Assembly (NCBI GenBank): GCA_015693905.1
Contig: CP065161.1
Span: 2,153,001-2,217,000 of the forward strand
DNA: 64,000 nt
From: Rhodobacterales bacterium HKCCA1288
GTDB taxonomy: Bacteria; Pseudomonadota; Alphaproteobacteria; Rhodobacterales; Rhodobacteraceae
Direction of reading: 5' to 3'
The translations under genes and the position numbers were made by a program. This document shows, piece after piece, positions 1-64,000 of the stretch (its first letter is position 1; each line of letters begins with the position of its first letter). The notes beneath the pieces are model-generated. The model saw only the letters and a program-made list of their open reading frames with translations. It ran no database searches and had not been told where the DNA came from.

Positions 1-147
1 CACCCAGTGATGAAGAAGACGGTTCGTAAGTCCAAGAAGTATCGGGCCCACGATCCGCAGAACCAATTCAAAGTTGGCGATATCGTCCGCATTCAGGAAT
101 GTGCGCCAATTTCGAAGTCGAAACGCTGGGAAGTCATCGCAAACTAA
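1..147 (+). CDS. rpsQ: 30S ribosomal protein S17, 3' part
   Basis: Only the last 48 codons lie in the window; the start is beyond the left edge. The visible residues ([19 protein letters not shown], then [20 protein letters not shown]) are the conserved C-terminal half of S17, which binds 16S rRNA in the 30S body. It is followed by rplN on the same strand, as expected for the S10-spc junction. The 75-base gap before rplN holds a small hairpin. Confidence 0.95.
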
Positions 148-174
148 GCGCTGAATTTCAGTTTAACGAAACCC

Positions 175-203
175 TGGGGGTAATGTCCGCATCGGCGCCC
201 CCA
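175..203 (+). other. rpsQ-rplN intercistronic hairpin
   Basis: TGGGGG at 175-180 can pair with CCCCCA at 198-203. It has no U-tract, so it is not a standard terminator. It is one of a series of hairpins in the long gaps of this ribosomal cluster. Confidence 0.4.
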
Positions 204-222
204 AAGGTCGGGAGATACCACT

Positions 223-591
223 ATGATCCAGATGCAGACCAATCTGGATGTAGCTGACAACTCTGGCGCTCGCCGAGTTCAGTGCATCAAGGTTCTGGGT
301 GGATCCAAGCGGAAATATGCCTCGGTGGGTGACATCATCGTGGTATCCGTGAAGGAAGCCATCCCACGCGGTCGTGTAAAAAAGGGCGATGTCCGTAAGG
401 CCGTTGTCGTGCGCACCGCAAAAGAAGTTCGCCGCGAAGATGGCACAGCCATCCGTTTCGACCGCAATGCGGCCGTGATCCTCAACAACAACAACGAGCC
501 TGTTGGCACCCGTATCTTCGGGCCAGTTGTGCGTGAGTTGCGTGCGAAGAACTTCATGAAGATCATCTCGCTCGCTCCGGAGGTGCTGTAA
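223..591 (+). CDS. rplN: 50S ribosomal protein L14
   Basis: The 122-residue product has the full normal length of L14 and begins [17 protein letters not shown], the family N-terminus. It contains the conserved [13 protein letters not shown] segment near the C-terminus. L14 binds 23S rRNA and contributes to an inter-subunit bridge near the elongation-factor site. A GGAG lies just upstream of the ATG. It is the first gene of the spc-type block here and runs into rplX with a single base between stop and start. Confidence 0.98.
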
Positions 592-592
592 T

Positions 593-898
593 ATGGCTGC
601 CAAGTTGAAAAAGGGCGACAAGGTCGTCGTGCTTGCTGGCAAGGATAAGGGCAAAGAGGGTGAAATCTCTGCCGTTATGCCAAAGGCCAACAAAGCCATT
701 GTGGACGGCGTGAACATCGCCATCCGTCACACCCGCCAATCTGCACAGGGCCAAGGCGGCCGCCTTCCAAAGGCGATGCCAATTGACCTGTCCAATCTGG
801 CGCTTCTGGACAAAAACGGCAAACCCACCCGTGTTGGCTTCAAGGTTGAAGACGGCAAGAAGGTGCGTATCGCCAAAACCACGGGGGAGGTCATCTAA
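593..898 (+). CDS. rplX: 50S ribosomal protein L24
   Basis: This 101-residue protein has the KOW-type N-terminus of L24 ([20 protein letters not shown]), which binds 23S rRNA and starts 50S assembly. Its start is one base after the rplN stop, and its stop shares one base with the rplE start (TAATG), so translation of L14-L24-L5 is probably coupled. Length and order are normal for the spc operon. Confidence 0.98.
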
Positions 899-1461
899 TG
901 CTTGATACGGCAAACTATACCCCACGTCTGAAGGCGGCTTTTGCTTCGACTGTTCGCCCTGCGATGAAGGAAGAGTTCGGCTATAAGAACGATATGCAAA
1001 TCCCACGTTTGGATAAGATCGTTCTGAACATTGGCGCAGGCGCCGAAGCCGTGCGTGACAGCAAAAAAGTGAAATCCGCTCAGGAAGACCTCAGCGCGAT
1101 TGCAGGCCAGCAGGCCGTTGTGACCAAGGCAAAGAAATCCATCGCGGGCTTCCGTGTTCGCGAAGATATGCCTCTTGGCGCAAAGGTTACCCTGCGCGGC
1201 GACCGCATGTATGAATTCCTTGATCGTCTGATCACTGTGGCTATGCCGCGCATCCGCGACTTCCGCGGTGTGTCTGGCAAGTCCTTTGACGGCCGTGGCA
1301 ACTACGCCATGGGGATCAAAGAACATATCGTTTTCCCTGAAATCAACTTCGACAAGGTCGATGAGGTTTGGGGGATGGACATTATCATTTGCACCACCGC
1401 GAAAACTGACGCGGAAGCCAAGGCGCTGTTGAAGCATTTCAACATGCCCTTCAATTCGTGA
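898..1461 (+). CDS. rplE: 50S ribosomal protein L5
   Basis: The 187-residue product matches L5 across its length. It has the conserved IVLNIGAG segment, the GAKVTLRG motif and the [19 protein letters not shown] region. L5 is a central-protuberance protein that binds 5S rRNA. It starts in a TAATG overlap with rplX, with GGGGGAGG of the rplX end serving as ribosome-binding site. rpsN follows after 21 bases. Confidence 0.98.
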
Positions 1462-1482
1462 TCGCGGGAGGAGAGTAGAACA

Positions 1483-1788
1483 ATGGCAAAGAAGTCCATG
1501 GTTGCACGCGAAGTGAAGCGCCAAAAGCTTGTTGCGAAATACGCAGCAAAGCGTGCCGCGCTGAAAGAAATCGCGAATGATGAATCGAAGCCGATGGAAG
1601 AGCGTTTTAAGGCTCGTCTGAAACTGGCAGAGCTGCCACGTAACAGCTCCGCCACTCGTCTTCATAACCGTTGCCAGCTCACGGGGCGCCCAAAGGCCTA
1701 TTACCGTAAGCTGAAAGTCTCGCGTATCATGCTGCGTGAATTGGCCTCGAACGGCCAAATCCCCGGCATGGTTAAGTCGAGCTGGTAA
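1483..1788 (+). CDS. rpsN: 30S ribosomal protein S14, zinc-free form
   Basis: The product is 101 residues and begins [13 protein letters not shown]. The C-terminal region [19 protein letters not shown] is the S14 signature. The two CxxC pairs of the short zinc-binding form are absent, so this is the long C-minus type that needs no zinc. GGGAGGAGAG upstream gives a strong ribosome-binding site. S14 sits in the 30S head and is always found between L5 and S8 in this cluster. Confidence 0.98.
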
Positions 1789-1801
1789 GGAGGTCTGACA
1801 G

Positions 1802-2194
1802 ATGAATGATCCTCTTGGTGATATGCTGACCCGCATCCGCAATGCACAGATGCGTGGTAAGTCCACAGTCGTGACGCCCGCTTCCAAGCTGCGTGCTTGG
1901 GTTTTGGATGTGTTGGCCGATGAAGGCTATATCCGCGGCTACGAGCGCACCTCTGATGCCGCAGGGCATCCTGCGCTGGAAATCAGCCTGAAATACTATG
2001 AAGGCAGCCCCGTGATCCGCGAGATTAAGCGCGTATCCACCCCCGGTCGTCGTGTTTACATGAACGTGCAGGATATTCCGCAGGTTCGGCAAGGTCTTGG
2101 TGTTTCCATCGTCTCCACCTCCAAAGGTGTGATGTCCGATGCGAATGCACGTCAGGCCAATGTCGGCGGCGAAGTTCTCTGCACCGTATTCTAA
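1802..2194 (+). CDS. rpsH: 30S ribosomal protein S8
   Basis: This 130-residue protein starts [16 protein letters not shown], the canonical S8 N-terminus, and ends with the [13 protein letters not shown] and GGEVLCTVF segments. S8 binds the central domain of 16S rRNA; in Escherichia coli it also represses the spc operon by binding the L5 leader, but no equivalent site was verified here. AAGGAGG overlaps the rpsN stop and acts as ribosome-binding site. Confidence 0.98.
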
Positions 2195-2207
2195 GGAGGC
2201 CTGAAGC

Positions 2208-2741
2208 ATGTCTCGTATTGGGAAAAAACCGGTCGGACTGCCTGGTGGTGTAACAGCCACTGTGTCGGGCCAGACGATTGAGGTGAAGGGGCCAAAAGGC
2301 ACCCGTAGCTTTACCGCCACCGATGATGTCACAATCGCAGTCAATGACAACGCGGTTGATGTGACACCACGCGGCAAGTCCAAGCGTGCGCGCCAGCAAT
2401 GGGGTATGAGCCGTTCGATGGTTCAGAACCTCGTCACTGGCGTGACGGATGGCTTCAAGAAAGAGCTGGAGATCACAGGTGTGGGTTACCGCGCCGCGAT
2501 CCAAGGCAATGTTCTGAAACTGTCCTTGGGCTACAGCCACGATGTGGATTTCCAAGTGCCACAAGGTGTGACGGTGACAACACCAAAGCCAACCGAAGTG
2601 GTGATCGAAGGGATTGATCAGCAATTGGTCGGTCAGGTTGCAGCAAACATTCGCGAATGGCGCGCGCCCGAGCCCTATAAGGGCAAGGGGATCCGCTATA
2701 AGGGCGAATATATCTTCCGCAAGGAAGGTAAGAAGAAGTAA
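2208..2741 (+). CDS. rplF: 50S ribosomal protein L6
   Basis: The 177-residue product starts [15 protein letters not shown] and carries the two repeated L6 domains; the [18 protein letters not shown] motif near the C-terminus is the family signature. L6 lies at the base of the L7/L12 stalk near the GTPase centre. AAGGAGG immediately after the rpsH stop provides its ribosome-binding site, and rplR follows after 11 bases. Confidence 0.98.
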
Positions 2742-2752
2742 GGGCGACGAAG

Positions 2753-3112
2753 ATGGCAAACAGCAAACGAGAACTGTTCCTCAAGCGCCGCCTGCGCGTT
2801 CGGAACAAGCTGCGGAAAATGGCAGACGGGCGCGCGCGCCTCTCTGTTCACCGCTCGAACAAGAATATCAGCGTTCAGTTGATCGACGATGTAAAAGGCG
2901 TGACTTTGGCCTCGGCATCTTCGCTCGAAAAAGATCTGGGCGTTGTTGGCAAGAACAATGTCGAAGCGGCCGCAAAAGTGGGCGCAGCGATTGCAGACCG
3001 TGCAAAGAAAGCGGGCGTGTCGGAATGCTATTTCGACCGTGGCGGTTTCTTGTTCCACGGCCGCGTCAAAGCTTTGGCTGACGCAGCCCGCGAAGGTGGT
3101 TTGAAGTTCTAA
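2753..3112 (+). CDS. rplR: 50S ribosomal protein L18
   Basis: This 119-residue protein has the basic N-terminus ([16 protein letters not shown]) and the [18 protein letters not shown] region of L18, which binds 5S rRNA in the central protuberance. The C-terminal [20 protein letters not shown] is strongly conserved. It is separated from rpsE by about 120 bases, longer than most gaps in the cluster, with a hairpin in between. Confidence 0.98.
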
Positions 3113-3119
3113 TCCATGT

Positions 3120-3141
3120 AGGCGGCGCGCAAGTGCCGCCT
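3120..3141 (+). other. rplR-rpsE intercistronic hairpin
   Basis: AGGCGGC at 3120-3126 pairs perfectly with GCCGCCT at 3135-3141 over an 8-base loop. There is no U-tract. It may be a processing or mRNA-stability element. Confidence 0.4.
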
Positions 3142-3232
3142 CGATGATCGGGGAGAGGGCCTTTTATGTGCCCCTCACTGCGATTGACCAAAACAGGCGC
3201 GCGGGATGCGCCAGAACTAAAGGATGCCAAAC

Positions 3233-3796
3233 ATGGCAGAACGTGAACAACGTCGGGGCCGTCGCCGCGAAGAGCGCGAAGAAACCCCAGAATTCGCCGA
3301 CCGTCTGGTCGCAATCAACCGCGTATCGAAGACCGTAAAAGGTGGTAAGCGTTTCGGCTTTGCCGCTCTGGTGGTTGTCGGTGACCAGCGTGGTCGTGTG
3401 GGCTTTGGCAAAGGTAAAGCCAAAGAAGTGCCTGAAGCGATCCGTAAGGCAACCGAACAAGCCAAGCGCAACCTTATTCGCGTGCCTCTGCGCGAAGGCC
3501 GCACCCTGCACCACGATGCGCAGGGCCGTCATGGCGCAGGCAATGTCGTGATGCGCACCGCCCCTGAAGGGACGGGGATCATCGCGGGTGGTCCAATGCG
3601 CGCCGTGTTCGAAATGCTTGGTATCAAGGACGTTGTTGCGAAATCATTGGGCTCGCAGAACCCCTATAACATGATCCGCGCAACCCTTGATGGTCTGCGT
3701 CAGGAAAGCTCGCCTCGTCAGGTGGCTGCGCGCCGCGGCAAGAAAGTTGCCGACATCCTGCGCAAGCCCGAAGCCGAAGTTGCGGCAGACGCCTGA
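3233..3796 (+). CDS. rpsE: 30S ribosomal protein S5
   Basis: The product (187 residues from the chosen start) has the S5 double-stranded-RNA-binding domain with the [15 protein letters not shown] core, and the C-terminal domain with [16 protein letters not shown]5 acts in decoding accuracy. I chose the ATG at 3233 (MAEREQ) over the in-frame ATG at 3224, because AAAGG at 3219-3223 is 9 bases from 3233 but directly abuts 3224. The C-terminus has a short acidic tail. rpmD follows after 12 bases. Confidence 0.97.
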
Positions 3797-3808
3797 GGAG
3801 AGTGAGCA

Positions 3809-3997
3809 ATGGCTAAAACTATCGTTGTAAAACAGATCGGCTCGCCGATCCGCCGCCCTCAAGATCAGCGCGCAACGCTGATTGGTTTGGGTTTGAACAA
3901 GATGCACAAAACCCGCGAGTTGGAAGATACCCCTTCCGTGCGTGGCATGATCAACAAGATCCCGCATCTGGTAGAAATCATTGAGGAGCGCGGTTAA
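3809..3997 (+). CDS. rpmD: 50S ribosomal protein L30
   Basis: A 62-residue protein with the L30 pattern: [14 protein letters not shown], then [23 protein letters not shown]. The family is about 60 residues, so it is complete. L30 binds 23S rRNA on the 50S surface. GAGGAGAG lies just upstream of the start, overlapping the rpsE stop. A terminator-like hairpin lies downstream, before rplO. Confidence 0.98.
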
Positions 3998-4014
3998 TCC
4001 GCGCCCTTAATCCT

Positions 4015-4038
4015 GCCCCATCTGTCTGGGGCGCTTTT
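4015..4038 (+). terminator. Terminator-like hairpin between rpmD and rplO
   Basis: GCCCCA at 4015-4020 pairs with TGGGGC at 4027-4032, followed by GCTTTTGATC. The short U-tract suggests partial termination or attenuation inside the ribosomal operon, so rplO and secY could be made at lower levels than the upstream genes. Confidence 0.45.
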
Positions 4039-4103
4039 GATCATTGTGCCGCGTTTGCCGCCACGGTCGCTCGGGTGGTAATTCCGGCTAGAGGAGTAGC
4101 GAC

Positions 4104-4577
4104 ATGAAACTGAATGAATTGCGCGATAACCCAGGTGCAACCAAGAAAGCCAAGCGTATTGGCCGTGGCCCTGGTTCTGGCAAAGGTAAAATGGGTGGCC
4201 GTGGTATCAAAGGTCAGAAATCCCGTTCGGGTGTGGCCATCAACGCCTATGAAGGCGGTCAGATGCCCCTCTATCAGCGCCTTCCAAAGCGTGGCTTCAA
4301 CAAGCCAAACCGCAAAGAATTCGCTGTCATCAATTTGGGCCTGATCGAGAAATTCCTCGAGGCGGGCAAATTGGACGCAAAAGCAGAAATCACCGAAGAT
4401 GCATTGGTTGCATCGGGCTTGGTGCGCCGGAAATTGGACGGCATCCGCGTTTTGGCCAAAGGTGACATCTCGAAGAAAGTAACGATCACTGTCACAGGTG
4501 CTTCCAAAGCAGCGGTTGAAGCTGTTGAAAAAGCAGGTGGCAAGCTCAACGTAGCGGCACCAGCAGCGACAGAGTAA
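4104..4577 (+). CDS. rplO: 50S ribosomal protein L15
   Basis: The 157-residue product begins [20 protein letters not shown] and contains the glycine-rich [20 protein letters not shown] tract of L15, an early 50S assembly protein. Length is normal. GAGGAG upstream of the ATG is the ribosome-binding site. It precedes secY, the conserved order, but the 129-base gap to secY is unusually structured, with two hairpins. Confidence 0.98.
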
Positions 4578-4615
4578 TCTGCCGCAGGCTTTCGACCAAG
4601 ATGAGCCTTGAGACT

Positions 4616-4686
4616 TGCGGCTGAGCCGCATACATCAAGGGCAGGGTTTTTCGCGCCGCAAGATCGCAAGCTCGGTCTTGCGGCGC
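4616..4686 (+). other. Two hairpins between rplO and secY
   Basis: TGCGGC at 4616-4621 pairs with GCCGCA at 4625-4630 over a 3-base loop. A second, perfect 11-base-pair stem forms between 4653-4663 (GCGCCGCAAGA) and 4676-4686 (TCTTGCGGCGC), with a 12-base loop. The second stem ends 20 bases before the secY start and has no U-tract. It could set secY translation or mRNA processing. Confidence 0.5.
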
Positions 4687-4706
4687 AATACATGATGAGG
4701 GGCGGT

Positions 4707-6083
4707 ATGGCTTCAGCAGCTGAACAGATGGCGGCTAATCTGAGTTGGAAGTCGTTTGGCAAAGCGTCCGAATTGCGCCAGCGCATTTGGTTCACGCTTG
4801 GTCTTTTGATCATTTATCGGATCGGCACCTATATTCCTGTTCCAGGGATTGACGGGCAAGAGTTGCGCAATTTCTTTGACGCGGCCTCTGCAGGTCTGGG
4901 CGGTGTTTTGAACATGTTCACAGGCGGCGCCCTAAGCCGCATGGGTGTGTTCGCATTGGGGATCATGCCATATATCTCGGCCTCGATCATTGTGCAGCTG
5001 ATGACCTCGATGGTGCCTGCCTTGGAGCAGTTGAAGAAAGAGGGCGAACAGGGCCGTAAGAAAATCAACCAATATACGCGCTACGGCACGGTCGCCTTGG
5101 CAACCGCGCAGGCCTATGGTCTGGCTGTCAGCATGGAGTCGGGCGGTCTTGCCTCGGATCCGGGTTGGTATTTCCGCGCGGCCTGTGTGATCACCCTTGT
5201 GGGCGGCACGATGTTCCTGATGTGGCTTGGTGAGCAGATCACGCAGCGCGGCATCGGTAACGGCATTTCTCTGATCATCTTTGTCGGTATCATCGCAGAA
5301 ATCCCTGCAGCTCTGGCGCAGTTTTTTGAACAGGGCCGTTCTGGTGCCTTGTCCACGCCTATGGTTTTGGGCGTGATTGTGATGTTGATCGCAACGCTGT
5401 TTTTCGTGGTGTTTATGGAACGCAGCCTGCGCAAGATCCACATCCAATACCCCCGCCGCCAAGTCGGCATGAAGGTCTATGATGGCGGCAGCAGTCATTT
5501 GCCGATCAAAGTTAACCCTGCGGGCGTGATCCCAGCGATCTTCGCATCATCCTTGTTGTTGTTGCCAACAACCATGACGACCTTTTCGGGCAGTGAGGCG
5601 GCAGGGCCAGTTCTGTCATGGATCCTTGCAAATTTTGGCCCCGGTCAGCCCCTCTATCTGCTGTTCTTTGCAGGTATGCTGATTTTCTTCACCTATTTCT
5701 ACACGCTGAACGTGGCCTTTAAGACCGATGATGTGGCGGACAATCTGAAAAACCAAAATGGGTTTATCCCAGGCATCCGTCCTGGTCAGCGCACTTCGGA
5801 ATATTTGGAATATGTGGTGAACCGCGTTCTTGTGCTTGGTGCAGGGTATTTGACCTTGGTCGCCCTCTTGCCGGAGATTGTGCGCTCGAACTTGTCAATC
5901 ACGGCTTATTTCGGCGGCACATCCATTCTGATCATCGTATCGGTCGGCATGGATACGGTGCAGCAGATCCAATCGCATTTGCTAGCCCATCAATACGAGG
6001 GCTTGCTTGAGCGCTCTCAATTGCGTGGTCGCAAAGGGACGGGCGCGGGGCGTGCCAAGCGCCGCACGCCACAGCGCAAATGA
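4707..6083 (+). CDS. secY: Preprotein translocase subunit SecY
   Basis: The product (458 residues) is the central channel of the SecYEG translocon in the inner membrane, with the usual ten membrane segments. Recognisable segments are [12 protein letters not shown] after the first helix, [13 protein letters not shown], the cytoplasmic loop with [17 protein letters not shown], and the [12 protein letters not shown] region. An upstream in-frame ATG at 4608 adds 33 residues unlike SecY; I chose 4707 (MASAAEQ), preceded by GAGGGG and matching the family length. The stop overlaps the adk start (ATGA). Confidence 0.97.
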
Positions 6084-6736
6084 CCGCGATTATTCTTCTC
6101 GGCCCCCCAGGTGCGGGCAAGGGAACCCAAGCGCGCCTCTTGGTTGAGGCGCGTGGCATGGTTCAGCTTTCCACTGGGGATATGTTGCGCGAGGCGCAGG
6201 CCTCTGGCACGGAAATGGGCAAACGGGTCGCCGATGTGATGGCCCGTGGTGAATTGGTGACGGATGAGATTGTCATTGGCCTGATCCGCGAGAAACTAGA
6301 TGCTGGCCCTGCTGGCGGCGTCATCTTTGACGGGTTTCCCCGCACCTTGGCACAGGCAGATGCGCTTGAGGCATTGCTGGCCGAGATGGGTCTTGCACTT
6401 GATGCCGTGATTGAAATGCGTGTGGATGATGAGGCCCTTGTGGCGCGGATCACGGCGCGCTCAACCTGCGGTGGTTGCGGTGAGGTGTATAATGACATCA
6501 CCAAACCAATTCCTGCCGATGGCACCTGCAGCACCTGTGGCGCTACCGAGTTCAAGCGCCGCGCGGATGACAATGAAGACAGTCTGCGACAGCGCCTGAT
6601 GGAATATTACAAAAAGACATCGCCGCTGATTGGCTACTACTATGCCAAGGGGCATTTGCAGGCGGTGGATGGTTTGGGCGAGATTGATGCGGTCGCAAGC
6701 GGCATCGCAGCCATATTGGATCAGCCCAAATCTTAA
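6080..6736 (+). CDS. adk: Adenylate kinase, zinc-binding-lid form
   Basis: Converts ATP and AMP to two ADP in the cytoplasm. The P-loop GPPGAGKGT lies near residues 8-16 and the GFPRT motif near 85. The long lid carries four cysteines at about C130, C133, C150 and C153 (CGGC, then CSTC), the zinc-binding pattern of the long adenylate-kinase form. It starts in an ATGA overlap with secY, so the two are probably co-translated. The 218-residue length is standard. Confidence 0.98.
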
Positions 6737-6800
6737 CCCCTATCCCCTTGACTGGCGGGGGGAAAAAGCCTATGCGCAGGCTTCCCATTAAGGGAATCAT

Positions 6801-6862
6801 CGGGCGGATGCCGCCCGGTAAATCGAAAAAGGTCTTGCGGCTTTTTTGCAGCAAGACCTTTT
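6801..6862 (+). terminator. Double hairpin between adk and rpsM
   Basis: CGGGCGG (6801-6807) pairs with CCGCCCG (6811-6817). Downstream, AAAAGGTCTTGC (6827-6838) pairs perfectly over 12 bases with GCAAGACCTTTT (6851-6862). The second structure ends in U's and resembles a terminator or attenuator dividing the spc block from the rpsM-rpsK-rpoA-rplQ block. Confidence 0.55.
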
Positions 6863-6914
6863 GGTTGTGAAAAAAGGTTCTGGGGCTACGGAACCGCAAC
6901 GAGAGGAAAGATAA

Positions 6915-7283
6915 GTGGCACGTATCGCAGGGGTCAACATCCCCACAGCCAAGCGCGTTCCTATTGCGCTGACATATATCACTGGCATTGGCCAATCATC
7001 CGCATATTCAATCTGCGAAGCCGTAGGGATCGACCCTGCGCGCCGCGTGAATGAATTGTCTGACGCCGAAGTCTTGAAAATTCGTGAACATATCGATGCG
7101 AACTTCACCGTAGAAGGTGACTTGCGCCGTGAAGTTCAGATGAACGTAAAGCGTTTGATGGATTTGGGGTGCTATCGTGGCCTCCGTCATCGCCGCAACC
7201 TGCCTGTGCGCGGTCAGCGCACCCACACCAACGCGCGAACCCGTAAGGGGCCTGCAAAGGCAATCGCGGGTAAGAAGAAGTAA
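6915..7283 (+). CDS. rpsM: 30S ribosomal protein S13
   Basis: The 122-residue protein begins [22 protein letters not shown], the S13 N-terminus with its helix-hairpin-helix region, and ends with the basic [18 protein letters not shown] tail. S13 contacts the P-site tRNA and 50S bridges. GAGAGGAAAG upstream is the ribosome-binding site. It is the first gene of the alpha-operon-like block, 178 bases after adk; rpmJ and infA are not between them. Confidence 0.98.
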
Positions 7284-7297
7284 GGGGAGGCAGATAA

Positions 7298-7687
7298 ATG
7301 GCTCGTGATAAGACCCGCGTAAAACGCAAAGAACGTAAAAACATCGCCGCTGGTGTGGCGCATGTGAACAGCTCGTTCAACAACACAAAAATCCTGATCT
7401 CTGACGTGCAGGGCAATGCGATCTCTTGGTCGTCTGCTGGCACGATGGGGTTCAAGGGCAGCCGTAAATCCACCCCCTATGCCGCGCAGATGGCCGCAGA
7501 AGATGCGGGCCGCAAGGCACAGGAACATGGTGTTAAAACACTCGAAGTCGAAGTGCAGGGGCCAGGCTCTGGTCGTGAATCCGCACTTCGTGCTTTGGCC
7601 GCTGTTGGGTTTCAGATCACGTCTATTCGTGACGTGACCCCAATCGCGCACAATGGCTGCCGCCCGCCAAAGCGTCGCCGCGTGTGA
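7298..7687 (+). CDS. rpsK: 30S ribosomal protein S11
   Basis: This 129-residue product has the S11 core: [18 protein letters not shown] near the start and [18 protein letters not shown] at the C-terminus, which contacts mRNA in the platform. GGGGAGG lies between rpsM and the ATG. rpsD, which follows rpsK in gammaproteobacteria, is absent here; rpoA comes next, as is normal for alphaproteobacteria. Confidence 0.98.
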
Positions 7688-7705
7688 CAAGTGCGATTTT
7701 TCTTG

Positions 7706-7728
7706 GGCCGCGTGCGCGTCACGCGGCC
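7706..7728 (+). other. rpsK-rpoA intercistronic hairpin
   Basis: GGCCGCGTG at 7706-7714 pairs perfectly with CACGCGGCC at 7720-7728 over a 5-base loop. No U-tract follows, so processing or stability is more likely than termination. Confidence 0.45.
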
Positions 7729-7797
7729 TGAGTGGTTATTTGATCCTCGAGCGTCTCTGGCCTTGGATCGGTCAGCGACAGGAATGGAGGCTCCACA

Positions 7798-8814
7798 ATG
7801 ATCCATAAGAATTGGCAAGAACTGATCAAGCCAACCCAGCTGGTTGTAAACCCTGGCACCGACCCTGCGCGCAAGGCAACAGCGATTGCCGAGCCGCTTG
7901 AGCGTGGCTTTGGTCTGACGCTTGGCAACGCGCTTCGCCGCGTTTTGATGAGCTCGCTGCAAGGCGCGGCCATTACCTCTGTGCAGATCGACAACGTCTT
8001 GCACGAGTTTTCCTCGGTCGCTGGTGTGCGCGAGGATGTAACGGATATCGTTCTCAACCTCAAAGGCGTGGCCTTGCGCATGGAAGTTGAGGGGCCAAAG
8101 CGCCTTTCCGTGACCGCAAAAGGGCCTAAGGTTGTCACCGCAGGCGACATTTCCGAAAGCGCAGGTATCGAAGTTCTGAACAAGGATCACGTGATCTGTC
8201 ACTTGGATGACGGCGCGGATTTCTTCATGGAACTGACGGTGAACACGGGCAAAGGCTATGTCTCTGCAGACAAAAACCGCCCAGAAGATGCGCCAATTGG
8301 TCTGATCCCGATTGACGCGATCTATTCGCCCGTCAAGAAAGTATCCTATGACGTGCAGCCGACCCGTGAAGGTCAGGTTCTCGATTATGACAAACTGACT
8401 GTCAAAGTCGAAACAGATGGCTCGGTCACCCCTGAGGATGCCTTGGCCTATGCTGCACGTATTTTGCAGGATCAATTGCAGATCTTCGTCAACTTTGACG
8501 AGCCAGAAGCCGCAGGTCGTCAGGATGATGATGATGATCTCGAATTCAACCCACTGCTTCTCAAGAAGGTGGACGAGTTGGAATTGTCGGTTCGCTCTGC
8601 AAACTGCCTGAAGAACGACAACATCGTCTATATCGGTGATCTGATTCAGAAAACCGAAGCCGAGATGCTGCGCACGCCAAACTTTGGCCGCAAATCCTTG
8701 AACGAGATCAAGGAAGTGCTGTCTGGCATGGGTCTGCATTTGGGAATGGATATCGTTGATTGGCCGCCAGACAATATCGAAGAGCTGGCCAAGAAATACG
8801 AAGACAATTTTTGA
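7798..8814 (+). CDS. rpoA: DNA-directed RNA polymerase subunit alpha
   Basis: The 338-residue product contains the N-terminal dimerisation domain ([18 protein letters not shown]) and the C-terminal domain that binds UP elements and activators ([29 protein letters not shown]). An acidic linker with a run of Asp ([11 protein letters not shown]) joins them. It assembles with beta and beta-prime. GGAGG upstream gives a strong ribosome-binding site. Both flanking gaps are about 110 bases and hold hairpins. Confidence 0.99.
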
Positions 8815-8821
8815 TTTCGCA

Positions 8822-8846
8822 AGGGGCGCGTGTGATGCGCGCCTCT
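8822..8846 (+). other. rpoA-rplQ intercistronic hairpin
   Basis: AGGGGCGCG at 8822-8830 pairs with CGCGCCTCT at 8838-8846 (nine pairs, one G-U). There is no U-tract downstream. Confidence 0.4.
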
Positions 8847-8932
8847 CGCACCCCCCGGGCATCCCGCCCCAATAAGGAGAGAGACGCAACGCACGGCTCT
8901 CGGACAAAGCATGAAATGAAGGAGATTTAACC

Positions 8933-9352
8933 ATGCGTCACGGATCTGGCTATCGCCGTCTGAACAGAACCCATGAACACCGCAAAGCGATGTTCTCGAA
9001 CCTTGCTGGCTCATTGATTGAGCATGAGCAGATCAAAACCACCCTGCCTAAGGCGAAAGACCTGCGCCGTGTGGTTGAGAAGCTGATCACATTGGGCAAG
9101 CGCGGTGACTTGCACGCACGCCGTCAAGCGGCTGCTGCGCTGAAGCAAGACGCCCATGTAAAGAAATTGTTCGAAGTTCTTGGCCCCCGCTATGCGGAGC
9201 GTCAGGGCGGCTATGTGCGCGTTCTCAAGGCGGGTTTCCGCTATGGTGATATGGCGCCAATGGCCATCATCGAATTCGTGGATCGTGATCCCGAAGCAAA
9301 AGGTGCCGCAGACCGTGCGCGCCTTGCTGCAGAAGAAGCGGCTGCTGAATAA
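8933..9352 (+). CDS. rplQ: 50S ribosomal protein L17
   Basis: A 139-residue protein beginning [20 protein letters not shown], the L17 N-terminus, with [26 protein letters not shown] in the C-terminal half and a short Ala/Glu tail. L17 lies near the exit tunnel of the 50S subunit. GAAGGAGA precedes the ATG. It is the last gene of the cluster and is followed by a strong intrinsic terminator. Confidence 0.98.
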
Positions 9353-9377
9353 GCACACCCCTTTTGCGAATAGTTTT

Positions 9378-9415
9378 GAAAACCCCTCGCGCCAATCGCG
9401 GGGGGTTTTCTTTTT
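9378..9415 (+). terminator. Intrinsic terminator after rplQ
   Basis: GAAAACCCCTCGCG (9378-9391) pairs with CGCGGGGGGTTTTC (9397-9410), with one G-U at most, followed by TTTTT. This closes the ribosomal cluster. Confidence 0.9.
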
Positions 9416-9470
9416 GTGCGACCGCGCATGGGGGATTTTCCTCTGCCCCTGCAAAGGCTAGGCTTTGGCC

Positions 9471-10790
9471 ATGAGTGATCTCTTTCAATCTGATCCAGAC
9501 CCCTCCTCAAAGGCGCAGGCTATGCGCCCCTTGGCAGATCGTGTGCGCCCGTCCGAGTTGAAGGATGTGATTGGTCAGCAGCATTTGCTAGGGCCTGAGG
9601 GCAGTTTGCGGTTGATGTTGGATGCCGGGGCGCTGTCCTCGTTGGTTTTCTGGGGGCCACCTGGTGTGGGAAAGACCACGCTTGCACGGCTTTTGGCGCG
9701 CGAGACGGATTTCCACTTTGAACAAATCAGCGCGATTTTTTCTGGCGTGGCAGAGCTGCGCAAAACATTCGATGCCGCAAAGCTGCGCCGCAAAGCGGGG
9801 CAGGGCACGCTTTTATTCGTGGATGAAATCCACCGCTTTAACAAAGCCCAACAAGATAGTTTTTTGCCCCTGATGGAGGATGGCACAATCTTATTAGTGG
9901 GGGCCACGACCGAGAACCCCAGTTTCGAGATCAATTCCGCTGTGCTGTCCCGCGCGCAGGTTCTCACCTTGAACCGCCTCAGCGAGGGCGACCTGCGCGC
10001 CCTTTTGGCACGGGCTGAGCGCGAATTGGCGCGCGATTTGGCCTTGCCTGAAGAAACTCAAGCGGCACTCATTGCAATGGCCGATGGGGACGGGCGTGCC
10101 ATGTTAAACCTCATCGAACAGGTGGCTGCATGGCCCGACCATGCGGGGGTGTCCGCAGCAACGCTCTCTGCGCGGCTACAGCGCCGCGCTGCGCAATATG
10201 ACAAGTCGGGCGATGGCCATTACAACCTGATTTCTGCTTTGCACAAATCCATTCGCGGGTCTGATCCAGATGCGGCTCTCTATTGGTTCTCGCGCATGTT
10301 GGAGGGGGGCGAAGACCCGCGGTTCTTGGCGCGCCGTCTGACGCGTATGGCGGTAGAGGATATTGCCCTTGCTGACCCACAGGCGCAGCAGGTGTGTTTG
10401 GCCGCGTGGCAAAGCTACGAGAGTTTGGGGTCGCCCGAGGGTGAGCTGGCCTTGGCCAATGCTGTGATTTATCTGGCCCTCGCGCCAAAATCGAATGCCG
10501 CCTATGTCGCCTATAAGGCCGCGCGTAAATTGGCGGCGCAGACAGGGTCACTTGCCCCTCCGAAGCATATCTTAAACGCCCCGACCAAGCTGATGAAAGA
10601 GCAGGGCTATGGCGCAGGCTATGCCTATGATCACGATGCAGAAGATGGGTTTTCTGGGCAGAATTACTTTCCCGATACAATCACGCGCCCCAGTTTCTAT
10701 GAACCTGTGGAACGTGGGTTTGAGCGCGATCTTGGAAAGCGGGTAGCATATTTTGCGAAGCTTAGGCGCGACCGAAACCGCGATGAGTGA
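9471..10790 (+). CDS. rarA: Replication-associated recombination protein RarA (MgsA family AAA+ ATPase)
   Basis: The product (439 residues) is a clamp-loader-like AAA+ ATPase acting at stalled replication forks. Walker A is GPPGVGKTT near residues 62-70, Walker B/DExH is LLFVDEIHRFNKAQQD, followed by sensor TTENPSFEIN. The C-terminal region contains the conserved KSIRGSDPDAALYWFSRMLEGGEDP segment of the RarA tetramerisation domain. I chose the ATG at 9471 (MSDLFQ) over a TTG two codons upstream. It begins a gene string ending with ATP12. Confidence 0.96.
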   Translation: MSDLFQSDPDPSSKAQAMRPLADRVRPSELKDVIGQQHLLGPEGSLRLMLDAGALSSLVFWGPPGVGKTTLARLLARETDFHFEQISAIFSGVAELRKTFDAAKLRRKAGQGTLLFVDEIHRFNKAQQDSFLPLMEDGTILLVGATTENPSFEINSAVLSRAQVLTLNRLSEGDLRALLARAERELARDLALPEETQAALIAMADGDGRAMLNLIEQVAAWPDHAGVSAATLSARLQRRAAQYDKSGDGHYNLISALHKSIRGSDPDAALYWFSRMLEGGEDPRFLARRLTRMAVEDIALADPQAQQVCLAAWQSYESLGSPEGELALANAVIYLALAPKSNAAYVAYKAARKLAAQTGSLAPPKHILNAPTKLMKEQGYGAGYAYDHDAEDGFSGQNYFPDTITRPSFYEPVERGFERDLGKRVAYFAKLRRDRNRDE

Positions 10791-10845
10791 CCCGTGCCGC
10801 GGCTTTTGGTTGACAACAGACAGGCAGGGGCAGAAAGAGCCACCC

Positions 10846-11226
10846 ATGATTTGGACAGTTTTTCAGGTGGCCCTTGGGGGCGCGATTGGTGCATCGCTGC
10901 GCTATCTCGTTGGCGTGGGTCTACATCGTGCGCTTGGGCAGACCGCGTTTCCTGTTGGGGTGATCTCGGTCAATATTCTTGGCTCTTTATTGATGGGTCT
11001 TTTTGTGGGCCTTGCCGCACAGCGCGGGCTGACCCATTTATCCCCTTTCGTCATGACGGGGATCTTGGGCGGGTTTACAACATTTTCTTCCTTTTCGCTT
11101 GAGGTCATCACGCTTTATGAGCGGGGCGATTTAGGGTTGGCGGCGGCCTATATTCTGGGCTCGGTCATCCTCTCTATCGTTGCGATTTTCGTGGGGTTAC
11201 TGCTGACACGGGTGGCGCTGCCATGA
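10846..11226 (+). CDS. crcB: Fluoride ion transporter CrcB (Fluc)
   Basis: A 126-residue hydrophobic protein with four predicted membrane segments, beginning MIWTVFQVALGGAIGASLRY. The GGFTTFSSFSLE motif, the Fluc pore/sodium-site signature, is present. It exports fluoride as a dual-topology dimer. The frame is open upstream of the chosen ATG, but the extra N-terminus does not resemble the family. I see no fluoride riboswitch in the 55 bases upstream. Its stop overlaps the next start (ATGA). Confidence 0.93.
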   Translation: MIWTVFQVALGGAIGASLRYLVGVGLHRALGQTAFPVGVISVNILGSLLMGLFVGLAAQRGLTHLSPFVMTGILGGFTTFSSFSLEVITLYERGDLGLAAAYILGSVILSIVAIFVGLLLTRVALP

Positions 11227-12287
11227 CGGGTGTTCAGGTTTTGGCTGTCGCGGATTCAGATGCGGATCAGCGGCTTGATCGGTGGTTCCGCCGGCTTTTC
11301 CCGCATATCCCGCAAGGCCGCATTGAGAAGATGTGCCGCAAAGGTGAAATCCGTGTCGATGGCGGGCGCGTGAAACCCGCCACACGCCTGCAATCTGGGC
11401 AGGAGGTGCGCATCCCCCCCTTGCCTGACCCAATGCCCGGAGATGCGCTTGGCGCGCCGCGGGTGCAGAAATCGGCCATCTCGGACGCGGATGCCGCGAT
11501 GATGCGCCGCGCGGTCATCTATCAAGACGATCATCTGATCGCGATTAACAAACCCGCAGGCTTGCCCACGCAAGGCGGCAGCGGGCAAGGGGCGCGGCAC
11601 GTTGATGCGTTGGCGGCCTGTCTCGCGCGCGAGGGTGAGGATAAGCCGCGCCTTGTTCATCGCTTGGATAAGGACACATCGGGCGTTTTGCTTTTGGCGC
11701 GCAGCAGGCAAGCCGCGCAGGCCCTCACCGATGCCTTTCGCCATCGTGAGACGCGCAAGATTTACTGGGCCGCCGTTGCAGGCGCGCCTTTGCCCCGAAT
11801 GGGCAAAATCAAGTTTGGACTGGTAAAGGCTGCAGGCCATGGCAAAGGGGGCGAAGGCGAAAAGATGCGCTGCCTTCATCCATCTGAAATCGCCACCACC
11901 GATGGGGCCAAGCGGGCCGAGACAGATTATGCAACGCTCTCTGCGCTTGGGGGGCGGGTGTCATGGGTGGCGATGGTGCCGATTACTGGTCGCACCCATC
12001 AATTGCGCGCCCATATCGCAGAACTTGGCCACCCGATCGTGGGGGATGGCAAATATGGCGGCAGCAGTCAGGAAAATTTGGGCGATGGATGGGGCGCGCA
12101 ATTGGGGGGTGAAATCAGCCGCAAGCTGCATCTTCACGCGCGCTATCTGAAATTCCGTCATCCTTTCTCCAAACGGGATCTCACGCTAACCGCAGCCTTG
12201 CCTGATCACATGGCCCGCACATGGGATTTGTTCGACTGGCGCGCCGAAGATGTGCCCGTTGACCCGTTTTATGACGAGCTCGGATGA
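11223..12287 (+). CDS. rluC: RluA/RluC-family 23S rRNA pseudouridine synthase
   Basis: The 354-residue protein has an N-terminal S4 RNA-binding domain (about residues 10-75, with FPHIPQGRIEKMCRKGEIRVDG), followed by the catalytic domain. The motif HRLDKDTSGVLLLAR includes the catalytic aspartate, and GRTHQLRAH is present near the C-terminus. It isomerises uridines, most likely in 23S rRNA; RluC is the best match by architecture, but RluD-type specificity cannot be excluded. ATGA overlaps link it to crcB before and the HAD gene after. Confidence 0.88.
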   Translation: MTGVQVLAVADSDADQRLDRWFRRLFPHIPQGRIEKMCRKGEIRVDGGRVKPATRLQSGQEVRIPPLPDPMPGDALGAPRVQKSAISDADAAMMRRAVIYQDDHLIAINKPAGLPTQGGSGQGARHVDALAACLAREGEDKPRLVHRLDKDTSGVLLLARSRQAAQALTDAFRHRETRKIYWAAVAGAPLPRMGKIKFGLVKAAGHGKGGEGEKMRCLHPSEIATTDGAKRAETDYATLSALGGRVSWVAMVPITGRTHQLRAHIAELGHPIVGDGKYGGSSQENLGDGWGAQLGGEISRKLHLHARYLKFRHPFSKRDLTLTAALPDHMARTWDLFDWRAEDVPVDPFYDELG

Positions 12288-12967
12288 CTGCGCCTTATCT
12301 GATCATTTTCGATGTCGATGGCACGTTAATCGACAGTCAGGCACATATTGTAGCTTCGATGGAGGCGGCATTTAGCGGCCTGGATTTGCCTGCGCCAAGC
12401 CGTGCGCAGACCTTGTCAATTGTAGGCCTATCGCTACCGGTGGCCATGCTGCGCCTTGCGCCTGATCATAGTGCCGAGATGCGCGCTGATTTGGTCGAAG
12501 GGTATAAGGCGGCTTTTCAATCATTGCGCCTCAGCGCGGATGGCGCGGCCTTATCGCCGTTGTTTGAGGGGGCGATGTCAGTTCTAGAGACACTGCAGGC
12601 TGACCCGCGCTTTGTTTTGGCTATTGCGACTGGCAAGTCACGGCGGGGGATGGAACATATTTTGGATCAACATGGGCTGCGACCCTATTTTGCCTCCGTT
12701 CAGGTCGCCGATGATCACCCCTCAAAGCCACATCCCGCGATGGTGAAGGCTTGTTTGTTCGAATGTGATGTGCCCGCCGCGCGGGCCGTGGTGATCGGTG
12801 ACACGACCTATGATGTCGAAATGGCGAAGGCTGCTGGCGCACAGGCTATTGGCGTCTCTTGGGGGTATCACAGCGTAGAGGATTTGCGGCAGTCTGGGGC
12901 CGACCCCATTTTGCGGCGCTTTGGCGAATTGCCCGCTGCCCTTGAACGAATTTGGAGCCTGACATGA
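12284..12967 (+). CDS. HAD-superfamily phosphatase, phosphoglycolate-phosphatase-like
   Basis: The 227-residue protein carries all HAD motifs: nucleophile motif DVDGTLIDSQ near residue 10, ATGKSRRG for motif II, the motif III lysine in DHPSKPHP, and the acidic motif IV GDTTYDVEMAKAAG. The helical cap between motifs I and II is the Gph/pyrophosphatase type. Substrate cannot be assigned; Gph-like proteins of this size also hydrolyse pyrophosphate or other phosphomonoesters. ATGA overlaps on both sides place it in the crcB-ATP12 operon. Confidence 0.88.
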   Translation: MTAPYLIIFDVDGTLIDSQAHIVASMEAAFSGLDLPAPSRAQTLSIVGLSLPVAMLRLAPDHSAEMRADLVEGYKAAFQSLRLSADGAALSPLFEGAMSVLETLQADPRFVLAIATGKSRRGMEHILDQHGLRPYFASVQVADDHPSKPHPAMVKACLFECDVPAARAVVIGDTTYDVEMAKAAGAQAIGVSWGYHSVEDLRQSGADPILRRFGELPAALERIWSLT

Positions 12968-13695
12968 GCGAATGGAAAGCCCGCCGTTTTTGGACATCTG
13001 CCAGCGTTGAAACGGTGGAAGGTGGCTATACGGTTCACTTGGACACACGGGCGGTCAAAACACCGCTGAAGGCGCCGCTGATTTTGCCAACCCAAACTAT
13101 GGCCGAGGCGATTGCAGCAGAATGGATGGCCCAAGCCGAAGAGATCAATCCCCTCACCATGCCTGTCACACGGTCGGCAAATGCCGCGATTGATAAGGTC
13201 AGCGCACAAAAGCCAGAGGTTGTGGCGATGCTAGCGGCCTATGCTGAGACAGATTTACTCTGTCACAGGGCTGATCACCCACAGGAATTGGCCACACGCC
13301 AAGAAGCGGGATGGCGACCCGTTTTGGACTGGGCTGCAAGCGAGTTGAACGCGCCCTTGATTGTCACAATCGGCGTTTTGCCCGTGCCGCAACCGCAAGA
13401 TAGCCTTGATCGGGTGCATCAACTTCTCTCGCAGTTTGATAATTTTTCTTTGACCGCATTGCATGACCTGATTTCTATCTCTGGCTCAGCCCTATTGGGG
13501 CTTGCTGTGGCGAAAGGGCAGTTCTCGCCGCAAGAAGCATGGAATCTGTCGCGAATCGATGAAAATTTTCAGGCAGAGCTTTGGGGCGAAGACGAAGAAG
13601 CCTTGGATGTGGCCGCGAAGAAAAAGGAAGCTTTTCTTCACGCAGCACATTTTTACAGACTTGCAGGCGGGCACGAGGCCCTTGGGGCAGGTTGA
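12964..13695 (+). CDS. ATP12 family F1-ATPase assembly chaperone
   Basis: The product (243 residues from the ATG in the ATGA overlap) starts MSEWKARRFWTSASVE and contains GGYTVHLDTRAVKTPLKAPLI and the conserved ETDLLCHRADHPQEL segment of ATP12. This family binds the F1 alpha subunit before assembly and is found in mitochondria and alphaproteobacteria. An upstream TTG in frame is unlikely to be used. It ends the rarA-to-ATP12 string; a 232-base regulatory gap to bztA follows. Confidence 0.92.
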   Translation: MSEWKARRFWTSASVETVEGGYTVHLDTRAVKTPLKAPLILPTQTMAEAIAAEWMAQAEEINPLTMPVTRSANAAIDKVSAQKPEVVAMLAAYAETDLLCHRADHPQELATRQEAGWRPVLDWAASELNAPLIVTIGVLPVPQPQDSLDRVHQLLSQFDNFSLTALHDLISISGSALLGLAVAKGQFSPQEAWNLSRIDENFQAELWGEDEEALDVAAKKKEAFLHAAHFYRLAGGHEALGAG

Positions 13696-13756
13696 GGCCT
13701 TGTTTTTTAATGAATATGTAATCTGCCTAAGCAGCAAGCATCCCTCGAACGGCTGC

Positions 13757-13888
13757 TATAAAGTTAGGCTTTACGTTTCGTAAACCTAGCTTCAAGCCTT
13801 GACCTTGGGCGGTATATTTGCCCAATTAAGCGGCATTGGCTCGCTTCTGCGGGCCACTGACATGAAGGTGGTCTTACGGCCATTGAGG
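13757..13888 (+). promoter_or_regulatory. Candidate bztA promoter with inverted repeat
   Basis: A TATAAA at 13757-13762 is a candidate -10 box, but no good -35 lies 17 bases upstream. Directly after it, TTTACG (13770-13775) and CGTAAA (13779-13784) form an inverted repeat; the arms extend with TAGG at 13765-13768 and CCTA at 13785-13788 if one base is bulged. The repeat would cover the transcription start and could be an operator or a 5' mRNA stem. No nitrogen-regulator site was recognised. Confidence 0.35.
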
Positions 13889-13927
13889 AAACAGCCCAAA
13901 AGGGCGGTCCAATAGGAAGAGGTAAAC

Positions 13928-14947
13928 ATGAAAAAATCTGTAGTCCTAGCTACGCTGGCAGTTGCTGGTATGGCTGCGGGTATGTCCCAAGCGTCGACCC
14001 TTGATGAGGTCAAAGCGCGTGGCAGCCTGAACTGTGGTGTGACCACAGGTCTCACAGGCTTCGCAGAACCAAATGCCAGCGGCGTTTGGGAAGGTTTTGA
14101 CGTTGCGGTATGCCGTGCCGTTGCAGCCGCCGTATTCGGCGACCCAATGGCGGTTGAGTTCGTTCCAACCACTGGTCAGACCCGCTTCACCGCGTTGGCC
14201 TCTGGCGAAGTTGATATGTTGGCACGTAACACCACATGGACCTTCAGCCGTGACGTTGATCTGAAGTTCGAATTCGTGGGCGTGAACTACTATGACGGTC
14301 AGGGCTTTATGGTTCCTGCATCCTTGGGCGTGTCTTCCGCGCTTGAGTTGGACGGTGCAACCGTATGTATCCAGACTGGCACAACCACCGAGTTGAACTT
14401 GGCTGACTTCTTTGCTTCGAACAACATGAGCTACGAGCCCGTGCCTATCGAAACAAACGCGGAAGCACAGCAGCAGTATCTCGCAAACGCCTGTGACGTT
14501 TACACCACAGACGCGTCTGGCCTTGCGGCAACCCGCGCGACCTTCGAGAACCCAGGCGACCACGTTCTTCTGCCTGAAATCATCTCCAAAGAGCCTCTCG
14601 GGCCGCTTGTTCGCCACGGCGACAACGAGTGGGGCGACATCGTTCGCTGGTCTTTGAACGCTTTGATCGCAGCTGAAGAGCTGGGCATCACTTCGGCAAA
14701 CATCGCTGAATTGGCTGCTGCACCTGGTCAGAACCCAGAAATCAACCGTATTCTTGGCACTGAGGGCGACCTCGGCGCGATGCTTGGTCTGGAGGCAAAC
14801 TGGGCGGTTAACGCGATCTCTGCTGGTGGTAACTATGGCGAGATCTTTGAGCGTTTCTTGGGCGAAAGCACCCCAATCGGTCTGGCACGCGGCTTGAACG
14901 CGCAGTGGACTGATGGTGGCCTGCTCTACTCCCCACCATTCCGCTAA
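13928..14947 (+). CDS. bztA: Glutamate/glutamine/aspartate/asparagine ABC transporter, binding protein
   Basis: The 339-residue periplasmic protein has a Sec signal peptide (MKKSVVLATLAVAGMAAGMS, cleavage near A22) and a type-II solute-binding fold. LDEVKARGSLNCGVTTGLTGFA and WEGFDVAVCRAVAAAVFGD are typical of the general amino-acid binding family. The four-gene order matches bztABCD of Rhodobacter, from which the substrate range is inferred. GAAGAGG precedes the ATG. An intrinsic-terminator-like stem follows, so bztA is probably made in excess over the membrane genes. Confidence 0.93.
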   Translation: MKKSVVLATLAVAGMAAGMSQASTLDEVKARGSLNCGVTTGLTGFAEPNASGVWEGFDVAVCRAVAAAVFGDPMAVEFVPTTGQTRFTALASGEVDMLARNTTWTFSRDVDLKFEFVGVNYYDGQGFMVPASLGVSSALELDGATVCIQTGTTTELNLADFFASNNMSYEPVPIETNAEAQQQYLANACDVYTTDASGLAATRATFENPGDHVLLPEIISKEPLGPLVRHGDNEWGDIVRWSLNALIAAEELGITSANIAELAAAPGQNPEINRILGTEGDLGAMLGLEANWAVNAISAGGNYGEIFERFLGESTPIGLARGLNAQWTDGGLLYSPPFR

Positions 14948-14963
14948 GGTCTGAACGGAAGTT

Positions 14964-14990
14964 GGGCGCGGCATTCCCGCGCCCTTCTTC
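14964..14990 (+). terminator. Intercistronic terminator between bztA and bztB
   Basis: GGGCGCGG (14964-14971) pairs with CCGCGCCC (14977-14984), followed by the T-rich TTCTTCTATT. Placed after the binding-protein gene, it probably reduces read-through into bztBCD and protects the bztA message. Confidence 0.7.
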
Positions 14991-15082
14991 TATTCTAATA
15001 TCCAAAATTACGCTGAAAGTGTTGCGACCCGTTTGTGCCGCACTGAAACTTTTTTACGCTGATATAATGACAGGATTCCGCC

Positions 15083-16297
15083 ATGGCCTCGATACCGGAT
15101 CCAAGTTCTGAACCCTTCCGCTTGGGTCAGTTGATTTATGATCGTCGTTATCGCTCAATGACGATCCAAGTATTCGCTTTCATTATGATCATGGCTTTTC
15201 TTTGGCAGCTTGGCTGGAACACGGTTCAAAACCTGTCCGCGCTTGGCAAAGATTTTGATTTTGGCTTTCTAGGGTCGCGCGCGGGCTATGATATCAACCA
15301 GCGCTTGATCGAATATTCCAACGACAGCACCCATGGCCGTGCTGCGATTATTGGGATCTTGAACACGCTGCTTGTCGCCTTTCTGGGCTGTATTCTTGCC
15401 ACGATAATTGGCGTGATAGCAGGCGTTTTGCGTCTTTCGAAAAACTGGATCGTAGCGCGTTTGATGACGGTTTATGTGGAAGGGTTCCGCAATGTGCCGT
15501 TGCTGTTGTGGATCCTTGTGATCTTCGCCGTCATGACCGAAGCCACCCCACAGCCGCGCGATTTCCGCGAAGGCGGGGATGCGTCCATGATCCTGTTCGA
15601 CAGTATCGCGATTACAAATCGCGGTATCTTTATCCCGCGTCCGATTTGGGGTGAGGGCTCAACCCTGCTTGTGGCGGTGTTTTTTGCTTCACTCTTTGCG
15701 ATTTGGGCTTTCCGCCGCTATGCGCGCAAAAAACAAGAGGCAACGGGTCAAATCTTGCCTGTGTTCTGGATTTCTACGGCTTTGTTCTTTGTGCCTTCAA
15801 TTATTTTCTACTTCATTCTGGGCGGGCCAGTCACGCTGCAGTTGCCTGAATTGGGTGGGTTCAACTTTACGGGCGGCCTACAGGTGCGCAACTCGCTGAT
15901 TGCCTTGTGGTTTGCGTTGTCGCTCTACACGGGTGCGTTCATCGCAGAGATTGTGCGCTCAGGTATTTTGGCGGTATCACGCGGGCAAACCGAAGCAGCC
16001 TTTGCCTTGGGCTTGCGCCCCAACCGCACGATGAATTTGGTGATCCTGCCGCAGGCCTTGCGCGTGATCATCCCACCCCTGATTTCGCAATATCTGAACC
16101 TGACCAAGAACTCCTCCTTGGCGATTGCTGTGGGTTATATGGATGTGCGGTCTACCTTGGGTGGGATCACGATCAACCAAACAGGCCGCGAGCTTGAAGG
16201 GATGCTCCTCTTGGGCGTCTTTTACTTGGTCACATCCCTAATCATTTCGAGCGTGATGAATGTCTACAACAACGCCGTTAAGTTGAAGGAGCGCTGA
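15083..16297 (+). CDS. bztB: Glutamate/glutamine/aspartate/asparagine ABC transporter permease BztB
   Basis: This 404-residue inner-membrane permease has the His/Glu/Gln-type transmembrane domain. The region NTLLVAFLGCILATIIGVIAGVLRLSKNW begins the core and the EAA loop reads EAAFALGLRPNRTMNLVILPQALRVIIPP. A long extra hydrophobic insertion between the core helices is typical of BztB/AapQ permeases. It pairs with BztC, which starts one base after its stop. The 135-base gap after bztA holds a terminator-like stem. Confidence 0.93.
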   Translation: MASIPDPSSEPFRLGQLIYDRRYRSMTIQVFAFIMIMAFLWQLGWNTVQNLSALGKDFDFGFLGSRAGYDINQRLIEYSNDSTHGRAAIIGILNTLLVAFLGCILATIIGVIAGVLRLSKNWIVARLMTVYVEGFRNVPLLLWILVIFAVMTEATPQPRDFREGGDASMILFDSIAITNRGIFIPRPIWGEGSTLLVAVFFASLFAIWAFRRYARKKQEATGQILPVFWISTALFFVPSIIFYFILGGPVTLQLPELGGFNFTGGLQVRNSLIALWFALSLYTGAFIAEIVRSGILAVSRGQTEAAFALGLRPNRTMNLVILPQALRVIIPPLISQYLNLTKNSSLAIAVGYMDVRSTLGGITINQTGRELEGMLLLGVFYLVTSLIISSVMNVYNNAVKLKER

Positions 16298-16298
16298 G

Positions 16299-17615
16299 AT
16301 GGCAAATTCTGCGAATAGCTCCGTTTCTTATGTGCGCACCGAGATGCTGCCCGAGCAGGCCCCGCCTGTCTCGGAAGCGGGCGTGGTGAAATGGGTGCGT
16401 GAAAACCTGTTCTCTGGGCCGCTCAATACAATCCTAACAATCCTGTCTTTGGTCGCGATTTATTGGGTGGTCAGCCATGTTTTCCAATGGTTTGCCTATG
16501 GCATTTGGACTGCAAATTCACTGAGTGAATGCCGTGAGGTGCGTGATGCGCTTTACGCCGATGGTCGCAATGTCGCCTGTTGGGCCGTCTTGAGCGAGCG
16601 TTGGAACCAACTTCTCTTTGGGTTCTACCCCGCCGATGCATATTGGCGCCCTGTTGTGGCTTTGATTGTGTTCTTCATCGCCGTTGCGCCTGTGATGTTC
16701 AACTTTGGTGGCCGCAAATTGGCGATCTTCTCGGCCGTGTCGCCCTTCATTTGCTACTGGCTGTTATGGGGCGGGTCGATTTGGGGGCCAATCCTGACGG
16801 CTCTGGGCTTTGTTTTGGCATGGTTGGCCTATGGCCAGATCACACGGCAATTCGGGGCTTTGGCAGGCGTTGTGGCGAGCATCCTTGTGCCGCTGATCTA
16901 TTGGCGCTTTGGGGTTGCCCCACTAACGGGACTGGCCGATGGCATCTTGCCCATTGGAATTGAAAATATCCAATCCAAGGATTTCGGCGGGTTCATGTTG
17001 GCGCTGATCATCGGGATCACGGGCATTGTTCTGTCTTTGCCGCTTGGGATTTTGCTTGCGCTTGGGCGTCAGTCTGATTTGTTCATCATCAACAAATTCT
17101 CGGTGATCTTTATTGAGGTGATCCGCGGCGTTCCGTTGATTGTGTGGCTGTTCACGGCATCGCTTTTGTTGAACTACTTCCTGCCGCCTGGAACGAATTT
17201 TGACCTGATGCTCCGCGTGATTATCATGGTCACGCTCTTTGCCGCTGCCTATATGGCCGAGGTTGTGCGCGGTGGTTTGGCCGCCCTGCCTCGTGGGCAA
17301 TATGAGGGGGCAGATAGTCTGGGCTTGGATTACTGGCAATCCATGCGCTTGATCATCCTGCCTCAGGCTTTGAAAATCTCAATTCCGGGCATCGTGAACA
17401 CGTTTATCGGTTTGTTCAAAGACACAACTCTCGTGGTGTTCATCGGTCTGCTTGACCCGATCGGTCTGTCTAACGCAATCCGCGCCACGACCGAATGGAA
17501 CGGGATTTACTGGGAATTGTTCATCTTCATCGGGCTTTGCTTCTTTGTGTTTTGCTACGCGATGTCCCGCTATTCGCAATATCTTGAGCGCAAGCTCGCA
17601 ACAGATCGTCATTAA
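16299..17615 (+). CDS. bztC: Glutamate/glutamine/aspartate/asparagine ABC transporter permease BztC
   Basis: A 438-residue permease related to BztB, with several hydrophobic segments in the N-terminal half and the conserved core in the C-terminal half. The EAA loop is EGADSLGLDYWQSMRLIILPQALKISIPG. It starts two bases after the bztB stop and should form the heterodimeric channel with it. GAAGGAG in the bztB end is its ribosome-binding site. It matches AapM/BztC in length and layout. Confidence 0.93.
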   Translation: MANSANSSVSYVRTEMLPEQAPPVSEAGVVKWVRENLFSGPLNTILTILSLVAIYWVVSHVFQWFAYGIWTANSLSECREVRDALYADGRNVACWAVLSERWNQLLFGFYPADAYWRPVVALIVFFIAVAPVMFNFGGRKLAIFSAVSPFICYWLLWGGSIWGPILTALGFVLAWLAYGQITRQFGALAGVVASILVPLIYWRFGVAPLTGLADGILPIGIENIQSKDFGGFMLALIIGITGIVLSLPLGILLALGRQSDLFIINKFSVIFIEVIRGVPLIVWLFTASLLLNYFLPPGTNFDLMLRVIIMVTLFAAAYMAEVVRGGLAALPRGQYEGADSLGLDYWQSMRLIILPQALKISIPGIVNTFIGLFKDTTLVVFIGLLDPIGLSNAIRATTEWNGIYWELFIFIGLCFFVFCYAMSRYSQYLERKLATDRH

Positions 17616-17627
17616 GGAGAGGCCGAT

Positions 17628-18428
17628 ATGAGTGAAGCCACCCCCTCCATCCAAGATCGTGAGATCAACCGTTCGCAGATGAAAGTCACCGATGAGGTGG
17701 CGGTTGAAATTCGCGATATGAACAAATGGTATGGTTCGTTCCATGTTTTGCGGGACATCAACCTTACTGTGAACCGCGGCGAACGTATCGTCATCTGTGG
17801 GCCATCTGGCTCGGGGAAATCTACGCTGATCCGCTGCATCAATGCATTGGAGGAGCATCAAAAGGGCTCCATCACTGTGGATGGCACATTGCTGTCAAAT
17901 GACCTCAAGAACATTGACAAAATCCGTTCCGAGGTCGGGATGTGCTTTCAGCATTTCAACCTGTTTCCGCATTTGACCATTTTGGAAAACTGCACATTGG
18001 CCCCAATTTGGGTGCGCAAGACGCCCAAGAAAGAGGCCGAAGAAACGGCAATGTATTTCCTTGAGAAGGTGAAAATCCCCGATCAAGCGCATAAATATCC
18101 AGGGCAGCTGTCAGGGGGCCAGCAGCAGCGTGTGGCCATCGCGCGCAGCCTCTGTATGCGTCCGCGTATCATGCTGTTTGACGAACCGACATCGGCACTT
18201 GATCCTGAGATGATCAAGGAAGTTTTGGATACGATGATCCAATTGGCTGAAGAAGGTATGACCATGCTCTGTGTGACCCATGAGATGGGCTTTGCCCGTC
18301 AGGTTGCCAATCGCGTGATCTTTATGGATGCAGGCCAGATTGTTGAGCAAAACGAGCCTGAGCCGTTCTTCACCAACCCGCAAAATGACCGCACCAAGCT
18401 GTTCTTGAGCCAAATCTTGGGCCACTGA
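17628..18428 (+). CDS. bztD: Glutamate/glutamine/aspartate/asparagine ABC transporter ATPase
   Basis: This 266-residue ATPase powers the BztBC permease. Walker A is [10 protein letters not shown], the signature motif is [15 protein letters not shown], and Walker B is [14 protein letters not shown], followed by the switch histidine in [11 protein letters not shown]. The first 30 residues ([19 protein letters not shown]) form a short extension before the core. It sits 12 bases after bztC with AAGGAGAG as ribosome-binding site, and is the last gene of the operon. Confidence 0.95.
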
Positions 18429-18434
18429 TCCCGC

Positions 18435-18941
18435 TTAGGGCAAGTCACGCGGTGTGATAAAGGCGCGGGCAACCCCCGCGCCTATTTCTATGTTGGCCCA
18501 AGATGTTGCGTTAAAGTCCACGACCAAGGTCGCGGCTGTAGGGTAGCGGGTGAATTTCTCGTGTTGGGGCTGTGTCGCCACCAGAGAGCGCGCTAAGCTC
18601 CCAATACCAGGATTATGCCCGATGACGGCCAATGTGTGGCCCTCACTGGCCCTGATGACATTCAGCATATCAGGCGGCATCGCGAGATAGAGCGCGCGTG
18701 TATAAGAAACTTCGATTTCCGCACCGCTGAGGCATCGGGAAATCGCTGCCCATGTATCGACAGCACGGGTTGCGGTCGAGCAAAGCACATGATCAGGCCT
18801 ATACCCCTGCGCCTCAAGCCATGTTCCAACGCGCGGTGCATCCTCTATTCCGCGGGCATTGAGGGGGCGGTCATGGTCATCCAACCCTGCATCGCCCCAA
18901 TCTGATTTTGCATGGCGGATTAAGATCAACGTCAGGGTCAT
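18435..18941 (-). CDS. sixA: Phosphohistidine phosphatase SixA family / histidine phosphatase
   Basis: This 168-residue protein begins MTLTLILIRHAKSDWGD; RHAKSDW is the phosphohistidine-forming RHG-type motif, and the second catalytic histidine is in VIGHNPGIG. Length and absence of a signal peptide fit the SixA group, which removes phosphate from histidine on phosphotransfer proteins. No partner is adjacent, so the substrate is unknown. It overlaps the upstream Fe-S gene by 4 bases and converges with bztD. A hairpin (18462-18482) lies in its 3' end and could terminate bztD transcripts. Confidence 0.85.
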   Translation of the reverse strand: MTLTLILIRHAKSDWGDAGLDDHDRPLNARGIEDAPRVGTWLEAQGYRPDHVLCSTATRAVDTWAAISRCLSGAEIEVSYTRALYLAMPPDMLNVIRASEGHTLAVIGHNPGIGSLARSLVATQPQHEKFTRYPTAATLVVDFNATSWANIEIGAGVARAFITPRDLP

Positions 18942-19588
18942 GGGTGAAAGCTCCGCATGTGGAAATGTGATTGCGCCTCAACGCGTCCAAAGTTTTGTGA
19001 GATCGGGCAGGCGCGCCGCGCCCTGCAGCCCTTGGTCATGCAATCTGCCCCCGCCATTGTGTTCAGATGGTCGTGGCATCGGATCGTATCATAGCCCGAT
19101 CCGTCAAAGGCTGCGACAGGGCATGCGCTGCGGCAGGGTTGGTGCGTGCAGCTGTCGCATGGGCGGTCTTGGGCAGGCGCTTGAGGCATTGCATAGGGCA
19201 AGCCAAGTGCGCCGCGAAAGGAAACAAACAATCCCGATTGCGCATGGATGAGCAACCTTATTGGGCTAGGCCATACCGCACCTGTCGCCAAAGCCCATTG
19301 GTAAAATGGTGCATAGGGTGGGCCACCAAAGGGAAAATAGGCTTCCCCCCCAATCTCGCGGGCCCAGTCACCGATGACCCGCGCAGACCAGCGATCCATC
19401 GGGTCAGGGGCGCCATCACGATATTCGGAGCTGTCTTCAAACGCAGACCAAAAGCGAGGCTCATCTGGCCCCAAAAGCACCACGGTTTTTACCTCAGGGC
19501 CTAGGCCGTGACTGTCCTCTGGGGCAAAATGCCCCAAAATGCGAAGGTGCCGCGCATGCGCGCCTTGTGAAAGGTCGGTTAGGTTCAT
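18938..19588 (-). CDS. 4Fe-4S ferredoxin-type protein of unknown role
   Basis: I recognise no exact family. The 216-residue protein has a long N-terminal domain without obvious motifs and a cysteine-rich C-terminus. The motif CDSCTHQPCRSACP (CxxC-x4-C-x3-CP) fits one 4Fe-4S cluster, and further cysteines in CMTKGCRARRACP could hold part of a second. The C-terminal region resembles the ferredoxin domain of QueG-like reductases, but the cobalamin-binding part is not apparent. It lies 41 bases after argB and overlaps sixA. Confidence 0.75.
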   Translation of the reverse strand: MNLTDLSQGAHARHLRILGHFAPEDSHGLGPEVKTVVLLGPDEPRFWSAFEDSSEYRDGAPDPMDRWSARVIGDWAREIGGEAYFPFGGPPYAPFYQWALATGAVWPSPIRLLIHAQSGLFVSFRGALGLPYAMPQAPAQDRPCDSCTHQPCRSACPVAAFDGSGYDTIRCHDHLNTMAGADCMTKGCRARRACPISQNFGRVEAQSHFHMRSFHP

Positions 19589-19629
19589 TCTTTAGCCTGC
19601 GCTGATTGCTCTGCGCTGCGCAAGCGAAA

Positions 19630-20493
19630 CTAAGCGCGGATGATTGATCCTGCCCCGTGATCCGTGAACAATTCCAAAAGGCAGGCATTGGGCGCGCGCC
19701 CGTCCAAAATAACGGCGGCGCGCACGCCTGCGCGCACGGCTGACAGGGCCGTTTCGGTTTTGGGGATCATTCCGCCTGCGATGACCCCGCTTTCGGTCAT
19801 GGCCTCAACATCGGCGGCGCTCAATTCGGTTACCACTTCGCCATCGGCATTTTTGACGCCCGACACATCAGTCAAAAGCAGCAGGCGATCTGCCTTCAGG
19901 GCGGCGGCAATAGCCCCCGCTGCCGTGTCGCCATTGATATTATAGCTGTGACCATCACGATCTGCACCAATGGGGGCAATCACAGGGATCATCTCGGCCT
20001 CAAAGAGTTGCCGGAGAAGGGTCGTGTCTACCTCGCTGGGTTCGCCGACAAAGCCAAGTTCGGGGTCGGCCATTGTGCAGGTGATCATCGAGGCATCTTT
20101 GCCCGACAGACCAACTGCGCGCCCGCCTTCGGCGTTGATCGCCTGCACGATCCGCTTATTGACCTGACCCGATAGAACCATTTCCACAACATCCATCGTG
20201 GCGGCATCCGTGACCCGCTTGCCGCGCGTGAAGGTGGAAGTCACGCCAAGCTTTTCAAGCATCTCATTGATCATTGGCCCGCCGCCATGCACCACCACAG
20301 GGTTCACCCCAACAGTGCGCATCAGCATCACATCGCGCGCGAATGAGGCCATCCCCTCATCCGATCCCATCGCATGACCGCCCAATTTGATCACCACTAT
20401 CGCCCCGTGATAGCGCTGCAAGTAAGGCAGGGCTTCGTTCAAGGTGCGGGCGGTCGAGAGAAAATCACGCATTTTGGCTGTCTGCTTCTTCAT
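19630..20493 (-). CDS. argB: Acetylglutamate kinase
   Basis: Catalyses the second step of arginine synthesis, phosphorylating N-acetylglutamate. The protein (287 residues) has [11 protein letters not shown] for the nucleotide site, [13 protein letters not shown] for the acetylglutamate site, and [15 protein letters not shown] with LTDVSGV downstream. I chose the ATG at 20493 ([12 protein letters not shown]) over one ten codons upstream, because GGAA lies at a suitable distance and homologues begin there. It follows engB by 90 bases. Confidence 0.96.
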
Positions 20494-20583
20494 CTTTGGC
20501 GTTCCAAACTGATCCCGCGCCATATTGGGCGCGCTCGATTACTTCCATAAGGCAGGAAGGCTTGGCTGTGAAGGTGGCTGTTC

Positions 20584-21240
20584 TCAAGCAAGCCCTGCGA
20601 TCAAGGCCCGAAGGTTTTCAATACCCCAACCTTTTTCTGACGAGGTCATCAAGAGCTCGGGATAGGCGGCAGGGTGTTTTGACAGCGCCTTGCGCACTTG
20701 GGCCAAAATCTTATCGCGTTCAGCTTCTTTTACCTTGTCGGCTTTGGTCATCACGACCTGAAAGGTCACAGCTGATTGATCAAGCAGGGTCATGATCTCG
20801 TCATCAACCGCCTTGATCCCATGCCGTGTGTCGATAAGCACGAAAGCGCGGCGCAATGAGACGCGGCCTGACAGATAGGCTTTGAGCAATTTCTGCCATT
20901 TCTCGACCACCGCAACAGGCGCTTCTGCATAGCCATAGCCCGGCAAGTCGACCACATAATGGCTCTCGCCAAGTGTGAAGAAGTTGATCTCTTGTGTCCG
21001 TCCGGGTGTGTTTGAGGCCCGTGCCAAGTTTTTACGCCCAGTCAGCGCATTGATCAGCGAAGATTTCCCAACATTCGAGCGCCCAGCAAAGCATATTTCA
21101 AGCCGATCTGCTGGGGGCAGGCCATCCATGGCAACAACGCCTTTGACAAAATCTGCACCGCGCGCAAACAGCAGCCGCCCCTTCTCAAGGCTGATCTCAT
21201 CGGCATCTTCGGCCAGCGGGAAAGGCAGGGCTGCACTCAC
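20584..21240 (-). CDS. engB: Ribosome biogenesis GTP-binding protein EngB (YsxC/YihA)
   Basis: A 218-residue GTPase needed for 50S maturation. G1 is GRSNVGKSSLIN, G3 is DLPGYGYA, G4 is TKADK, and the linking TPGRTQEINFF is typical of the EngB/TrmE group. An N-terminal extension of about 40 residues precedes the G domain. Its start overlaps the MOSC gene stop by 4 bases, suggesting co-translation in the yidC operon. Confidence 0.96.
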   Translation of the reverse strand: MSAALPFPLAEDADEISLEKGRLLFARGADFVKGVVAMDGLPPADRLEICFAGRSNVGKSSLINALTGRKNLARASNTPGRTQEINFFTLGESHYVVDLPGYGYAEAPVAVVEKWQKLLKAYLSGRVSLRRAFVLIDTRHGIKAVDDEIMTLLDQSAVTFQVVMTKADKVKEAERDKILAQVRKALSKHPAAYPELLMTSSEKGWGIENLRALIAGLA

Positions 21241-21983
21241 CAGATAATCTCCACTTTATCCCCTTGGGCGATATGCCCCGCTTGGGTGGTTTCAGCGTAT
21301 ACGCCAAATTCGCTGTGATCCCAACCGCTTTGCAATATTTGCAGAGTTGGCACATCCCTTACCCCTGTGTCAGGATTTGCTTCAGTTGCACGACAACGGG
21401 TTATTGGTTCTACGATTTTTAGGCGGGCCTCGCCAATCACGAGGGTCGCCCCAATCAGGTCAAGCTCTTCCCAAGGGGCTAGACCCTCAAGCCAAAGATT
21501 CCCACGAAAGCGGCGCGGATCCAGTGGCATATCGGCCCGCGCCTCTAAGGCGCGCAGTGAGGCAAGATTTAGAATTGAGATCGAGGCAAAATTCGCATCG
21601 GTCATGCCTGATTTAGGCGCTGTGACCACCGCCATCGGGGCGGGTCGTTCGGGCGGATAAATTGCCCCTAGCCATGCAATCAAATCGCTGTGGTCGCCTT
21701 TTGGGTCGAATATGTGATCGGGCAAATCAGGGTGCGACAGGCGGATTGTGCCATTGTCCAAACAGCAAGCCGTGATGGCCATAAGCTGAGGGGCCTTTGC
21801 GCCGCGCAGGAAATTTCGGCAGGGCTGCCATTGCCCCTGCAAGGGGTCAGCCCCCGCTTCAATAACCGCATAGGCGCGATCAAGCGGCAAAGCGCAATCG
21901 GGGGCCATAAAGGCCCCCGAAATACGTTCTGCGCCAATACCCTTAATCGGGTGTCGCCATATTTGGTCGAGTGTGATGCTCAC
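21237..21983 (-). CDS. MOSC domain-containing protein
   Basis: This 248-residue protein has the beta-barrel N-terminal domain (IWRHPIKGIGAERI) and the MOSC core with RFRGNLWLEGLAPWEEL, followed by RLKIVEPITRCRATEANPDTG, in which the cysteine is the conserved MOSC residue that carries the sulfur or molybdenum-cofactor ligand. It may act in sulfur transfer or molybdenum-cofactor chemistry; the substrate is unknown. It is coupled by ATGA overlaps to yidC upstream and engB downstream. Confidence 0.88.
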   Translation of the reverse strand: MSITLDQIWRHPIKGIGAERISGAFMAPDCALPLDRAYAVIEAGADPLQGQWQPCRNFLRGAKAPQLMAITACCLDNGTIRLSHPDLPDHIFDPKGDHSDLIAWLGAIYPPERPAPMAVVTAPKSGMTDANFASISILNLASLRALEARADMPLDPRRFRGNLWLEGLAPWEELDLIGATLVIGEARLKIVEPITRCRATEANPDTGVRDVPTLQILQSGWDHSEFGVYAETTQAGHIAQGDKVEIIW

Positions 21984-23803
21984 TTAGCGTTCTTTGCGCC
22001 GCCGCGTTTGAAACTTGCGCGGATATTGCCAAACAGATCGGGCTTATACCCTTGGTGACGCATGATCGTGTATTGCTGCGCAAAGGTCAGGGTGTTGTTC
22101 ACGATCCAGTAAATCAACAAGCCTGTCGCGAAATGGCCCAACATGAACATAAAGATAAAGGGCAGCCACGCGAAAATCGCGGCCTGTGTTGGGTCAGTGG
22201 GCGCTGGATTCAGCTTTTGCTGCAACCACATCGAGATGCCCAAAAGGATGGGCAGAACCCCGATAAAGACCAGCGCAAGCATCGTGCCTGGCTCTGGCGC
22301 TGGCCATGGGAACAGGCCGAACAGGTTGAAGATCGAGGTTGTGTCAGGTGCTGACAGATCCCGAATCCAGCCAAAGAACGGTGCGTGGCGCAATTCTAGC
22401 GTCACGAAAATCACCTTATAGAGCGAGAAGAAAATCGGGATTTGCAGCAAAATCGGCAAGCAGCCCGAAGCGGGGTTCACCTTGTTCTTCTTATACAGCT
22501 CCATCATGCCTTTTTGCATGGCTTCGCGGTCATCACCTGCGCGCTCTTTCAGCTTCTCCATCTCTGGTTGAAGCTCTTTCATCCGCGCCATGGAGGCATA
22601 GGATTTATAGGCAAGCGGGAATAAGACAGCCTTGACGATGAAGGTCAGGGCGATAATCGCAAGACCCATATTGCCAATCATCACATTCAGATTGTGCAGC
22701 AGCCAGAACATCGGCTTGGTGATGAAATAGAACCAACCCCAGTCAATCGAGTCGAGAAAGCGATCAATCCCGCCTGCGTCCTGATAGTTGCGGATGGTTT
22801 CCCATTCCTTCGCCCCTGCAAAGAGCATGGTGGTGACTTCGGCCGTTGCCCCAGCAGCAACATCAACTGCGGGCATCCGCGCTTCTGTTTGATAGATGTC
22901 CGCCCCCGCCACGTGGCGCGTTGCGGCCACAAAGGGCTGACCCGCGCCGGGGATCAAGGTGGTCATCCAATATTTATCGGTAAAACCGATCCAGCCGTTT
23001 TCGGCAACATCCACCAATTCTGCCGCCGCGCCTTCGCTGGGCATGACATCGAATTCGGTGACTTTTTCATAACCGATCTCGTCCAAAGTGCCGTCTGCTT
23101 TACGAACAACACCTTCGTGAAGGATGAAGAAATTCTGCAAATCTGCGGGTAGGCCGTGGCGGGCCACGATACCGTAAGGGGCCAAGCGCACAGGCGCGCC
23201 CGTGGTGTTGCGCACAGATTGCGTCACAGAGAAAATGAAATTCTCATCGACTGAGATCACGCGATTGAAAATCAGGCCGTTGCCATTATCCCATTCAAGG
23301 GTAACGGGGGTCGTGGTCGTTAGGGTTTCGCCCTCGACCAAACGCCATTCGCTGTTGGGGCCAGGCACTTGGTCAAAATCAAGCGCGCCGCCGGGCGCCC
23401 ATCCATAAAGGGCGTAATAGGCATTCGGGCCGCCAACTGGCGATAGAAGGCGCACGATATTTGCGTCTTCATCAATCGTTTCACGGTAGTTTTTCAGGGA
23501 TAGGTCATCAATCCGCCCGCCCAAGAGTGAGATTGAGCCGAGCAATTCATCGGTTTCAATCGCCACGCGTGCCGAGGAGGATAAAGCCACGGCGCGTGTT
23601 TCTTCCGCACCGATCAGAACGGGGTCGCTTGACCCTGCGCTCGGCGGCAGAATGGCATCTGCGGGCGCGGTCGTATCGGATGCGACTGCCGCGTCCGTTT
23701 GCGTTACCTGTGGGTCTTCAGGGGGAAACAGAAGAAACCACACCAAAATGACGAGAAAGCTCAAGGCCGTGGCCAGGATCAGGTTCTTGTTCTGATCTTC
23801 CAT
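21980..23803 (-). CDS. yidC: Membrane protein insertase YidC
   Basis: The 607-residue protein starts with a membrane segment (LATALSFLVILVWFLLF), has a large periplasmic beta domain to about residue 350, then five family-typical C-terminal helices. The conserved region reads FIVKAVLFPLAYKSYASMARMK; the groove residue is Lys, where Escherichia coli has Arg, a change I believe is common in alphaproteobacteria. KVNPASGCLPILLQIPIFF and ATGLLIYWIVNN follow. It inserts membrane proteins alone or with SecY. Its stop overlaps the MOSC gene. Confidence 0.97.
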   Translation of the reverse strand: MEDQNKNLILATALSFLVILVWFLLFPPEDPQVTQTDAAVASDTTAPADAILPPSAGSSDPVLIGAEETRAVALSSSARVAIETDELLGSISLLGGRIDDLSLKNYRETIDEDANIVRLLSPVGGPNAYYALYGWAPGGALDFDQVPGPNSEWRLVEGETLTTTTPVTLEWDNGNGLIFNRVISVDENFIFSVTQSVRNTTGAPVRLAPYGIVARHGLPADLQNFFILHEGVVRKADGTLDEIGYEKVTEFDVMPSEGAAAELVDVAENGWIGFTDKYWMTTLIPGAGQPFVAATRHVAGADIYQTEARMPAVDVAAGATAEVTTMLFAGAKEWETIRNYQDAGGIDRFLDSIDWGWFYFITKPMFWLLHNLNVMIGNMGLAIIALTFIVKAVLFPLAYKSYASMARMKELQPEMEKLKERAGDDREAMQKGMMELYKKNKVNPASGCLPILLQIPIFFSLYKVIFVTLELRHAPFFGWIRDLSAPDTTSIFNLFGLFPWPAPEPGTMLALVFIGVLPILLGISMWLQQKLNPAPTDPTQAAIFAWLPFIFMFMLGHFATGLLIYWIVNNTLTFAQQYTIMRHQGYKPDLFGNIRASFKRGGAKNAK

Positions 23804-23908
23804 GATCGCGCTATGCCCTATGATTTATTGACAGTCGGGTTCAATAGGCTAGCGGCGCAAAGGTCAAGGGGTTTGCGCCGAATATCGCGAGAACTGCGCC
23901 AATCTGGC

Positions 23909-24754
23909 CTAGTCTTGTCCCGTATTTTCGGCACGCCGCGTCAGGCCGATGAAATCAAATAATTCAGGGTCAAGCAGATGCGATGGGCGCGCATTCATTA
24001 AGGCCGAGAAAATCTTTTGCCGCCGCCCAGGTGCGCGGGCTTCCCACTCATCCAAGAGGCGTTTGATGGCTTGGCGTTGTAGCCCGTCTTGCGATCCGCA
24101 CAGATCACAGGGAATGATGGGATAGTTCATCGCGCGGGCGAAGGTTTCACAATCCGCTTCGCTGACATGGGCCAGCGGACGATAGACAAAAAGATCCCCT
24201 TCATCATTCAAAAGCTTGGGTGGCATTGAGGCCAGTTTGCCGCCGTGAAACAGATTGAGGAAAAATGTTTCCAGAATGTCATCGCGGTGGTGGCCCAAAA
24301 CAACGGCTGAACACCCTTCTTCGCGGGCAATGCGATATAAGTTGCCACGGCGCAATCGTGAACACAGCGCGCAATAGGTGCGGCCTTGCGGCACTTTATC
24401 CATCACAATTGAATAGGTGTCTTGATATTCAATCCGATGCGGCACGCCCATCTTTGTGAGAAACTCTGGCAATACCGTTGCAGGAAATCCAGGTTGGCCC
24501 TGATCTAAGTTGCAGGCCAAAATCTCTACGGGCAGCACGCCGCGCCACTGCAATTCGGTCAAGGCTGCCAAAAGCGTGTAACTGTCTTTGCCACCCGACA
24601 GACAGACCAACCATTTCGCGCCGCGCTCGATCATCCCGTAGCGGTCAATCGCCTCGCGAGTTTCACGGATGATCCGCTTGCGCAGTTTTTTAAATTCGGT
24701 GCTTGAGGGCGCGCCGTGAAAGAGCGGGTGGATATCCTCTGCATCGTCCAACAT
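23909..24754 (-). CDS. ttcA: tRNA 2-thiocytidine(32) synthetase TtcA
   Basis: The product (281 residues) has the PP-loop [10 protein letters not shown] and the two CxxC pairs of the TtcA Fe-S site, [12 protein letters not shown] and [14 protein letters not shown]. It thiolates cytidine 32 of some tRNAs. I chose the ATG at 24754 ([12 protein letters not shown]), which has AAGG upstream and matches homologues, rather than the ATG 14 codons earlier. It lies 105 bases upstream of yidC in the same orientation. Confidence 0.94.
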
Positions 24755-24883
24755 GGTGCGGCCTTCATCTTCACGCGGTTTTGATGTGCCTGCCATAGGC
24801 GAGGCAAGGCAGAAACGTCAAGTAAACTTGCTTTCTGCTCGTTTGCGCTAGCTTCGAAAATAGGCAGAAAAGGACGGGGCATC

Positions 24884-25408
24884 ATGAAAAAATTGGCATT
24901 GGCGGCGCTTTTGATGTTGGCGGCCTGCACGGGCAAACCTGCGCTTGATGATCCAAATCTCAGCACCCGCGCCTTGAACCTAGAAGAATTTTTTCAAGGT
25001 GATCTTGTGGCCTATGGTCAGTTTCAGGATGTCTTGGGCGAGGTGCGCCGCCGCTTCGAGGTGAAGATCAACGGGACATGGGATGGAGAAACCCTGCGTT
25101 TGGTCGAAGATTTCGTTTATGAGGATGGCAGCACCGAACAGCGTATTTGGCTCTTGGAAAAGCTGGATGAACAACGATGGCAAGGAACGGCTGACGGGGT
25201 GATCGGCATCGCAACGGGCGAGGAGCGTGGAGATGTCTTTAATTGGGCCTACACGATTGACCTGCCAGTGGGGCAAGGTGAAACCCTGCGGGTCAGCTTT
25301 GATGACTGGATGTGGCTCTTGAGTGATGACCGATTGCTCAACCGTGCCTATATGAAGCGCTTTGGCGTGACCATCGGCGAGGTCATCATTTATTTCGAAC
25401 GGGTTTGA
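24884..25408 (+). CDS. DUF3833 family lipoprotein
   Basis: This 174-residue protein has a lipoprotein signal with lipobox LAAC (cysteine near residue 15). The body matches the DUF3833 pattern: [17 protein letters not shown], an [26 protein letters not shown] stretch, and [22 protein letters not shown]. Function is unknown. It is divergent from ttcA, and its 3' end overlaps the convergent yidD by 19 bases. Confidence 0.86.
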
Positions 25409-25638
25409 TCTCCGCCCTTGGGTGGCACTGGGTCGTAACCTGATCCGCCAAGAGGGTGGCAGCGTCCAATGCGGCGCAGCAAAAGATAGCTGCCTTTGAT
25501 CGGCCCATGTCGCTCAAGCGCCTCAAGCGCATAGGCGCTGCAGGTTGGCTGATAGCGGCAGTTAAACCCTACCCATGGGCTGAAAATCAGCCGATAAGCC
25601 CGAATGGGCAAAGATAAGATCCATGCCAATATGCGCAT
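25390..25638 (-). CDS. yidD: Membrane protein insertion efficiency factor YidD
   Basis: An 82-residue protein with the complete YidD signature: [37 protein letters not shown] and YDPVPP. It is a membrane-associated partner of YidC that improves insertion. It begins one base after the rnpA stop. In this genome yidC is not directly next: the DUF3833 gene and ttcA lie between. Confidence 0.95.
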
Positions 25639-25998
25639 CTACGCCCCCCGCTTTCGCGGCGCGTGGATGCGGGATAAGGCTGCGGCCAACTCTACCTGCA
25701 TTTGCGCAAAAGGATGCAACAAGGTGACTTCGGGACGGCCCACCAACACATAGTCCCACCCCGCTTGCCCATGCAGGGCCAGTGTGTCGCGCGCAATTTC
25801 ACGCAAGCGGCGCTTTGCGCGGTTACGCGCCACCGCATTGCCGATCTTTTTAGAGCAGGTATAGCCAACGCGGATCACCTTTGGATCCACGCCCTCAGCC
25901 GCATCGCGCTTGCGCGCCTGAAGCAAGAAGGCAGGCGCAGGCGCACGGGCCGCTTTGGCAGCCCGTAAGAAATCGGCACGTTTGCGCAAGGTTTCCAT
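25639..25998 (-). CDS. rnpA: Ribonuclease P protein component
   Basis: A 119-residue basic protein with the RNase P motif: KKIGNAVARNRAKRRLRE contains the conserved RNR core, and the N-terminus METLRKRADFLRAAKA matches the family. With RnpB RNA it removes tRNA 5' leaders. It lies 95 bases after rpmH, but a terminator stem sits in that gap. yidD follows at once. Confidence 0.96.
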   Translation of the reverse strand: METLRKRADFLRAAKAARAPAPAFLLQARKRDAAEGVDPKVIRVGYTCSKKIGNAVARNRAKRRLREIARDTLALHGQAGWDYVLVGRPEVTLLHPFAQMQVELAAALSRIHAPRKRGA

Positions 25999-26027
25999 GA
26001 TCCAAGCCCGATTTGGCGTTCAAATGC

Positions 26028-26058
26028 AAAAAGCCCCTGACGAAATCTCGGCAGGGGC
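26028..26058 (-). terminator. Intrinsic terminator between rpmH and rnpA
   Basis: On the minus strand, GCCCCTG (26058-26052) pairs with CAGGGGC (26039-26033), followed by TTTTT (26032-26028). It probably makes rpmH transcripts more abundant than rnpA transcripts. Confidence 0.8.
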
Positions 26059-26093
26059 GCGTTGAGGGTTGCCCCTCAAAGCCTGAGAAACGC

Positions 26094-26231
26094 TTATGCG
26101 CTCAGAGATTTGCGGCCACGCGCGCGGCGCGCGTTCAAAACCTTGCGGCCTGCTTTGGTCGCCATGCGTGCGCGGAAGCCATGACGGCGCTTGCGCACGA
26201 GGTTTGAAGGCTGAAAAGTCCGTTTTGACAT
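26094..26231 (-). CDS. rpmH: 50S ribosomal protein L34
   Basis: The 45-codon gene encodes [10 protein letters not shown], then [20 protein letters not shown] and a basic C-terminus ending KSLSA, the complete L34 sequence. The family is 44-46 residues. It is the first gene of the rpmH-rnpA-yidD group and is read from a promoter-like sequence about 80 bases upstream. Confidence 0.98.
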
Positions 26232-26309
26232 CGGCTTGCTCCAGTTTGCTGGTCGGCGCGCGCCTACGCGCGCAAGTCACACGACCAAAAGAATCCGTAT
26301 AAGGCCTGC

Positions 26310-26338
26310 GGCATACGCAAAGCAAAGCGGCGTGTCAA
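26310..26338 (-). promoter_or_regulatory. Candidate rpmH promoter
   Basis: On the minus strand, a consensus -35 TTGACA (26338-26333) is followed after 17 bases by TATGCC (26315-26310). It points at rpmH. The -10 match is only partial. Confidence 0.5.
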
Positions 26339-26474
26339 TAAATGCGCGCGGTAAAATGCAACCTAACTCAAGTTTATTGTGATGGGCATAGAATCGCGCA
26401 ACATATGCGCGGGGCGTTACAATTCCACAATAAAACAACTATCTATGTGGCTGAGGGTATGCGGGGAAGGTTTC

Positions 26475-27866
26475 GTGTTTAACACACTCTCGGGACGATT
26501 TTTGATTTTGACCCTGTGCTTTGTAATGTTGGCAGAGGTTTTGATCTTCGTGCCATCGGTGGCCCGATTCCGTGAGGGTTATCTTTTGTCGCGCCTTGAG
26601 AGGGCGCAAATTGCGTCACTGGCCCTTTTGGCGAATGATGGGATGGTTGATCCTGCGCTTGAGGATGAATTGCTGCGCAATGCAGATGTTTTAAACGTTG
26701 TGTTGCGGCGGGACGCGGTGCGGGAACTGGTGCTCGCTGCGCCGCAAATCCCACCTGTGGCCACCACCTATGATCTGCGCAATCCTCCATCCTTGGGTTT
26801 GATCCGCGATGCCATGATGCAGCTTTGGGATCAAACGGATCGCACAATCCGCGTGATTGGCGCGCCTGTGCGCGATGCGGGCCTTGAGATCGAGGTGACC
26901 ATGCACAGCGCCCCCTTACGCGCCGCGATGGTCGAGTTTGGCCTGCGGATCCTTGCCCTGTCGGCGGTGATTTCTGCTTTCACGGCGGCGCTTTTATTTT
27001 TCTCTGTGCGGTATTTCCTTGTGACACCGATGAACCGCGTGGTCGGGCAGGTGCGCGCCTATGCGGATGCACCCGAAGATGCCCGCCGCATCATAACGCC
27101 AAGCGCGGGCTTGCATGAGTTGCGGGATGCCGAGGTCGCTTTGAACAAGATGCAGACCCAATTGACCGCCGCCCTGAAGCAGAAGGATCATCTTGCGCAG
27201 ATGGGTGCGGCTGTGGCCAAAATCAGCCATGATTTGCGAAATATCCTGACCACAGCCAGTCTGATGGCAGATCGTTTGGAGGGCAGCGATGATCCTGCCG
27301 TGCAGCGCACCGCACCAAAGTTGCTGCAATCTTTGTCACGGGCGGTCAATCTTTGCGAAGGCACCTTGGCCTTTGGCCGTGCGCAAGAGCCACCACCTGC
27401 CTTGGCGCGGGTGGATGCCGCGGGGCTCCTGCGCGATGTGGTGGAAAGTGAATCGTTGGGGCCAGATGCAGAGGCGATTGAATTCGATGTCTCTGTTGAA
27501 ACAGGTTTGACCCTGCGCTGTGATGCTGAACAGATTTTCCGCGTGTTGAGTAACCTTATCCGTAACGCAAGGCAGGCCATTGCAGCACAAGGGGGCGCAG
27601 GCGTGATCCGTATCTCGGCTCAAGCTGCGCCAAAGGAAGACGGGTGGGAAATTCGTATTCGCGACACGGGGCCGGGACTGCCAGAAAAGGCGCTAGAACA
27701 TTTGTTCAAACCTTTCCAAGGCGGCGCGCGCAAAGGTGGCTCGGGTCTAGGACTTGCCATAGCGGCGGAATTGGTGCGCGGGCATGGGGGCGCGCTGACT
27801 TTAGAATGCAGTACCTCTGAGGGCACTGAATTTAGAATTTGGCTGCCCTCGCAACCTTTGGGGTGA
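26475..27866 (+). CDS. Sensor histidine kinase, orphan
   Basis: The protein (463 residues) has two membrane segments, near residues 8-28 and about 165-190, around a periplasmic sensor region of about 135 residues. A HAMP-like linker follows. The H-box is AKISHDLRNILTT, the N-box RVLSNLIRNARQA, G1 RDTGPGLP, and G2 GSGLGLAI, so the kinase looks active. I chose the GTG at 26475 (VFNTLSGRFL), 4 bases after GGAAGG; the frame is open further upstream. No response regulator is adjacent, so partner and signal are unknown. Confidence 0.9.
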   Translation: MFNTLSGRFLILTLCFVMLAEVLIFVPSVARFREGYLLSRLERAQIASLALLANDGMVDPALEDELLRNADVLNVVLRRDAVRELVLAAPQIPPVATTYDLRNPPSLGLIRDAMMQLWDQTDRTIRVIGAPVRDAGLEIEVTMHSAPLRAAMVEFGLRILALSAVISAFTAALLFFSVRYFLVTPMNRVVGQVRAYADAPEDARRIITPSAGLHELRDAEVALNKMQTQLTAALKQKDHLAQMGAAVAKISHDLRNILTTASLMADRLEGSDDPAVQRTAPKLLQSLSRAVNLCEGTLAFGRAQEPPPALARVDAAGLLRDVVESESLGPDAEAIEFDVSVETGLTLRCDAEQIFRVLSNLIRNARQAIAAQGGAGVIRISAQAAPKEDGWEIRIRDTGPGLPEKALEHLFKPFQGGARKGGSGLGLAIAAELVRGHGGALTLECSTSEGTEFRIWLPSQPLG

Positions 27867-27913
27867 ATTCGCCCTTGCGCTGCGGTGACATGGGCGTTAA
27901 GAGCCACCTCCAC

Positions 27914-27990
27914 GCGCTGGTAGCTCAGTTGGATAGAGTACTTGACTACGAATCAAGGGGTCGGGGGTTCGAATCCTCCCCAGCGCGCCA
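27914..27990 (+). tRNA. tRNA-Arg (ACG)
   Basis: A 77-base cloverleaf: acceptor GCGCTGG pairs with CCAGCGC, the anticodon loop CTACGAA lies within TTGACTACGAATCAA, and the T-loop is GGTTCGAATCC, with an encoded CCA end. Anticodon ACG reads CGT and, after deamination to inosine, CGC and CGA. Confidence 0.98.
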
Positions 27991-28076
27991 TTTCCCTTAC
28001 ATTGTAGATTTGTTTGTCCGTGGTGCCTCGCCTCTGCGTTTGAGTTTCAGTGGCATGACGCCAGTAGAGCTTTGGC

Positions 28077-28643
28077 TTAGGTTGTGAGTTCTGCGACAGG
28101 AATAAAGGGAAAGAATGTCCCGCAAGACCAAACGCCAAACCAGTCTGCGCCGCCCGTGTTATGCGCCACACCAAGATCGACAAGCCGATAAAAGCTCTTG
28201 CGATCGATAAGTGCCTCAAGGCCGCGGCGCACCATAACGTAAGGCGAAGGTTCCCCATCTGCGCTGCGGGTGAGGCGAATGGGGCTTTGGGCGCTGGCGC
28301 TGACGGTGTCGCCCACATTGGTCGTGAATTGCACCTCCTGCGCCGCGCCCTCGCCTGTCACGATAAAATCCTGCGCTACGAACGGGGCATCTTCGACCCT
28401 GATCCCCACCTTTTCTACGGGGGTCACGAGGAAATATTTATCCCCCTCCCGTTTCAGAATCGTAGAAAACAGGCGCACCATGCGCGGTCGCCCAATCGGG
28501 GTGCCGTTGTAAAACCATGTCCCGTCACGCCGAATTTCCATGTCGATATCGCCGCAAAAAGGTGGGTTCCATTGATCAACAGGGGGCAGTTTGCCTTGCT
28601 TTTGCGCATTGGTCGCGGCGGCCAATAGGGATTCAGGCGTCAT
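28077..28643 (-). CDS. DUF1285 domain-containing protein
   Basis: A 188-residue soluble protein that matches the DUF1285 pattern: PPVDQWNPPFCGDIDMEIRRDGTWFYNGTPIGRPRMVRLF, then VTPVEKVGIRVEDAPF, and the C-terminal YVMVRRGLEALIDRKSFYRL. Function is unknown. It uses the ATG at 28643; a GTG two codons earlier has better spacing to GGAG and is an alternative. It is divergent from the moxR cluster, with 112 bases between. Confidence 0.85.
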   Translation of the reverse strand: MTPESLLAAATNAQKQGKLPPVDQWNPPFCGDIDMEIRRDGTWFYNGTPIGRPRMVRLFSTILKREGDKYFLVTPVEKVGIRVEDAPFVAQDFIVTGEGAAQEVQFTTNVGDTVSASAQSPIRLTRSADGEPSPYVMVRRGLEALIDRKSFYRLVDLGVAHNTGGADWFGVWSCGTFFPFIPVAELTT

Positions 28644-28755
28644 GGTCACGATGTTTTGTCTCCTATGGGCTTTTGCCATTTGTGGTCGGCGCCATAGTTA
28701 GATTTACTAGCGAACAGGTTACGACCCCAACATAATCATTATGCGGAGCATTTCT

Positions 28756-29757
28756 ATGGCTGAGCTTGAAAACCTGACATCCGAGATTGATCGGCTTGGT
28801 GCGCAGCTTGGTCAGGCGCGGGCAGAAATTTCCAAACGCATTATCGGTCAAGATCAAGTGGTCAGTTTGGCCCTGGCGGCGATGTTGTCAAACGGCCATG
28901 CCCTGCTGATGGGGTTGCCTGGTTTGGGGAAAACACGGCTTGTCGACACAATGGCCCAAGTCATGGGTCTGCGTGCCAATCGGGTGCAATTTACCCCGGA
29001 CCTGATGCCCGCCGATATTCTAGGGTCTGAAGTTTTGGATACAGGCCCCGATGGGCAGCGCAGCTTTCGCTTTTTGGAGGGGCCTGTATTTTGTCAGCTG
29101 TTGATGGCCGATGAGATCAATCGCGCCAGCCCGCGCACGCAAAGCGCCCTTCTGCAAGCGATGCAGGAGCGAGAGGTCACAATCGCAGGTGCTGCACGCC
29201 CATTGCCCGCCCCATTTTTGGTTCTGGCCACGCAGAACCCGATTGAACAAGAGGGCACATATCCATTGCCTGAGGCGCAGCTTGATCGCTTTTTGTTGCG
29301 CATTGATGTGACCTATCCTGATCGCGCGGCGGAGCGGGACATATTGATTGCGACAACGGGCCCAAGTGAGGCGGCAACAGCCCAAGTTTTTACCGAAGCC
29401 GATTTGATTGCGGCACAAAATTTGGTGCGCCACATGCCCGTAGGGGATCGGATTTGTGACATGATCCTTGATCTGGTGCGCGGATGTCGCCCTGACCCTG
29501 CGGCTGATCCCGCGCGGATCGCGGCGCATTTGGCTTGGGGTGCGGGGCCGCGTGCTGCGCAGGCCTTGATGGTTTCGGTGCGCGCACGGGCGTTGATGGA
29601 GGGGCGATATGCGCCTTCTGTCGAGGATATTCGCGCTATGGCCCCCGCTGTTTTGATCCACCGCATGGCGCTTGGTTTTGCTGCGCGGGCCGAAGGCCAT
29701 GATCTGGCCGCTCTCTTAGCCCGCGAAATTGATCTTGTTTTGAATCGCGCAGCCTAA
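28756..29757 (+). CDS. MoxR family AAA+ ATPase
   Basis: This 333-residue ATPase has Walker A GLPGLGKTR near residues 53-61, Walker B LLMADEINRASP near 113, and sensor ATQNPIEQEGTYPLPEAQLDRF, the MoxR signature. MoxR proteins work with vWA-domain partners as chaperones for cofactor or complex assembly; three such partners follow. I chose the ATG at 28756, 7 bases after GGAG, over an ATG five codons upstream. The next gene starts directly after its stop. Confidence 0.93.
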   Translation: MAELENLTSEIDRLGAQLGQARAEISKRIIGQDQVVSLALAAMLSNGHALLMGLPGLGKTRLVDTMAQVMGLRANRVQFTPDLMPADILGSEVLDTGPDGQRSFRFLEGPVFCQLLMADEINRASPRTQSALLQAMQEREVTIAGAARPLPAPFLVLATQNPIEQEGTYPLPEAQLDRFLLRIDVTYPDRAAERDILIATTGPSEAATAQVFTEADLIAAQNLVRHMPVGDRICDMILDLVRGCRPDPAADPARIAAHLAWGAGPRAAQALMVSVRARALMEGRYAPSVEDIRAMAPAVLIHRMALGFAARAEGHDLAALLAREIDLVLNRAA

Positions 29758-30654
29758 ATGCCCCCACGCGCCTTGCATAGTGATCCAAACGATCTCATGC
29801 GCCTCCGCGCTGATGCGGCTGCCCATGCCGCACGTTTGCCCGCGTTGTTGGTTGCGGCAGAGCATTTGGCGTCCAGCCTGCATTTGGGGGATCATGGCCG
29901 CCGCCGCGCAGGCGGGGGGGATGAGTTTTGGCAATATCGACATGTCCAAGCAGGGGACAGCGCCACAGCGATTGATTGGCGCAGGTCGGGGCGAGGGGAT
30001 GGATATTACGCCCGCCAAACCGAATGGCAGGCCGCGCAAAGCCTGCTGATATGGTCTGACCCTGCAGCCTCTATGCGGTATAGTTCTCTTTCTGATCCAA
30101 TGGCGCAAAAACGGATGCGCGCGGATGTGATTGCGTTGGCCTTGGCCGAATTGGTGTTGCGCGCGGGTGAGCGGGTCGGGTGGTTAAATAGCCAGACCCC
30201 GCCGCGTGCAGGGGTCACGCAGCGCGAAGCTTTGGCGCGCGATTTGCTTGCCCCAAAATCAGGCACGGTCATGGCGCAGAGCATACCCAAAGGCGCAAAG
30301 ATCGTGATCCTGTCCGATTTTCTGCGGGGGACGGATGAATTGGCCATGGTTCTGCGCAAGGCGACCGAGGCGCGCGCGCGCGGGGTCATTCTTCATCTTA
30401 TGGATCCCGCTGAAATGGCCTTCCCTTTTGCGGGGCGTGTTTTGTTCCAAGATCATCACGCAGGGCCCGAGTTCGAGACGCAAGCGGCAGATGCATTGCG
30501 CCATGAGTATCAAGCGCGGTTAGACGCCCATCGTGCCAATCTGATGACCGAGGCACAGCGCCATGGATGGCCCTTCTTCACTCATGTAACCGACCACCCT
30601 GCCAGTGTGGCGTTGATGTCTATCTATCAGGCTTTGTCAGAGGCGCGGCAATGA
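29758..30654 (+). CDS. DUF58 domain-containing protein (vWA-like)
   Basis: This 298-residue protein has the DUF58 core: GDEFWQYRHVQAGDSATAIDWRRSGRGD, then LLIWSDPAASM. In DUF58 the latter segment normally has a DxSxS metal-binding triad; here it reads D-P-A-A-S, so the first serine is alanine. It follows moxR with no gap and overlaps the next gene by 4 bases (ATGA). It is presumed to be the MoxR partner; function is otherwise unknown. Confidence 0.9.
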   Translation: MPPRALHSDPNDLMRLRADAAAHAARLPALLVAAEHLASSLHLGDHGRRRAGGGDEFWQYRHVQAGDSATAIDWRRSGRGDGYYARQTEWQAAQSLLIWSDPAASMRYSSLSDPMAQKRMRADVIALALAELVLRAGERVGWLNSQTPPRAGVTQREALARDLLAPKSGTVMAQSIPKGAKIVILSDFLRGTDELAMVLRKATEARARGVILHLMDPAEMAFPFAGRVLFQDHHAGPEFETQAADALRHEYQARLDAHRANLMTEAQRHGWPFFTHVTDHPASVALMSIYQALSEARQ

Positions 30655-33446
30655 TTGGGGCGCTTGGATTTTCGGCGGCATGGGTCTTGGCGGCTTTGGC
30701 GGTGTTGCCCGCCCTTTGGTGGCTGTTGCGCGTTGTGCCGCCGCAGCCAAGGCGCGTTTACTTCCCCGCGCTGATCTTTTTGCTGGGATTGACCGATAAA
30801 GAAAATGACAGTGCCAAAACCCCGTGGTGGCTGTTGATGCTACGCCTTATGGCGGCAGGGTTTTTAATCTTGGCATTGTCTGGCCCCGTGGTGAACCCGC
30901 CTCCGTCTGAGGGGGATGAAACGCCACAAGCCCCTTTGGTGATTTTGCGCGATGGGGGTTGGGCAAGCGCGCTTGATTGGTCTGCAGAACAACAGGCCAT
31001 CGAGGCGAATTTGCGCGCCGCCATCCGCGATGGGCGTGCTGCTGTCGTCATTAGCCTGACCGAGCAGCCTCAGGCTTCGCTTGAGGCGCTGCTGACCTCT
31101 GGGGATGAGCAAATCACGCGGTTGTCTGCGATGCGTCCCGCACCCTTCGCGCCCGATTATGCCGCATGGTCAGACTGGTTCGCAGAGCAATCCATCCCCT
31201 TTGACGGGCTTTGGTTTTCGGACGGCTTGGCGCATGGCAGTGAACGCGCGGGCTTAGCTGAGCTTTTGGCGGCGCGGGCGGCGCGGCTGCGCGTGATCGA
31301 AACGGGTGACAATCTTTTGCGAATGGTCGCCCTTGCCCCGCTTGAGCAAGGCGGGGCTGGTGTCACACTCAGGCTCTTGCGCGCAGAATGGCCCGCGTTG
31401 CCAACGGCGCGTTATCGCGTGCAAGGGTTTGGGCCCGATCCATCAGGCGTGCCGCGCGTGTTGGTTGAGGCTGAAGCGGTCTTTGAAGAGGGGGCTGTAG
31501 AGGCCAACCTTGCCCTTACCCTGCCGCCCGAATTGCGCAATCGCCTGACCCGCTTTGAGGTGGCGGGACAGCCGCAGGCGGCTGCGCGTTTATTGATTGA
31601 TGACAGTCTCGCACGGCGCGAGATCGGGTTGGTCGCGACAAATGCTCCTCAGGAGGGGCAGGCCTTGCTTTCCCCCTTTCATTATCTGCGCGAGGCGCTG
31701 GCCCCGAATGTCGATCTTATCGAGGGCGGTTTGGCCGAGATTTTGCCCGCAAACCCCGATGTGATCATTTTGGTTGATGTGACCCGTTTGCCTGAAACAG
31801 AACAATCCGATTTGACGGCATGGGTGGAACAAGGCGGTCTGTTACTGCGCTTTGCTGGGCCACGAATGGCCGCATTGTCACCCGCTGAGATGCAAGCCGA
31901 TGCACTGATGCCCGTGCAACTGCGCCAAGGTGGGCGTGCTTTGGGCGGGGCGATGTCATGGGCCGATCCGCGCAAGCTTGACCCTTTCCCAGAGACATCC
32001 CCCTTTTTTGGCCTTGCCATTCCTGATGAGGTTACGGTCAGCCAACAGGTTTTGGCGCAGCCAGGCCCAGATTTGGCGGCGCGCAGTTTGGCCGCCTTGG
32101 AAGATGGCACGCCATTGGTCACGCAAATGACACGGGGCGCAGGGCGTGTCGTCTTGTTCCATGTGACCGCTAATGCAGAATGGTCAAACCTGCCTCTGTC
32201 GGGTCTGTTTGTGCAGATGTTGGAACGGCTCTCTGTCTCTACCCGCCCGATCAGCGCCGAGGGCAAAGATTACACAGGGCTTAGCTTTGTTTCCGCGCAA
32301 GTGTTGGACGGGTTTGGTGCGCTTTATGATTCGCAGGGCGAAATCACAGTTGCAGGTGAAGATTTGCAAAGCGGGGCGCTATCGGCCGATATGCCGCCAG
32401 GCCTGTATCAGACCACTACGGGTCGCGTGGCGCTAAATGTGATTAAATCTGCGCAGGATCTGACCGTGGCAGATTGGCCTGAAAATGTGTCGGTCATACG
32501 GGGGCTGGGCGCCCCACCAACGCCCCTTGCGCCTTGGTTGTTCCTGTTGGCGCTGATTGCGCTTGCCGCAGATATGATTGGCAGCTTGGCTGTTACGGGG
32601 CGGCTGCCTGTGCGGGCCAAAGCCGCGCTTTTTGTGGTGGTCTTGATTGCACCCTTCGCACCCAGTGACGCGCAAACCCTAACGCCCGAAGACATGTTTG
32701 GCTTGATGGCTACCGAAGATTTGCGCTTGGCTTATGTCCTTACCGGCGATGATGCGGTGGACGAGATTTCGCGCGCAGGGCTTCAGGGTTTGTCCGATAC
32801 GCTTTGGGCGCGCACCACGATTGAGCCGAGCCCACCCGTAGGCGTGGATTTGACGCGCGATGAGTTGGCGTTTTTCCCGCTCCTATATTGGCCCGTGACA
32901 GAAAGTCAAAACCGCCCTTCTGATGATGTTTATCAGCGCCTCAATGCCTATTTGCGCGGTGGGGGCATGATTGTTTTCGATACAAGAGATGGGGATCTTG
33001 GTGGCATTGGTGGCGCAACGCCCGCTGCACGCCGTTTGCAGGATTTGGCGCAGGGTTTGGACATTCCGCCCCTCGCGCCAATCCCAGAGGATCATGTTTT
33101 GACCCGCGCCTTCTATTTATTGGCTGATTTCCCAGGGCGCTATACATCGCGCGATATTTGGGTCGAGGCGGCCCCACCCGAACCTGACCCTGCCGAGGGT
33201 ATGCCCTTTCGCGCGCTCAACGATGGGGTGAGCCCCGTCATTATTGGTGGCAATGACTGGGCTGCGGCATGGGCGGTTGATGGGGCAGGTCGCCCACTCT
33301 TGCCCATTGGGCGCGGATATGCCGGTGAACGGCAACGCGAAATTGCGCTGCGGTTTGGGGTCAATCTTGTGATGCATGTCTTGTCAGGAAATTACAAATC
33401 CGACCAAGTCCATGTGCCAGCCTTGCTGCAAAGATTGGGGAATTAA
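30651..33446 (+). CDS. BatA-N-terminal / DUF4159 membrane protein
   Basis: A 931-residue membrane protein. The first 80 residues hold two helices and the PRRVYFPALIFL region of the BatA/aerotolerance N-terminal domain. A long extracytoplasmic region follows, with helices around residues 620-675. The C-terminal 240 residues match DUF4159 (RLAYVLTGDDAVDEISRAGLQ, GGGMIVFDTRDGD), a likely Rossmann-like domain. It begins in an ATGA overlap with the DUF58 gene. Role unknown; the cluster resembles Bat-type MoxR systems. Confidence 0.88.
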   Translation: MIGALGFSAAWVLAALAVLPALWWLLRVVPPQPRRVYFPALIFLLGLTDKENDSAKTPWWLLMLRLMAAGFLILALSGPVVNPPPSEGDETPQAPLVILRDGGWASALDWSAEQQAIEANLRAAIRDGRAAVVISLTEQPQASLEALLTSGDEQITRLSAMRPAPFAPDYAAWSDWFAEQSIPFDGLWFSDGLAHGSERAGLAELLAARAARLRVIETGDNLLRMVALAPLEQGGAGVTLRLLRAEWPALPTARYRVQGFGPDPSGVPRVLVEAEAVFEEGAVEANLALTLPPELRNRLTRFEVAGQPQAAARLLIDDSLARREIGLVATNAPQEGQALLSPFHYLREALAPNVDLIEGGLAEILPANPDVIILVDVTRLPETEQSDLTAWVEQGGLLLRFAGPRMAALSPAEMQADALMPVQLRQGGRALGGAMSWADPRKLDPFPETSPFFGLAIPDEVTVSQQVLAQPGPDLAARSLAALEDGTPLVTQMTRGAGRVVLFHVTANAEWSNLPLSGLFVQMLERLSVSTRPISAEGKDYTGLSFVSAQVLDGFGALYDSQGEITVAGEDLQSGALSADMPPGLYQTTTGRVALNVIKSAQDLTVADWPENVSVIRGLGAPPTPLAPWLFLLALIALAADMIGSLAVTGRLPVRAKAALFVVVLIAPFAPSDAQTLTPEDMFGLMATEDLRLAYVLTGDDAVDEISRAGLQGLSDTLWARTTIEPSPPVGVDLTRDELAFFPLLYWPVTESQNRPSDDVYQRLNAYLRGGGMIVFDTRDGDLGGIGGATPAARRLQDLAQGLDIPPLAPIPEDHVLTRAFYLLADFPGRYTSRDIWVEAAPPEPDPAEGMPFRALNDGVSPVIIGGNDWAAAWAVDGAGRPLLPIGRGYAGERQREIALRFGVNLVMHVLSGNYKSDQVHVPALLQRLGN

Positions 33447-33455
33447 GGGATGGGT

Positions 33456-35540
33456 ATGATGATCCTATTCGATCCTTATCTCCCTCCCATGGTCGTGGCT
33501 GTTGTGGCGGCTGTGTTGTTGGTGATCACGGGCTATGCTGCACTGCGCGGCCTGCGCGGGTGGCCCTATCGTGCCCTTGCGGCGATGGTTGCACTTGTGG
33601 CGCTGATGCGCCCAATCTGGCAGGAGGAAACCCGCGCCCCTCTGGCCGATATCGCCCTCGTGGTGGTGGATCAATCGGCATCGCAAAGCTTGGCTGATCG
33701 CCCCGCCCAAACCGAAGCCGCGCTTGTCGCCCTTGTCGCAGAATTAGAGACAAAAGGGGTCGAGGTTGAACTGCGCTATGTGGCCGATGCGGATGGCAAT
33801 CAAGGGACGCAGCTTTTGTCTGCCTTAAGCGGGCTTGCCGCGGAATTGCCCCAAGAGCGCATTGCTGGCGCATTTTTGCTGACAGATGGGCAAGTACATG
33901 ATCTGGACGCAATGCCCACAGGGATTGGCCCCGTTCACGCGCTGATCACGGGGCAGGCAGATGATTGGGATCGCGCCCTTCAAATTGAAACGGCCCCCGC
34001 CTATGGCATTTTGGGCGAAGATGTAAAAATCGCATTGCGTGTCAGTGATTTCGGCCCCCTCCCTGATGGGGTGGATGCGCGCCAGACCGAGGTGATTTAT
34101 TCGATTGACGGGAACGAGCCACAACGCGCCTTTGTGCCCGTTGGGCAGCCGCTCGAATTAACATTGAACCTCGCCCATGCAGGGCGGAACGTTGTGCGCT
34201 TTGAGGTGCCTGTGCAGGCGGGGGAATTAACCCCGCGCAACAATGTCGCTTATGCGCAGGTCAATGGGGTGCGAGATCGTTTGTCGGTGTTGCTTGTCTC
34301 AGGCGAGCCACATATGGGCCAACGGACATGGCGCAATTTGTTGAAATCTGACCCTGCGGTGGATTTGGTGCATTTTACCATTCTGCGCCCCCCTGAAAAG
34401 CGCGACAATGTTCCTGTGTCGGAATTGTCCTTGATTGCCTTTCCCACGCGTGAGCTGTTCATGGATCAAATTGATGATTTCGATTTGATCATCTTTGATC
34501 GGTATCAACGGCGCGGGATATTGCCCCTGATCTATCTTGAAAATGTGGCGCGCTATGTCCGCGATGGCGGCGCGGTTTTGGTGGCGGCAGGCCCAGATTT
34601 TGCGGGGGCAGGGTCGCTGTATCGCTCACCTTTGGCCGATATTTTGCCCGCCGAACCGACCGCGCGCGTGTTTGAAGAACCATATGTGCCGCATCTTTCC
34701 CGCCTTGGTGCGCGTCACCCTGTGACGCGGGGTCTTGAGGCGGCGCATTTACCCATTGCAGGATCAGATCAGCCATGGGGGCGGTGGTTCCGGCAAGTTG
34801 AGGTTGCCCCAAATGCGGGCGATGTCGTGCTTGAGGGGGTAGGTGATGCGCCGCTTTTGATCCTTGATCGCGTGGGTGAGGGCCGTGTCGCGCTCTTGGC
34901 CTCGGATCATGCATGGCTGTGGGATCGGGGATACGAGGGCGGCGGCCCACAATTAGAGCTTTTGCGCCGTCTGGCCCATTGGATGATGAAAGAGCCAGAT
35001 CTTGAGGAGGAGGCGCTAAGCGCCGAAGCCGATGGTCGCGAGATGCGCATTACCCGTCAAACTATGGGGGCGGGTGTTGCCTCAGTCATTGTGACAGCGC
35101 CAGATGGGGAAGACATCACCGTGCCATTGCGTGAGGCGGCCGAAGGCATGTTTGAAGGCAGCTATCTTGCCCCCGAAGATGGGCTTTACCGCGTAAGCGA
35201 TCCAAATGCGGCAGATTTGTCAGATATCGTTGTGGGCATTGGCCCTGCCAACCCGCGCGAATTTAACGAGGTTATAGCGACAGGCGATCTTCTTCGTCCT
35301 CACCTAGAGGCAACGGGCGGGGCGGTGTTTTTCCTCCGCGATGCTCTGCCTGATCTGCGTCTTGTGCCCGAAGGGCGCGGTGCAGTGGGGCGCGGTTGGA
35401 TGGGGATTTATACCCGTGACGCCTTTGTCACTGAGGATGTGCGCGCCCGACCGCTTGTTCCTGTTTGGGTGTATCTGATCGCAGGTTTGGCTGCGCTTGC
35501 CGCCGCATGGCTGCGCGAAGGGCGCTTTAGAAGGGCTTGA
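33456..35540 (+). CDS. vWA / glutamine-amidotransferase-like membrane protein
   Basis: This protein (694 residues) has two N-terminal helices, then a vWA-like domain with an intact DxSxS triad (DQSAS near residues 72-76) and FLLTDGQVHD. A middle region (YVRDGGAVLVAAGPDFAG) resembles the class-I amidotransferase-like fold seen in this family. A single helix ends the protein. ATGs at 33450, 33456 and 33459 are all possible; 33456 has AAGGG at 6 bases. The 3' end overlaps the convergent HemJ-like gene by 14 bases. Confidence 0.87.
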   Translation: MMILFDPYLPPMVVAVVAAVLLVITGYAALRGLRGWPYRALAAMVALVALMRPIWQEETRAPLADIALVVVDQSASQSLADRPAQTEAALVALVAELETKGVEVELRYVADADGNQGTQLLSALSGLAAELPQERIAGAFLLTDGQVHDLDAMPTGIGPVHALITGQADDWDRALQIETAPAYGILGEDVKIALRVSDFGPLPDGVDARQTEVIYSIDGNEPQRAFVPVGQPLELTLNLAHAGRNVVRFEVPVQAGELTPRNNVAYAQVNGVRDRLSVLLVSGEPHMGQRTWRNLLKSDPAVDLVHFTILRPPEKRDNVPVSELSLIAFPTRELFMDQIDDFDLIIFDRYQRRGILPLIYLENVARYVRDGGAVLVAAGPDFAGAGSLYRSPLADILPAEPTARVFEEPYVPHLSRLGARHPVTRGLEAAHLPIAGSDQPWGRWFRQVEVAPNAGDVVLEGVGDAPLLILDRVGEGRVALLASDHAWLWDRGYEGGGPQLELLRRLAHWMMKEPDLEEEALSAEADGREMRITRQTMGAGVASVIVTAPDGEDITVPLREAAEGMFEGSYLAPEDGLYRVSDPNAADLSDIVVGIGPANPREFNEVIATGDLLRPHLEATGGAVFFLRDALPDLRLVPEGRGAVGRGWMGIYTRDAFVTEDVRARPLVPVWVYLIAGLAALAAAWLREGRFRRA

Positions 35541-35937
35541 AGACCACCACGATCAAAACGGCGATGGCGCCAAACACGCTGACCTCGTTAAAGACCCGCA
35601 GGTAAAAATCGCTTTCGCGGAATTCGCCCTTTAGGGCGCGCAGGATCAAGCGACCCGTCCACGCGTAATGCACGCCAAGCAGACTGACGAGGCCCAGTTT
35701 CACCCAGACCCAAGGCGCGAAATTCCAAAACCACCCAAGCCATAGCCCAGTGGCAATCGCAATGACACCAAGCCCTAGCGAAAAGCGGTAAATACGAATC
35801 GTCAGATCGCCTGTTGGGCCAAATTCACCAAGCCGCGCATATTCCCGTTTCCAAAAGATAATGGCGCGGGGGACGGCAAAAATACCTGTCATCCAGCCCA
35901 TGACGCAAAGAATATGTATGACTTTGACCCAATCCAT
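35527..35937 (-). CDS. HemJ/CopD-family (UPF0093-like) membrane protein
   Basis: A 136-residue protein with four hydrophobic segments. VIHILCVMGWMTGIFAVPRAI and the C-terminal FYLRVFNEVSVFGAIAVLIVVVFKPF match the HemJ (UPF0093) pattern, in which a histidine in the first helix is conserved. HemJ is an oxygen-independent protoporphyrinogen oxidase; I cannot exclude a related CopD-like role. It is divergent from glcD. Confidence 0.72.
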   Translation of the reverse strand: MDWVKVIHILCVMGWMTGIFAVPRAIIFWKREYARLGEFGPTGDLTIRIYRFSLGLGVIAIATGLWLGWFWNFAPWVWVKLGLVSLLGVHYAWTGRLILRALKGEFRESDFYLRVFNEVSVFGAIAVLIVVVFKPF

Positions 35938-36059
35938 GCTGCCTTGCTGCCTGTTTTGTTATGTCTCGTCTATGGGCAATTCGGTCGCGCATGGCTTTTG
36001 CTTGCGCAATCCTTCAAATTGGTCTAGAAATCTTACCAATACCGCAGGGAGGGCTGATT

Positions 36060-37499
36060 ATGGAAATGCCAAAACCAAACCCCGCCATTTTGGCCAAGCG
36101 CACGCGGATCATTTCGCGGTTGCGCGATGTGCTGCCCCATGATGCGGTTATTGATGATCCGCATGAAACGCGGGCCTATGAATGTGACGCTTTGACGGCC
36201 TATCGCTGCCCGCCTTTGGCGGCGGTGTTGCCCCAGTCCACGGCTGAAGTCTCTGAGGTGCTGCGCATTTGCCACGAGGAGTGTGTGCCCGTTGTTCCGC
36301 GTGGTTCTGGCACCTCGCTTGCGGGCGGGGCCTTGCCTACGGCCGATAGCGTCATTTTGGGGGTGGCGCGCCTGACACAGGTGTTGGAAACCGATTACGA
36401 TAATCGATTCATCCGTGTGCAGACAGGGCGCACCAATCTCAGCGTGACGGGCGCTGTTGAGGCGAATGATTTTTTCTACGCCCCCGATCCATCAAGCCAA
36501 TTGGCCTGCGCGATTGCGGGGAATATCGGAATGAATTCTGGCGGTGCGCATTGCCTGAAATATGGGGTGACGACCAATAACTTATTGGGCGTCACGATGG
36601 TGATGATGGATGGCACAGTCGTTGAGATTGGTGGCGCGCATTTGGATGCGGGCGGCCTTGATCTTTTGGGCGTGATTTGCGGCAGCGAAGGACAGCTTGG
36701 CGTAGTCACGGAGGCCACTTTGCGTATCCTCCGCAAACCCGAAGGTGCGCGCCCCGTATTGATGGGATTCGACAGCAATGAGGTCGCAGGGGAATGCGTC
36801 TCGGATATTATCAAGGCGGGCGTTCTGCCTGTGGCAATCGAATTCATGGATCGACCCTGTATCGAGGCGACCGAGGCCTTTGCCAAGGCGGGCTACCCGA
36901 TGTGCGAGGCCTTGTTGATTGTCGAGGTTGAAGGATCTGAAGCGGAAATCCGCGAACAACTTGATGTGATCCTCGACATTGCCAAGCGCCACAATCCCGT
37001 GGAATTGCGCGAGGCGGCAGATGCCGATCAGGCTGCACGCATTTGGTTGGGCCGAAAATCCGCCTTCGGTGCGATGGGTCAGATCAATGATTATATGTGC
37101 CTTGACGGCACGATCCCCGTCTCAAGCTTGCCTTACGTTCTGCGCCGCATCGGCGAGATGAGCAAGGAATACGGACTTGGTGTTGCCAATGTCTTTCATG
37201 CAGGGGATGGCAATATGCACCCGTTGATCCTGTTTGATGCCAACAAACCAGGCGATCTGGAACTGTGCGAGGCTTTTGGCGCGGATATCCTCAAGCTCTG
37301 TGTTGAGGTGGGCGGTTGTCTGACGGGCGAACATGGGGTGGGCATTGAAAAGCGTGATTTAATGCTGACGCAGTATACCCCAACAGACCTCGAGGCGCAG
37401 CTTTGGGTGAAGGATGTGTTCGACCCCAAATGGCTCTTGAACCCTGCAAAGGTGTTTCCGCTTTCGGTCACTGAATCCCGCCGCGATCACGCTGCCTAA
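36060..37499 (+). CDS. glcD: Glycolate oxidase subunit GlcD (FAD-linked)
   Basis: The protein (479 residues) has the FAD-binding PCMH domain (VPVVPRGSGTSLAGGALPTADSVIL; GNIGMNSGGAHCLKYG) and the C-terminal FAD-oxidase domain (VFHAGDGNMHPLILFD; GGCLTGEHGVGIEKRD). It carries the catalytic flavin of the glycolate dehydrogenase complex. I chose the ATG at 36060 (MEMPKPNPAIL), preceded by GGGAGGG; the frame is open for another 33 codons. glcE and glcF follow, as in the standard glcDEF order. Confidence 0.95.
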   Translation: MEMPKPNPAILAKRTRIISRLRDVLPHDAVIDDPHETRAYECDALTAYRCPPLAAVLPQSTAEVSEVLRICHEECVPVVPRGSGTSLAGGALPTADSVILGVARLTQVLETDYDNRFIRVQTGRTNLSVTGAVEANDFFYAPDPSSQLACAIAGNIGMNSGGAHCLKYGVTTNNLLGVTMVMMDGTVVEIGGAHLDAGGLDLLGVICGSEGQLGVVTEATLRILRKPEGARPVLMGFDSNEVAGECVSDIIKAGVLPVAIEFMDRPCIEATEAFAKAGYPMCEALLIVEVEGSEAEIREQLDVILDIAKRHNPVELREAADADQAARIWLGRKSAFGAMGQINDYMCLDGTIPVSSLPYVLRRIGEMSKEYGLGVANVFHAGDGNMHPLILFDANKPGDLELCEAFGADILKLCVEVGGCLTGEHGVGIEKRDLMLTQYTPTDLEAQLWVKDVFDPKWLLNPAKVFPLSVTESRRDHAA

Positions 37500-37560
37500 G
37501 CGAAATTTCATCCCCCGATCTCGCTCTTGGGGGCCTACCTTATGAAAGGGGCGTTGCGCT

Positions 37561-38703
37561 ATGTTGCAACCGAAATCCGAGGCTGAATTGGCCGATTGTC
37601 TCGCCGCAGCAAAACATCCCATGGCGATCCGTGGTGCTGGCACCCGCCCGATTGGCCGCGCGGTTGCGGGCGAAGTTTTGTCAACGGCGGCTTTGACGGG
37701 GATCACGCTTTACGAGCCGGGTGCGCTGACCTTGGTTGCGCAAGCTGGCACGCCCTTGGCCGAAATTGAGGCCGTGCTTCATGCCGAGAACCAGCGCCTG
37801 CCCTTCGAGCCGATGGATCATCGCGCGCTTCTGGGCACAGATGGCACGCCCACAATCGGTGGGGTGGTTGCTGGCAATGTTTCGGGGCCGCGCCGCATTC
37901 AAGCGGGCGCCGCGCGTGACAGCTTGATCGGCGTGCGTTTTGTTGATGGGGCGGGAACCGTCATCAAGAATGGCGGTCGCGTGATGAAAAACGTTACGGG
38001 CTATGATCTCGTGAAACTGATGGCAGGCAGTTACGGCACGCTTGGGGTTCTGTCCGAAGTCTCCTTCAAGCTTCTTCCTGAAGTCGAAACCTGCGCCTGC
38101 CTGATCCTTGAGGGGCTGTCGGATCAGTCCGCCGTGGCTGCGCTGTCGCGTGCCCTAGCCTCGCCCTATGAGGTGACAGGGGCCGCGCATGCCGCCAATC
38201 GTGGTGGCAGGTCACGCACCATGCTGCGTCTCGAAGGCTTTGCCAAAAGCGTGGCCTATCGCACAGATGCCCTACGCGCCGTTCTTGCCGAGTTCGGGGA
38301 AGTGGAGGTGATATCTGATCCCGATCTGGTGCGCCAGATGTGGAAAGATCAACGCGATGTGACCGCGTTTGCGGGGCAAACGGGCGATGTCTGGCGCATC
38401 TCGTGCAAACCCAGTGACGGGCCTGCAATCGGCGCGAAAATCAAGGGCGAAGTGATCTATGACTGGGGCGGCGGTCTCATTTGGGCCTTGGTTGGCGAAG
38501 GGCATGATCTGCGCAAGACCCTTGGTGCATTTGGTGGCCATGCCACGCTGATCCGTGCATCTGAGGCCACGCATGCGCGCATCCCGACCTTCCACCTTGA
38601 GCCTGCGCCTTTGGCGGCGCTGTCAGATGGGTTGCGCCGCAAATTCGACCCAAAAGGAATATTGAACACAGGGCTGATGGCCACGGCCATGCCCGCCGCA
38701 TAA
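37561..38703 (+). CDS. glcE: Glycolate oxidase subunit GlcE
   Basis: A 380-residue protein with a single FAD-binding PCMH domain: PMAIRGAGTRPIGRAV, GGVVAGNVSGPRRI and NGGRVMKNVTGYDLVKLMAGSYGTLGV. It is related to GlcD but shorter, as GlcE is. AAGGGG lies upstream of the start. It is the second subunit of the membrane-associated glycolate-oxidising complex and is flanked by glcD and glcF. Confidence 0.95.
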   Translation: MLQPKSEAELADCLAAAKHPMAIRGAGTRPIGRAVAGEVLSTAALTGITLYEPGALTLVAQAGTPLAEIEAVLHAENQRLPFEPMDHRALLGTDGTPTIGGVVAGNVSGPRRIQAGAARDSLIGVRFVDGAGTVIKNGGRVMKNVTGYDLVKLMAGSYGTLGVLSEVSFKLLPEVETCACLILEGLSDQSAVAALSRALASPYEVTGAAHAANRGGRSRTMLRLEGFAKSVAYRTDALRAVLAEFGEVEVISDPDLVRQMWKDQRDVTAFAGQTGDVWRISCKPSDGPAIGAKIKGEVIYDWGGGLIWALVGEGHDLRKTLGAFGGHATLIRASEATHARIPTFHLEPAPLAALSDGLRRKFDPKGILNTGLMATAMPAA

Positions 38704-38721
38704 GGAAGGGCGTGTTTCGCC

Positions 38722-40044
38722 ATGCAGACGACATTCACCCCAGAACAGCTTGCTGATCCCGCCACTGCGCGCTCGAACGAGATTTTGCGCGCCTGTGTCC
38801 ATTGCGGATTTTGCACGGCCACTTGCCCAACCTATCAAGTGTTGGGCGATGAATTGGACAGTCCGCGTGGGCGGATTTACCTGATCAAGGATATGCTTGA
38901 ATCTGGGCGTCCAGCAGACGCAAAGACCGTCAAACATATTGACCGCTGTTTGTCCTGTTTGGCCTGCATGACCACCTGCCCTTCGGGGGTGCATTACATG
39001 CATTTGGTCGACCACGCCCGCGCCCATATTGAGCGCACCTATAAGCGCCCCTTTATGGATCGTGTTCTGCGCTTTGCCTTGGCGAAAATTCTGCCCTATC
39101 CGACACGGTTTCGCCTTGCACTTTTGGGGGCGAAGATTGGGCGGCCTTTTGCCTTTTTGATGCCCGATGCGCGGCTCAAGGCGATGTTGAACATGGTGCC
39201 TGCGCAAATCCCGCCCGTTAGTCGCAATGATGATGCACAAAGTTTTGCGCCGCATGGCGCGCGCAAAATGCGGGTTGCTTTGATGACGGGATGCGCACAA
39301 CGGGCGCTGAATACGGATATCAACGATGCCACAATTCGCCTGTTGCGCCGTTTGGGCTGCGAGGTGGTTGTGGCCGAAGGTGCAGGCTGCTGTGGGGCCT
39401 TGACCCATCACATGGGCCGCGAGACGGAATCGCATGGCTTTGCGGCAGCCAATATCAAAGCATGGATGCGCGAGGCGCGCGGCGCAGGTTTGGACGCGAT
39501 TGTGATCAACACGTCTGGCTGTGGAACCACAGTCAAGGATTACGGACATATGTTCCGCAATGATCCTTTGGCGGAAGATGCTGCAACGATATCAGGTCTT
39601 GCGATGGATATTTCGGAGCTTCTGCAAAAGTTGGACTTGTCTGCCGCCAAAGCCCCTGAAGATTTGAACGTGGCCTATCATGCGGCCTGTTCGCTGCAAC
39701 ATGGGCAAAAGGTGAAAACTGCGCCGAAGGATTTGCTCAGAGCCGCGGGGTTCACGGTGCTGGAACCTGCCGACAGTCACCTATGCTGTGGATCGGCAGG
39801 CACATATAACCTGATGCAACCTGAAATCTCGGGCAAGCTCAAGGCGCGCAAAATCCGCACGCTTGAGGCCCTGCAGCCCGATGTGATTGCTGCGGGCAAT
39901 ATCGGCTGCATGATGCAAATTGGGTCAGGCACAGGGCATCCTGTGGTGCATACGGTCGAGTTGCTGGATTGGGCCACAGGTGGGCCGAAACCGCCTGCGA
40001 TATCGCGCGCACCGCAGGAAATGCCTGTGCCAATCTTGCGCTAA
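38722..40044 (+). CDS. glcF: Glycolate oxidase iron-sulfur subunit GlcF
   Basis: The 440-residue protein has two 4Fe-4S motifs (CVHCGFCTATCPTYQ and CLSCLACMTTCPSGVHY), then the two CCG domains with GAGCCGALTHHMGRE and HLCCGSAGTYN. It passes electrons from the GlcD flavin to the respiratory chain. No transcription regulator of the glc operon is adjacent. The order and spacing (18 bases after glcE) support one operon. Confidence 0.95.
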   Translation: MQTTFTPEQLADPATARSNEILRACVHCGFCTATCPTYQVLGDELDSPRGRIYLIKDMLESGRPADAKTVKHIDRCLSCLACMTTCPSGVHYMHLVDHARAHIERTYKRPFMDRVLRFALAKILPYPTRFRLALLGAKIGRPFAFLMPDARLKAMLNMVPAQIPPVSRNDDAQSFAPHGARKMRVALMTGCAQRALNTDINDATIRLLRRLGCEVVVAEGAGCCGALTHHMGRETESHGFAAANIKAWMREARGAGLDAIVINTSGCGTTVKDYGHMFRNDPLAEDAATISGLAMDISELLQKLDLSAAKAPEDLNVAYHAACSLQHGQKVKTAPKDLLRAAGFTVLEPADSHLCCGSAGTYNLMQPEISGKLKARKIRTLEALQPDVIAAGNIGCMMQIGSGTGHPVVHTVELLDWATGGPKPPAISRAPQEMPVPILR

Positions 40045-40050
40045 ATCCCT

Positions 40051-40090
40051 GTTTCAAGGGTCTTGAAACGCGAACAGCTGCTTCCAATAT
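40051..40090 (+). promoter_or_regulatory. Candidate heat-shock promoter for hsp20
   Basis: CTTGAA at 40062-40067 and CAATAT at 40085-40090 are separated by 17 bases, a fair match to alphaproteobacterial RpoH promoters. The -35 element lies in a perfect 8-base inverted repeat, GTTTCAAG (40051-40058) and CTTGAAAC (40062-40069). Transcription would start about 100 bases before the hsp20 ATG. Confidence 0.5.
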
Positions 40091-40170
40091 CAGAACGGTC
40101 GGTGCCGCCAAGCGGGCCGACCTGAACCTTTGTTGGCGTGTCTCATGATGTAGAGCGCCACGAAAACCTT

Positions 40171-40196
40171 GGTATCGCTTCTGATGGAGGATGTCC
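40171..40196 (+). promoter_or_regulatory. Candidate ROSE-like RNA thermometer over the hsp20 ribosome-binding site
   Basis: TCGCTTC (40175-40181) can pair with the ribosome-binding GGAGGA (40186-40191) with one bulged G (40177) and a UGAU loop. Pairs: C81-G86, U80-G87, U79-A88, C78-G89, C76-G90, U75-A91. The stem can extend outward through A74-U92, U73-G93, G72-U94 and G71-C95. UCGCU matches the ROSE U(U/C)GCU element. The start codon lies 6 bases after GGAGGA. By analogy, heat would melt the stem and expose the site. Confidence 0.55.
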
Positions 40197-40197
40197 T

Positions 40198-40671
40198 ATG
40201 CGAAACTACGACCTAACCCCCCTATACCGCGCCACTGTCGGCTTTGATCGAATGGCCGATTTGTTAGACAGCCTGCTGACGCAGGAAACGGGCGCGAACA
40301 GCTATCCCCCCTATAATATCGAAAAAACCGATGAGAATACCTATCGCATCTCAATCGCTGTTGCGGGTTTTTCAGAGGCTGAATTGCGTGTTGAGCAACG
40401 CGAGACGGAACTGGTCATCGCGGCCCGCAAAGAGAAAGACGACACCGCCCGCACCTATTTGCATCGTGGCATTGCGACCCGCGCTTTTGAGAAGCGGTTC
40501 CAATTGGCCGATCATGTGCGCGTGACCCAAGCAAGCCATGAGAACGGCATGTTGCATGTCGATCTCTTGCGTGAGGTGCCAGAGGCAAAAAAACCGCGTC
40601 AGATTGCAATCACATCTGGCAAGGCATCCAAACAAACACCTGCACTTGAAGTGACAGATATAGAGGTCTGA
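40198..40671 (+). CDS. hsp20: Small heat-shock protein, Hsp20/IbpA family
   Basis: This 157-residue protein has an alpha-crystallin domain: YPPYNIEKTDENTYRISIAV, GFSEAELRVEQRETELVIAARKE and HRGIATRAFEKRFQLADHV, followed by the C-terminal IAI motif needed for oligomers. It holds denatured proteins for refolding. I chose the ATG at 40198 (MRNYDLTPLY), 7 bases after GGAGG; the frame is open for 20 more codons upstream. A heat-shock-like promoter and a possible RNA thermometer precede it. Confidence 0.93.
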   Translation: MRNYDLTPLYRATVGFDRMADLLDSLLTQETGANSYPPYNIEKTDENTYRISIAVAGFSEAELRVEQRETELVIAARKEKDDTARTYLHRGIATRAFEKRFQLADHVRVTQASHENGMLHVDLLREVPEAKKPRQIAITSGKASKQTPALEVTDIEV

Positions 40672-40689
40672 GACAGACCTTCAGACACC

Positions 40690-40721
40690 CCTGCGCGTGC
40701 GCCCTCCCTCGCGCGCGCAGG
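40690..40721. terminator. Hairpin between convergent hsp20 and the 294-aa gene
   Basis: CCTGCGCG (40690-40697) pairs perfectly with CGCGCAGG (40714-40721). It lies between convergent genes and may terminate either, but there is no U-tract on either side. Confidence 0.35.
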
Positions 40722-40751
40722 CGGTGATCGGTGGCAGGACTGGGCGTGGCC

Positions 40752-41636
40752 CTAGAACCATTGCCCTGGTTCCATCAGCCCCAAATCCATCAATTGCTGA
40801 CTAGACCATTGGAACCGCTTTGAGCGGTGCCAGCGAAAATCCCCGATATCATAGCGAGACCCTGCATTGCTGCGCAGTGCTTTGGCCACGCGAAACGAAC
40901 AGATGGTTGCGGTGATGGAATGGTGCCATTGGCACGCAAAAGTGTTCATTTCCTCGTCACTGAGACGATGATCTTCGAACATTTGCAGCCCTTCCTTCGC
41001 CCGAAAGAACCCGATCCGATCAATGCGCCGCCGTTCTTTGGGAACATGTTCCTCAAAGCGCCAGCGTAAACCGCCAAAAAAATCATGTTGGCGATCCTTA
41101 GCGCGGCCCGTTTCATCACGGCGCGCATCGGCAAAATACCCTGCACTGTCGAGCATGGCATGATCTAGGTTCACGGCATTTGGTGCGATGTTCAGGTCTT
41201 GTGCGTAGAGATCAATCACATAGGTCAGCGCGCAGTCGCGGCGTTCTTCCGCGATAAAGGCTGCCATTTCTCCCACAGTGCGATCCTCGCAGAACGGGTA
41301 AAAGAAATATTCAGCGTTATAGCAGTAATGAACCCATTCATTTGGCACGAGAGGGATCAGCGCATTCACAAGACTGGCAGCGGCATCTGCGCGGCGGGTT
41401 TGCGCGCGAATAATCGAAACAGTGTTTGGGGCGTGCCCCTCTGTCTCGGGGGTAATGTCCAAACCAGTGGGGGCTGCGATGAACACATGGCGAAACCCCA
41501 ATTGCATCAAATGAGACAGTGTCGAGGCCAATTCAACCCGATCCTCTGCAATCAAAATTGCAAAAGGCCCCTTGCCAAACCCGCCCCGCGGCAGGCGGCG
41601 AAATTCGGCCAAAGATGCATAGTCTTTGATCTGCAT
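40752..41636 (-). CDS. Uncharacterised protein, weakly glycosyltransferase-like
   Basis: I do not recognise the family with confidence. From MQIKDYASLAEFRR the product is 294 residues, soluble and without a signal peptide. It has FGKGPFAILIAEDRVELASTL near the start, a VHYCYNAEYFFYPFCEDRTVGE segment, VIDLYAQDLN, and the C-terminal WSSQQLMDLGLMEPGQWF. The alternating hydrophobic strands and acidic loop recall nucleotide-sugar transferases of the GT2 type. It is divergent from miaB and convergent with hsp20. Confidence 0.8.
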   Translation of the reverse strand: MQIKDYASLAEFRRLPRGGFGKGPFAILIAEDRVELASTLSHLMQLGFRHVFIAAPTGLDITPETEGHAPNTVSIIRAQTRRADAAASLVNALIPLVPNEWVHYCYNAEYFFYPFCEDRTVGEMAAFIAEERRDCALTYVIDLYAQDLNIAPNAVNLDHAMLDSAGYFADARRDETGRAKDRQHDFFGGLRWRFEEHVPKERRRIDRIGFFRAKEGLQMFEDHRLSDEEMNTFACQWHHSITATICSFRVAKALRSNAGSRYDIGDFRWHRSKRFQWSSQQLMDLGLMEPGQWF

Positions 41637-41789
41637 ATGCGGTTTATTCCGACCAATTCTGAAATTTTTGTAACCCAACCCCAATTTGCGGGGCTTTGTG
41701 GTCTATTGCAATGGGTCACATGCGTTGATGTGCGCCCGCTCTTGGGCTAAATGACCCTGTGCTGCGATCTGCGAAAAAGGCCCCGTGCA

Positions 41790-43112
41790 ATGACTGAACC
41801 CAAAAAGCTATTCGTGAAAACCTATGGCTGCCAGATGAATGTCTATGACAGCGAGCGTATGGCAGAGGCGCTGTCTGGTCAGGGTTATGAGCAGGTGGGC
41901 AGTGCGGAAGAAGCGGATATGATCCTGCTGAATACGTGCCACATTCGCGAGAAGGCATCGGAAAAGATCTATTCGGAATTGGGCCGCCTGAAACCTTTGC
42001 GCGATGACAACCCCAATCTGAAAATTGGTGTTGCGGGCTGTGTCGCGCAGGCCGAAGGCGAAGAGATTATGCGCCGTCAACCGATTGTGGACTTGGTCGT
42101 TGGCCCGCAAACCTATCACCGCCTTCCTGCCATGATGCGCGCGGTTGAGGCAGGGGAAAAGGCCCTTGATACGGATTTCCCCGAAGAAGATAAGTTTCTG
42201 CATCTGCCAAAAGATCGCCGTGCCAAGCGCGGGCCTTGTGCGTTTTTAACGGTGCAGGAAGGCTGCGACAAATTCTGTGCGTTTTGCGTTGTGCCCTATA
42301 CCCGCGGCGCTGAGGTCAGTCGCCCCGTTGCGCGCATTTTGGGGGAGGCGCGCGATCTGGTCGAACGCGGCGTGCGCGAAATCACGCTTTTGGGGCAAAA
42401 TGTGAATGCCTATCACGGCCAAGATGAGGATGGGCGTGAATGGGGGCTTGCGCGCCTGATCCGTGAATTGGCGAAAATCGAAGATTTGGCGCGTATCCGC
42501 TTTACCACATCGCACCCCAATGACATGGAAGATGACCTGATCGCGGCTTTTGGCGATTGTGATAAGCTGATGCCCTATCTTCATTTGCCTGTGCAATCGG
42601 GGTCTGATCGTATTCTCAAAGCGATGAATCGCAAACATACCGCGCAGGACTATCTCGACCTGATCGCACGCATCCGTGACGCGCGCCCTGATTTGTTGCT
42701 GTCAGGGGATTTCATCGTGGGCTTCCCCGGCGAGACAGATGAAGATTTTGCGCAAACGATGGATTTGGTGCGCAAAGTGAATTACGGACAGGCCTATTCC
42801 TTCAAATATTCCGCGCGTCCCGGCACGCCCGCGGCCGAGCGTGCAGATGTTGCGCCTGAGATTGCAGATTCCCGTTTGCAAGAACTGCAGGCGCTTTTGA
42901 CCGAACAACAAAGGGCGGCTCAAGACGGCATGGTGGGGCGCGAACTGCCAGTTCTGTTTGAAAAGCATGGGCGCCAAGAGGGGCAATTGATTGGAAAATC
43001 GGGCTATTTGCATTCGGTTCATGCTGTCGCGCCTGCTGAATTAATTGGTCAAGTGGCAATGGTTCGAATCATTAAGTCTGCCACCAATTCCTTGACAGGC
43101 GCGTTGGTATAG
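41790..43112 (+). CDS. miaB: tRNA-2-methylthio-N6-dimethylallyladenosine synthase MiaB
   Basis: The product (440 residues) is a radical-SAM methylthiotransferase for A37 of tRNAs reading UNN codons. The N-terminal domain has three cluster cysteines ([22 protein letters not shown]). The radical-SAM motif is [17 protein letters not shown]-terminal TRAM domain follows. I chose the ATG at 41790 ([13 protein letters not shown]), with AAGG 9 bases upstream. It starts the miaB-phoH-ybeY-corC-lnt-metK row, with two extra genes before phoH. Confidence 0.96.
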
Positions 43113-43317
43113 TCTGCGGATGTCTGGGGTGGCCTTCGGCGGGTAGGATGCCCCAACAGGAACAATTTCTCACAATTTGTTGAGATTGTTTCTCTATTTA
43201 TATCTAAATATTGATATATTTTTCTTTCCGAAGCGAAATTGCTCGGATATTCTCTCGAATAATCGCGCTGTTAACCACTCTTCCGCATTTTAGCGGGATG
43301 GTCGCAGGGAAAGAATT

Positions 43318-43902
43318 TTGAGATTGGGCGTGCTTTTGAACAGCTTTATCCAACATGGAATGGCACATGCTGTGCGGTTTTTGGCGATTGGGCTGCTTGC
43401 CTTTGTGCCACAATTCGCGGCAGCGCAGAGTGGGGCTATTTCTGGTCGCGTGCAGCCGGGGATCTGGATTGATCCTGACGGCTGTATGCATTGGGTCGCC
43501 GATGGCGGTCTTGAGGGCTACATGGAGGGACGTGTGAATCCCCAAACGGGGATGCCTGTCTGCATGCGCGTCAACACCTGCGCAGTGACGAATAGCGATG
43601 TTCTTTTCGCGACAGACAGCGCGCATTTGACCGCAAATGGTCGCGCGCAGTTGGAACAGTTTTTCCGCTCGGCGGGTGCGTTTGCCTATGCGATTTATGG
43701 GCATACTGATGCGCGCGCCTCAGATGAATACAATATCCGCCTCTCCCAGGCCCGCGCCGAATCGGTGGCCAATGTGGCGCGCGGTGTTGGGGCGCGCGTG
43801 GCGCGTGAAATTGGCTATGGCGAACGCCGACCAATTGCACCCAATGACAGCGCCTCCAATATGCAGCGCAACCGCCGCGTTGAAATCGTATGTTATAGAT
43901 GA
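43318..43902 (+). CDS. Secreted OmpA-C-like domain protein with DPDGC motif
   Basis: This 194-residue protein has an N-terminal signal (RFLAIGLLAFVPQFAAAQ; cleavage near A36-Q37). Residues 50-82 form a two-cysteine segment (WIDPDGCMHW ... GMPVC) that is repeated in the next gene. Residues 90-194 are an OmpA-C peptidoglycan-binding domain (LFATDSAHLTANGRAQLEQF, GHTDARASDEYNIRLSQARA). The start is a TTG at 43318 with AGGGAAAG upstream; an ATG at 43360 is possible. It probably links outer envelope and peptidoglycan. Confidence 0.85.
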   Translation: MRLGVLLNSFIQHGMAHAVRFLAIGLLAFVPQFAAAQSGAISGRVQPGIWIDPDGCMHWVADGGLEGYMEGRVNPQTGMPVCMRVNTCAVTNSDVLFATDSAHLTANGRAQLEQFFRSAGAFAYAIYGHTDARASDEYNIRLSQARAESVANVARGVGARVAREIGYGERRPIAPNDSASNMQRNRRVEIVCYR

Positions 43903-43913
43903 AGGGGGCCATG

Positions 43914-44240
43914 ATGCGTCAGCGATATTTGGCGATTGCCCTAATTGGGGCGGCTACAGTTTTGTCGGGCTGTTCAGGTCTAGACCGCCCAATTGCGAGC
44001 AATCGTGATCGCGGTTTTGACGCAAAAGACCTTAGCCAATTACAGGCCGCCATCTATGTCGACCCTGATGGTTGCCACATTTGGATGATTGACGATGGCG
44101 CGGAAGAGTATTGGTCGCGCCGCCGTGATCCCGTGTCTGGCTTGCCTGTTTGCACGGCTGTTGCGCCGCCAAATTCAGTTGTTGGTGACTACGCTACAGG
44201 TGGGGTTGTGCCTGATATTCGCTCTGCTGGTCTGTTCTAG
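43914..44240 (+). CDS. Small lipoprotein with DPDGC motif
   Basis: The product (108 residues) has a lipoprotein signal with lipobox LSGC (cysteine at residue 20). Residues 48-80 read IYVDPDGCHIW ... GLPVC and match the segment of the preceding OmpA-like protein, 17 of 34 positions identical without a gap. No other domain was recognised. I chose the ATG at 43914, 5 bases after AAGGGGG. It is probably outer-membrane anchored and made with its neighbour; function unknown. Confidence 0.85.
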   Translation: MRQRYLAIALIGAATVLSGCSGLDRPIASNRDRGFDAKDLSQLQAAIYVDPDGCHIWMIDDGAEEYWSRRRDPVSGLPVCTAVAPPNSVVGDYATGGVVPDIRSAGLF

Positions 44241-44364
44241 GCGCAAAAATCGGTCAGCTGTCGCCTAGATATGTGAAATTTTCGTGCATATCACACTAGC
44301 TATTGATTTGGCTGCGAGGGCTTGGCACTCTCAACTCAGGAATCTTCTCTGAGCGAAGGAGAGT

Positions 44365-45384
44365 ATGTTGGCATTGTCCACGTTGAGCGCACCCGCCACC
44401 CCTAAATCTGGCCCCCCTGCGGATTTGCAGCTGAGCTTTCCTGACAATCGCCTTCTGATCGACCTTTGTGGAGAATTCGACCGAAATCTCACGCAAATTG
44501 AAACAACGCTGTCGGTGCAGATCATTCGCCGTGGCAACCAATTGGCCGTGCATGGCGAGGCGCGGGAGCGCGCGGCCGAAGTTTTGGGCAGTCTCTACGC
44601 GCGATTAGAGGCAGGAAAATCAGTAGAGGCCGAAGATGTCGAGGGCGCAATCCGTATGCGTGGCTCTGTTGAGGGGACAGGCGTTCGCGCAGGTGACCAG
44701 ATTGAAATGTTTGGTGCATCCTCGTTGGAAATCGGCACCCGCAAGAAAACGGTCGAGCCCCGCACCGATGCGCAAAAAGCCTATGTTCAAAACTTGCTAA
44801 AAAACGAACTGGCCTTTGGGATTGGCCCAGCGGGAACGGGTAAAACCTATTTGGCGGTTGCTGTCGCTGTAAACCGCTTGATCAATGGCCATGTGGATCG
44901 GATCATCTTGTCGCGCCCTGCTGTGGAAGCGGGCGAGCGTTTGGGATTCTTGCCTGGGGATATGAAGGACAAGGTCGATCCCTATATGCAGCCCCTTTAT
45001 GATGCGCTGCACGATTTTCTGCCCGGTCGGCAATTGCAGAAATTGATGGAAGAAAAAACCATTGAAATTGCACCTTTGGCGTTCATGCGGGGGCGGACAT
45101 TGGCCAATGCCTATGTCGTTTTGGACGAAGCCCAAAACGCAACCACAATGCAAATTAAGATGTTCTTGACCCGTCTGGGACGCGGCAGCCGCATGGTTAT
45201 CACGGGTGATCGCAGTCAGGTTGATTTGCCGCGTGGCGTAAATTCTGGCCTTGCTGAGGCCGAACGCATTTTGGGTGCTGTCTCAGGGATCAGCTTTAAC
45301 TATTTCACCGCAAAAGATGTGGTGCGTCATCCGATGGTCGCCAAGATTATCGAGGCCTATGACGCCGATGAGGTTAAAGGTTAG
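44365..45384 (+). CDS. phoH: PhoH-like ATPase
   Basis: A 339-residue protein with an N-terminal KH-like region and the PhoH ATPase core: Walker A GPAGTGKTYLAVAVAV, the downstream RPAVEAGERLGFLPGDM, and Walker B VLDEAQNATTMQIKMFLTR. The family is tied to RNA metabolism; in bacteria it is usually next to ybeY, as here. GAAGGAGAG precedes the ATG. Exact role in this organism is inferred. Confidence 0.94.
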   Translation: MLALSTLSAPATPKSGPPADLQLSFPDNRLLIDLCGEFDRNLTQIETTLSVQIIRRGNQLAVHGEARERAAEVLGSLYARLEAGKSVEAEDVEGAIRMRGSVEGTGVRAGDQIEMFGASSLEIGTRKKTVEPRTDAQKAYVQNLLKNELAFGIGPAGTGKTYLAVAVAVNRLINGHVDRIILSRPAVEAGERLGFLPGDMKDKVDPYMQPLYDALHDFLPGRQLQKLMEEKTIEIAPLAFMRGRTLANAYVVLDEAQNATTMQIKMFLTRLGRGSRMVITGDRSQVDLPRGVNSGLAEAERILGAVSGISFNYFTAKDVVRHPMVAKIIEAYDADEVKG

Positions 45385-45395
45385 GCGCAAGGCGC

Positions 45396-45890
45396 ATGGA
45401 AATTGACATTCTGATTGAAACCCCTGCGTGGCAGGCCTGTGACATTGAAGATGTCACTGCGCGCGCGGCAGAAGGTATATGTGCCGAGCTTAGGCTTGAT
45501 CCTGCGCGGTTTGCAGTTTCAGTTTTGGCCTGTGACGATACCCGCATCGCAACCCTAAACAGCGATTTTCGGGGCAAGCCGACATCGACCAATGTGTTGT
45601 CTTGGCCCGCAGAAGAGATTGACCTGCCCCTTGGTCAAATGCCCCAATTGCCGACCCCCGCCGCGGATGGCCCACCACATGAATTGGGCGATATTGCAGT
45701 CGCCTATGAGACTTGCGCCCGCGAGGCGGAGGAGCAGGGCAAAGATTTTGATGATCATTTGACCCATTTGATGGTTCATTCGATCCTTCATTTGTTGGGA
45801 TTTGATCATATAAATGACCCCGATGCCACGGTGATGGAAAGTTTAGAGACACGCATCCTTGCCAGACTGGGGGTTGCTGACCCATATTAG
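45396..45890 (+). CDS. ybeY: Endoribonuclease YbeY (rRNA maturation factor)
   Basis: The 164-residue metalloprotein has the conserved metal site HSILHLLGFDH (H-x3-H-x5-H) near the C-terminus, and NSDFRGKPTSTNVLSWPAEE upstream. It acts in 16S rRNA 3' maturation and ribosome quality control. It lies 11 bases after phoH and upstream of corC, the standard order. Confidence 0.96.
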   Translation: MEIDILIETPAWQACDIEDVTARAAEGICAELRLDPARFAVSVLACDDTRIATLNSDFRGKPTSTNVLSWPAEEIDLPLGQMPQLPTPAADGPPHELGDIAVAYETCAREAEEQGKDFDDHLTHLMVHSILHLLGFDHINDPDATVMESLETRILARLGVADPY

Positions 45891-45934
45891 GGCGGATGGC
45901 ACAAGTTTTGTCAGTGTAACCTTGGAAAGGGGCT

Positions 45935-46834
45935 ATGAGCTCAAATCCCGAACCCTCGTCTATCGCGGCGCAAAGCGCGCCCCTTGATGACGAGCCTCTG
46001 CCGCAAAGGCAAAGTTTCTTCTCCCGTCTTTTTGGGTCTAGCCCATCAGACCCCGATCATGCAGATCATGCCGAAGGCGAAAGCCTGAGCCACCCCGCAA
46101 GCGAGGGTAAATCCTTTGCGCAATTTGGCATGTCCAATCTGCGCCGTTTGCGGGTCGAGGATGTGTCGATCCCGCGTGTCGAGATCACAGCGGTGCCCGC
46201 TGATATCAGCCTTGACGATCTCATCGCGGTGTTTCGCGAAAGCGGCAACACGCGCCTGCCAGTTTACGATGGCACCCTCGATAGCCCCATCGGCCTCGTC
46301 CATTTGAAAGACGTTGCTTTAGGCCATGGCTTTCACAAGTCGGACGGCGATTTCGATTTACGCTCTATGCTGCGGCCCTTGCTTTATGCGCCGCCCTCCA
46401 TGCCGATTGGGGTGCTTCTGCAAAAAATGCAGACCGAGCGCACCCATATGGCTTTGGTGATTGATGAATATGGCGGTGTCGATGGTTTGGTGACCATCGA
46501 AGATTTGATCGAACAGGTCATCGGTGAGATTGAAGATGAGCATGATGTCGAAGAAGACAGCCCATGGAGCCATGAGAAATCAGGCGCTTATCTCGCCCTT
46601 GCCCGCGCCCCATTAGACGAGTTTGAAGCCGAGATTGGGATCAAACTGCTGGACACTGACGAAGATGAGGAAATCGACACCCTTGGTGGTTTGGTGTTCA
46701 AACTGACGGGGCGTATTCCCGCGCGCGGGGAAATCGTTCCGCACCCTTCTGGCGCCGAGTTTGAGGTTGTCGATGCCGATGCGCGGCGGATCAAACGGTT
46801 GCGTGTGCGATTGCCCAAAGGTGACGCTGCGTGA
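45935..46834 (+). CDS. corC: CorC/HlyC-type CBS-domain protein
   Basis: A 299-residue protein without membrane helices. The region around 75-200 has two CBS motifs (VPRVEITAVPADISLDDLI; ALVIDEYGGVDGLVTIEDLIEQ), and residues 215-295 form the CorC_HlyC domain (DTLGGLVFKLTGRIPARGE). It is implicated in magnesium/cobalt handling, but the cytosolic form in this operon has no settled function. Its stop overlaps the lnt start (GTGA). Confidence 0.93.
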   Translation: MSSNPEPSSIAAQSAPLDDEPLPQRQSFFSRLFGSSPSDPDHADHAEGESLSHPASEGKSFAQFGMSNLRRLRVEDVSIPRVEITAVPADISLDDLIAVFRESGNTRLPVYDGTLDSPIGLVHLKDVALGHGFHKSDGDFDLRSMLRPLLYAPPSMPIGVLLQKMQTERTHMALVIDEYGGVDGLVTIEDLIEQVIGEIEDEHDVEEDSPWSHEKSGAYLALARAPLDEFEAEIGIKLLDTDEDEEIDTLGGLVFKLTGRIPARGEIVPHPSGAEFEVVDADARRIKRLRVRLPKGDAA

Positions 46835-48357
46835 TCATGACACGGCTGCGCGATCCGCGTCTGTTGGCATTTTGCGCAGGTTTCGGCGCGGCTCTGGGCA
46901 TTGCGCCGTTTAACATACTCATCGCGACCCCATTGGGTTTGGGCGCTTTGATCTATCTCTTGGCCCAATCACCAACCTCCAAGGCCGCGGCGGTTTCCGC
47001 GTTTTGGGGGGGATTGGGCTACTTCATCCTTGCGCTGCATTGGATTGTCGAGCCCTTCATGGTCTATGCAGCGCAAGAGGGGTGGATGGCCCCTTTCGCG
47101 ATTTTGGGCTTATCAGGTGGGTTGGCTCTGTTTTTCGCACTGCCCGTCTGGGCGATATGCGCCTTGGCCCGGCCCCAAGGCCGTGCGGCCCGCATCATGG
47201 CGATTGTTCTGGCGCTGTCATTCGGGGAATATCTGCGCGCCTATATCCTGACGGGGTTTCCTTGGGCAATGTTTGGCCACGCCATGATTGGCACCAATTT
47301 GCGGATTTTGGCGGGGGTCATCGGTGCGCATGGGATGGGCCTCCTGTTGCTCAGTGCTGCGGGTCTTTTGGCCCATTTTACAATGAACGGCGCGTGGCGT
47401 TTCGTTGGGGGGCTGTTGGGCGGCATTGTGGCGCTTTGGGTGTTCATGCCAGTCTTTCCCGCGCCACAGGCGGCCCCAGATGCGCCGCTCATCCGCATCA
47501 TTCAACCCAATGCTGCACAAGACCTCAAATGGCGGCCTGAGATGAAGCCGTTTTTTCAAGATCGGATTCTGGATCTCACCGCTCTGCCCGTCCGTGAGGC
47601 AGGGGGCGCACGGCCCGATTTGATGCTTTATCCCGAAACGGTTTTAACTTCGCTCTTGGAGAATACCGAAACCATCCGCCAAGATCTGGCCTCTGCTGCA
47701 GGCGGCGGCCTGTTGATTTTGGGCGCACAACGTCTTGAGGGGGAGGTTGCCTATAACTCCCTTGCACTGGTGGATCAAACCGGCGCAGTGACTGCAACCT
47801 ATGATAAGCATCATTTGGTGCCTTTCGGGGAATATATGCCCTTGCAATCCCTTGCGCGCGAGATGGGGCTACACGGGCTCGCAAATCGCATGGGTCTAAG
47901 TTTCTCACGCGGGTCAGGGCCACAGGTCTTTGACCTCGGCGCAGATATTGGAACCGTGTTCCCGATGGTCTGTTACGAGGCGATTTTCCCGCATTATATC
48001 ACGGATGTGCCACGCCCTGATTGGATGTTCCATGCCACCAATGATGCGTGGTTTGGTCAGTTTTCAGGCCCGTACCAGCATTTGGCCCTGCTTCAGCTGC
48101 GCGCAGCAGAGCAAGGTTTGCCCGTTTTGCGCGCCGCCAATACAGGTGTCAGCGCCGTGATAGATGCGCGTGGCGAAATCGTATCTGCTTTGGGAATGGG
48201 AGAGATGGGTGTGATTGATGCCACCTTGCCCCCATCCTTACCCCCGACCCTTTATGCGCGGTTTGGGGATGTAGCTTATGGGGTGATGCTTTTGGGGCTC
48301 TTGGGCGCATTTTTGCGCAAGCGGCGTGTTGATATGGTTGATCCCACCCGCACTTGA
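46831..48357 (+). CDS. lnt: Apolipoprotein N-acyltransferase
   Basis: The 508-residue inner-membrane enzyme adds the third acyl chain to lipoproteins. N-terminal helices occupy about 210 residues, and a CN-hydrolase domain follows with the catalytic triad in YPETVLTS (Glu), DKHHLVPFGEYMP (Lys) and MVCYEAIFP (Cys). I chose the GTG at 46831, 7 bases after AAAGGTG; an ATG two codons later has worse spacing. It overlaps corC and precedes the metK riboswitch. Confidence 0.95.
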   Translation: MIMTRLRDPRLLAFCAGFGAALGIAPFNILIATPLGLGALIYLLAQSPTSKAAAVSAFWGGLGYFILALHWIVEPFMVYAAQEGWMAPFAILGLSGGLALFFALPVWAICALARPQGRAARIMAIVLALSFGEYLRAYILTGFPWAMFGHAMIGTNLRILAGVIGAHGMGLLLLSAAGLLAHFTMNGAWRFVGGLLGGIVALWVFMPVFPAPQAAPDAPLIRIIQPNAAQDLKWRPEMKPFFQDRILDLTALPVREAGGARPDLMLYPETVLTSLLENTETIRQDLASAAGGGLLILGAQRLEGEVAYNSLALVDQTGAVTATYDKHHLVPFGEYMPLQSLAREMGLHGLANRMGLSFSRGSGPQVFDLGADIGTVFPMVCYEAIFPHYITDVPRPDWMFHATNDAWFGQFSGPYQHLALLQLRAAEQGLPVLRAANTGVSAVIDARGEIVSALGMGEMGVIDATLPPSLPPTLYARFGDVAYGVMLLGLLGAFLRKRRVDMVDPTRT

Positions 48358-48380
48358 AGATAAAGCGGCGCAATCTTGGC

Positions 48381-48425
48381 CCCACAACGGCTTCCTGACG
48401 TGGCGGCTTTAACCCCAATGGAGCA
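48381..48425 (+). promoter_or_regulatory. SAM/SAH riboswitch upstream of metK
   Basis: The leader matches the Rhodobacterales SAM/SAH class: CCAC (48382-48385) pairs with GTGG (48400-48403), the loop reads AACGGCTTCCTGAC, and AATGGAGCA follows. UUCC (48392-48395) can pair with GGAG (48420-48423), which is also the metK ribosome-binding site, 8 bases before its ATG. By family knowledge, ligand binding stabilises this pseudoknot and blocks translation. Confidence 0.88.
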
Positions 48426-48431
48426 CTTATC

Positions 48432-49613
48432 ATGTCCCGTAAGCACTATGTTTTCACCTCCGAATCCGTTTCGGAAGGTCATCCTGATAAAGTATGCGAT
48501 CGTATCTCTGATGCGGTCTTGGACGCGTTTTTGTCCGAAGAACCAGAAGCGCGTGTTGCCTGCGAGACTTTCGCCACGACCAATCGCGTTGTGATCGGTG
48601 GCGAGGTTGGTTTGTCCGACCAAGATAAGCTGCGCGACTACATGGGCCGTATCGAAGATATCGCCCGCGCGTGTATCCGCGACATTGGGTATGAGCAGGA
48701 CAAATTCCATTGGAAAACCTGTGAGATCACCAACCTCTTGCACGAGCAATCCGCCCATATCGCACAAGGCGTGAACGCCGCAGAGGATAAAGACGAGGGT
48801 GCAGGCGACCAAGGGATCATGTTTGGCTTTGCCACCAATGAAACCCCTGATCTGATGCCCGCCCCGATCCAATATTCCCATGCGATCCTGCGCCGTTTGG
48901 CTGAGGCACGCAAATCGGGCGCGGCCCCGCAGCTTGGGCCAGATGCGAAATCGCAGCTTTCTGTGCGCTATGAGGATGGCAAGCCAGTTGAAATCACTTC
49001 CTTGGTTTTGTCGACACAGCATTTGGACGAAAGCATGACCTCCGCTGATGTGCGGGACTTGGTCGAGCCGTATATCCGCGAAGTGCTGCCCGAGGGGTGG
49101 TTGACCGCCGCTACAGAATGGCACGTTAACCCAACGGGTAAATTCGTCATTGGTGGCCCCGATGGCGATGCGGGTCTCACAGGGCGCAAGATCATCGTAG
49201 ACACCTATGGTGGCGCGGCCCCACATGGCGGCGGTGCGTTCTCGGGCAAAGATCCAACCAAGGTGGATCGCTCAGCCGCCTATGCGGCGCGCTATTTGGC
49301 GAAAAACGTGGTGGCTGCGGGTCTTGCAGATCGCTGCACTATTCAGCTGTCCTATGCGATTGGTGTGGCCAAGCCCTTGTCGATCTATGCCGACACACAT
49401 GGCACCGGCAATGTCGATGAGGCCGCGATTGAGCGCGCCGTGGCGCAGGCGATGAACCTGACCCCACGCGGCATTCGCCTGCATTTGGGTTTGAATAAGC
49501 CAATCTTCCAGCGCACTGCGGCCTATGGCCATTTTGGCCGCGCCCCCGAGGCAGATGGTGGCTTCTCGTGGGAGCGCACTGATTTGGTCGATGCGATCAA
49601 ATCCGCGCTCTAA
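48432..49613 (+). CDS. metK: S-adenosylmethionine synthetase
   Basis: The 393-residue enzyme makes S-adenosylmethionine from methionine and ATP. It starts [18 protein letters not shown] and has the motifs [16 protein letters not shown] (ATP site) and [19 protein letters not shown] (catalytic loop). Its ribosome-binding site is inside the riboswitch described above, giving feedback from the product. trmB, itself SAM-dependent, follows. Confidence 0.97.
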
Positions 49614-49672
49614 TTTGAACCTTGCAGATGGAGTATGGCCCTGACCGATTTGGTTGGGGCCTTCTTTCAAAG

Positions 49673-50374
49673 ATGACCGAAGCCAGACCCTACCGCAATT
49701 TCTATGGCCGCCGTAAAGGGCATAACCTGCGCGACAGCCAAGAAGCCTATTTGGAACAGGACTTGGCCAAGCTTAGTCCTGGCGCGGTTGATTGGGATGA
49801 GAACCCCGATCGCACAGCCCTTGATCTTGAGACGCTGTTTGGCGGGCGCGATGTTTGGCTTGAGGTTGGGTTTGGCGGCGGCGAGCACATGGTGCACCAA
49901 GCCGCGCTGAACCCCAATGTCGGATTGATTGGTTGCGAGCCCTATATCAATGGCGTGGCCATGCTACTTGGCAAAATTCGCGCCAGCGGTGTCGCCAATC
50001 TGCGGGTTTTTCCGGGCGACGTGCGCGATATGTTTGATGTGCTGCCTGATGCATCAATAGCGCGTGCGTTTTTGCTTTATCCTGATCCGTGGCCGAAGAA
50101 ACGCCACCATCGCCGCCGTTTCGTCACGCCCGAGCATTTGGAACCTTTAGCGCGGGTTTTGCAGCCCGGCGCGATTTTTCGGGTTGCAACCGATATTCCC
50201 GACTATGTCCGCCAGACATTGGAGGAAGTTCCAAAGGCAGGGTTTGAATGGTTGGCCGAAGGGCCAGAGGATTGGCGCAAACCTTGGGGCGATTGGATTT
50301 CCACCCGTTACGAACAAAAAGCCCTGCGGGAGGGGCGGGTTCCCCATTATCTGACCTTCCGCCGATTGGGGTAA
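49673..50374 (+). CDS. trmB: tRNA (guanine-N7-)-methyltransferase TrmB
   Basis: The protein (233 residues) methylates G46 of tRNAs with SAM. The SAM motif is WLEVGFGGGEHM, and the substrate loop is LYPDPWPKKRHHRRRFVTPEHL. I chose the ATG at 49673 (MTEARPYRNFYGRRKG) over a TTG 17 codons upstream; the ribosome-binding site is weak in either case. It lies 59 bases after metK and 76 before aroA. Confidence 0.95.
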   Translation: MTEARPYRNFYGRRKGHNLRDSQEAYLEQDLAKLSPGAVDWDENPDRTALDLETLFGGRDVWLEVGFGGGEHMVHQAALNPNVGLIGCEPYINGVAMLLGKIRASGVANLRVFPGDVRDMFDVLPDASIARAFLLYPDPWPKKRHHRRRFVTPEHLEPLARVLQPGAIFRVATDIPDYVRQTLEEVPKAGFEWLAEGPEDWRKPWGDWISTRYEQKALREGRVPHYLTFRRLG

Positions 50375-50450
50375 TACCCCCAAAGCCTGTGGACGCGGCG
50401 GGCTGTCACCGCTATCAGATGGGCCAAGTTAATTTGCGAGGGAATGAAGC

Positions 50451-51803
50451 ATGTCTGCCCACGGAAAACCTATCAAAATGCAGGCGCGGAAATCCGCGGG
50501 TTTGTCGGGCGAGGCGCATGTGCCAGGCGATAAATCCATCTCGCATCGCAGCCTTATTTTTGGGGCGATGGCCATTGGGCAAACGCGCATCAAAGGGTTA
50601 CTTGAGGGGCAAGATGTTTTGGATACGGCCAAGGCGATGGCCTCCTTTGGTGCCCGCGTCACGCGTGTTGCGGATGGCGAGTGGCATGTGGACGGCGTTG
50701 GTGTTGGCGGCTTTGCCGAGCCTGATCATGTGATTGATTGCGGCAATTCTGGCACAGGCGTGCGTCTGATTATGGGGGCTATGGCCACAACCCCAATTGC
50801 CGCCACCTTTACAGGCGATGCAAGCCTTAATAAGCGCCCCATGGCACGGGTCACAGACCCGCTCGCTCTTTTTGGTGCACAGGCCTTTGGGCGCTCAGGC
50901 GGGCGCTTGCCGATGACGATTATCGGTGCGGAAACCCCCGTGCCTGTGCGCTATAAGTTGCCTGTGCCCTCAGCACAGGTCAAATCTGCGGTTCTGTTGG
51001 CGGGCTTGAATGTGCGCGGACAAACTGTGGTCATCGAAGAAGAGGCCACGCGGGACCATACCGAACGGATGCTTGCGGGTTTTGGCGCAACGATTACGAG
51101 CGAGCAGACCGATGAGGGCCGTGTGATCACCCTAGAGGGCCAACCAGAATTGCGCCCTCAAGATATCACTGTGCCCCGTGATCCCTCCTCCGCGGCCTTC
51201 CCAATTTGTGCGGCGCTGATCACGGAAGGTTCAGATGTATTGGTGCCAAATATCGGACTTAACCCCACCCGCGCAGGTTTGTTTGAAACCCTGATCGAGA
51301 TGGGGGCGGATTTGACCTATGAAAACATCCGCGATGAAGGCGGAGAGCCTATGGCAGACATCCGTGCGCGTTTCTCACCTGATCTCAAGGGGATCGAAGT
51401 TCCGCCTGAGCGCGCCGCAAGTATGATTGATGAATACCCAATTCTGTCGGTCGTGGCCGCGAATGCCACGGGCGCGACTGTGATGCGCGGGGTCAAAGAA
51501 CTGCGCGTCAAGGAAAGCGACCGCATTGATGCCATGGCCACAGGTCTGCGCGCAAATGGGGTTGAGGTGGAGGATGGCCCTGATTGGTGGATTGTGCAGG
51601 GTCGCGGTGCGGGCGGTGTGCAAGGCGGCGCGATATGTGCAACGCATTTGGATCATCGGATCGCCATGTCTTTCTTGTGCTTGGGGCTGTCCACGAAAGA
51701 GCCCGTGCAAATTGATGATGGCGGGCCAATTACGACTTCATTCCCCATCTTCATTGACCTGATGCGGGGGCTTGGCGCCACGCTTGGCGAGGTGGACGTT
51801 TGA
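50451..51803 (+). CDS. aroA: 3-phosphoshikimate 1-carboxyvinyltransferase (EPSP synthase)
   Basis: A 450-residue enzyme that joins shikimate-3-phosphate and phosphoenolpyruvate. Motifs include [13 protein letters not shown], the glycine-rich [14 protein letters not shown] (phosphoenolpyruvate loop), and [20 protein letters not shown]. The alanine in the GNSGT-A region pattern suggests class II-type sequence, but tolerance to inhibitors cannot be read from this. Its stop overlaps the cmk start. Confidence 0.95.
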
Positions 51804-52396
51804 TTTTCACGGTCGCCATTGATGGGCCTGCGGCCGCAGGTAAGGGCACGATTAGCCGCCGCTTGGCTGATCAATTTGGCTTTGCCCATCTCGATACAGG
51901 CCTGCTTTATCGGGCCGTTGGGGCAAAAGTGGCTGATGGCGCCGCGCCTGAGATGGCCGCGCAAAATCTGACAGCCGCCGATCTGGCCCGCACTGATCTG
52001 CGCAGCCATGCGGCGGGGCAAGCCGCCTCAAAAGTTGCTGTGATCCCCGAGGTGCGCAGTGCCTTGGTGACATTTCAACGCGAGTTTGCCCGTCAAAGTG
52101 GCGGCGCCGTTTTGGATGGGCGCGATATTGGCACGGTGATCTGCCCCGATGCGGATTTGAAATTATTCATCACAGCCCGCCCCGAAGTGCGCGCGCATCG
52201 CCGCTATTTGGAACTTGGGGGAGATGAAGCACAGATCTTGAACGAGATCATTGAGCGCGACAGCCGCGATATGTCGCGTGCAGATGCCCCATTGCGTGCC
52301 GCCGAGGATGCGGTGGTGATCGACACCAGCGATTTGGATATTGAGGCGGCTGTTCGCCTTGCGGCAGAACATGTGACAGCTCGCCTCAAGGGCTAG
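51800..52396 (+). CDS. cmk: Cytidylate kinase
   Basis: This 198-residue kinase converts CMP and dCMP to diphosphates. The P-loop is [15 protein letters not shown], followed by [14 protein letters not shown] and [20 protein letters not shown]. The start is a TTG in a TTGA overlap with aroA; GAGGTGG lies 6-7 bases upstream and no ATG is available in frame without losing the P-loop. It precedes rpsA, the conserved order. Confidence 0.95.
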
Positions 52397-52417
52397 TGTG
52401 AAAAATGGCCAAAACCC

Positions 52418-52446
52418 TTGTCATACTGGCGCAATGACTGTATGAG
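52418..52446 (+). promoter_or_regulatory. Candidate rpsA promoter
   Basis: TTGTCA (52418-52423) and TATGAG (52441-52446) lie 17 bases apart, five and four of six matching consensus. The transcript leader would be about 150 bases. No autoregulatory stem was verified. Confidence 0.5.
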
Positions 52447-52604
52447 CCACGCAATCAAGCAGACGGTCAACGTCTCGGATTGAGCAGGGTCGGGATATCC
52501 TCCGGCCCTTCATCATTTTCGAGGGGGCGATTGAAAACGAAACCAAAGACCTGCGGAGACAACCGCATGGCCCGAATAGCTCTATGAAAAGGAACTGAAT
52601 ATCT

Positions 52605-54284
52605 ATGTGCGCTAAAGCAACTATGGAAGAATTCGAAGCCCTTCTGAATGAAAGCTTCGAGATTGACACCCCCGCGGAAGGTGCGGTTGTCACTGGTAAG
52701 GTCATCGCAATCGAAGCGGGCCAAGCCATCATTGATGTGGGCTACAAAATGGAAGGCCGCATCGACCTTAAAGAATTCGCAAATCCCGGCGAGGCCCCCG
52801 AAATCGCAGTAGGCGATGAGGTAGAGGTTTACTTGCGCAATGTGGAAAACGCGCGTGGCGAAGCGGTTCTGAGCCGCGAAATGGCCCGCCGCGAAGCCGC
52901 ATGGGATCGCTTGGAAAAAGCATATGCCGCAGAAGAGCGTGTCGATGGCGCAATCTTTGGCCGCGTCAAAGGTGGCTTCACCGTTGATCTTGGCGGTGCT
53001 GTTGCGTTCTTGCCTGGGTCTCAGGTTGACGTGCGCCCCGTGCGGGATGCAGGGCCTTTGATGGGCCTCAAGCAGCCATTCCAAATCCTGAAAATGGATC
53101 GCCGCCGTGGCAATATCGTTGTGTCCCGCCGTGCAATCCTTGAGGAAAGCCGCGCCGAGCAGCGCGCCGAAGTTATCGGCAAACTGGGCGAAGGCGACAT
53201 CGTGGATGGTGTGGTCAAGAACATCACCGAATACGGCGCATTTGTCGACTTGGGCGGTGTTGACGGCCTGTTGCACGTCACCGACATGGCATGGCGCCGT
53301 GTGAATGATCCAAAAGAGGTTCTCACAATTGGTGAGACCGTGAAGGTTCAGGTGATCAAGGTCAACAAAGACACCCATCGCATCAGCCTCGGCATGAAGC
53401 AGCTGTTGGACGATCCATGGGATTCCGTTGAAGCGAAATTCCCGCTTGAATCCGTTCACATGGGCCGCGTGACCAACATCACCGATTACGGTGCATTTGT
53501 TGAGCTGGAGCCTGGCGTTGAAGGTCTGGTGCACGTTTCCGAGATGTCTTGGACAAAGAAAAACGTGCATCCTGGCAAGATCGTTTCGACCAGCCAAGAA
53601 GTCGAAGTTATGGTTCTGGAGATCGACAGCTCCAAGCGCCGCGTATCGCTTGGCCTCAAGCAGACCATGCGCAACCCATGGGAAGTGTTTGCAGAAACCC
53701 ATCCTGTTGGCACAGCGGTTGAAGGCGAGATCAAGAACATCACCGAATTCGGTTTGTTCATCGGTCTCGAGAACGACATTGACGGCATGGTTCACCTGTC
53801 TGACCTGACATGGGAAGGCCGTGGTGAGGATGTGATCGGCGATTACCGCAAAGGCGATATGGTCAAAGCGGTTGTTACCGAAGTTGACGTTGAGAAAGAG
53901 CGTATCTCTCTGTCGATCAAAGCTGTTGATGGCGATCCATTCGCAGATGCAGTTGGCGGCGTGAAGCGTGGCTCGGTCATCACTGTTGTTGTGACTTCGG
54001 TCGAAGAAGGCGGTTTGGAAGTGGAATATGAAGGCATGAAATCCTTCATTCGCCGCTCTGACCTCAGCCGCGACCGTGGTGATCAGCGCCCTGACCGTTT
54101 CTCGGTTGGTGACAAGATCGATGTGCGCGTAACCAATATCGATGCGAAGACCCGCAAACTGGGCCTGTCGATCAAGGCACGCGAAATCGCCGAAGAAAAA
54201 GAAGCGGTCGAGCAGTATGGCTCATCCGATTCTGGTGCAAGCTTGGGCGATATCCTTGGCGCTGCATTGAACAAAGACGAATAA
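52605..54284 (+). CDS. rpsA: 30S ribosomal protein S1
   Basis: The 559-residue protein holds six S1 RNA-binding repeats; the later ones show the pattern VKNITEYGAFVDLGGVDGLLHVTDMAW, TNITDYGAFVELEPGVEGLVHVSEMSW and IKNITEFGLFIGLENDIDGMVHLSDLTW. It recruits mRNA to the 30S subunit. The start is MCAKATMEEFEALLNESF, with AAAAGGA about 12 bases upstream. In many relatives ihfB follows; here the gene is followed by a strong terminator and cydA. Confidence 0.98.
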   Translation: MCAKATMEEFEALLNESFEIDTPAEGAVVTGKVIAIEAGQAIIDVGYKMEGRIDLKEFANPGEAPEIAVGDEVEVYLRNVENARGEAVLSREMARREAAWDRLEKAYAAEERVDGAIFGRVKGGFTVDLGGAVAFLPGSQVDVRPVRDAGPLMGLKQPFQILKMDRRRGNIVVSRRAILEESRAEQRAEVIGKLGEGDIVDGVVKNITEYGAFVDLGGVDGLLHVTDMAWRRVNDPKEVLTIGETVKVQVIKVNKDTHRISLGMKQLLDDPWDSVEAKFPLESVHMGRVTNITDYGAFVELEPGVEGLVHVSEMSWTKKNVHPGKIVSTSQEVEVMVLEIDSSKRRVSLGLKQTMRNPWEVFAETHPVGTAVEGEIKNITEFGLFIGLENDIDGMVHLSDLTWEGRGEDVIGDYRKGDMVKAVVTEVDVEKERISLSIKAVDGDPFADAVGGVKRGSVITVVVTSVEEGGLEVEYEGMKSFIRRSDLSRDRGDQRPDRFSVGDKIDVRVTNIDAKTRKLGLSIKAREIAEEKEAVEQYGSSDSGASLGDILGAALNKDE

Positions 54285-54323
54285 TCATCACGCGGGCCTT
54301 TGGCCCCGTTATGAGATCGAATT

Positions 54324-54350
54324 GCCCCGCTCAGCAGAGCGGGGCTTTTT
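54324..54350 (+). terminator. Intrinsic terminator after rpsA
   Basis: GCCCCGCTC (54324-54332) pairs perfectly with GAGCGGGGC (54337-54345), followed by TTTTT. It separates rpsA from cydA. Confidence 0.92.
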
Positions 54351-54471
54351 CTTTGTCGGAACGACAGGCTGTCGCAGCCCATAGATTTTTCATCTTTTGC
54401 GCCTAACTCGAATACTAAGCATCAATGCGGGCAGGGCAGAGATGCATGATTTTATGCCGAAAGGTTGCCCG

Positions 54472-55884
54472 ATGGACGTTGCAGACACGCTGTTGCTGTC
54501 GCGAATTCAATTTGCCGCGAATATCTCGTTTCATATCTTGTTTCCCACGATCACCATCGCCTTGGGGTGGGTGCTTTTGTATTTCCGCCTGCGGTTTTGG
54601 CGCACGGGCGAGGCGCGGTTTATGGCGGCCTATCTGTACTGGGTGAAAATCTTTGCCCTGACCTTTGCCATGGGGGTGGTGTCTGGGATCACCATGTCCT
54701 TCCAATTCGGCACGAATTGGCCCGGGTTTATGGAAACTGTGGGCAATATTGCAGGGCCGCTATTGGCCTACGAGGTGTTAACCGCGTTTTTCCTTGAGGC
54801 GGCTTTTGTCGGCATCATGCTGTTTGGGGCCAGCCGTGTGCCTGCTTGGCTGCACATCTTGGCCACGGGCTTGGTCGCCTTCGGCACGACCTTGTCTGCG
54901 TTTTGGATTCTTGTGTTGAACAGTTGGATGCACACGCCAGCAGGGTTTGAGATGATTGATGGCGTGGCGCATGCCACTGATTGGGCGGCGATTATCTTCA
55001 ACCCCTCAATGCCCTATCGCCTGTTGCATATGCTTTTGGCATCAGGGCTGACAGTAGCCTTCCTGATGGCGGGCTTGGCGGCCCTGCGCTGGCTGTGGGG
55101 GGATCGTGCGGCAGAACTGCGCGTGATGCTTCGCACGGGTCTTGTGATGGGTGCTGCGTTGATCCCACTGCAAATTCTGGCGGGCGATCTACATGGGCTT
55201 AACACGCTCGAACATCAGCCGCAAAAGGTTGCCGCAATGGAAGCGAATTGGGAGACGCAAGGGAATGTGCCCTTGGTTCTTTTCGCTTTGCCAGATGAGG
55301 CGGCTCGCGAAAATCGTTTTGAGATTGCTATCCCAAATGGCGCCTCATTGATCCTGACTCATAGTTTTGATGGGGTCGTTCCGGGGCTGAATGAGTTTAT
55401 TGCCGAGGATGGCACGGCCCTACACCCGCCTGTCGCGCCTGTGTTCTTTTCGTTTCGCGTGATGGTGGCCACAGGCTTTGCCATGTTGTTCCTGTCATGG
55501 GGCGCGTTGGCCTATATGCGCCGCGGGCGTGTTGCGGGTGAAGCCCTCTCTCCCGAAGGGCTGCCAAAACTAATGCTTTATGCGCTCGTGCCAATGGCGT
55601 TGTCGGGATGGGTGGCTACCCTTGCGGGGTGGTATACGACCGAGATTGGGCGGCAGCCTTGGTTGGTGCAAGGCGTGGTCACAACCGCTGAGGCCGTGGC
55701 CGAGGTGCCCGCACCGATGGTGATGGGAACGCTGATCGTTTATCTGGCGATCTACGCAGCGCTTTTGGCCGCTTATGTGGGCGTATTGGTCTATCTTGCG
55801 CGTAAGGCCGCCATGGGGCAGGGCGGGGCGCGCCCTGCACGCCCGCAACAGGGCCTTGAAGCTGCATTGGTCGCAGGGGAATAG
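54472..55884 (+). CDS. cydA: Cytochrome bd-type ubiquinol oxidase subunit I (CioA-like)
   Basis: The protein (470 residues) begins MDVADTLLLSRIQFAANISFHILFP, with the conserved haem-ligand histidine in the first helix, and has the GWYTTEIGRQPW motif. The quinol loop is short, as in cyanide-insensitive (CIO) oxidases rather than the long-loop Escherichia coli form. It reduces oxygen to water using quinol. I chose the ATG at 54472 (AAAGG 7 bases upstream); the frame extends another 25 codons. cydB follows 4 bases after the stop. Confidence 0.94.
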   Translation: MDVADTLLLSRIQFAANISFHILFPTITIALGWVLLYFRLRFWRTGEARFMAAYLYWVKIFALTFAMGVVSGITMSFQFGTNWPGFMETVGNIAGPLLAYEVLTAFFLEAAFVGIMLFGASRVPAWLHILATGLVAFGTTLSAFWILVLNSWMHTPAGFEMIDGVAHATDWAAIIFNPSMPYRLLHMLLASGLTVAFLMAGLAALRWLWGDRAAELRVMLRTGLVMGAALIPLQILAGDLHGLNTLEHQPQKVAAMEANWETQGNVPLVLFALPDEAARENRFEIAIPNGASLILTHSFDGVVPGLNEFIAEDGTALHPPVAPVFFSFRVMVATGFAMLFLSWGALAYMRRGRVAGEALSPEGLPKLMLYALVPMALSGWVATLAGWYTTEIGRQPWLVQGVVTTAEAVAEVPAPMVMGTLIVYLAIYAALLAAYVGVLVYLARKAAMGQGGARPARPQQGLEAALVAGE

Positions 55885-55888
55885 GGCG

Positions 55889-56902
55889 ATGCTTGATCTC
55901 TTTGGTGATCCAAATATTTGGCTGCCGTGGGCCTTTGCCTCGTTGATGGGGTTTTCGATCTTGGTCTATGTGACCTTGGATGGGTTCGACCTTGGCGTGG
56001 GGTTGTTGTTCCCCTTCGCATCTGCCGAGGAAAAAGACCGCATGATTGCCTCCATCGGCCCGTTTTGGGACGCGAATGAAACATGGCTGGTTTTGGCTGT
56101 CGGGCTGCTTTTGGTGGCCTTTCCAGTGGCGCATGGGATCATTTTGACCGCGCTCTATCTGCCCGTTTTCGTAATGTTGGTGGGCCTCATCCTGCGCGGG
56201 GTTGCTTTTGAATTCCGCGCCAAGGCAAGCCTTCGGTTCAAATCCACTTGGAACCGCGTGTTTTTTGCAGGCTCGTTGATGACCTCTTTGGCGCAAGGAT
56301 TCATGTTGGGCCTCTATATTCTTGGCCTTGAATATACAGGGGCGCATGTGTTTTTCGCGATATTGACAGCGGGCTGTTTAACAGTGGGCTATAGCTGCAT
56401 TGGGGCCATGTGGTTGATTTACAAAACCGATAGCGGGCTACAGGCCAAGGCAATCACATGGGGCAAGCGCAGCCTCTGGGGTGTGATCCTTGGAATTGGA
56501 TTGGTTTCTGCGGCAACACCATTGGTGTCGCTGCGCATCTTTGAGAAATGGTTCAGCTATCCTTCATTTCTCTATCTCGCGCCTTTGCCAATTCTCTCTG
56601 TCTTATTGGTGGCTGTTTTGTGGGTTATGCTAAGGCGCATGCCATTCAAGGGGGATCACGCGTCTTGGGCGCCTTTCGCAACAGCAAGCGCGCTTTTTGC
56701 GATGGCCTATATCGGGCTGGCCTATAGTTTTTACCCCTATGTCGTGCCCGAACGATTGACCATATACGAGGCGGCATCCGCCCCCGAAAGCCTGCTGATT
56801 ATCCTGATCGGCGCCTTGTTCGTGGTGCCAATCATTATCGCCTATTCAATCCTTGCCTATGTGATCTTTCGCGGCAAGGCGACAGCCCTCAGTTACGACT
56901 AG
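55889..56902 (+). CDS. cydB: Cytochrome bd-type ubiquinol oxidase subunit II
   Basis: A 337-residue membrane protein with about eight helices. FSILVYVTLDGFDLGVGLLFPFA near the N-terminus and GPFWDANETWLVLAVG are CydB signatures. It pairs with CydA. The small third subunit (CydX) was not found in the following bases; CIO-type operons usually lack it. The stop lies two bases from the stop of convergent mipZ. I chose the ATG at 55889 over a long in-frame upstream region that overlaps cydA. Confidence 0.94.
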   Translation: MLDLFGDPNIWLPWAFASLMGFSILVYVTLDGFDLGVGLLFPFASAEEKDRMIASIGPFWDANETWLVLAVGLLLVAFPVAHGIILTALYLPVFVMLVGLILRGVAFEFRAKASLRFKSTWNRVFFAGSLMTSLAQGFMLGLYILGLEYTGAHVFFAILTAGCLTVGYSCIGAMWLIYKTDSGLQAKAITWGKRSLWGVILGIGLVSAATPLVSLRIFEKWFSYPSFLYLAPLPILSVLLVAVLWVMLRRMPFKGDHASWAPFATASALFAMAYIGLAYSFYPYVVPERLTIYEAASAPESLLIILIGALFVVPIIIAYSILAYVIFRGKATALSYD

Positions 56903-56904
56903 GT

Positions 56905-57714
56905 TCAGAAAGAAACCGCAACATTGGGCAGGCGCAAATCTTTGATTAGGTCGCGCAGTTCTTGCTTTGCGGCGAGGTTTGAGATGTTTAGCTTGTCAAC
57001 GCCAACCTCTTTCAAATCAAGAAGGGTCAGGCCTGATGGGAATAGCTCTCGAAAAATCACGCGCTCGGCAAAGCCCGAGCTGACGCGAAACCCGATCCGC
57101 TTGGCCAAGGCTTCCATCGCCGCGCCGACTTTGCGCTTATTGTGCATCTCTTGCGCGCCGAGGCGGTTGCGCAGCACGATCCAATCAAACGGCTTAAGCC
57201 CCGCCTGCGCGCGCAATTTGCGCGAATGCCACACCATTTCGGAATACACGCTTGGGCCTGTGATGTCGTAGGTTTCGGGATCAACCCGCGCCAAAAGATC
57301 AAAATCAACAAAGCTGTCATTCATGGGCGTCACCAAGGTATCTGCCATGGAATGGGCGACTTGGCTGAGCCGCGTATGCGATCCGGGGCAGTCGATAACG
57401 ATGAAATCGACCTGGTTTTCCATGCCCGCAACCGCCGCGGACAGGCGTTTGTCGAAAATATTCTCACCTTCGGCCAAGGATGCAGGGTCAATTTCTGGCA
57501 GCGTCATCAAAATCGGACAAGGCAAAGAGATTGCACGTTTTTGCATCGTGGCTTGGCGGTTTTCGATATAGCGGTGGAAACTGCGCTGCCGCAAATCCAG
57601 ATCTAGACCGCCAACCTTAAACCCCTCGCGCACCAGTGCTGTGGCCACATGCATGGTTGTGGTCGACTTGCCCGAACCGCCCTTTTCATTCCCGAATACG
57701 ATAATATGCGCCAA
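56905..57714 (-). CDS. mipZ: Division-plane positioning ATPase MipZ (ParA/MinD family)
   Basis: A 269-residue ATPase with the deviant Walker A GNEKGGSGKST near the start, DLDLRQRSFHRYIENR in place of the usual ParA switch, and the MipZ markers TPMNDSFVDFDLLARVDPETYD and VLRNRLGAQE. In Caulobacter MipZ forms a gradient that keeps FtsZ at midcell. The start is a TTG at 57714 (MAHIIVFGN) with GAGG 6 bases upstream; a GTG four codons earlier is possible. A near-consensus promoter precedes it. Confidence 0.92.
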   Translation of the reverse strand: MAHIIVFGNEKGGSGKSTTTMHVATALVREGFKVGGLDLDLRQRSFHRYIENRQATMQKRAISLPCPILMTLPEIDPASLAEGENIFDKRLSAAVAGMENQVDFIVIDCPGSHTRLSQVAHSMADTLVTPMNDSFVDFDLLARVDPETYDITGPSVYSEMVWHSRKLRAQAGLKPFDWIVLRNRLGAQEMHNKRKVGAAMEALAKRIGFRVSSGFAERVIFRELFPSGLTLLDLKEVGVDKLNISNLAAKQELRDLIKDLRLPNVAVSF

Positions 57715-57773
57715 AACGAACCTCACTTACCCCACTGCGCACCCGATATTGTGGGCGCATTCCGTTGATCCTC

Positions 57774-57802
57774 AATATACGGAAGGAATGCTGCGCTGTT
57801 AA
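57774..57802 (-). promoter_or_regulatory. Candidate mipZ promoter
   Basis: On the minus strand TTAACA (57802-57797) and TATATT (57779-57774) are 17 bases apart, each matching five of six consensus bases. It lies 60 bases upstream of the TTG start of mipZ. Confidence 0.65.
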
Positions 57803-57834
57803 GCAAGAAAGACATTTAACTTATGGCTAAAATG

Positions 57835-57864
57835 AAAAACACCGCCCCAAAGGGACGGTGTTTT
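57835..57864 (-). terminator. Intrinsic terminator after rpmE
   Basis: On the minus strand AAAACACCGTCCC (57864-57852) pairs with GGGGCGGTGTTTT (57848-57836), ending in a run of T. It closes the ffh-to-rpmE group and lies just upstream of the mipZ promoter. Confidence 0.88.
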
Positions 57865-57886
57865 GAAACAGTTAAGTGCGTTTGGA

Positions 57887-58108
57887 TTAGAAACCCAGAC
57901 CTTCGTATTTCTTTTTGAACTTGGAAACGCGGCCGCCTGTATCCATCAAGCGCGCGCCACCACCTGTCCATGCAGGGTGCACAGAAGGGTCAATATCCAG
58001 CGCAAGCGTATCGCCCTCGGAACCCCAAGTGGATTTCATCTGAACAACGGTGCCATCGGTCATTTTGACATCGATGACGTGGTAATCGGGATGGATGTCT
58101 TTTTTCAT
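57887..58108 (-). CDS. rpmE: 50S ribosomal protein L31, zinc-free form
   Basis: A 73-residue protein beginning [19 protein letters not shown], and including [25 protein letters not shown]. There is no cysteine, so it is the C-minus form that does not hold zinc. L31 bridges the 50S central protuberance and 30S head. It lies 14 bases after rplS and is the last gene before the terminator. Confidence 0.97.
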
Positions 58109-58122
58109 CGTCTAAGCCCTTC

Positions 58123-58509
58123 TTACGCTTCGGCGTTATCGCTGAGTTCGCGATAGTTTGTTTTCTCGGCGATACGGGCCGACTTACCACGGCGATCACG
58201 CAAGTAGTACAGCTTCGCGCGGCGAACACGGCCGCGGCGCACCACTTCGATTGAATCCATATTGGTCGAGTAGAGGGGAAATACGCGCTCTACGCCTTCA
58301 CCAAATGAAATTTTGCGAACAGTGAACGAACCTGCGATCCCTTTGCCGTTTTTACGGCTGATGCAAACGCCTTCATACATCTGCACACGAGAGCGCGACC
58401 CTTCGGTCACTTTAAAGCCAACGCGAATGGTGTCGCCAGCTTTGAAATCGGGAATGGTCTTCCCAAGGGCGGCAATCTGTTCCGCCTCGATTTGTGCGAT
58501 CAGATCCAT
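58123..58509 (-). CDS. rplS: 50S ribosomal protein L19
   Basis: A 128-residue protein with the L19 pattern: [59 protein letters not shown]-like region and [20 protein letters not shown]. It sits at the 30S-50S interface. GAGGAGA lies upstream. A 266-base gap separates it from trmD; the only structure seen there is a small stem (CGCGG/CCGCG at 58532-58546), so a separate promoter is possible. Confidence 0.97.
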
Positions 58510-58775
58510 TGGATCTTCTCCTCTAAATGCTCGCGGTTGCTCCGCGAAGGTGTGGTCGCATCTGAGAGCTCTGGTCTTCGACCGGATCCACCTGTTCCCA
58601 TATGGGGGTGTCCGCCAGAGGTCACGCTGACTTTCCTAATGTGATCTTTGGCCAATCTGCCTTGCGCCGAAGTTCCGCTAAAGCGCGGGGACAAAGCCCC
58701 AAGAAAAACCAAAGAGGCCCGATCAGCCGATTCCGACTGCGGACGGATGGCGTATAGGCTGCAAATCCCAAAGGA
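58510..58775 (-). other. Long leader between trmD and rplS
   Basis: This 266-base stretch is the longest gene-free one in the window. I see no convincing reading frame; the frames that cross it do not show family motifs. On the minus strand a 5-base-pair stem (CGCGG/CCGCG at 58546-58532) lies about 20 bases before the rplS start. No clear promoter could be assigned. Confidence 0.4.
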
Positions 58776-59600
58776 TCAAGCCTTATCGCGCCCGGTCTTG
58801 CCCTGTTTAGAGAGATATTCCGCCCAAAGATCAGGGCGGCGCGATTGCGTCAAAGCCTCGGCTTGGGCATGGCGCCACTCGGCAACGCGGGCGTGATTGC
58901 CAGATGTCAAAACCTCGGGGATCACCATCCCACGCCATTCAGCGGGGCGGGTATAGTGCGGATGCTCCAACAGGCCATTGGAAAAACTTTCTTCTTGGGT
59001 CGAGTCAAAATTTCCCAAGACACCCGGAATAAGGCGAATGGTGGCATCTAGCACCGCTTGGGCGGCAATCTCGCCGCCCGTCAGAACAAAATCACCTAGT
59101 GAAATTTCTTCCATCTCGTAATGGTCAATCACACGTTGATCCACCCCTTCGAACCGCCCGCACAACAGGGTCATGCCGTCACAGCCCGCAAAGCGCGCGG
59201 CATCGGCCTGTGTAAAAGGCCGCCCCCGAGGTGACAGATAGACACGTGGCCATCTTGCAGGGTCAGGTGGTGTGTTATCAGCGGCCATGTCCATGGCGCG
59301 CCCCAAAATGTCGGGACGCAAGACAAGCCCTGCGCCGCCCCCTGCGGGCGTATCATCAACATTGCGGTGCTTGCCCTCGCCGAAGATGCGCAGGTCGATG
59401 GTGTCTAATGCCCAAAGACCGCTTTGCAATGCCTTCCCCGTCAGTGAGCCCCCCAAGACACCTGGAAACATGTCAGGGAAGAGTGTGATGACCTTCGCGC
59501 ACCATGCGTCCTTCAGGCGCTGCGGCCCCATCAAATCGCGTGGGGTCGCATTGGCCGAAATCGACAGACGGCCATAGCTGCGGGGTGGTTTAGACGTCAT
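58776..59600 (-). CDS. trmD: tRNA (guanine-N1-)-methyltransferase TrmD
   Basis: The protein (274 residues) methylates G37 of tRNAs to prevent frameshifting. It has an N-terminal extension of about 35 residues before the [15 protein letters not shown] start of the usual domain. The knotted SAM site shows in [26 protein letters not shown] and [13 protein letters not shown] chose the ATG at 59600 ([10 protein letters not shown]), overlapping the rimM end by 11 bases, with GAAGG 9 bases upstream. Confidence 0.95.
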
Positions 59601-60114
59601 CGTCAAACAAGCCTTCTGGCGGATCAATCACGATGCGCTTGGCGCTGAGGTCGACTGTGGGAACAACCGCCTGTGTAAAAGGCACAAGAACGCTGCCCTT
59701 GTGATTGGGCACGCTGCGCAGTTCGAGAATATCACCTGCGCCATGGTTCAAAACGGCCGCCACCTTGCCGCGCGCCGCGCCGCCTGTGTCGACCACGTTA
59801 AGACCGAGAAGGTCGCTGTGATAAAACTCGTCATCAGGAAGGACGGGCAGGGCGGTGCGCGGTGCAAACAGACGGGTGCCGCGAAGGCCATCTGCCGCTT
59901 CTTTTGTCATCACCCCAACAACCCGCGCGGCAAAGCCACCTTTGACGGCACGGGTGATTTTAAGATCAAAGCTGCGGTCGCCTTTTTCAGAAAACAGTGG
60001 CGTGTAAGTGCCGATATCTTCGGGATTGGCGCAAAAACTTTTGAGGCGCACTTCACCGCGCACGCCAAAGGAGCCTGCAATCGCACCGACACAAATCAGG
60101 TTTTGATTGCTCAT
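59590..60114 (-). CDS. rimM: Ribosome maturation factor RimM
   Basis: A 174-residue protein that binds S19 and helps 30S head assembly. Its N-terminal domain reads [21 protein letters not shown]; a PRC-barrel-type C-terminal domain includes [12 protein letters not shown] and [27 protein letters not shown] chose the ATG at 60114 ([10 protein letters not shown]), which overlaps the stop of a 51-residue gene as ATGA. trmD overlaps its 3' end. Confidence 0.95.
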
Positions 60115-60266
60115 TCCACGGGGCCCTCTCTTAGGCATAACCGATCTGCGCTGACCCAGTCGCCCGAAAGGGCGAGACAGGCCGCTTGCGCATTGCGCCG
60201 TTCTTCAACGCGCCCACCTATATAGGCGAAAAGGCAGAGGATCGAAATTAGGATCAGGCGGCGCAT
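60111..60266 (-). CDS. Small 51-residue membrane protein upstream of rimM
   Basis: An unannotated-looking small gene with no recognised family. It encodes [18 protein letters not shown], one hydrophobic segment near residues 4-18, then a charged stretch and a C-terminal [17 protein letters not shown] with a cysteine at each end. The stop shares ATGA with the rimM start, so translation is probably coupled. The ribosome-binding site is weak. Perhaps a single-pass inner-membrane protein. Confidence 0.7.
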
Positions 60267-60307
60267 TTAAGATACTCAAAGCCACATCTACGCTTGGCCC
60301 AAAGGCC

Positions 60308-60343
60308 GCCTTGCCCCCAGTACACAACAAGCGGGGGCAAGGC
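60308..60343 (-). other. 11-base-pair hairpin after rpsP
   Basis: On the minus strand GCCTTGCCCCC (60343-60333) pairs perfectly with GGGGGCAAGGC (60318-60308) over a 14-base loop. A second small palindrome GGCCTTTGGGCC follows, with no U-run. It probably processes or attenuates between rpsP and the small gene/rimM. Confidence 0.5.
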
Positions 60344-60353
60344 AGGGGGCTGA

Positions 60354-60827
60354 TTACTCAGCCTTTGCTTCTTCTGCGGCTTCCTCAGCGGCAGGCGCTT
60401 CTTCAGGTGCAGCTGCTTCTTCAACAACGGCCTCTTCTGCGGGCGCTTCTTCAGCGGCAGGTGCAGGTGCGGCTGCTGCTTCGGCTGCTTCTGCGGCCTT
60501 AGCGGCTTTTTCTTCTGCGCGCTCTTGTGCTTTTTTGCCTGGAACGGCTTTGTTCGGGTTGTTGCGGGTTTTCGCGGCCAACACGCCAGCTGCTTCCAAG
60601 AAACGGCTTACGCGGTCGGTGGGCTGTGCACCCTGCTCGAGCCAGTATTTCACGCGCTCCATGTTCATTTTCACGCGATCTTCGCTGTCTTTTGCCAAGA
60701 GCGGGTTGTATGTGCCGAGCTTCTCGATGAAGCGGCCATCGCGGGGCATGCGGCTGTCAGAGGCCACGATGCTGTAGAATGGGCGCTTTTTCGAGCCACC
60801 ACGGGCCAAGCGGATTTTCATTGCCAT
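60354..60827 (-). CDS. rpsP: 30S ribosomal protein S16 with acidic C-terminal tail
   Basis: The 157-residue protein has the S16 core in the first 90 residues ([58 protein letters not shown]). The remaining 60 residues are an Ala/Glu/Pro tail of low complexity, longer than the 80-90-residue S16 of most bacteria. S16 binds 16S rRNA early in assembly. AAGGAG lies 9 bases before the first ATG; a second ATG two codons later is possible. Confidence 0.96.
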
Positions 60828-60868
60828 GTTAGTCTTCTCCTTCGGATAGATGATCGGGGCGTCTTTGT

Positions 60869-61174
60869 TTATTGCCCGTTTTCAATGTGTTGTTCATGGT
60901 GACGGATGACCTCCTGAATGATGAATTTCAGAAAGGTCTTGGCGAATTCGGGGTCGAGATCGGCCTCCTCAGCCAAACGCTCAAGCCGCGCGATTTGTTT
61001 GGCTTCGCGGTCTGGGTCGGAAGGGGGCAAATCATGCTGTGCCTTCAACTTCCCTACGGCTTGGGTGTGCTTAAACCGCTCGCCAAGGGTATAGACAAGG
61101 ATTGCGTCCAAGCGATCAATCGAGGCGCGATGTTCCTTGAGCAGCGCTGCGGCGCGGGCGGCTGTATCGGTCAT
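60869..61174 (-). CDS. Chorismate mutase (AroQ type)
   Basis: A 101-residue all-helical protein. The pattern is AroQ-type: [47 protein letters not shown], with the conserved Arg/Lys/Asp-Arg positions, and [15 protein letters not shown] near the C-terminus. It converts chorismate to prephenate for Phe/Tyr synthesis. It sits between ffh and rpsP, an arrangement common in this family of bacteria, and shows no regulatory domain. Confidence 0.88.
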
Positions 61175-61186
61175 GATGCGATCCCT

Positions 61187-62680
61187 TTATTTCTTTTTGC
61201 CAAAGCCCGTCAGGGGCGGCAGACCACCGCCGCCACCCAAGCCGCCAAGCCCCATCTTGCGGGCTGCGGCCTCCATCGCTTTGGGATCCATTGCTGAAGG
61301 ATCCATGCCCGCCAAATCTTTGGGTGCGCCTTTGCCCATTAATGCGCCAAGGCCCTGCTTGAGCATCCCGCCTTTGCCCATTTTGCCGAGCTTCTTCATC
61401 GCATCGGCCATTTGGCGGTGCATTTTCAAAAGCTTGTTCAGGTCAGAGACATCTTGCCCTGCGCCTGCGGCAATGCGCTTTTTGCGGCTTGCCTGCAAAA
61501 GGTCAGGGTTGGCCCTTTCCCGCTTTGTCATAGATTGGATCAGCGCGATCTGGCGTTTGATTACCTTGTCATCAAGCCCTGCATCATCAAGCTGCTTTTG
61601 CATCTTGGCCATGCCCGGCATCATCGACATCATGCCCTGCATCCCGCCCATTTTCAGCATCTGCTCTAACTGGCCTTTAAGGTCGTTCATGTTGAACTGA
61701 CCTTTTTGGAAGCGCTTCATCATGCGCTCGGCCTGTTCAGCCTCAAGGGTTTCTTGGGCTTTTTCAACAAGGGCCACGATATCGCCCATGCCCAAGATGC
61801 GGCCAGCGACACGCTGCGCTTCGAATGTTTCAAGCGCCTCGAGCTTTTCACCCAACCCCACAAAGCGGATCGGTTTGCCTGTGACGGCGCGCATCGACAG
61901 TGCCGCGCCGCCGCGACCATCGCCGTCCATACGGGTCAAAACGATGCCAGAGACGCCAATTTTATCGTCAAATTCCTGCGCAACATTCACTGCATCTTGG
62001 CCCGTGAGGCCATCCACGACCAAGAGTGTCTCGCGCGGGTTGGCAATGTCACGCACGGCTGCGGCCTGCGCGATCAGGTCTTGATCAATATGCAAGCGCC
62101 CTGCGGTGTCGAGGATATAGACATCATAGCCGCCAAGCCCCGCTTGGGTTTTGGCGCGCTTTGCAATCGTCTCAGGGTTTTCACCTTGGATGATGGGCAG
62201 GGTATCCACGCCAATTTGTTGGCCAAGGATGGCCAACTGCTCCATCGCGGCAGGGCGGTTTGTGTCAAGGGATGCCATCAACACGCGCTTGCCTTCGCGC
62301 TCCTTCAGGCGCTTGGCCAGTTTCGCGGTTGTTGTGGTTTTCCCTGAGCCTTGCAGACCCACCATCAGGATGGGTGCAGGCGGGTTGTCGATTTTCAGTG
62401 CGCCAATCTCGCCTTCGCCCTGAAGCGTGGCGATCAATTCGTCATGCACAATTTTGACGACCTGTTGACCCGGGGTCACCGATTTGGTCACCGCAGCGCC
62501 TGTGGCCTTTTTCTCGACCGCGCGAATAAATTCACGTGCCACGGGCAAAGAAACATCTGCCTCAAGCAAAGCCACCCGCACTTCGCGCAGGGCTGTTTTT
62601 ACATCATCAGCAGACAAAGCGCCTTGCTTTGTCAGCCCCTCAAAGACCGAGGAGAGGCGTTCTGAAAGTGTTTCAAACAT
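61187..62680 (-). CDS. ffh: Signal recognition particle protein Ffh
   Basis: The protein (497 residues) has the N domain, the G domain with GLQGSGKTTTTAKLA, DTAGRLHID and TRMDGDGRGGAAL, and the methionine-rich M domain (MGGMQGMMSMMPGMAKMQ; SMTKRERANPDLLQASRKKRIAAGAG), which binds SRP RNA and signal peptides. The C-terminus is Gly-rich. I chose the ATG at 62680 (MFETLSERLSS), with AAAGGGG upstream, over an ATG seven codons earlier. Confidence 0.97.
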   Translation of the reverse strand: MFETLSERLSSVFEGLTKQGALSADDVKTALREVRVALLEADVSLPVAREFIRAVEKKATGAAVTKSVTPGQQVVKIVHDELIATLQGEGEIGALKIDNPPAPILMVGLQGSGKTTTTAKLAKRLKEREGKRVLMASLDTNRPAAMEQLAILGQQIGVDTLPIIQGENPETIAKRAKTQAGLGGYDVYILDTAGRLHIDQDLIAQAAAVRDIANPRETLLVVDGLTGQDAVNVAQEFDDKIGVSGIVLTRMDGDGRGGAALSMRAVTGKPIRFVGLGEKLEALETFEAQRVAGRILGMGDIVALVEKAQETLEAEQAERMMKRFQKGQFNMNDLKGQLEQMLKMGGMQGMMSMMPGMAKMQKQLDDAGLDDKVIKRQIALIQSMTKRERANPDLLQASRKKRIAAGAGQDVSDLNKLLKMHRQMADAMKKLGKMGKGGMLKQGLGALMGKGAPKDLAGMDPSAMDPKAMEAAARKMGLGGLGGGGGLPPLTGFGKKK

Positions 62681-62839
62681 TGGCCAAGGCCCCTTTGTCA
62701 CGTCATCTCTTTGGTGATCTGTGCATCAGGCCACCGCATTGCAATGCACCAAGGCCCCCGTGGGCGAAACTCGCTGACGGGGGGCGATCTTGGACATATC
62801 CTAAGACCAGAAAGCCAAAGCTTGCTGGAAGTTGCGCTG

Positions 62840-62869
62840 CTCTTACGCGCGCGAAGAGGGGAATGTCAA
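62840..62869 (-). promoter_or_regulatory. Candidate ffh promoter
   Basis: On the minus strand a consensus -35 TTGACA (62869-62864) is followed after 18 bases by TAAGAG (62845-62840), a poor -10 match. It points to ffh and overlaps the space after the exonuclease gene. Confidence 0.35.
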
Positions 62870-62880
62870 GCCTTCGCGCC

Positions 62881-64000
62881 TTAGTTCAAATGGCGCAAGA
62901 GCCGCGCATGACGATCAAAGGCCGTGATCAACTGTCCCAAATTTTGGATATCTGTCGCCTCAAGCATGGGCAACATCTTCACAAAGGCCCGCGCCGTTCC
63001 CAATGTGTCGCCAAGTGCGGTATGACGGGCATTGTCGGGTATGCGGATGCTGAGGCGGTCACAGAGCGCGTCCAATGTGTGTTCCGCAGACTGACCAAAA
63101 AGGATGGCCGAACACAGAACAGTGTCCAAGATCGGCTGATCAAAACGCGCACCAATGGCCCCTTCGCGCCGCTGTAGAAAAGCCATGTCAAAGGGGGCGT
63201 TATGGGCCACCAGAACCGCGCCATCGGCAAAGCGATGAAACCGCGATAAGGAATCAACGACCGATGGAGCGTCTGCCACCATCTCATTGGTGATGTGATG
63301 CACCGCTGTTGAGGCCGCAGGGATTTTGCGCGCAGGGTTGACCAATGTGTCAAAGCGTTCGCTCTCGACCAATTTGCCGTTTACAATTCGCATCGCGGCG
63401 ATCTGACAGATTTCATCGACTTGCGGGTTCAGCCCGGTGGTTTCTGTATCGAACACCACGAAAGACAAGTTCTTCAGCGGGGCCTGTGACAGCTCAGCAG
63501 GCAGTGCGGTTTGCAACAGGTCAAAATCATATTGGATCACGCGCGGCGTTTGCAGCGTTTCGGGGGCGGCGGCTAGTGACAGGCTGATCCGTTGATCTGT
63601 GGCTTCGATCTTGGCGCCGTGGCTGCGCAAAACATCTGCCCCTGCAAAGCGTGAATGGCCCGTGATCAGGGGGCTGTCTAACCAATCATTGAGTCGTGCC
63701 GCGTCAGGGGCCTTTGCATCTCCCTGCAGGTCAAGAATGGCCTCTCCCTCTGACAGTCGGGCCGAAAGTCGAATGTCAGACGCCCCCGCGCCAATCCACG
63801 ACAGCGTCAGGCGCTCTAACAAGCGGCTGATGGCAAAGCCATCGGCGCGCAGTCGCAGGTCAGGCAGCGCGTCATACTGCAGTTGGATATCCTTTTGCGC
63901 CAAGCGCGTGGCAAGCGCGATTCCAATATCGGATAGGTCAAGCTGCTCAAGGGGCCACCATGCTGTATCGGTTTTGGCTTTTTCTTTTTGCACATCGTGC
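62881..64000 (-). CDS. Kinase-like/DnaQ-type 3'-5' exonuclease fusion, 3' part
   Basis: The gene runs off the right edge, so its start is not seen; the visible part is about 372 residues. The first 145 resemble a degraded histidine-kinase ATPase domain: a helix-rich entry, LERLTLSWIGAGASDIRLSARL, then no clear N-box asparagine or G2 glycines. The C-terminal 200 are a DnaQ/DEDDh exonuclease with FDTETTGL, VAHNAPFDMAFL and HTALGDTLGTA, all metal residues present. Exonuclease activity is likely; the role of the N-terminus is unknown. Confidence 0.85.
   Translation of the reverse strand, partial: HDVQKEKAKTDTAWWPLEQLDLSDIGIALATRLAQKDIQLQYDALPDLRLRADGFAISRLLERLTLSWIGAGASDIRLSARLSEGEAILDLQGDAKAPDAARLNDWLDSPLITGHSRFAGADVLRSHGAKIEATDQRISLSLAAAPETLQTPRVIQYDFDLLQTALPAELSQAPLKNLSFVVFDTETTGLNPQVDEICQIAAMRIVNGKLVESERFDTLVNPARKIPAASTAVHHITNEMVADAPSVVDSLSRFHRFADGAVLVAHNAPFDMAFLQRREGAIGARFDQPILDTVLCSAILFGQSAEHTLDALCDRLSIRIPDNARHTALGDTLGTARAFVKMLPMLEATDIQNLGQLITAFDRHARLLRHLN

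Follow-up and report, generated by a model that had tools for sequence, protein, structure and literature searches.

At the right edge of the window (the whole 64,000-nucleotide stretch of Rhodobacterales bacterium HKCCA1288 DNA analyzed here), a minus-strand open frame running from position 62881 to the window edge joins a part shaped like the ATPase of a histidine kinase to a DEDDh exonuclease, and the question it raises is what a kinase-like module devoid of catalytic motifs does in front of an intact nuclease. The window holds the 372 C-terminal residues only. Mapping of the frame on the host genome (one contig, 2,663,031 bases) extended the gene past the edge to 662 codons (G000:C1:2215881-2217869, minus strand), and its product, P0001, comprises, in order, two transmembrane (TM) helices (by hydropathy, around residues 5-35 and 42-64), HAMP-like helices, a PAS domain (a weak Pfam match), a DHp/CA kinase-like part, and the DEDDh exonuclease (Table 1). 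The original prediction, made from the window alone, had placed the start outside it and allowed for membrane or sensor parts there, and both the TM helices and the PAS domain indeed lie beyond the edge.

Table 1. Features of the fused gene within the window
Feature	Position	Strand	Basis or remark
Last 372 codons, with the stop, of the 662-codon gene (P0001)	62881..64000	-	start beyond window: G000:C1:2217869 (L003:10869)
CA-like (kinase ATPase-shaped) part, residues ~300-435	63565..63972	-	profile, structure model, motif alignment
YDFDL linker motif, conserved, residues 447-451, between CA-like part and exonuclease	63517..63531	-	alignment
DEDDh 3'-5' exonuclease domain, residues 467-632	62974..63471	-	Pfam, structure model
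Exo I motif D474-T-E476	63442..63450	-	residue alignment
Exo II Asp D561	63187..63189	-	residue alignment
Exo III motif H616 to D621	63007..63024	-	residue alignment

State of the kinase-like part and of the exonuclease

Pfam gave no HisKA or HATPase_c match in P0001 itself, so the kinase resemblance is hidden from single-sequence searches. Relatives were drawn from named genomes (80 in all), and a profile of the part preceding the exonuclease (48 rows) matched VicK (PDB 4i5s) across HAMP-PAS-DHp-CA at an E value of 1.6e-23, with further matches to a ThkA-type sensor, the WalK PAS, and DivL. Of 49 members compared with Pfam, 7 reached HisKA at an E value of 0.1, and the 25 families listed did not include HATPase_c. 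The full-length AlphaFold model of a 701-residue Rhodobacter capsulatus relative (pLDDT, 88.5) contains the TM helices and a long coil, then PAS, a pair of DHp helices, an alpha/beta part resembling CA, and the exonuclease; its best Foldseek match was WalK (E value, 1.1e-16), with VicK at rank 4 (8e-13). The window part modeled alone reached a pLDDT of 91.6. With VIA-align, the best 50 matches of both models were all exonucleases, that domain filling the list, so the kinase-like fold rests on the VicK profile match and Foldseek, which both bear out the kinase-ATPase shape originally read from the letters of the N-terminal part.

In the profile-VicK alignment, the phospho-acceptor site is not His, the N-box is not Asn, the G1 Asp is replaced by Trp, and the G2 glycines and ATP lid are largely absent. 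Among the 85 long members of the family, the phospho-acceptor His was kept in none (Glu in 47 and Asp in 26, 73 together), the G1 Asp likewise in none (Trp in 79), and the N-box Asn in 2 and 0 at the two sites considered. The CA-like part of P0001 lacks the N-box, the G1 Asp, and the G2 glycines, its erosion going beyond that of the relatives; the stretches shown for P0001 in the motif alignment agree with those of L005, 97% identical. Since the catalytic residues are gone from all 85 long members and other positions stay conserved (Trp in 79 of 85), the kinase-like part is an old, established pseudokinase and not a product of gene-specific decay. The predicted losses of the N-box and glycine motifs are thus real and family-wide, and the word "degraded" used for the domain holds for its catalytic motifs, not for the decay of one gene. 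As a general explanation, a recent pseudogene or degraded gene is ruled out by the same family-wide dead motifs. The fused family shares with VicK and WalK the TM-HAMP-PAS-DHp-CA order and fold and differs from them in lacking the phospho-acceptor His, the ATP-binding motifs, and the ATP lid and in carrying an exonuclease.

The exonuclease is intact, as foreseen. Its RNase_T/DEDDh match has an E value of 1.5e-35 (Pfam), the metal residues D474, E476, D561, H616, and D621 are all present, and the corresponding positions (Exo I DxE, Exo II D, Exo III Hx4D) are kept in 84 to 85 of the 85 long members. The model has an RNase-H-like fold and superimposes on the PolC exonuclease domain (VIA Z, 25.0; rmsd, 2.0; 196 aligned). 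P0001 exceeds the cut-off of the broad TIGR00573 domain (102.8 versus 71.5) and falls below those of the NCBIfam epsilon equivalogs (96.9 and 95.8 bits versus 196 and 222.7). A separate dnaQ-like gene is found in the host genome at G000:C1:1904381, and together with the sub-cut-off scores it rules out the replicative epsilon subunit (DnaQ); the fused form shares with PolC, DnaQ, DinG, and ExoX the DEDDh fold and metal residues and differs in not being a replicative epsilon. An anti-phage system was rejected as well, the PADLOC matches being only to generic DEDDh and cyclic-nucleotide-binding entries.

The observation of the original prediction, a signaling-derived module joined to a DEDDh exonuclease with all metal residues, is confirmed, and its interpretation, control by a ligand or the membrane, is partly supported. 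The TM hairpin has hardly any periplasmic loop, which makes an extracellular ligand unlikely; likelier inputs are the PAS domain, a response regulator, or membrane partners. Searches of the open-licence literature returned no paper on a pseudokinase-exonuclease fusion, and the layout hints at an undescribed bacterial way of switching a nuclease on or off.

A stand-alone response regulator beside the pseudokinase

In three loci from which the usual neighbors are missing (L056, L081, and L097), a gene for a stand-alone response regulator (REC) lies directly upstream, accompanied by a sensor kinase whose HisKA and HATPase_c domains are intact. Pfam gave no SSS match in that kinase; its N-terminal half is presumably an SSS-type transporter, by likeness to CbrA and CrbS. 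We then counted REC-only genes directly upstream of the exonuclease in 137 loci, left from 147 unique ones (counting identical exonucleases once and dropping loci in which no exonuclease matched at 1e-20) after requiring 450 bp upstream and closed ends. Of the 84 pseudokinase-bearing loci, 63 had such a gene, and of the 53 lacking the pseudokinase, none had; the contrast persisted with one locus per 85% cluster (52/71 versus 0/51) or per 60% identity cluster (14/18 versus 0/32), the Fisher values for these and the other associations being computed without phylogeny correction.

In most cases the REC gene abuts or overlaps the start of the exonuclease gene, and in R. capsulatus (L036) the genes for the symporter, the nucleotidyltransferase, a P0004-like protein, REC, and the exonuclease follow one another closely, abutting or sharing a few bases in an operon-like manner. 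The phospho-Asp, Thr/Ser, and Lys were retained in all 63 adjacent REC proteins, which by these intact residues are predicted to be phosphorylatable. On the side of the pseudokinase, the H-box Arg was retained in 63/63 REC-positive and in 10/20 REC-negative members, one of the 21 latter being absent from the alignment. An SSS-type kinase was found within 24 of the 80 loci of relatives, 23 of which were also REC-positive. In the SLC5/STAC sensor kinases (CrbS and CbrA) the symporter domain is in the kinase's own chain; the fused form has such a kinase only as a neighbor in those 24 loci, and no symporter domain shares a chain with the fused exonuclease (Pfam and AlphaFold model).

From these data we propose, with about as much belief as doubt, a membrane-anchored, signal-controlled DEDDh exonuclease in which a pseudokinase input is read by REC and the exonuclease is the output, serving carboxylate uptake. 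The SSS-type sensor kinase, near REC in many beta- and gammaproteobacterial loci, the betaproteobacterial L102 among them, would phosphorylate REC, which would then dock on the dead DHp and change the conformation of the dimer. This change would be passed to the exonuclease, with the pseudokinase receiving information from the response regulator much as DivL does from DivK, and the output would tune the uptake or use of short carboxylates of the acetate/pyruvate type, perhaps via trimming of specific RNAs. Of these steps, we infer the docking of REC on the pseudokinase and the nature of the nuclease substrate. Were the model true, a phosphorylated response regulator would act on a nuclease directly, with no transcription involved, through a kinase turned receiver; the co-loss of REC and the pseudokinase makes it directly testable in R. 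capsulatus, a nonpathogen.

The same loci allow a simpler reading, which we regard as possible but somewhat unlikely, namely that DHp-CA is a mere dimerizing spacer, TM/HAMP/PAS act straight on the exonuclease, and REC is just a co-member of the operon. Many members drop DHp-CA and keep a TM-PAS-exonuclease of about 470 residues in the same operon, also with no REC, and the adjacent REC is missing from 21 of the 84 pseudokinase loci, among them ones with an intact-looking DHp (L062, L043, L098, and L112), so the link between REC and the pseudokinase is not absolute; these loci may do without REC or have its gene at another site. Against the spacer stand the absence of REC next to all 53 pseudokinase-less forms and the REC gene's abutting or overlapping the exonuclease start in most cases, which connect REC with the pseudokinase rather than with the operon in general.

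For REC reading a pseudokinase there is a precedent in DivL, whose kinase core, according to PMC4211667, senses DivK~P and whose DHp-CA is often missing from alphaproteobacteria without DivK. Both DivL and the fused family have a DHp-CA without the phospho-acceptor His, PAS and TM segments upstream, and a single-domain response regulator as a partner, and in both regulator and DHp-CA are lost together, although the window protein itself has no REC. DivL belongs to the CckA pathway, has Tyr at the His site, and, in the same paper, retains the N, G1, F, and G2 boxes; the fused family has mostly Glu or Asp at that site, has lost the boxes, and has gained an exonuclease. The DivK/DivL analogy is therefore partial, and the family was only likened to DivL in its working, not filed as a member. 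Regulator-read pseudokinases are thus already known, whereas an exonuclease output was described in no paper found in the open-licence literature.

Gene neighborhood and the link to DUF294

Upstream of the fused gene and in the same direction lie, in order, acs, adk, and genes for a DUF4212 protein (TIGR03647), a VC_2705-family symporter (TIGR03648, 805 bits), a nucleotidyltransferase with the domains cNMP-CBS-CBS-DUF294-DUF294_C, and P0004, the last separated from the exonuclease gene by 39 bp. The downstream neighbor is, as we take it from its sequence, ffh. A DUF294 protein and a symporter were found within 20 kb around the fused gene in 20/20 genomes and around dnaQ of the same genomes in 0/20; these genomes were chosen for holding the fused gene (one of the loci, L218, being shorter than the others), and the contrast is thus one between genes of the same genome, not between genomes. 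At least one of DUF294, symporter, and DUF4212 was present in 67 of the 80 named loci, and acs also often accompanies the fused gene together with DUF294 and the DUF4212/VC_2705-type symporter. Among 61 relatives, the exonuclease family (>80 bits) was found in 26 of 28 DUF294-bearing genomes and in 0 of 33 without DUF294; of the two exceptions, one genome (G001) is 69% complete, and in the other (G038) an exonuclease with a weaker match immediately adjoins the DUF294 gene.

A scan of the locus for promoters and terminators gave candidates in numbers at chance level. A strong terminator-like hairpin (L003:13358-13387; 13 pairs and a T tail) lies between the symporter and nucleotidyltransferase genes and may give the symporter an expression differing from that of the nucleotidyltransferase-exonuclease genes. 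P0004 (L003:10909-11442; 177 residues) has no Pfam or NCBIfam match and occurs near the exonuclease in 19/20 family loci and 33/80 named loci.

The near-perfect co-occurrence with DUF294 brings up a bold alternative to the favored role of a signal-gated exonuclease serving carboxylate uptake: the exonuclease could be an eraser of nucleotidyl marks written by the DUF294 enzyme on the symporter, the DUF4212 subunit, or another partner, by likeness to a GlnD-like writer paired with a DEDDh eraser. It agrees with the exonuclease, CBS, and DUF294 being joined in one chain of about 700 to 750 residues in alphaproteobacterial loci (L029, L135, L136, and L163-L170), with a catalytic motif of the GSxGRxE...DxD type kept in 78/84 neighboring nucleotidyltransferases, and with an exonuclease adjoining the DUF294 gene in 14/14 sampled Pseudomonas loci (L149-L162). 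To our knowledge, however, no DEDDh enzyme removes protein-nucleotide marks, and we consider the eraser improbable. A further argument against it comes from Pseudomonas putida, in which, according to PMC9927547, deletion of either pp_0353 (the exonuclease) or actP-I makes growth on pyruvate slower, but deletion of pp_0354 (the CBS-domain gene) causes no growth defect on pyruvate, a misfit for a simple writer/eraser pair. DUF294_C is classed with the GlnD-type C-terminal domains in PMC3710099. The natural fusions of both enzymes often adjoin DUF4212 and symporter genes.

In PMC9927547, PP_0353 and PP_0354 are MxtR/ErdR (CrbS/R) targets, and the authors' guess for the effect of pp_0353 is mRNA decay. 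These loci resemble ours in having an exonuclease beside a CBS/DUF294-type gene and a link to an acetate/pyruvate symporter; they differ in that their exonucleases are short (235 to 240 residues in 13 of the 14 sampled, one frame having 464), gave no match to the N-terminal profile in any of the 14, and form in the tree a soluble clade separate from the fused form, a placement that is weak with four DnaQ sequences as the only outgroup. The sampled loci are PP_0353 equivalents by their neighbors, not by the PP_0353 sequence. Since they form a separate clade and have no sensor part, the pp_0353 phenotype transfers by association only. If the proposed model is true, it would assign a function to the DUF294/DUF4212/VC_2705-type module, for which a tie to acetate and pyruvate use is known from Pseudomonas but lacks an explanation.

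Both ideas can be combined into a two-component pathway run backwards, in which an SSS-type nutrient kinase would signal through REC and the pseudokinase to the exonuclease, which would trim DUF294-written oligonucleotidyl tags on the carboxylate symporter complex. We give this little chance; if it were true, the writing and trimming of tags would be an as yet undescribed kind of reversible protein modification.

The window lineage

The window clade (G000, G002, G003, and G014; tree support, 0.999) departs from the rest of the family. The adjacent REC is absent from all four genomes, and an ortholog (66 to 85% identity in G010 and G027) was absent genome-wide, other REC domains reaching at most 45%. 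The DHp aligns over about 50 residues, versus 70 to 76 in the others, and the G1-site Trp and H-box Arg are both lost. These losses would suit a recent decay in which the whole N-terminal part is a nonfunctional remnant in the window species and the exonuclease is a plain membrane-tethered housekeeping nuclease. The operon, however, is intact, and between G000 and G003 the TM/HAMP and PAS parts stay conserved (amino acid identity, 0.95 and 0.81), the values for DHp and CA being 0.57 and 0.59, and we hold such wholesale decay to be quite improbable. The dN/dS values per domain, with dS near saturation, did not point clearly to relaxed selection in the window DHp/CA.

The best reading for the window species is that the pseudokinase arm is decaying and control is left to TM/HAMP/PAS. 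Under the proposed model, with the regulator gene gone and the DHp shortened, control in this lineage would rest on these parts and on the neighboring membrane proteins. Elsewhere in G000 (L225, G000:C1:948000-962000), genes for an SSS-type kinase (895 residues), a REC-only protein, and ScfRs, a short-chain-acyl-CoA regulator, lie close together.
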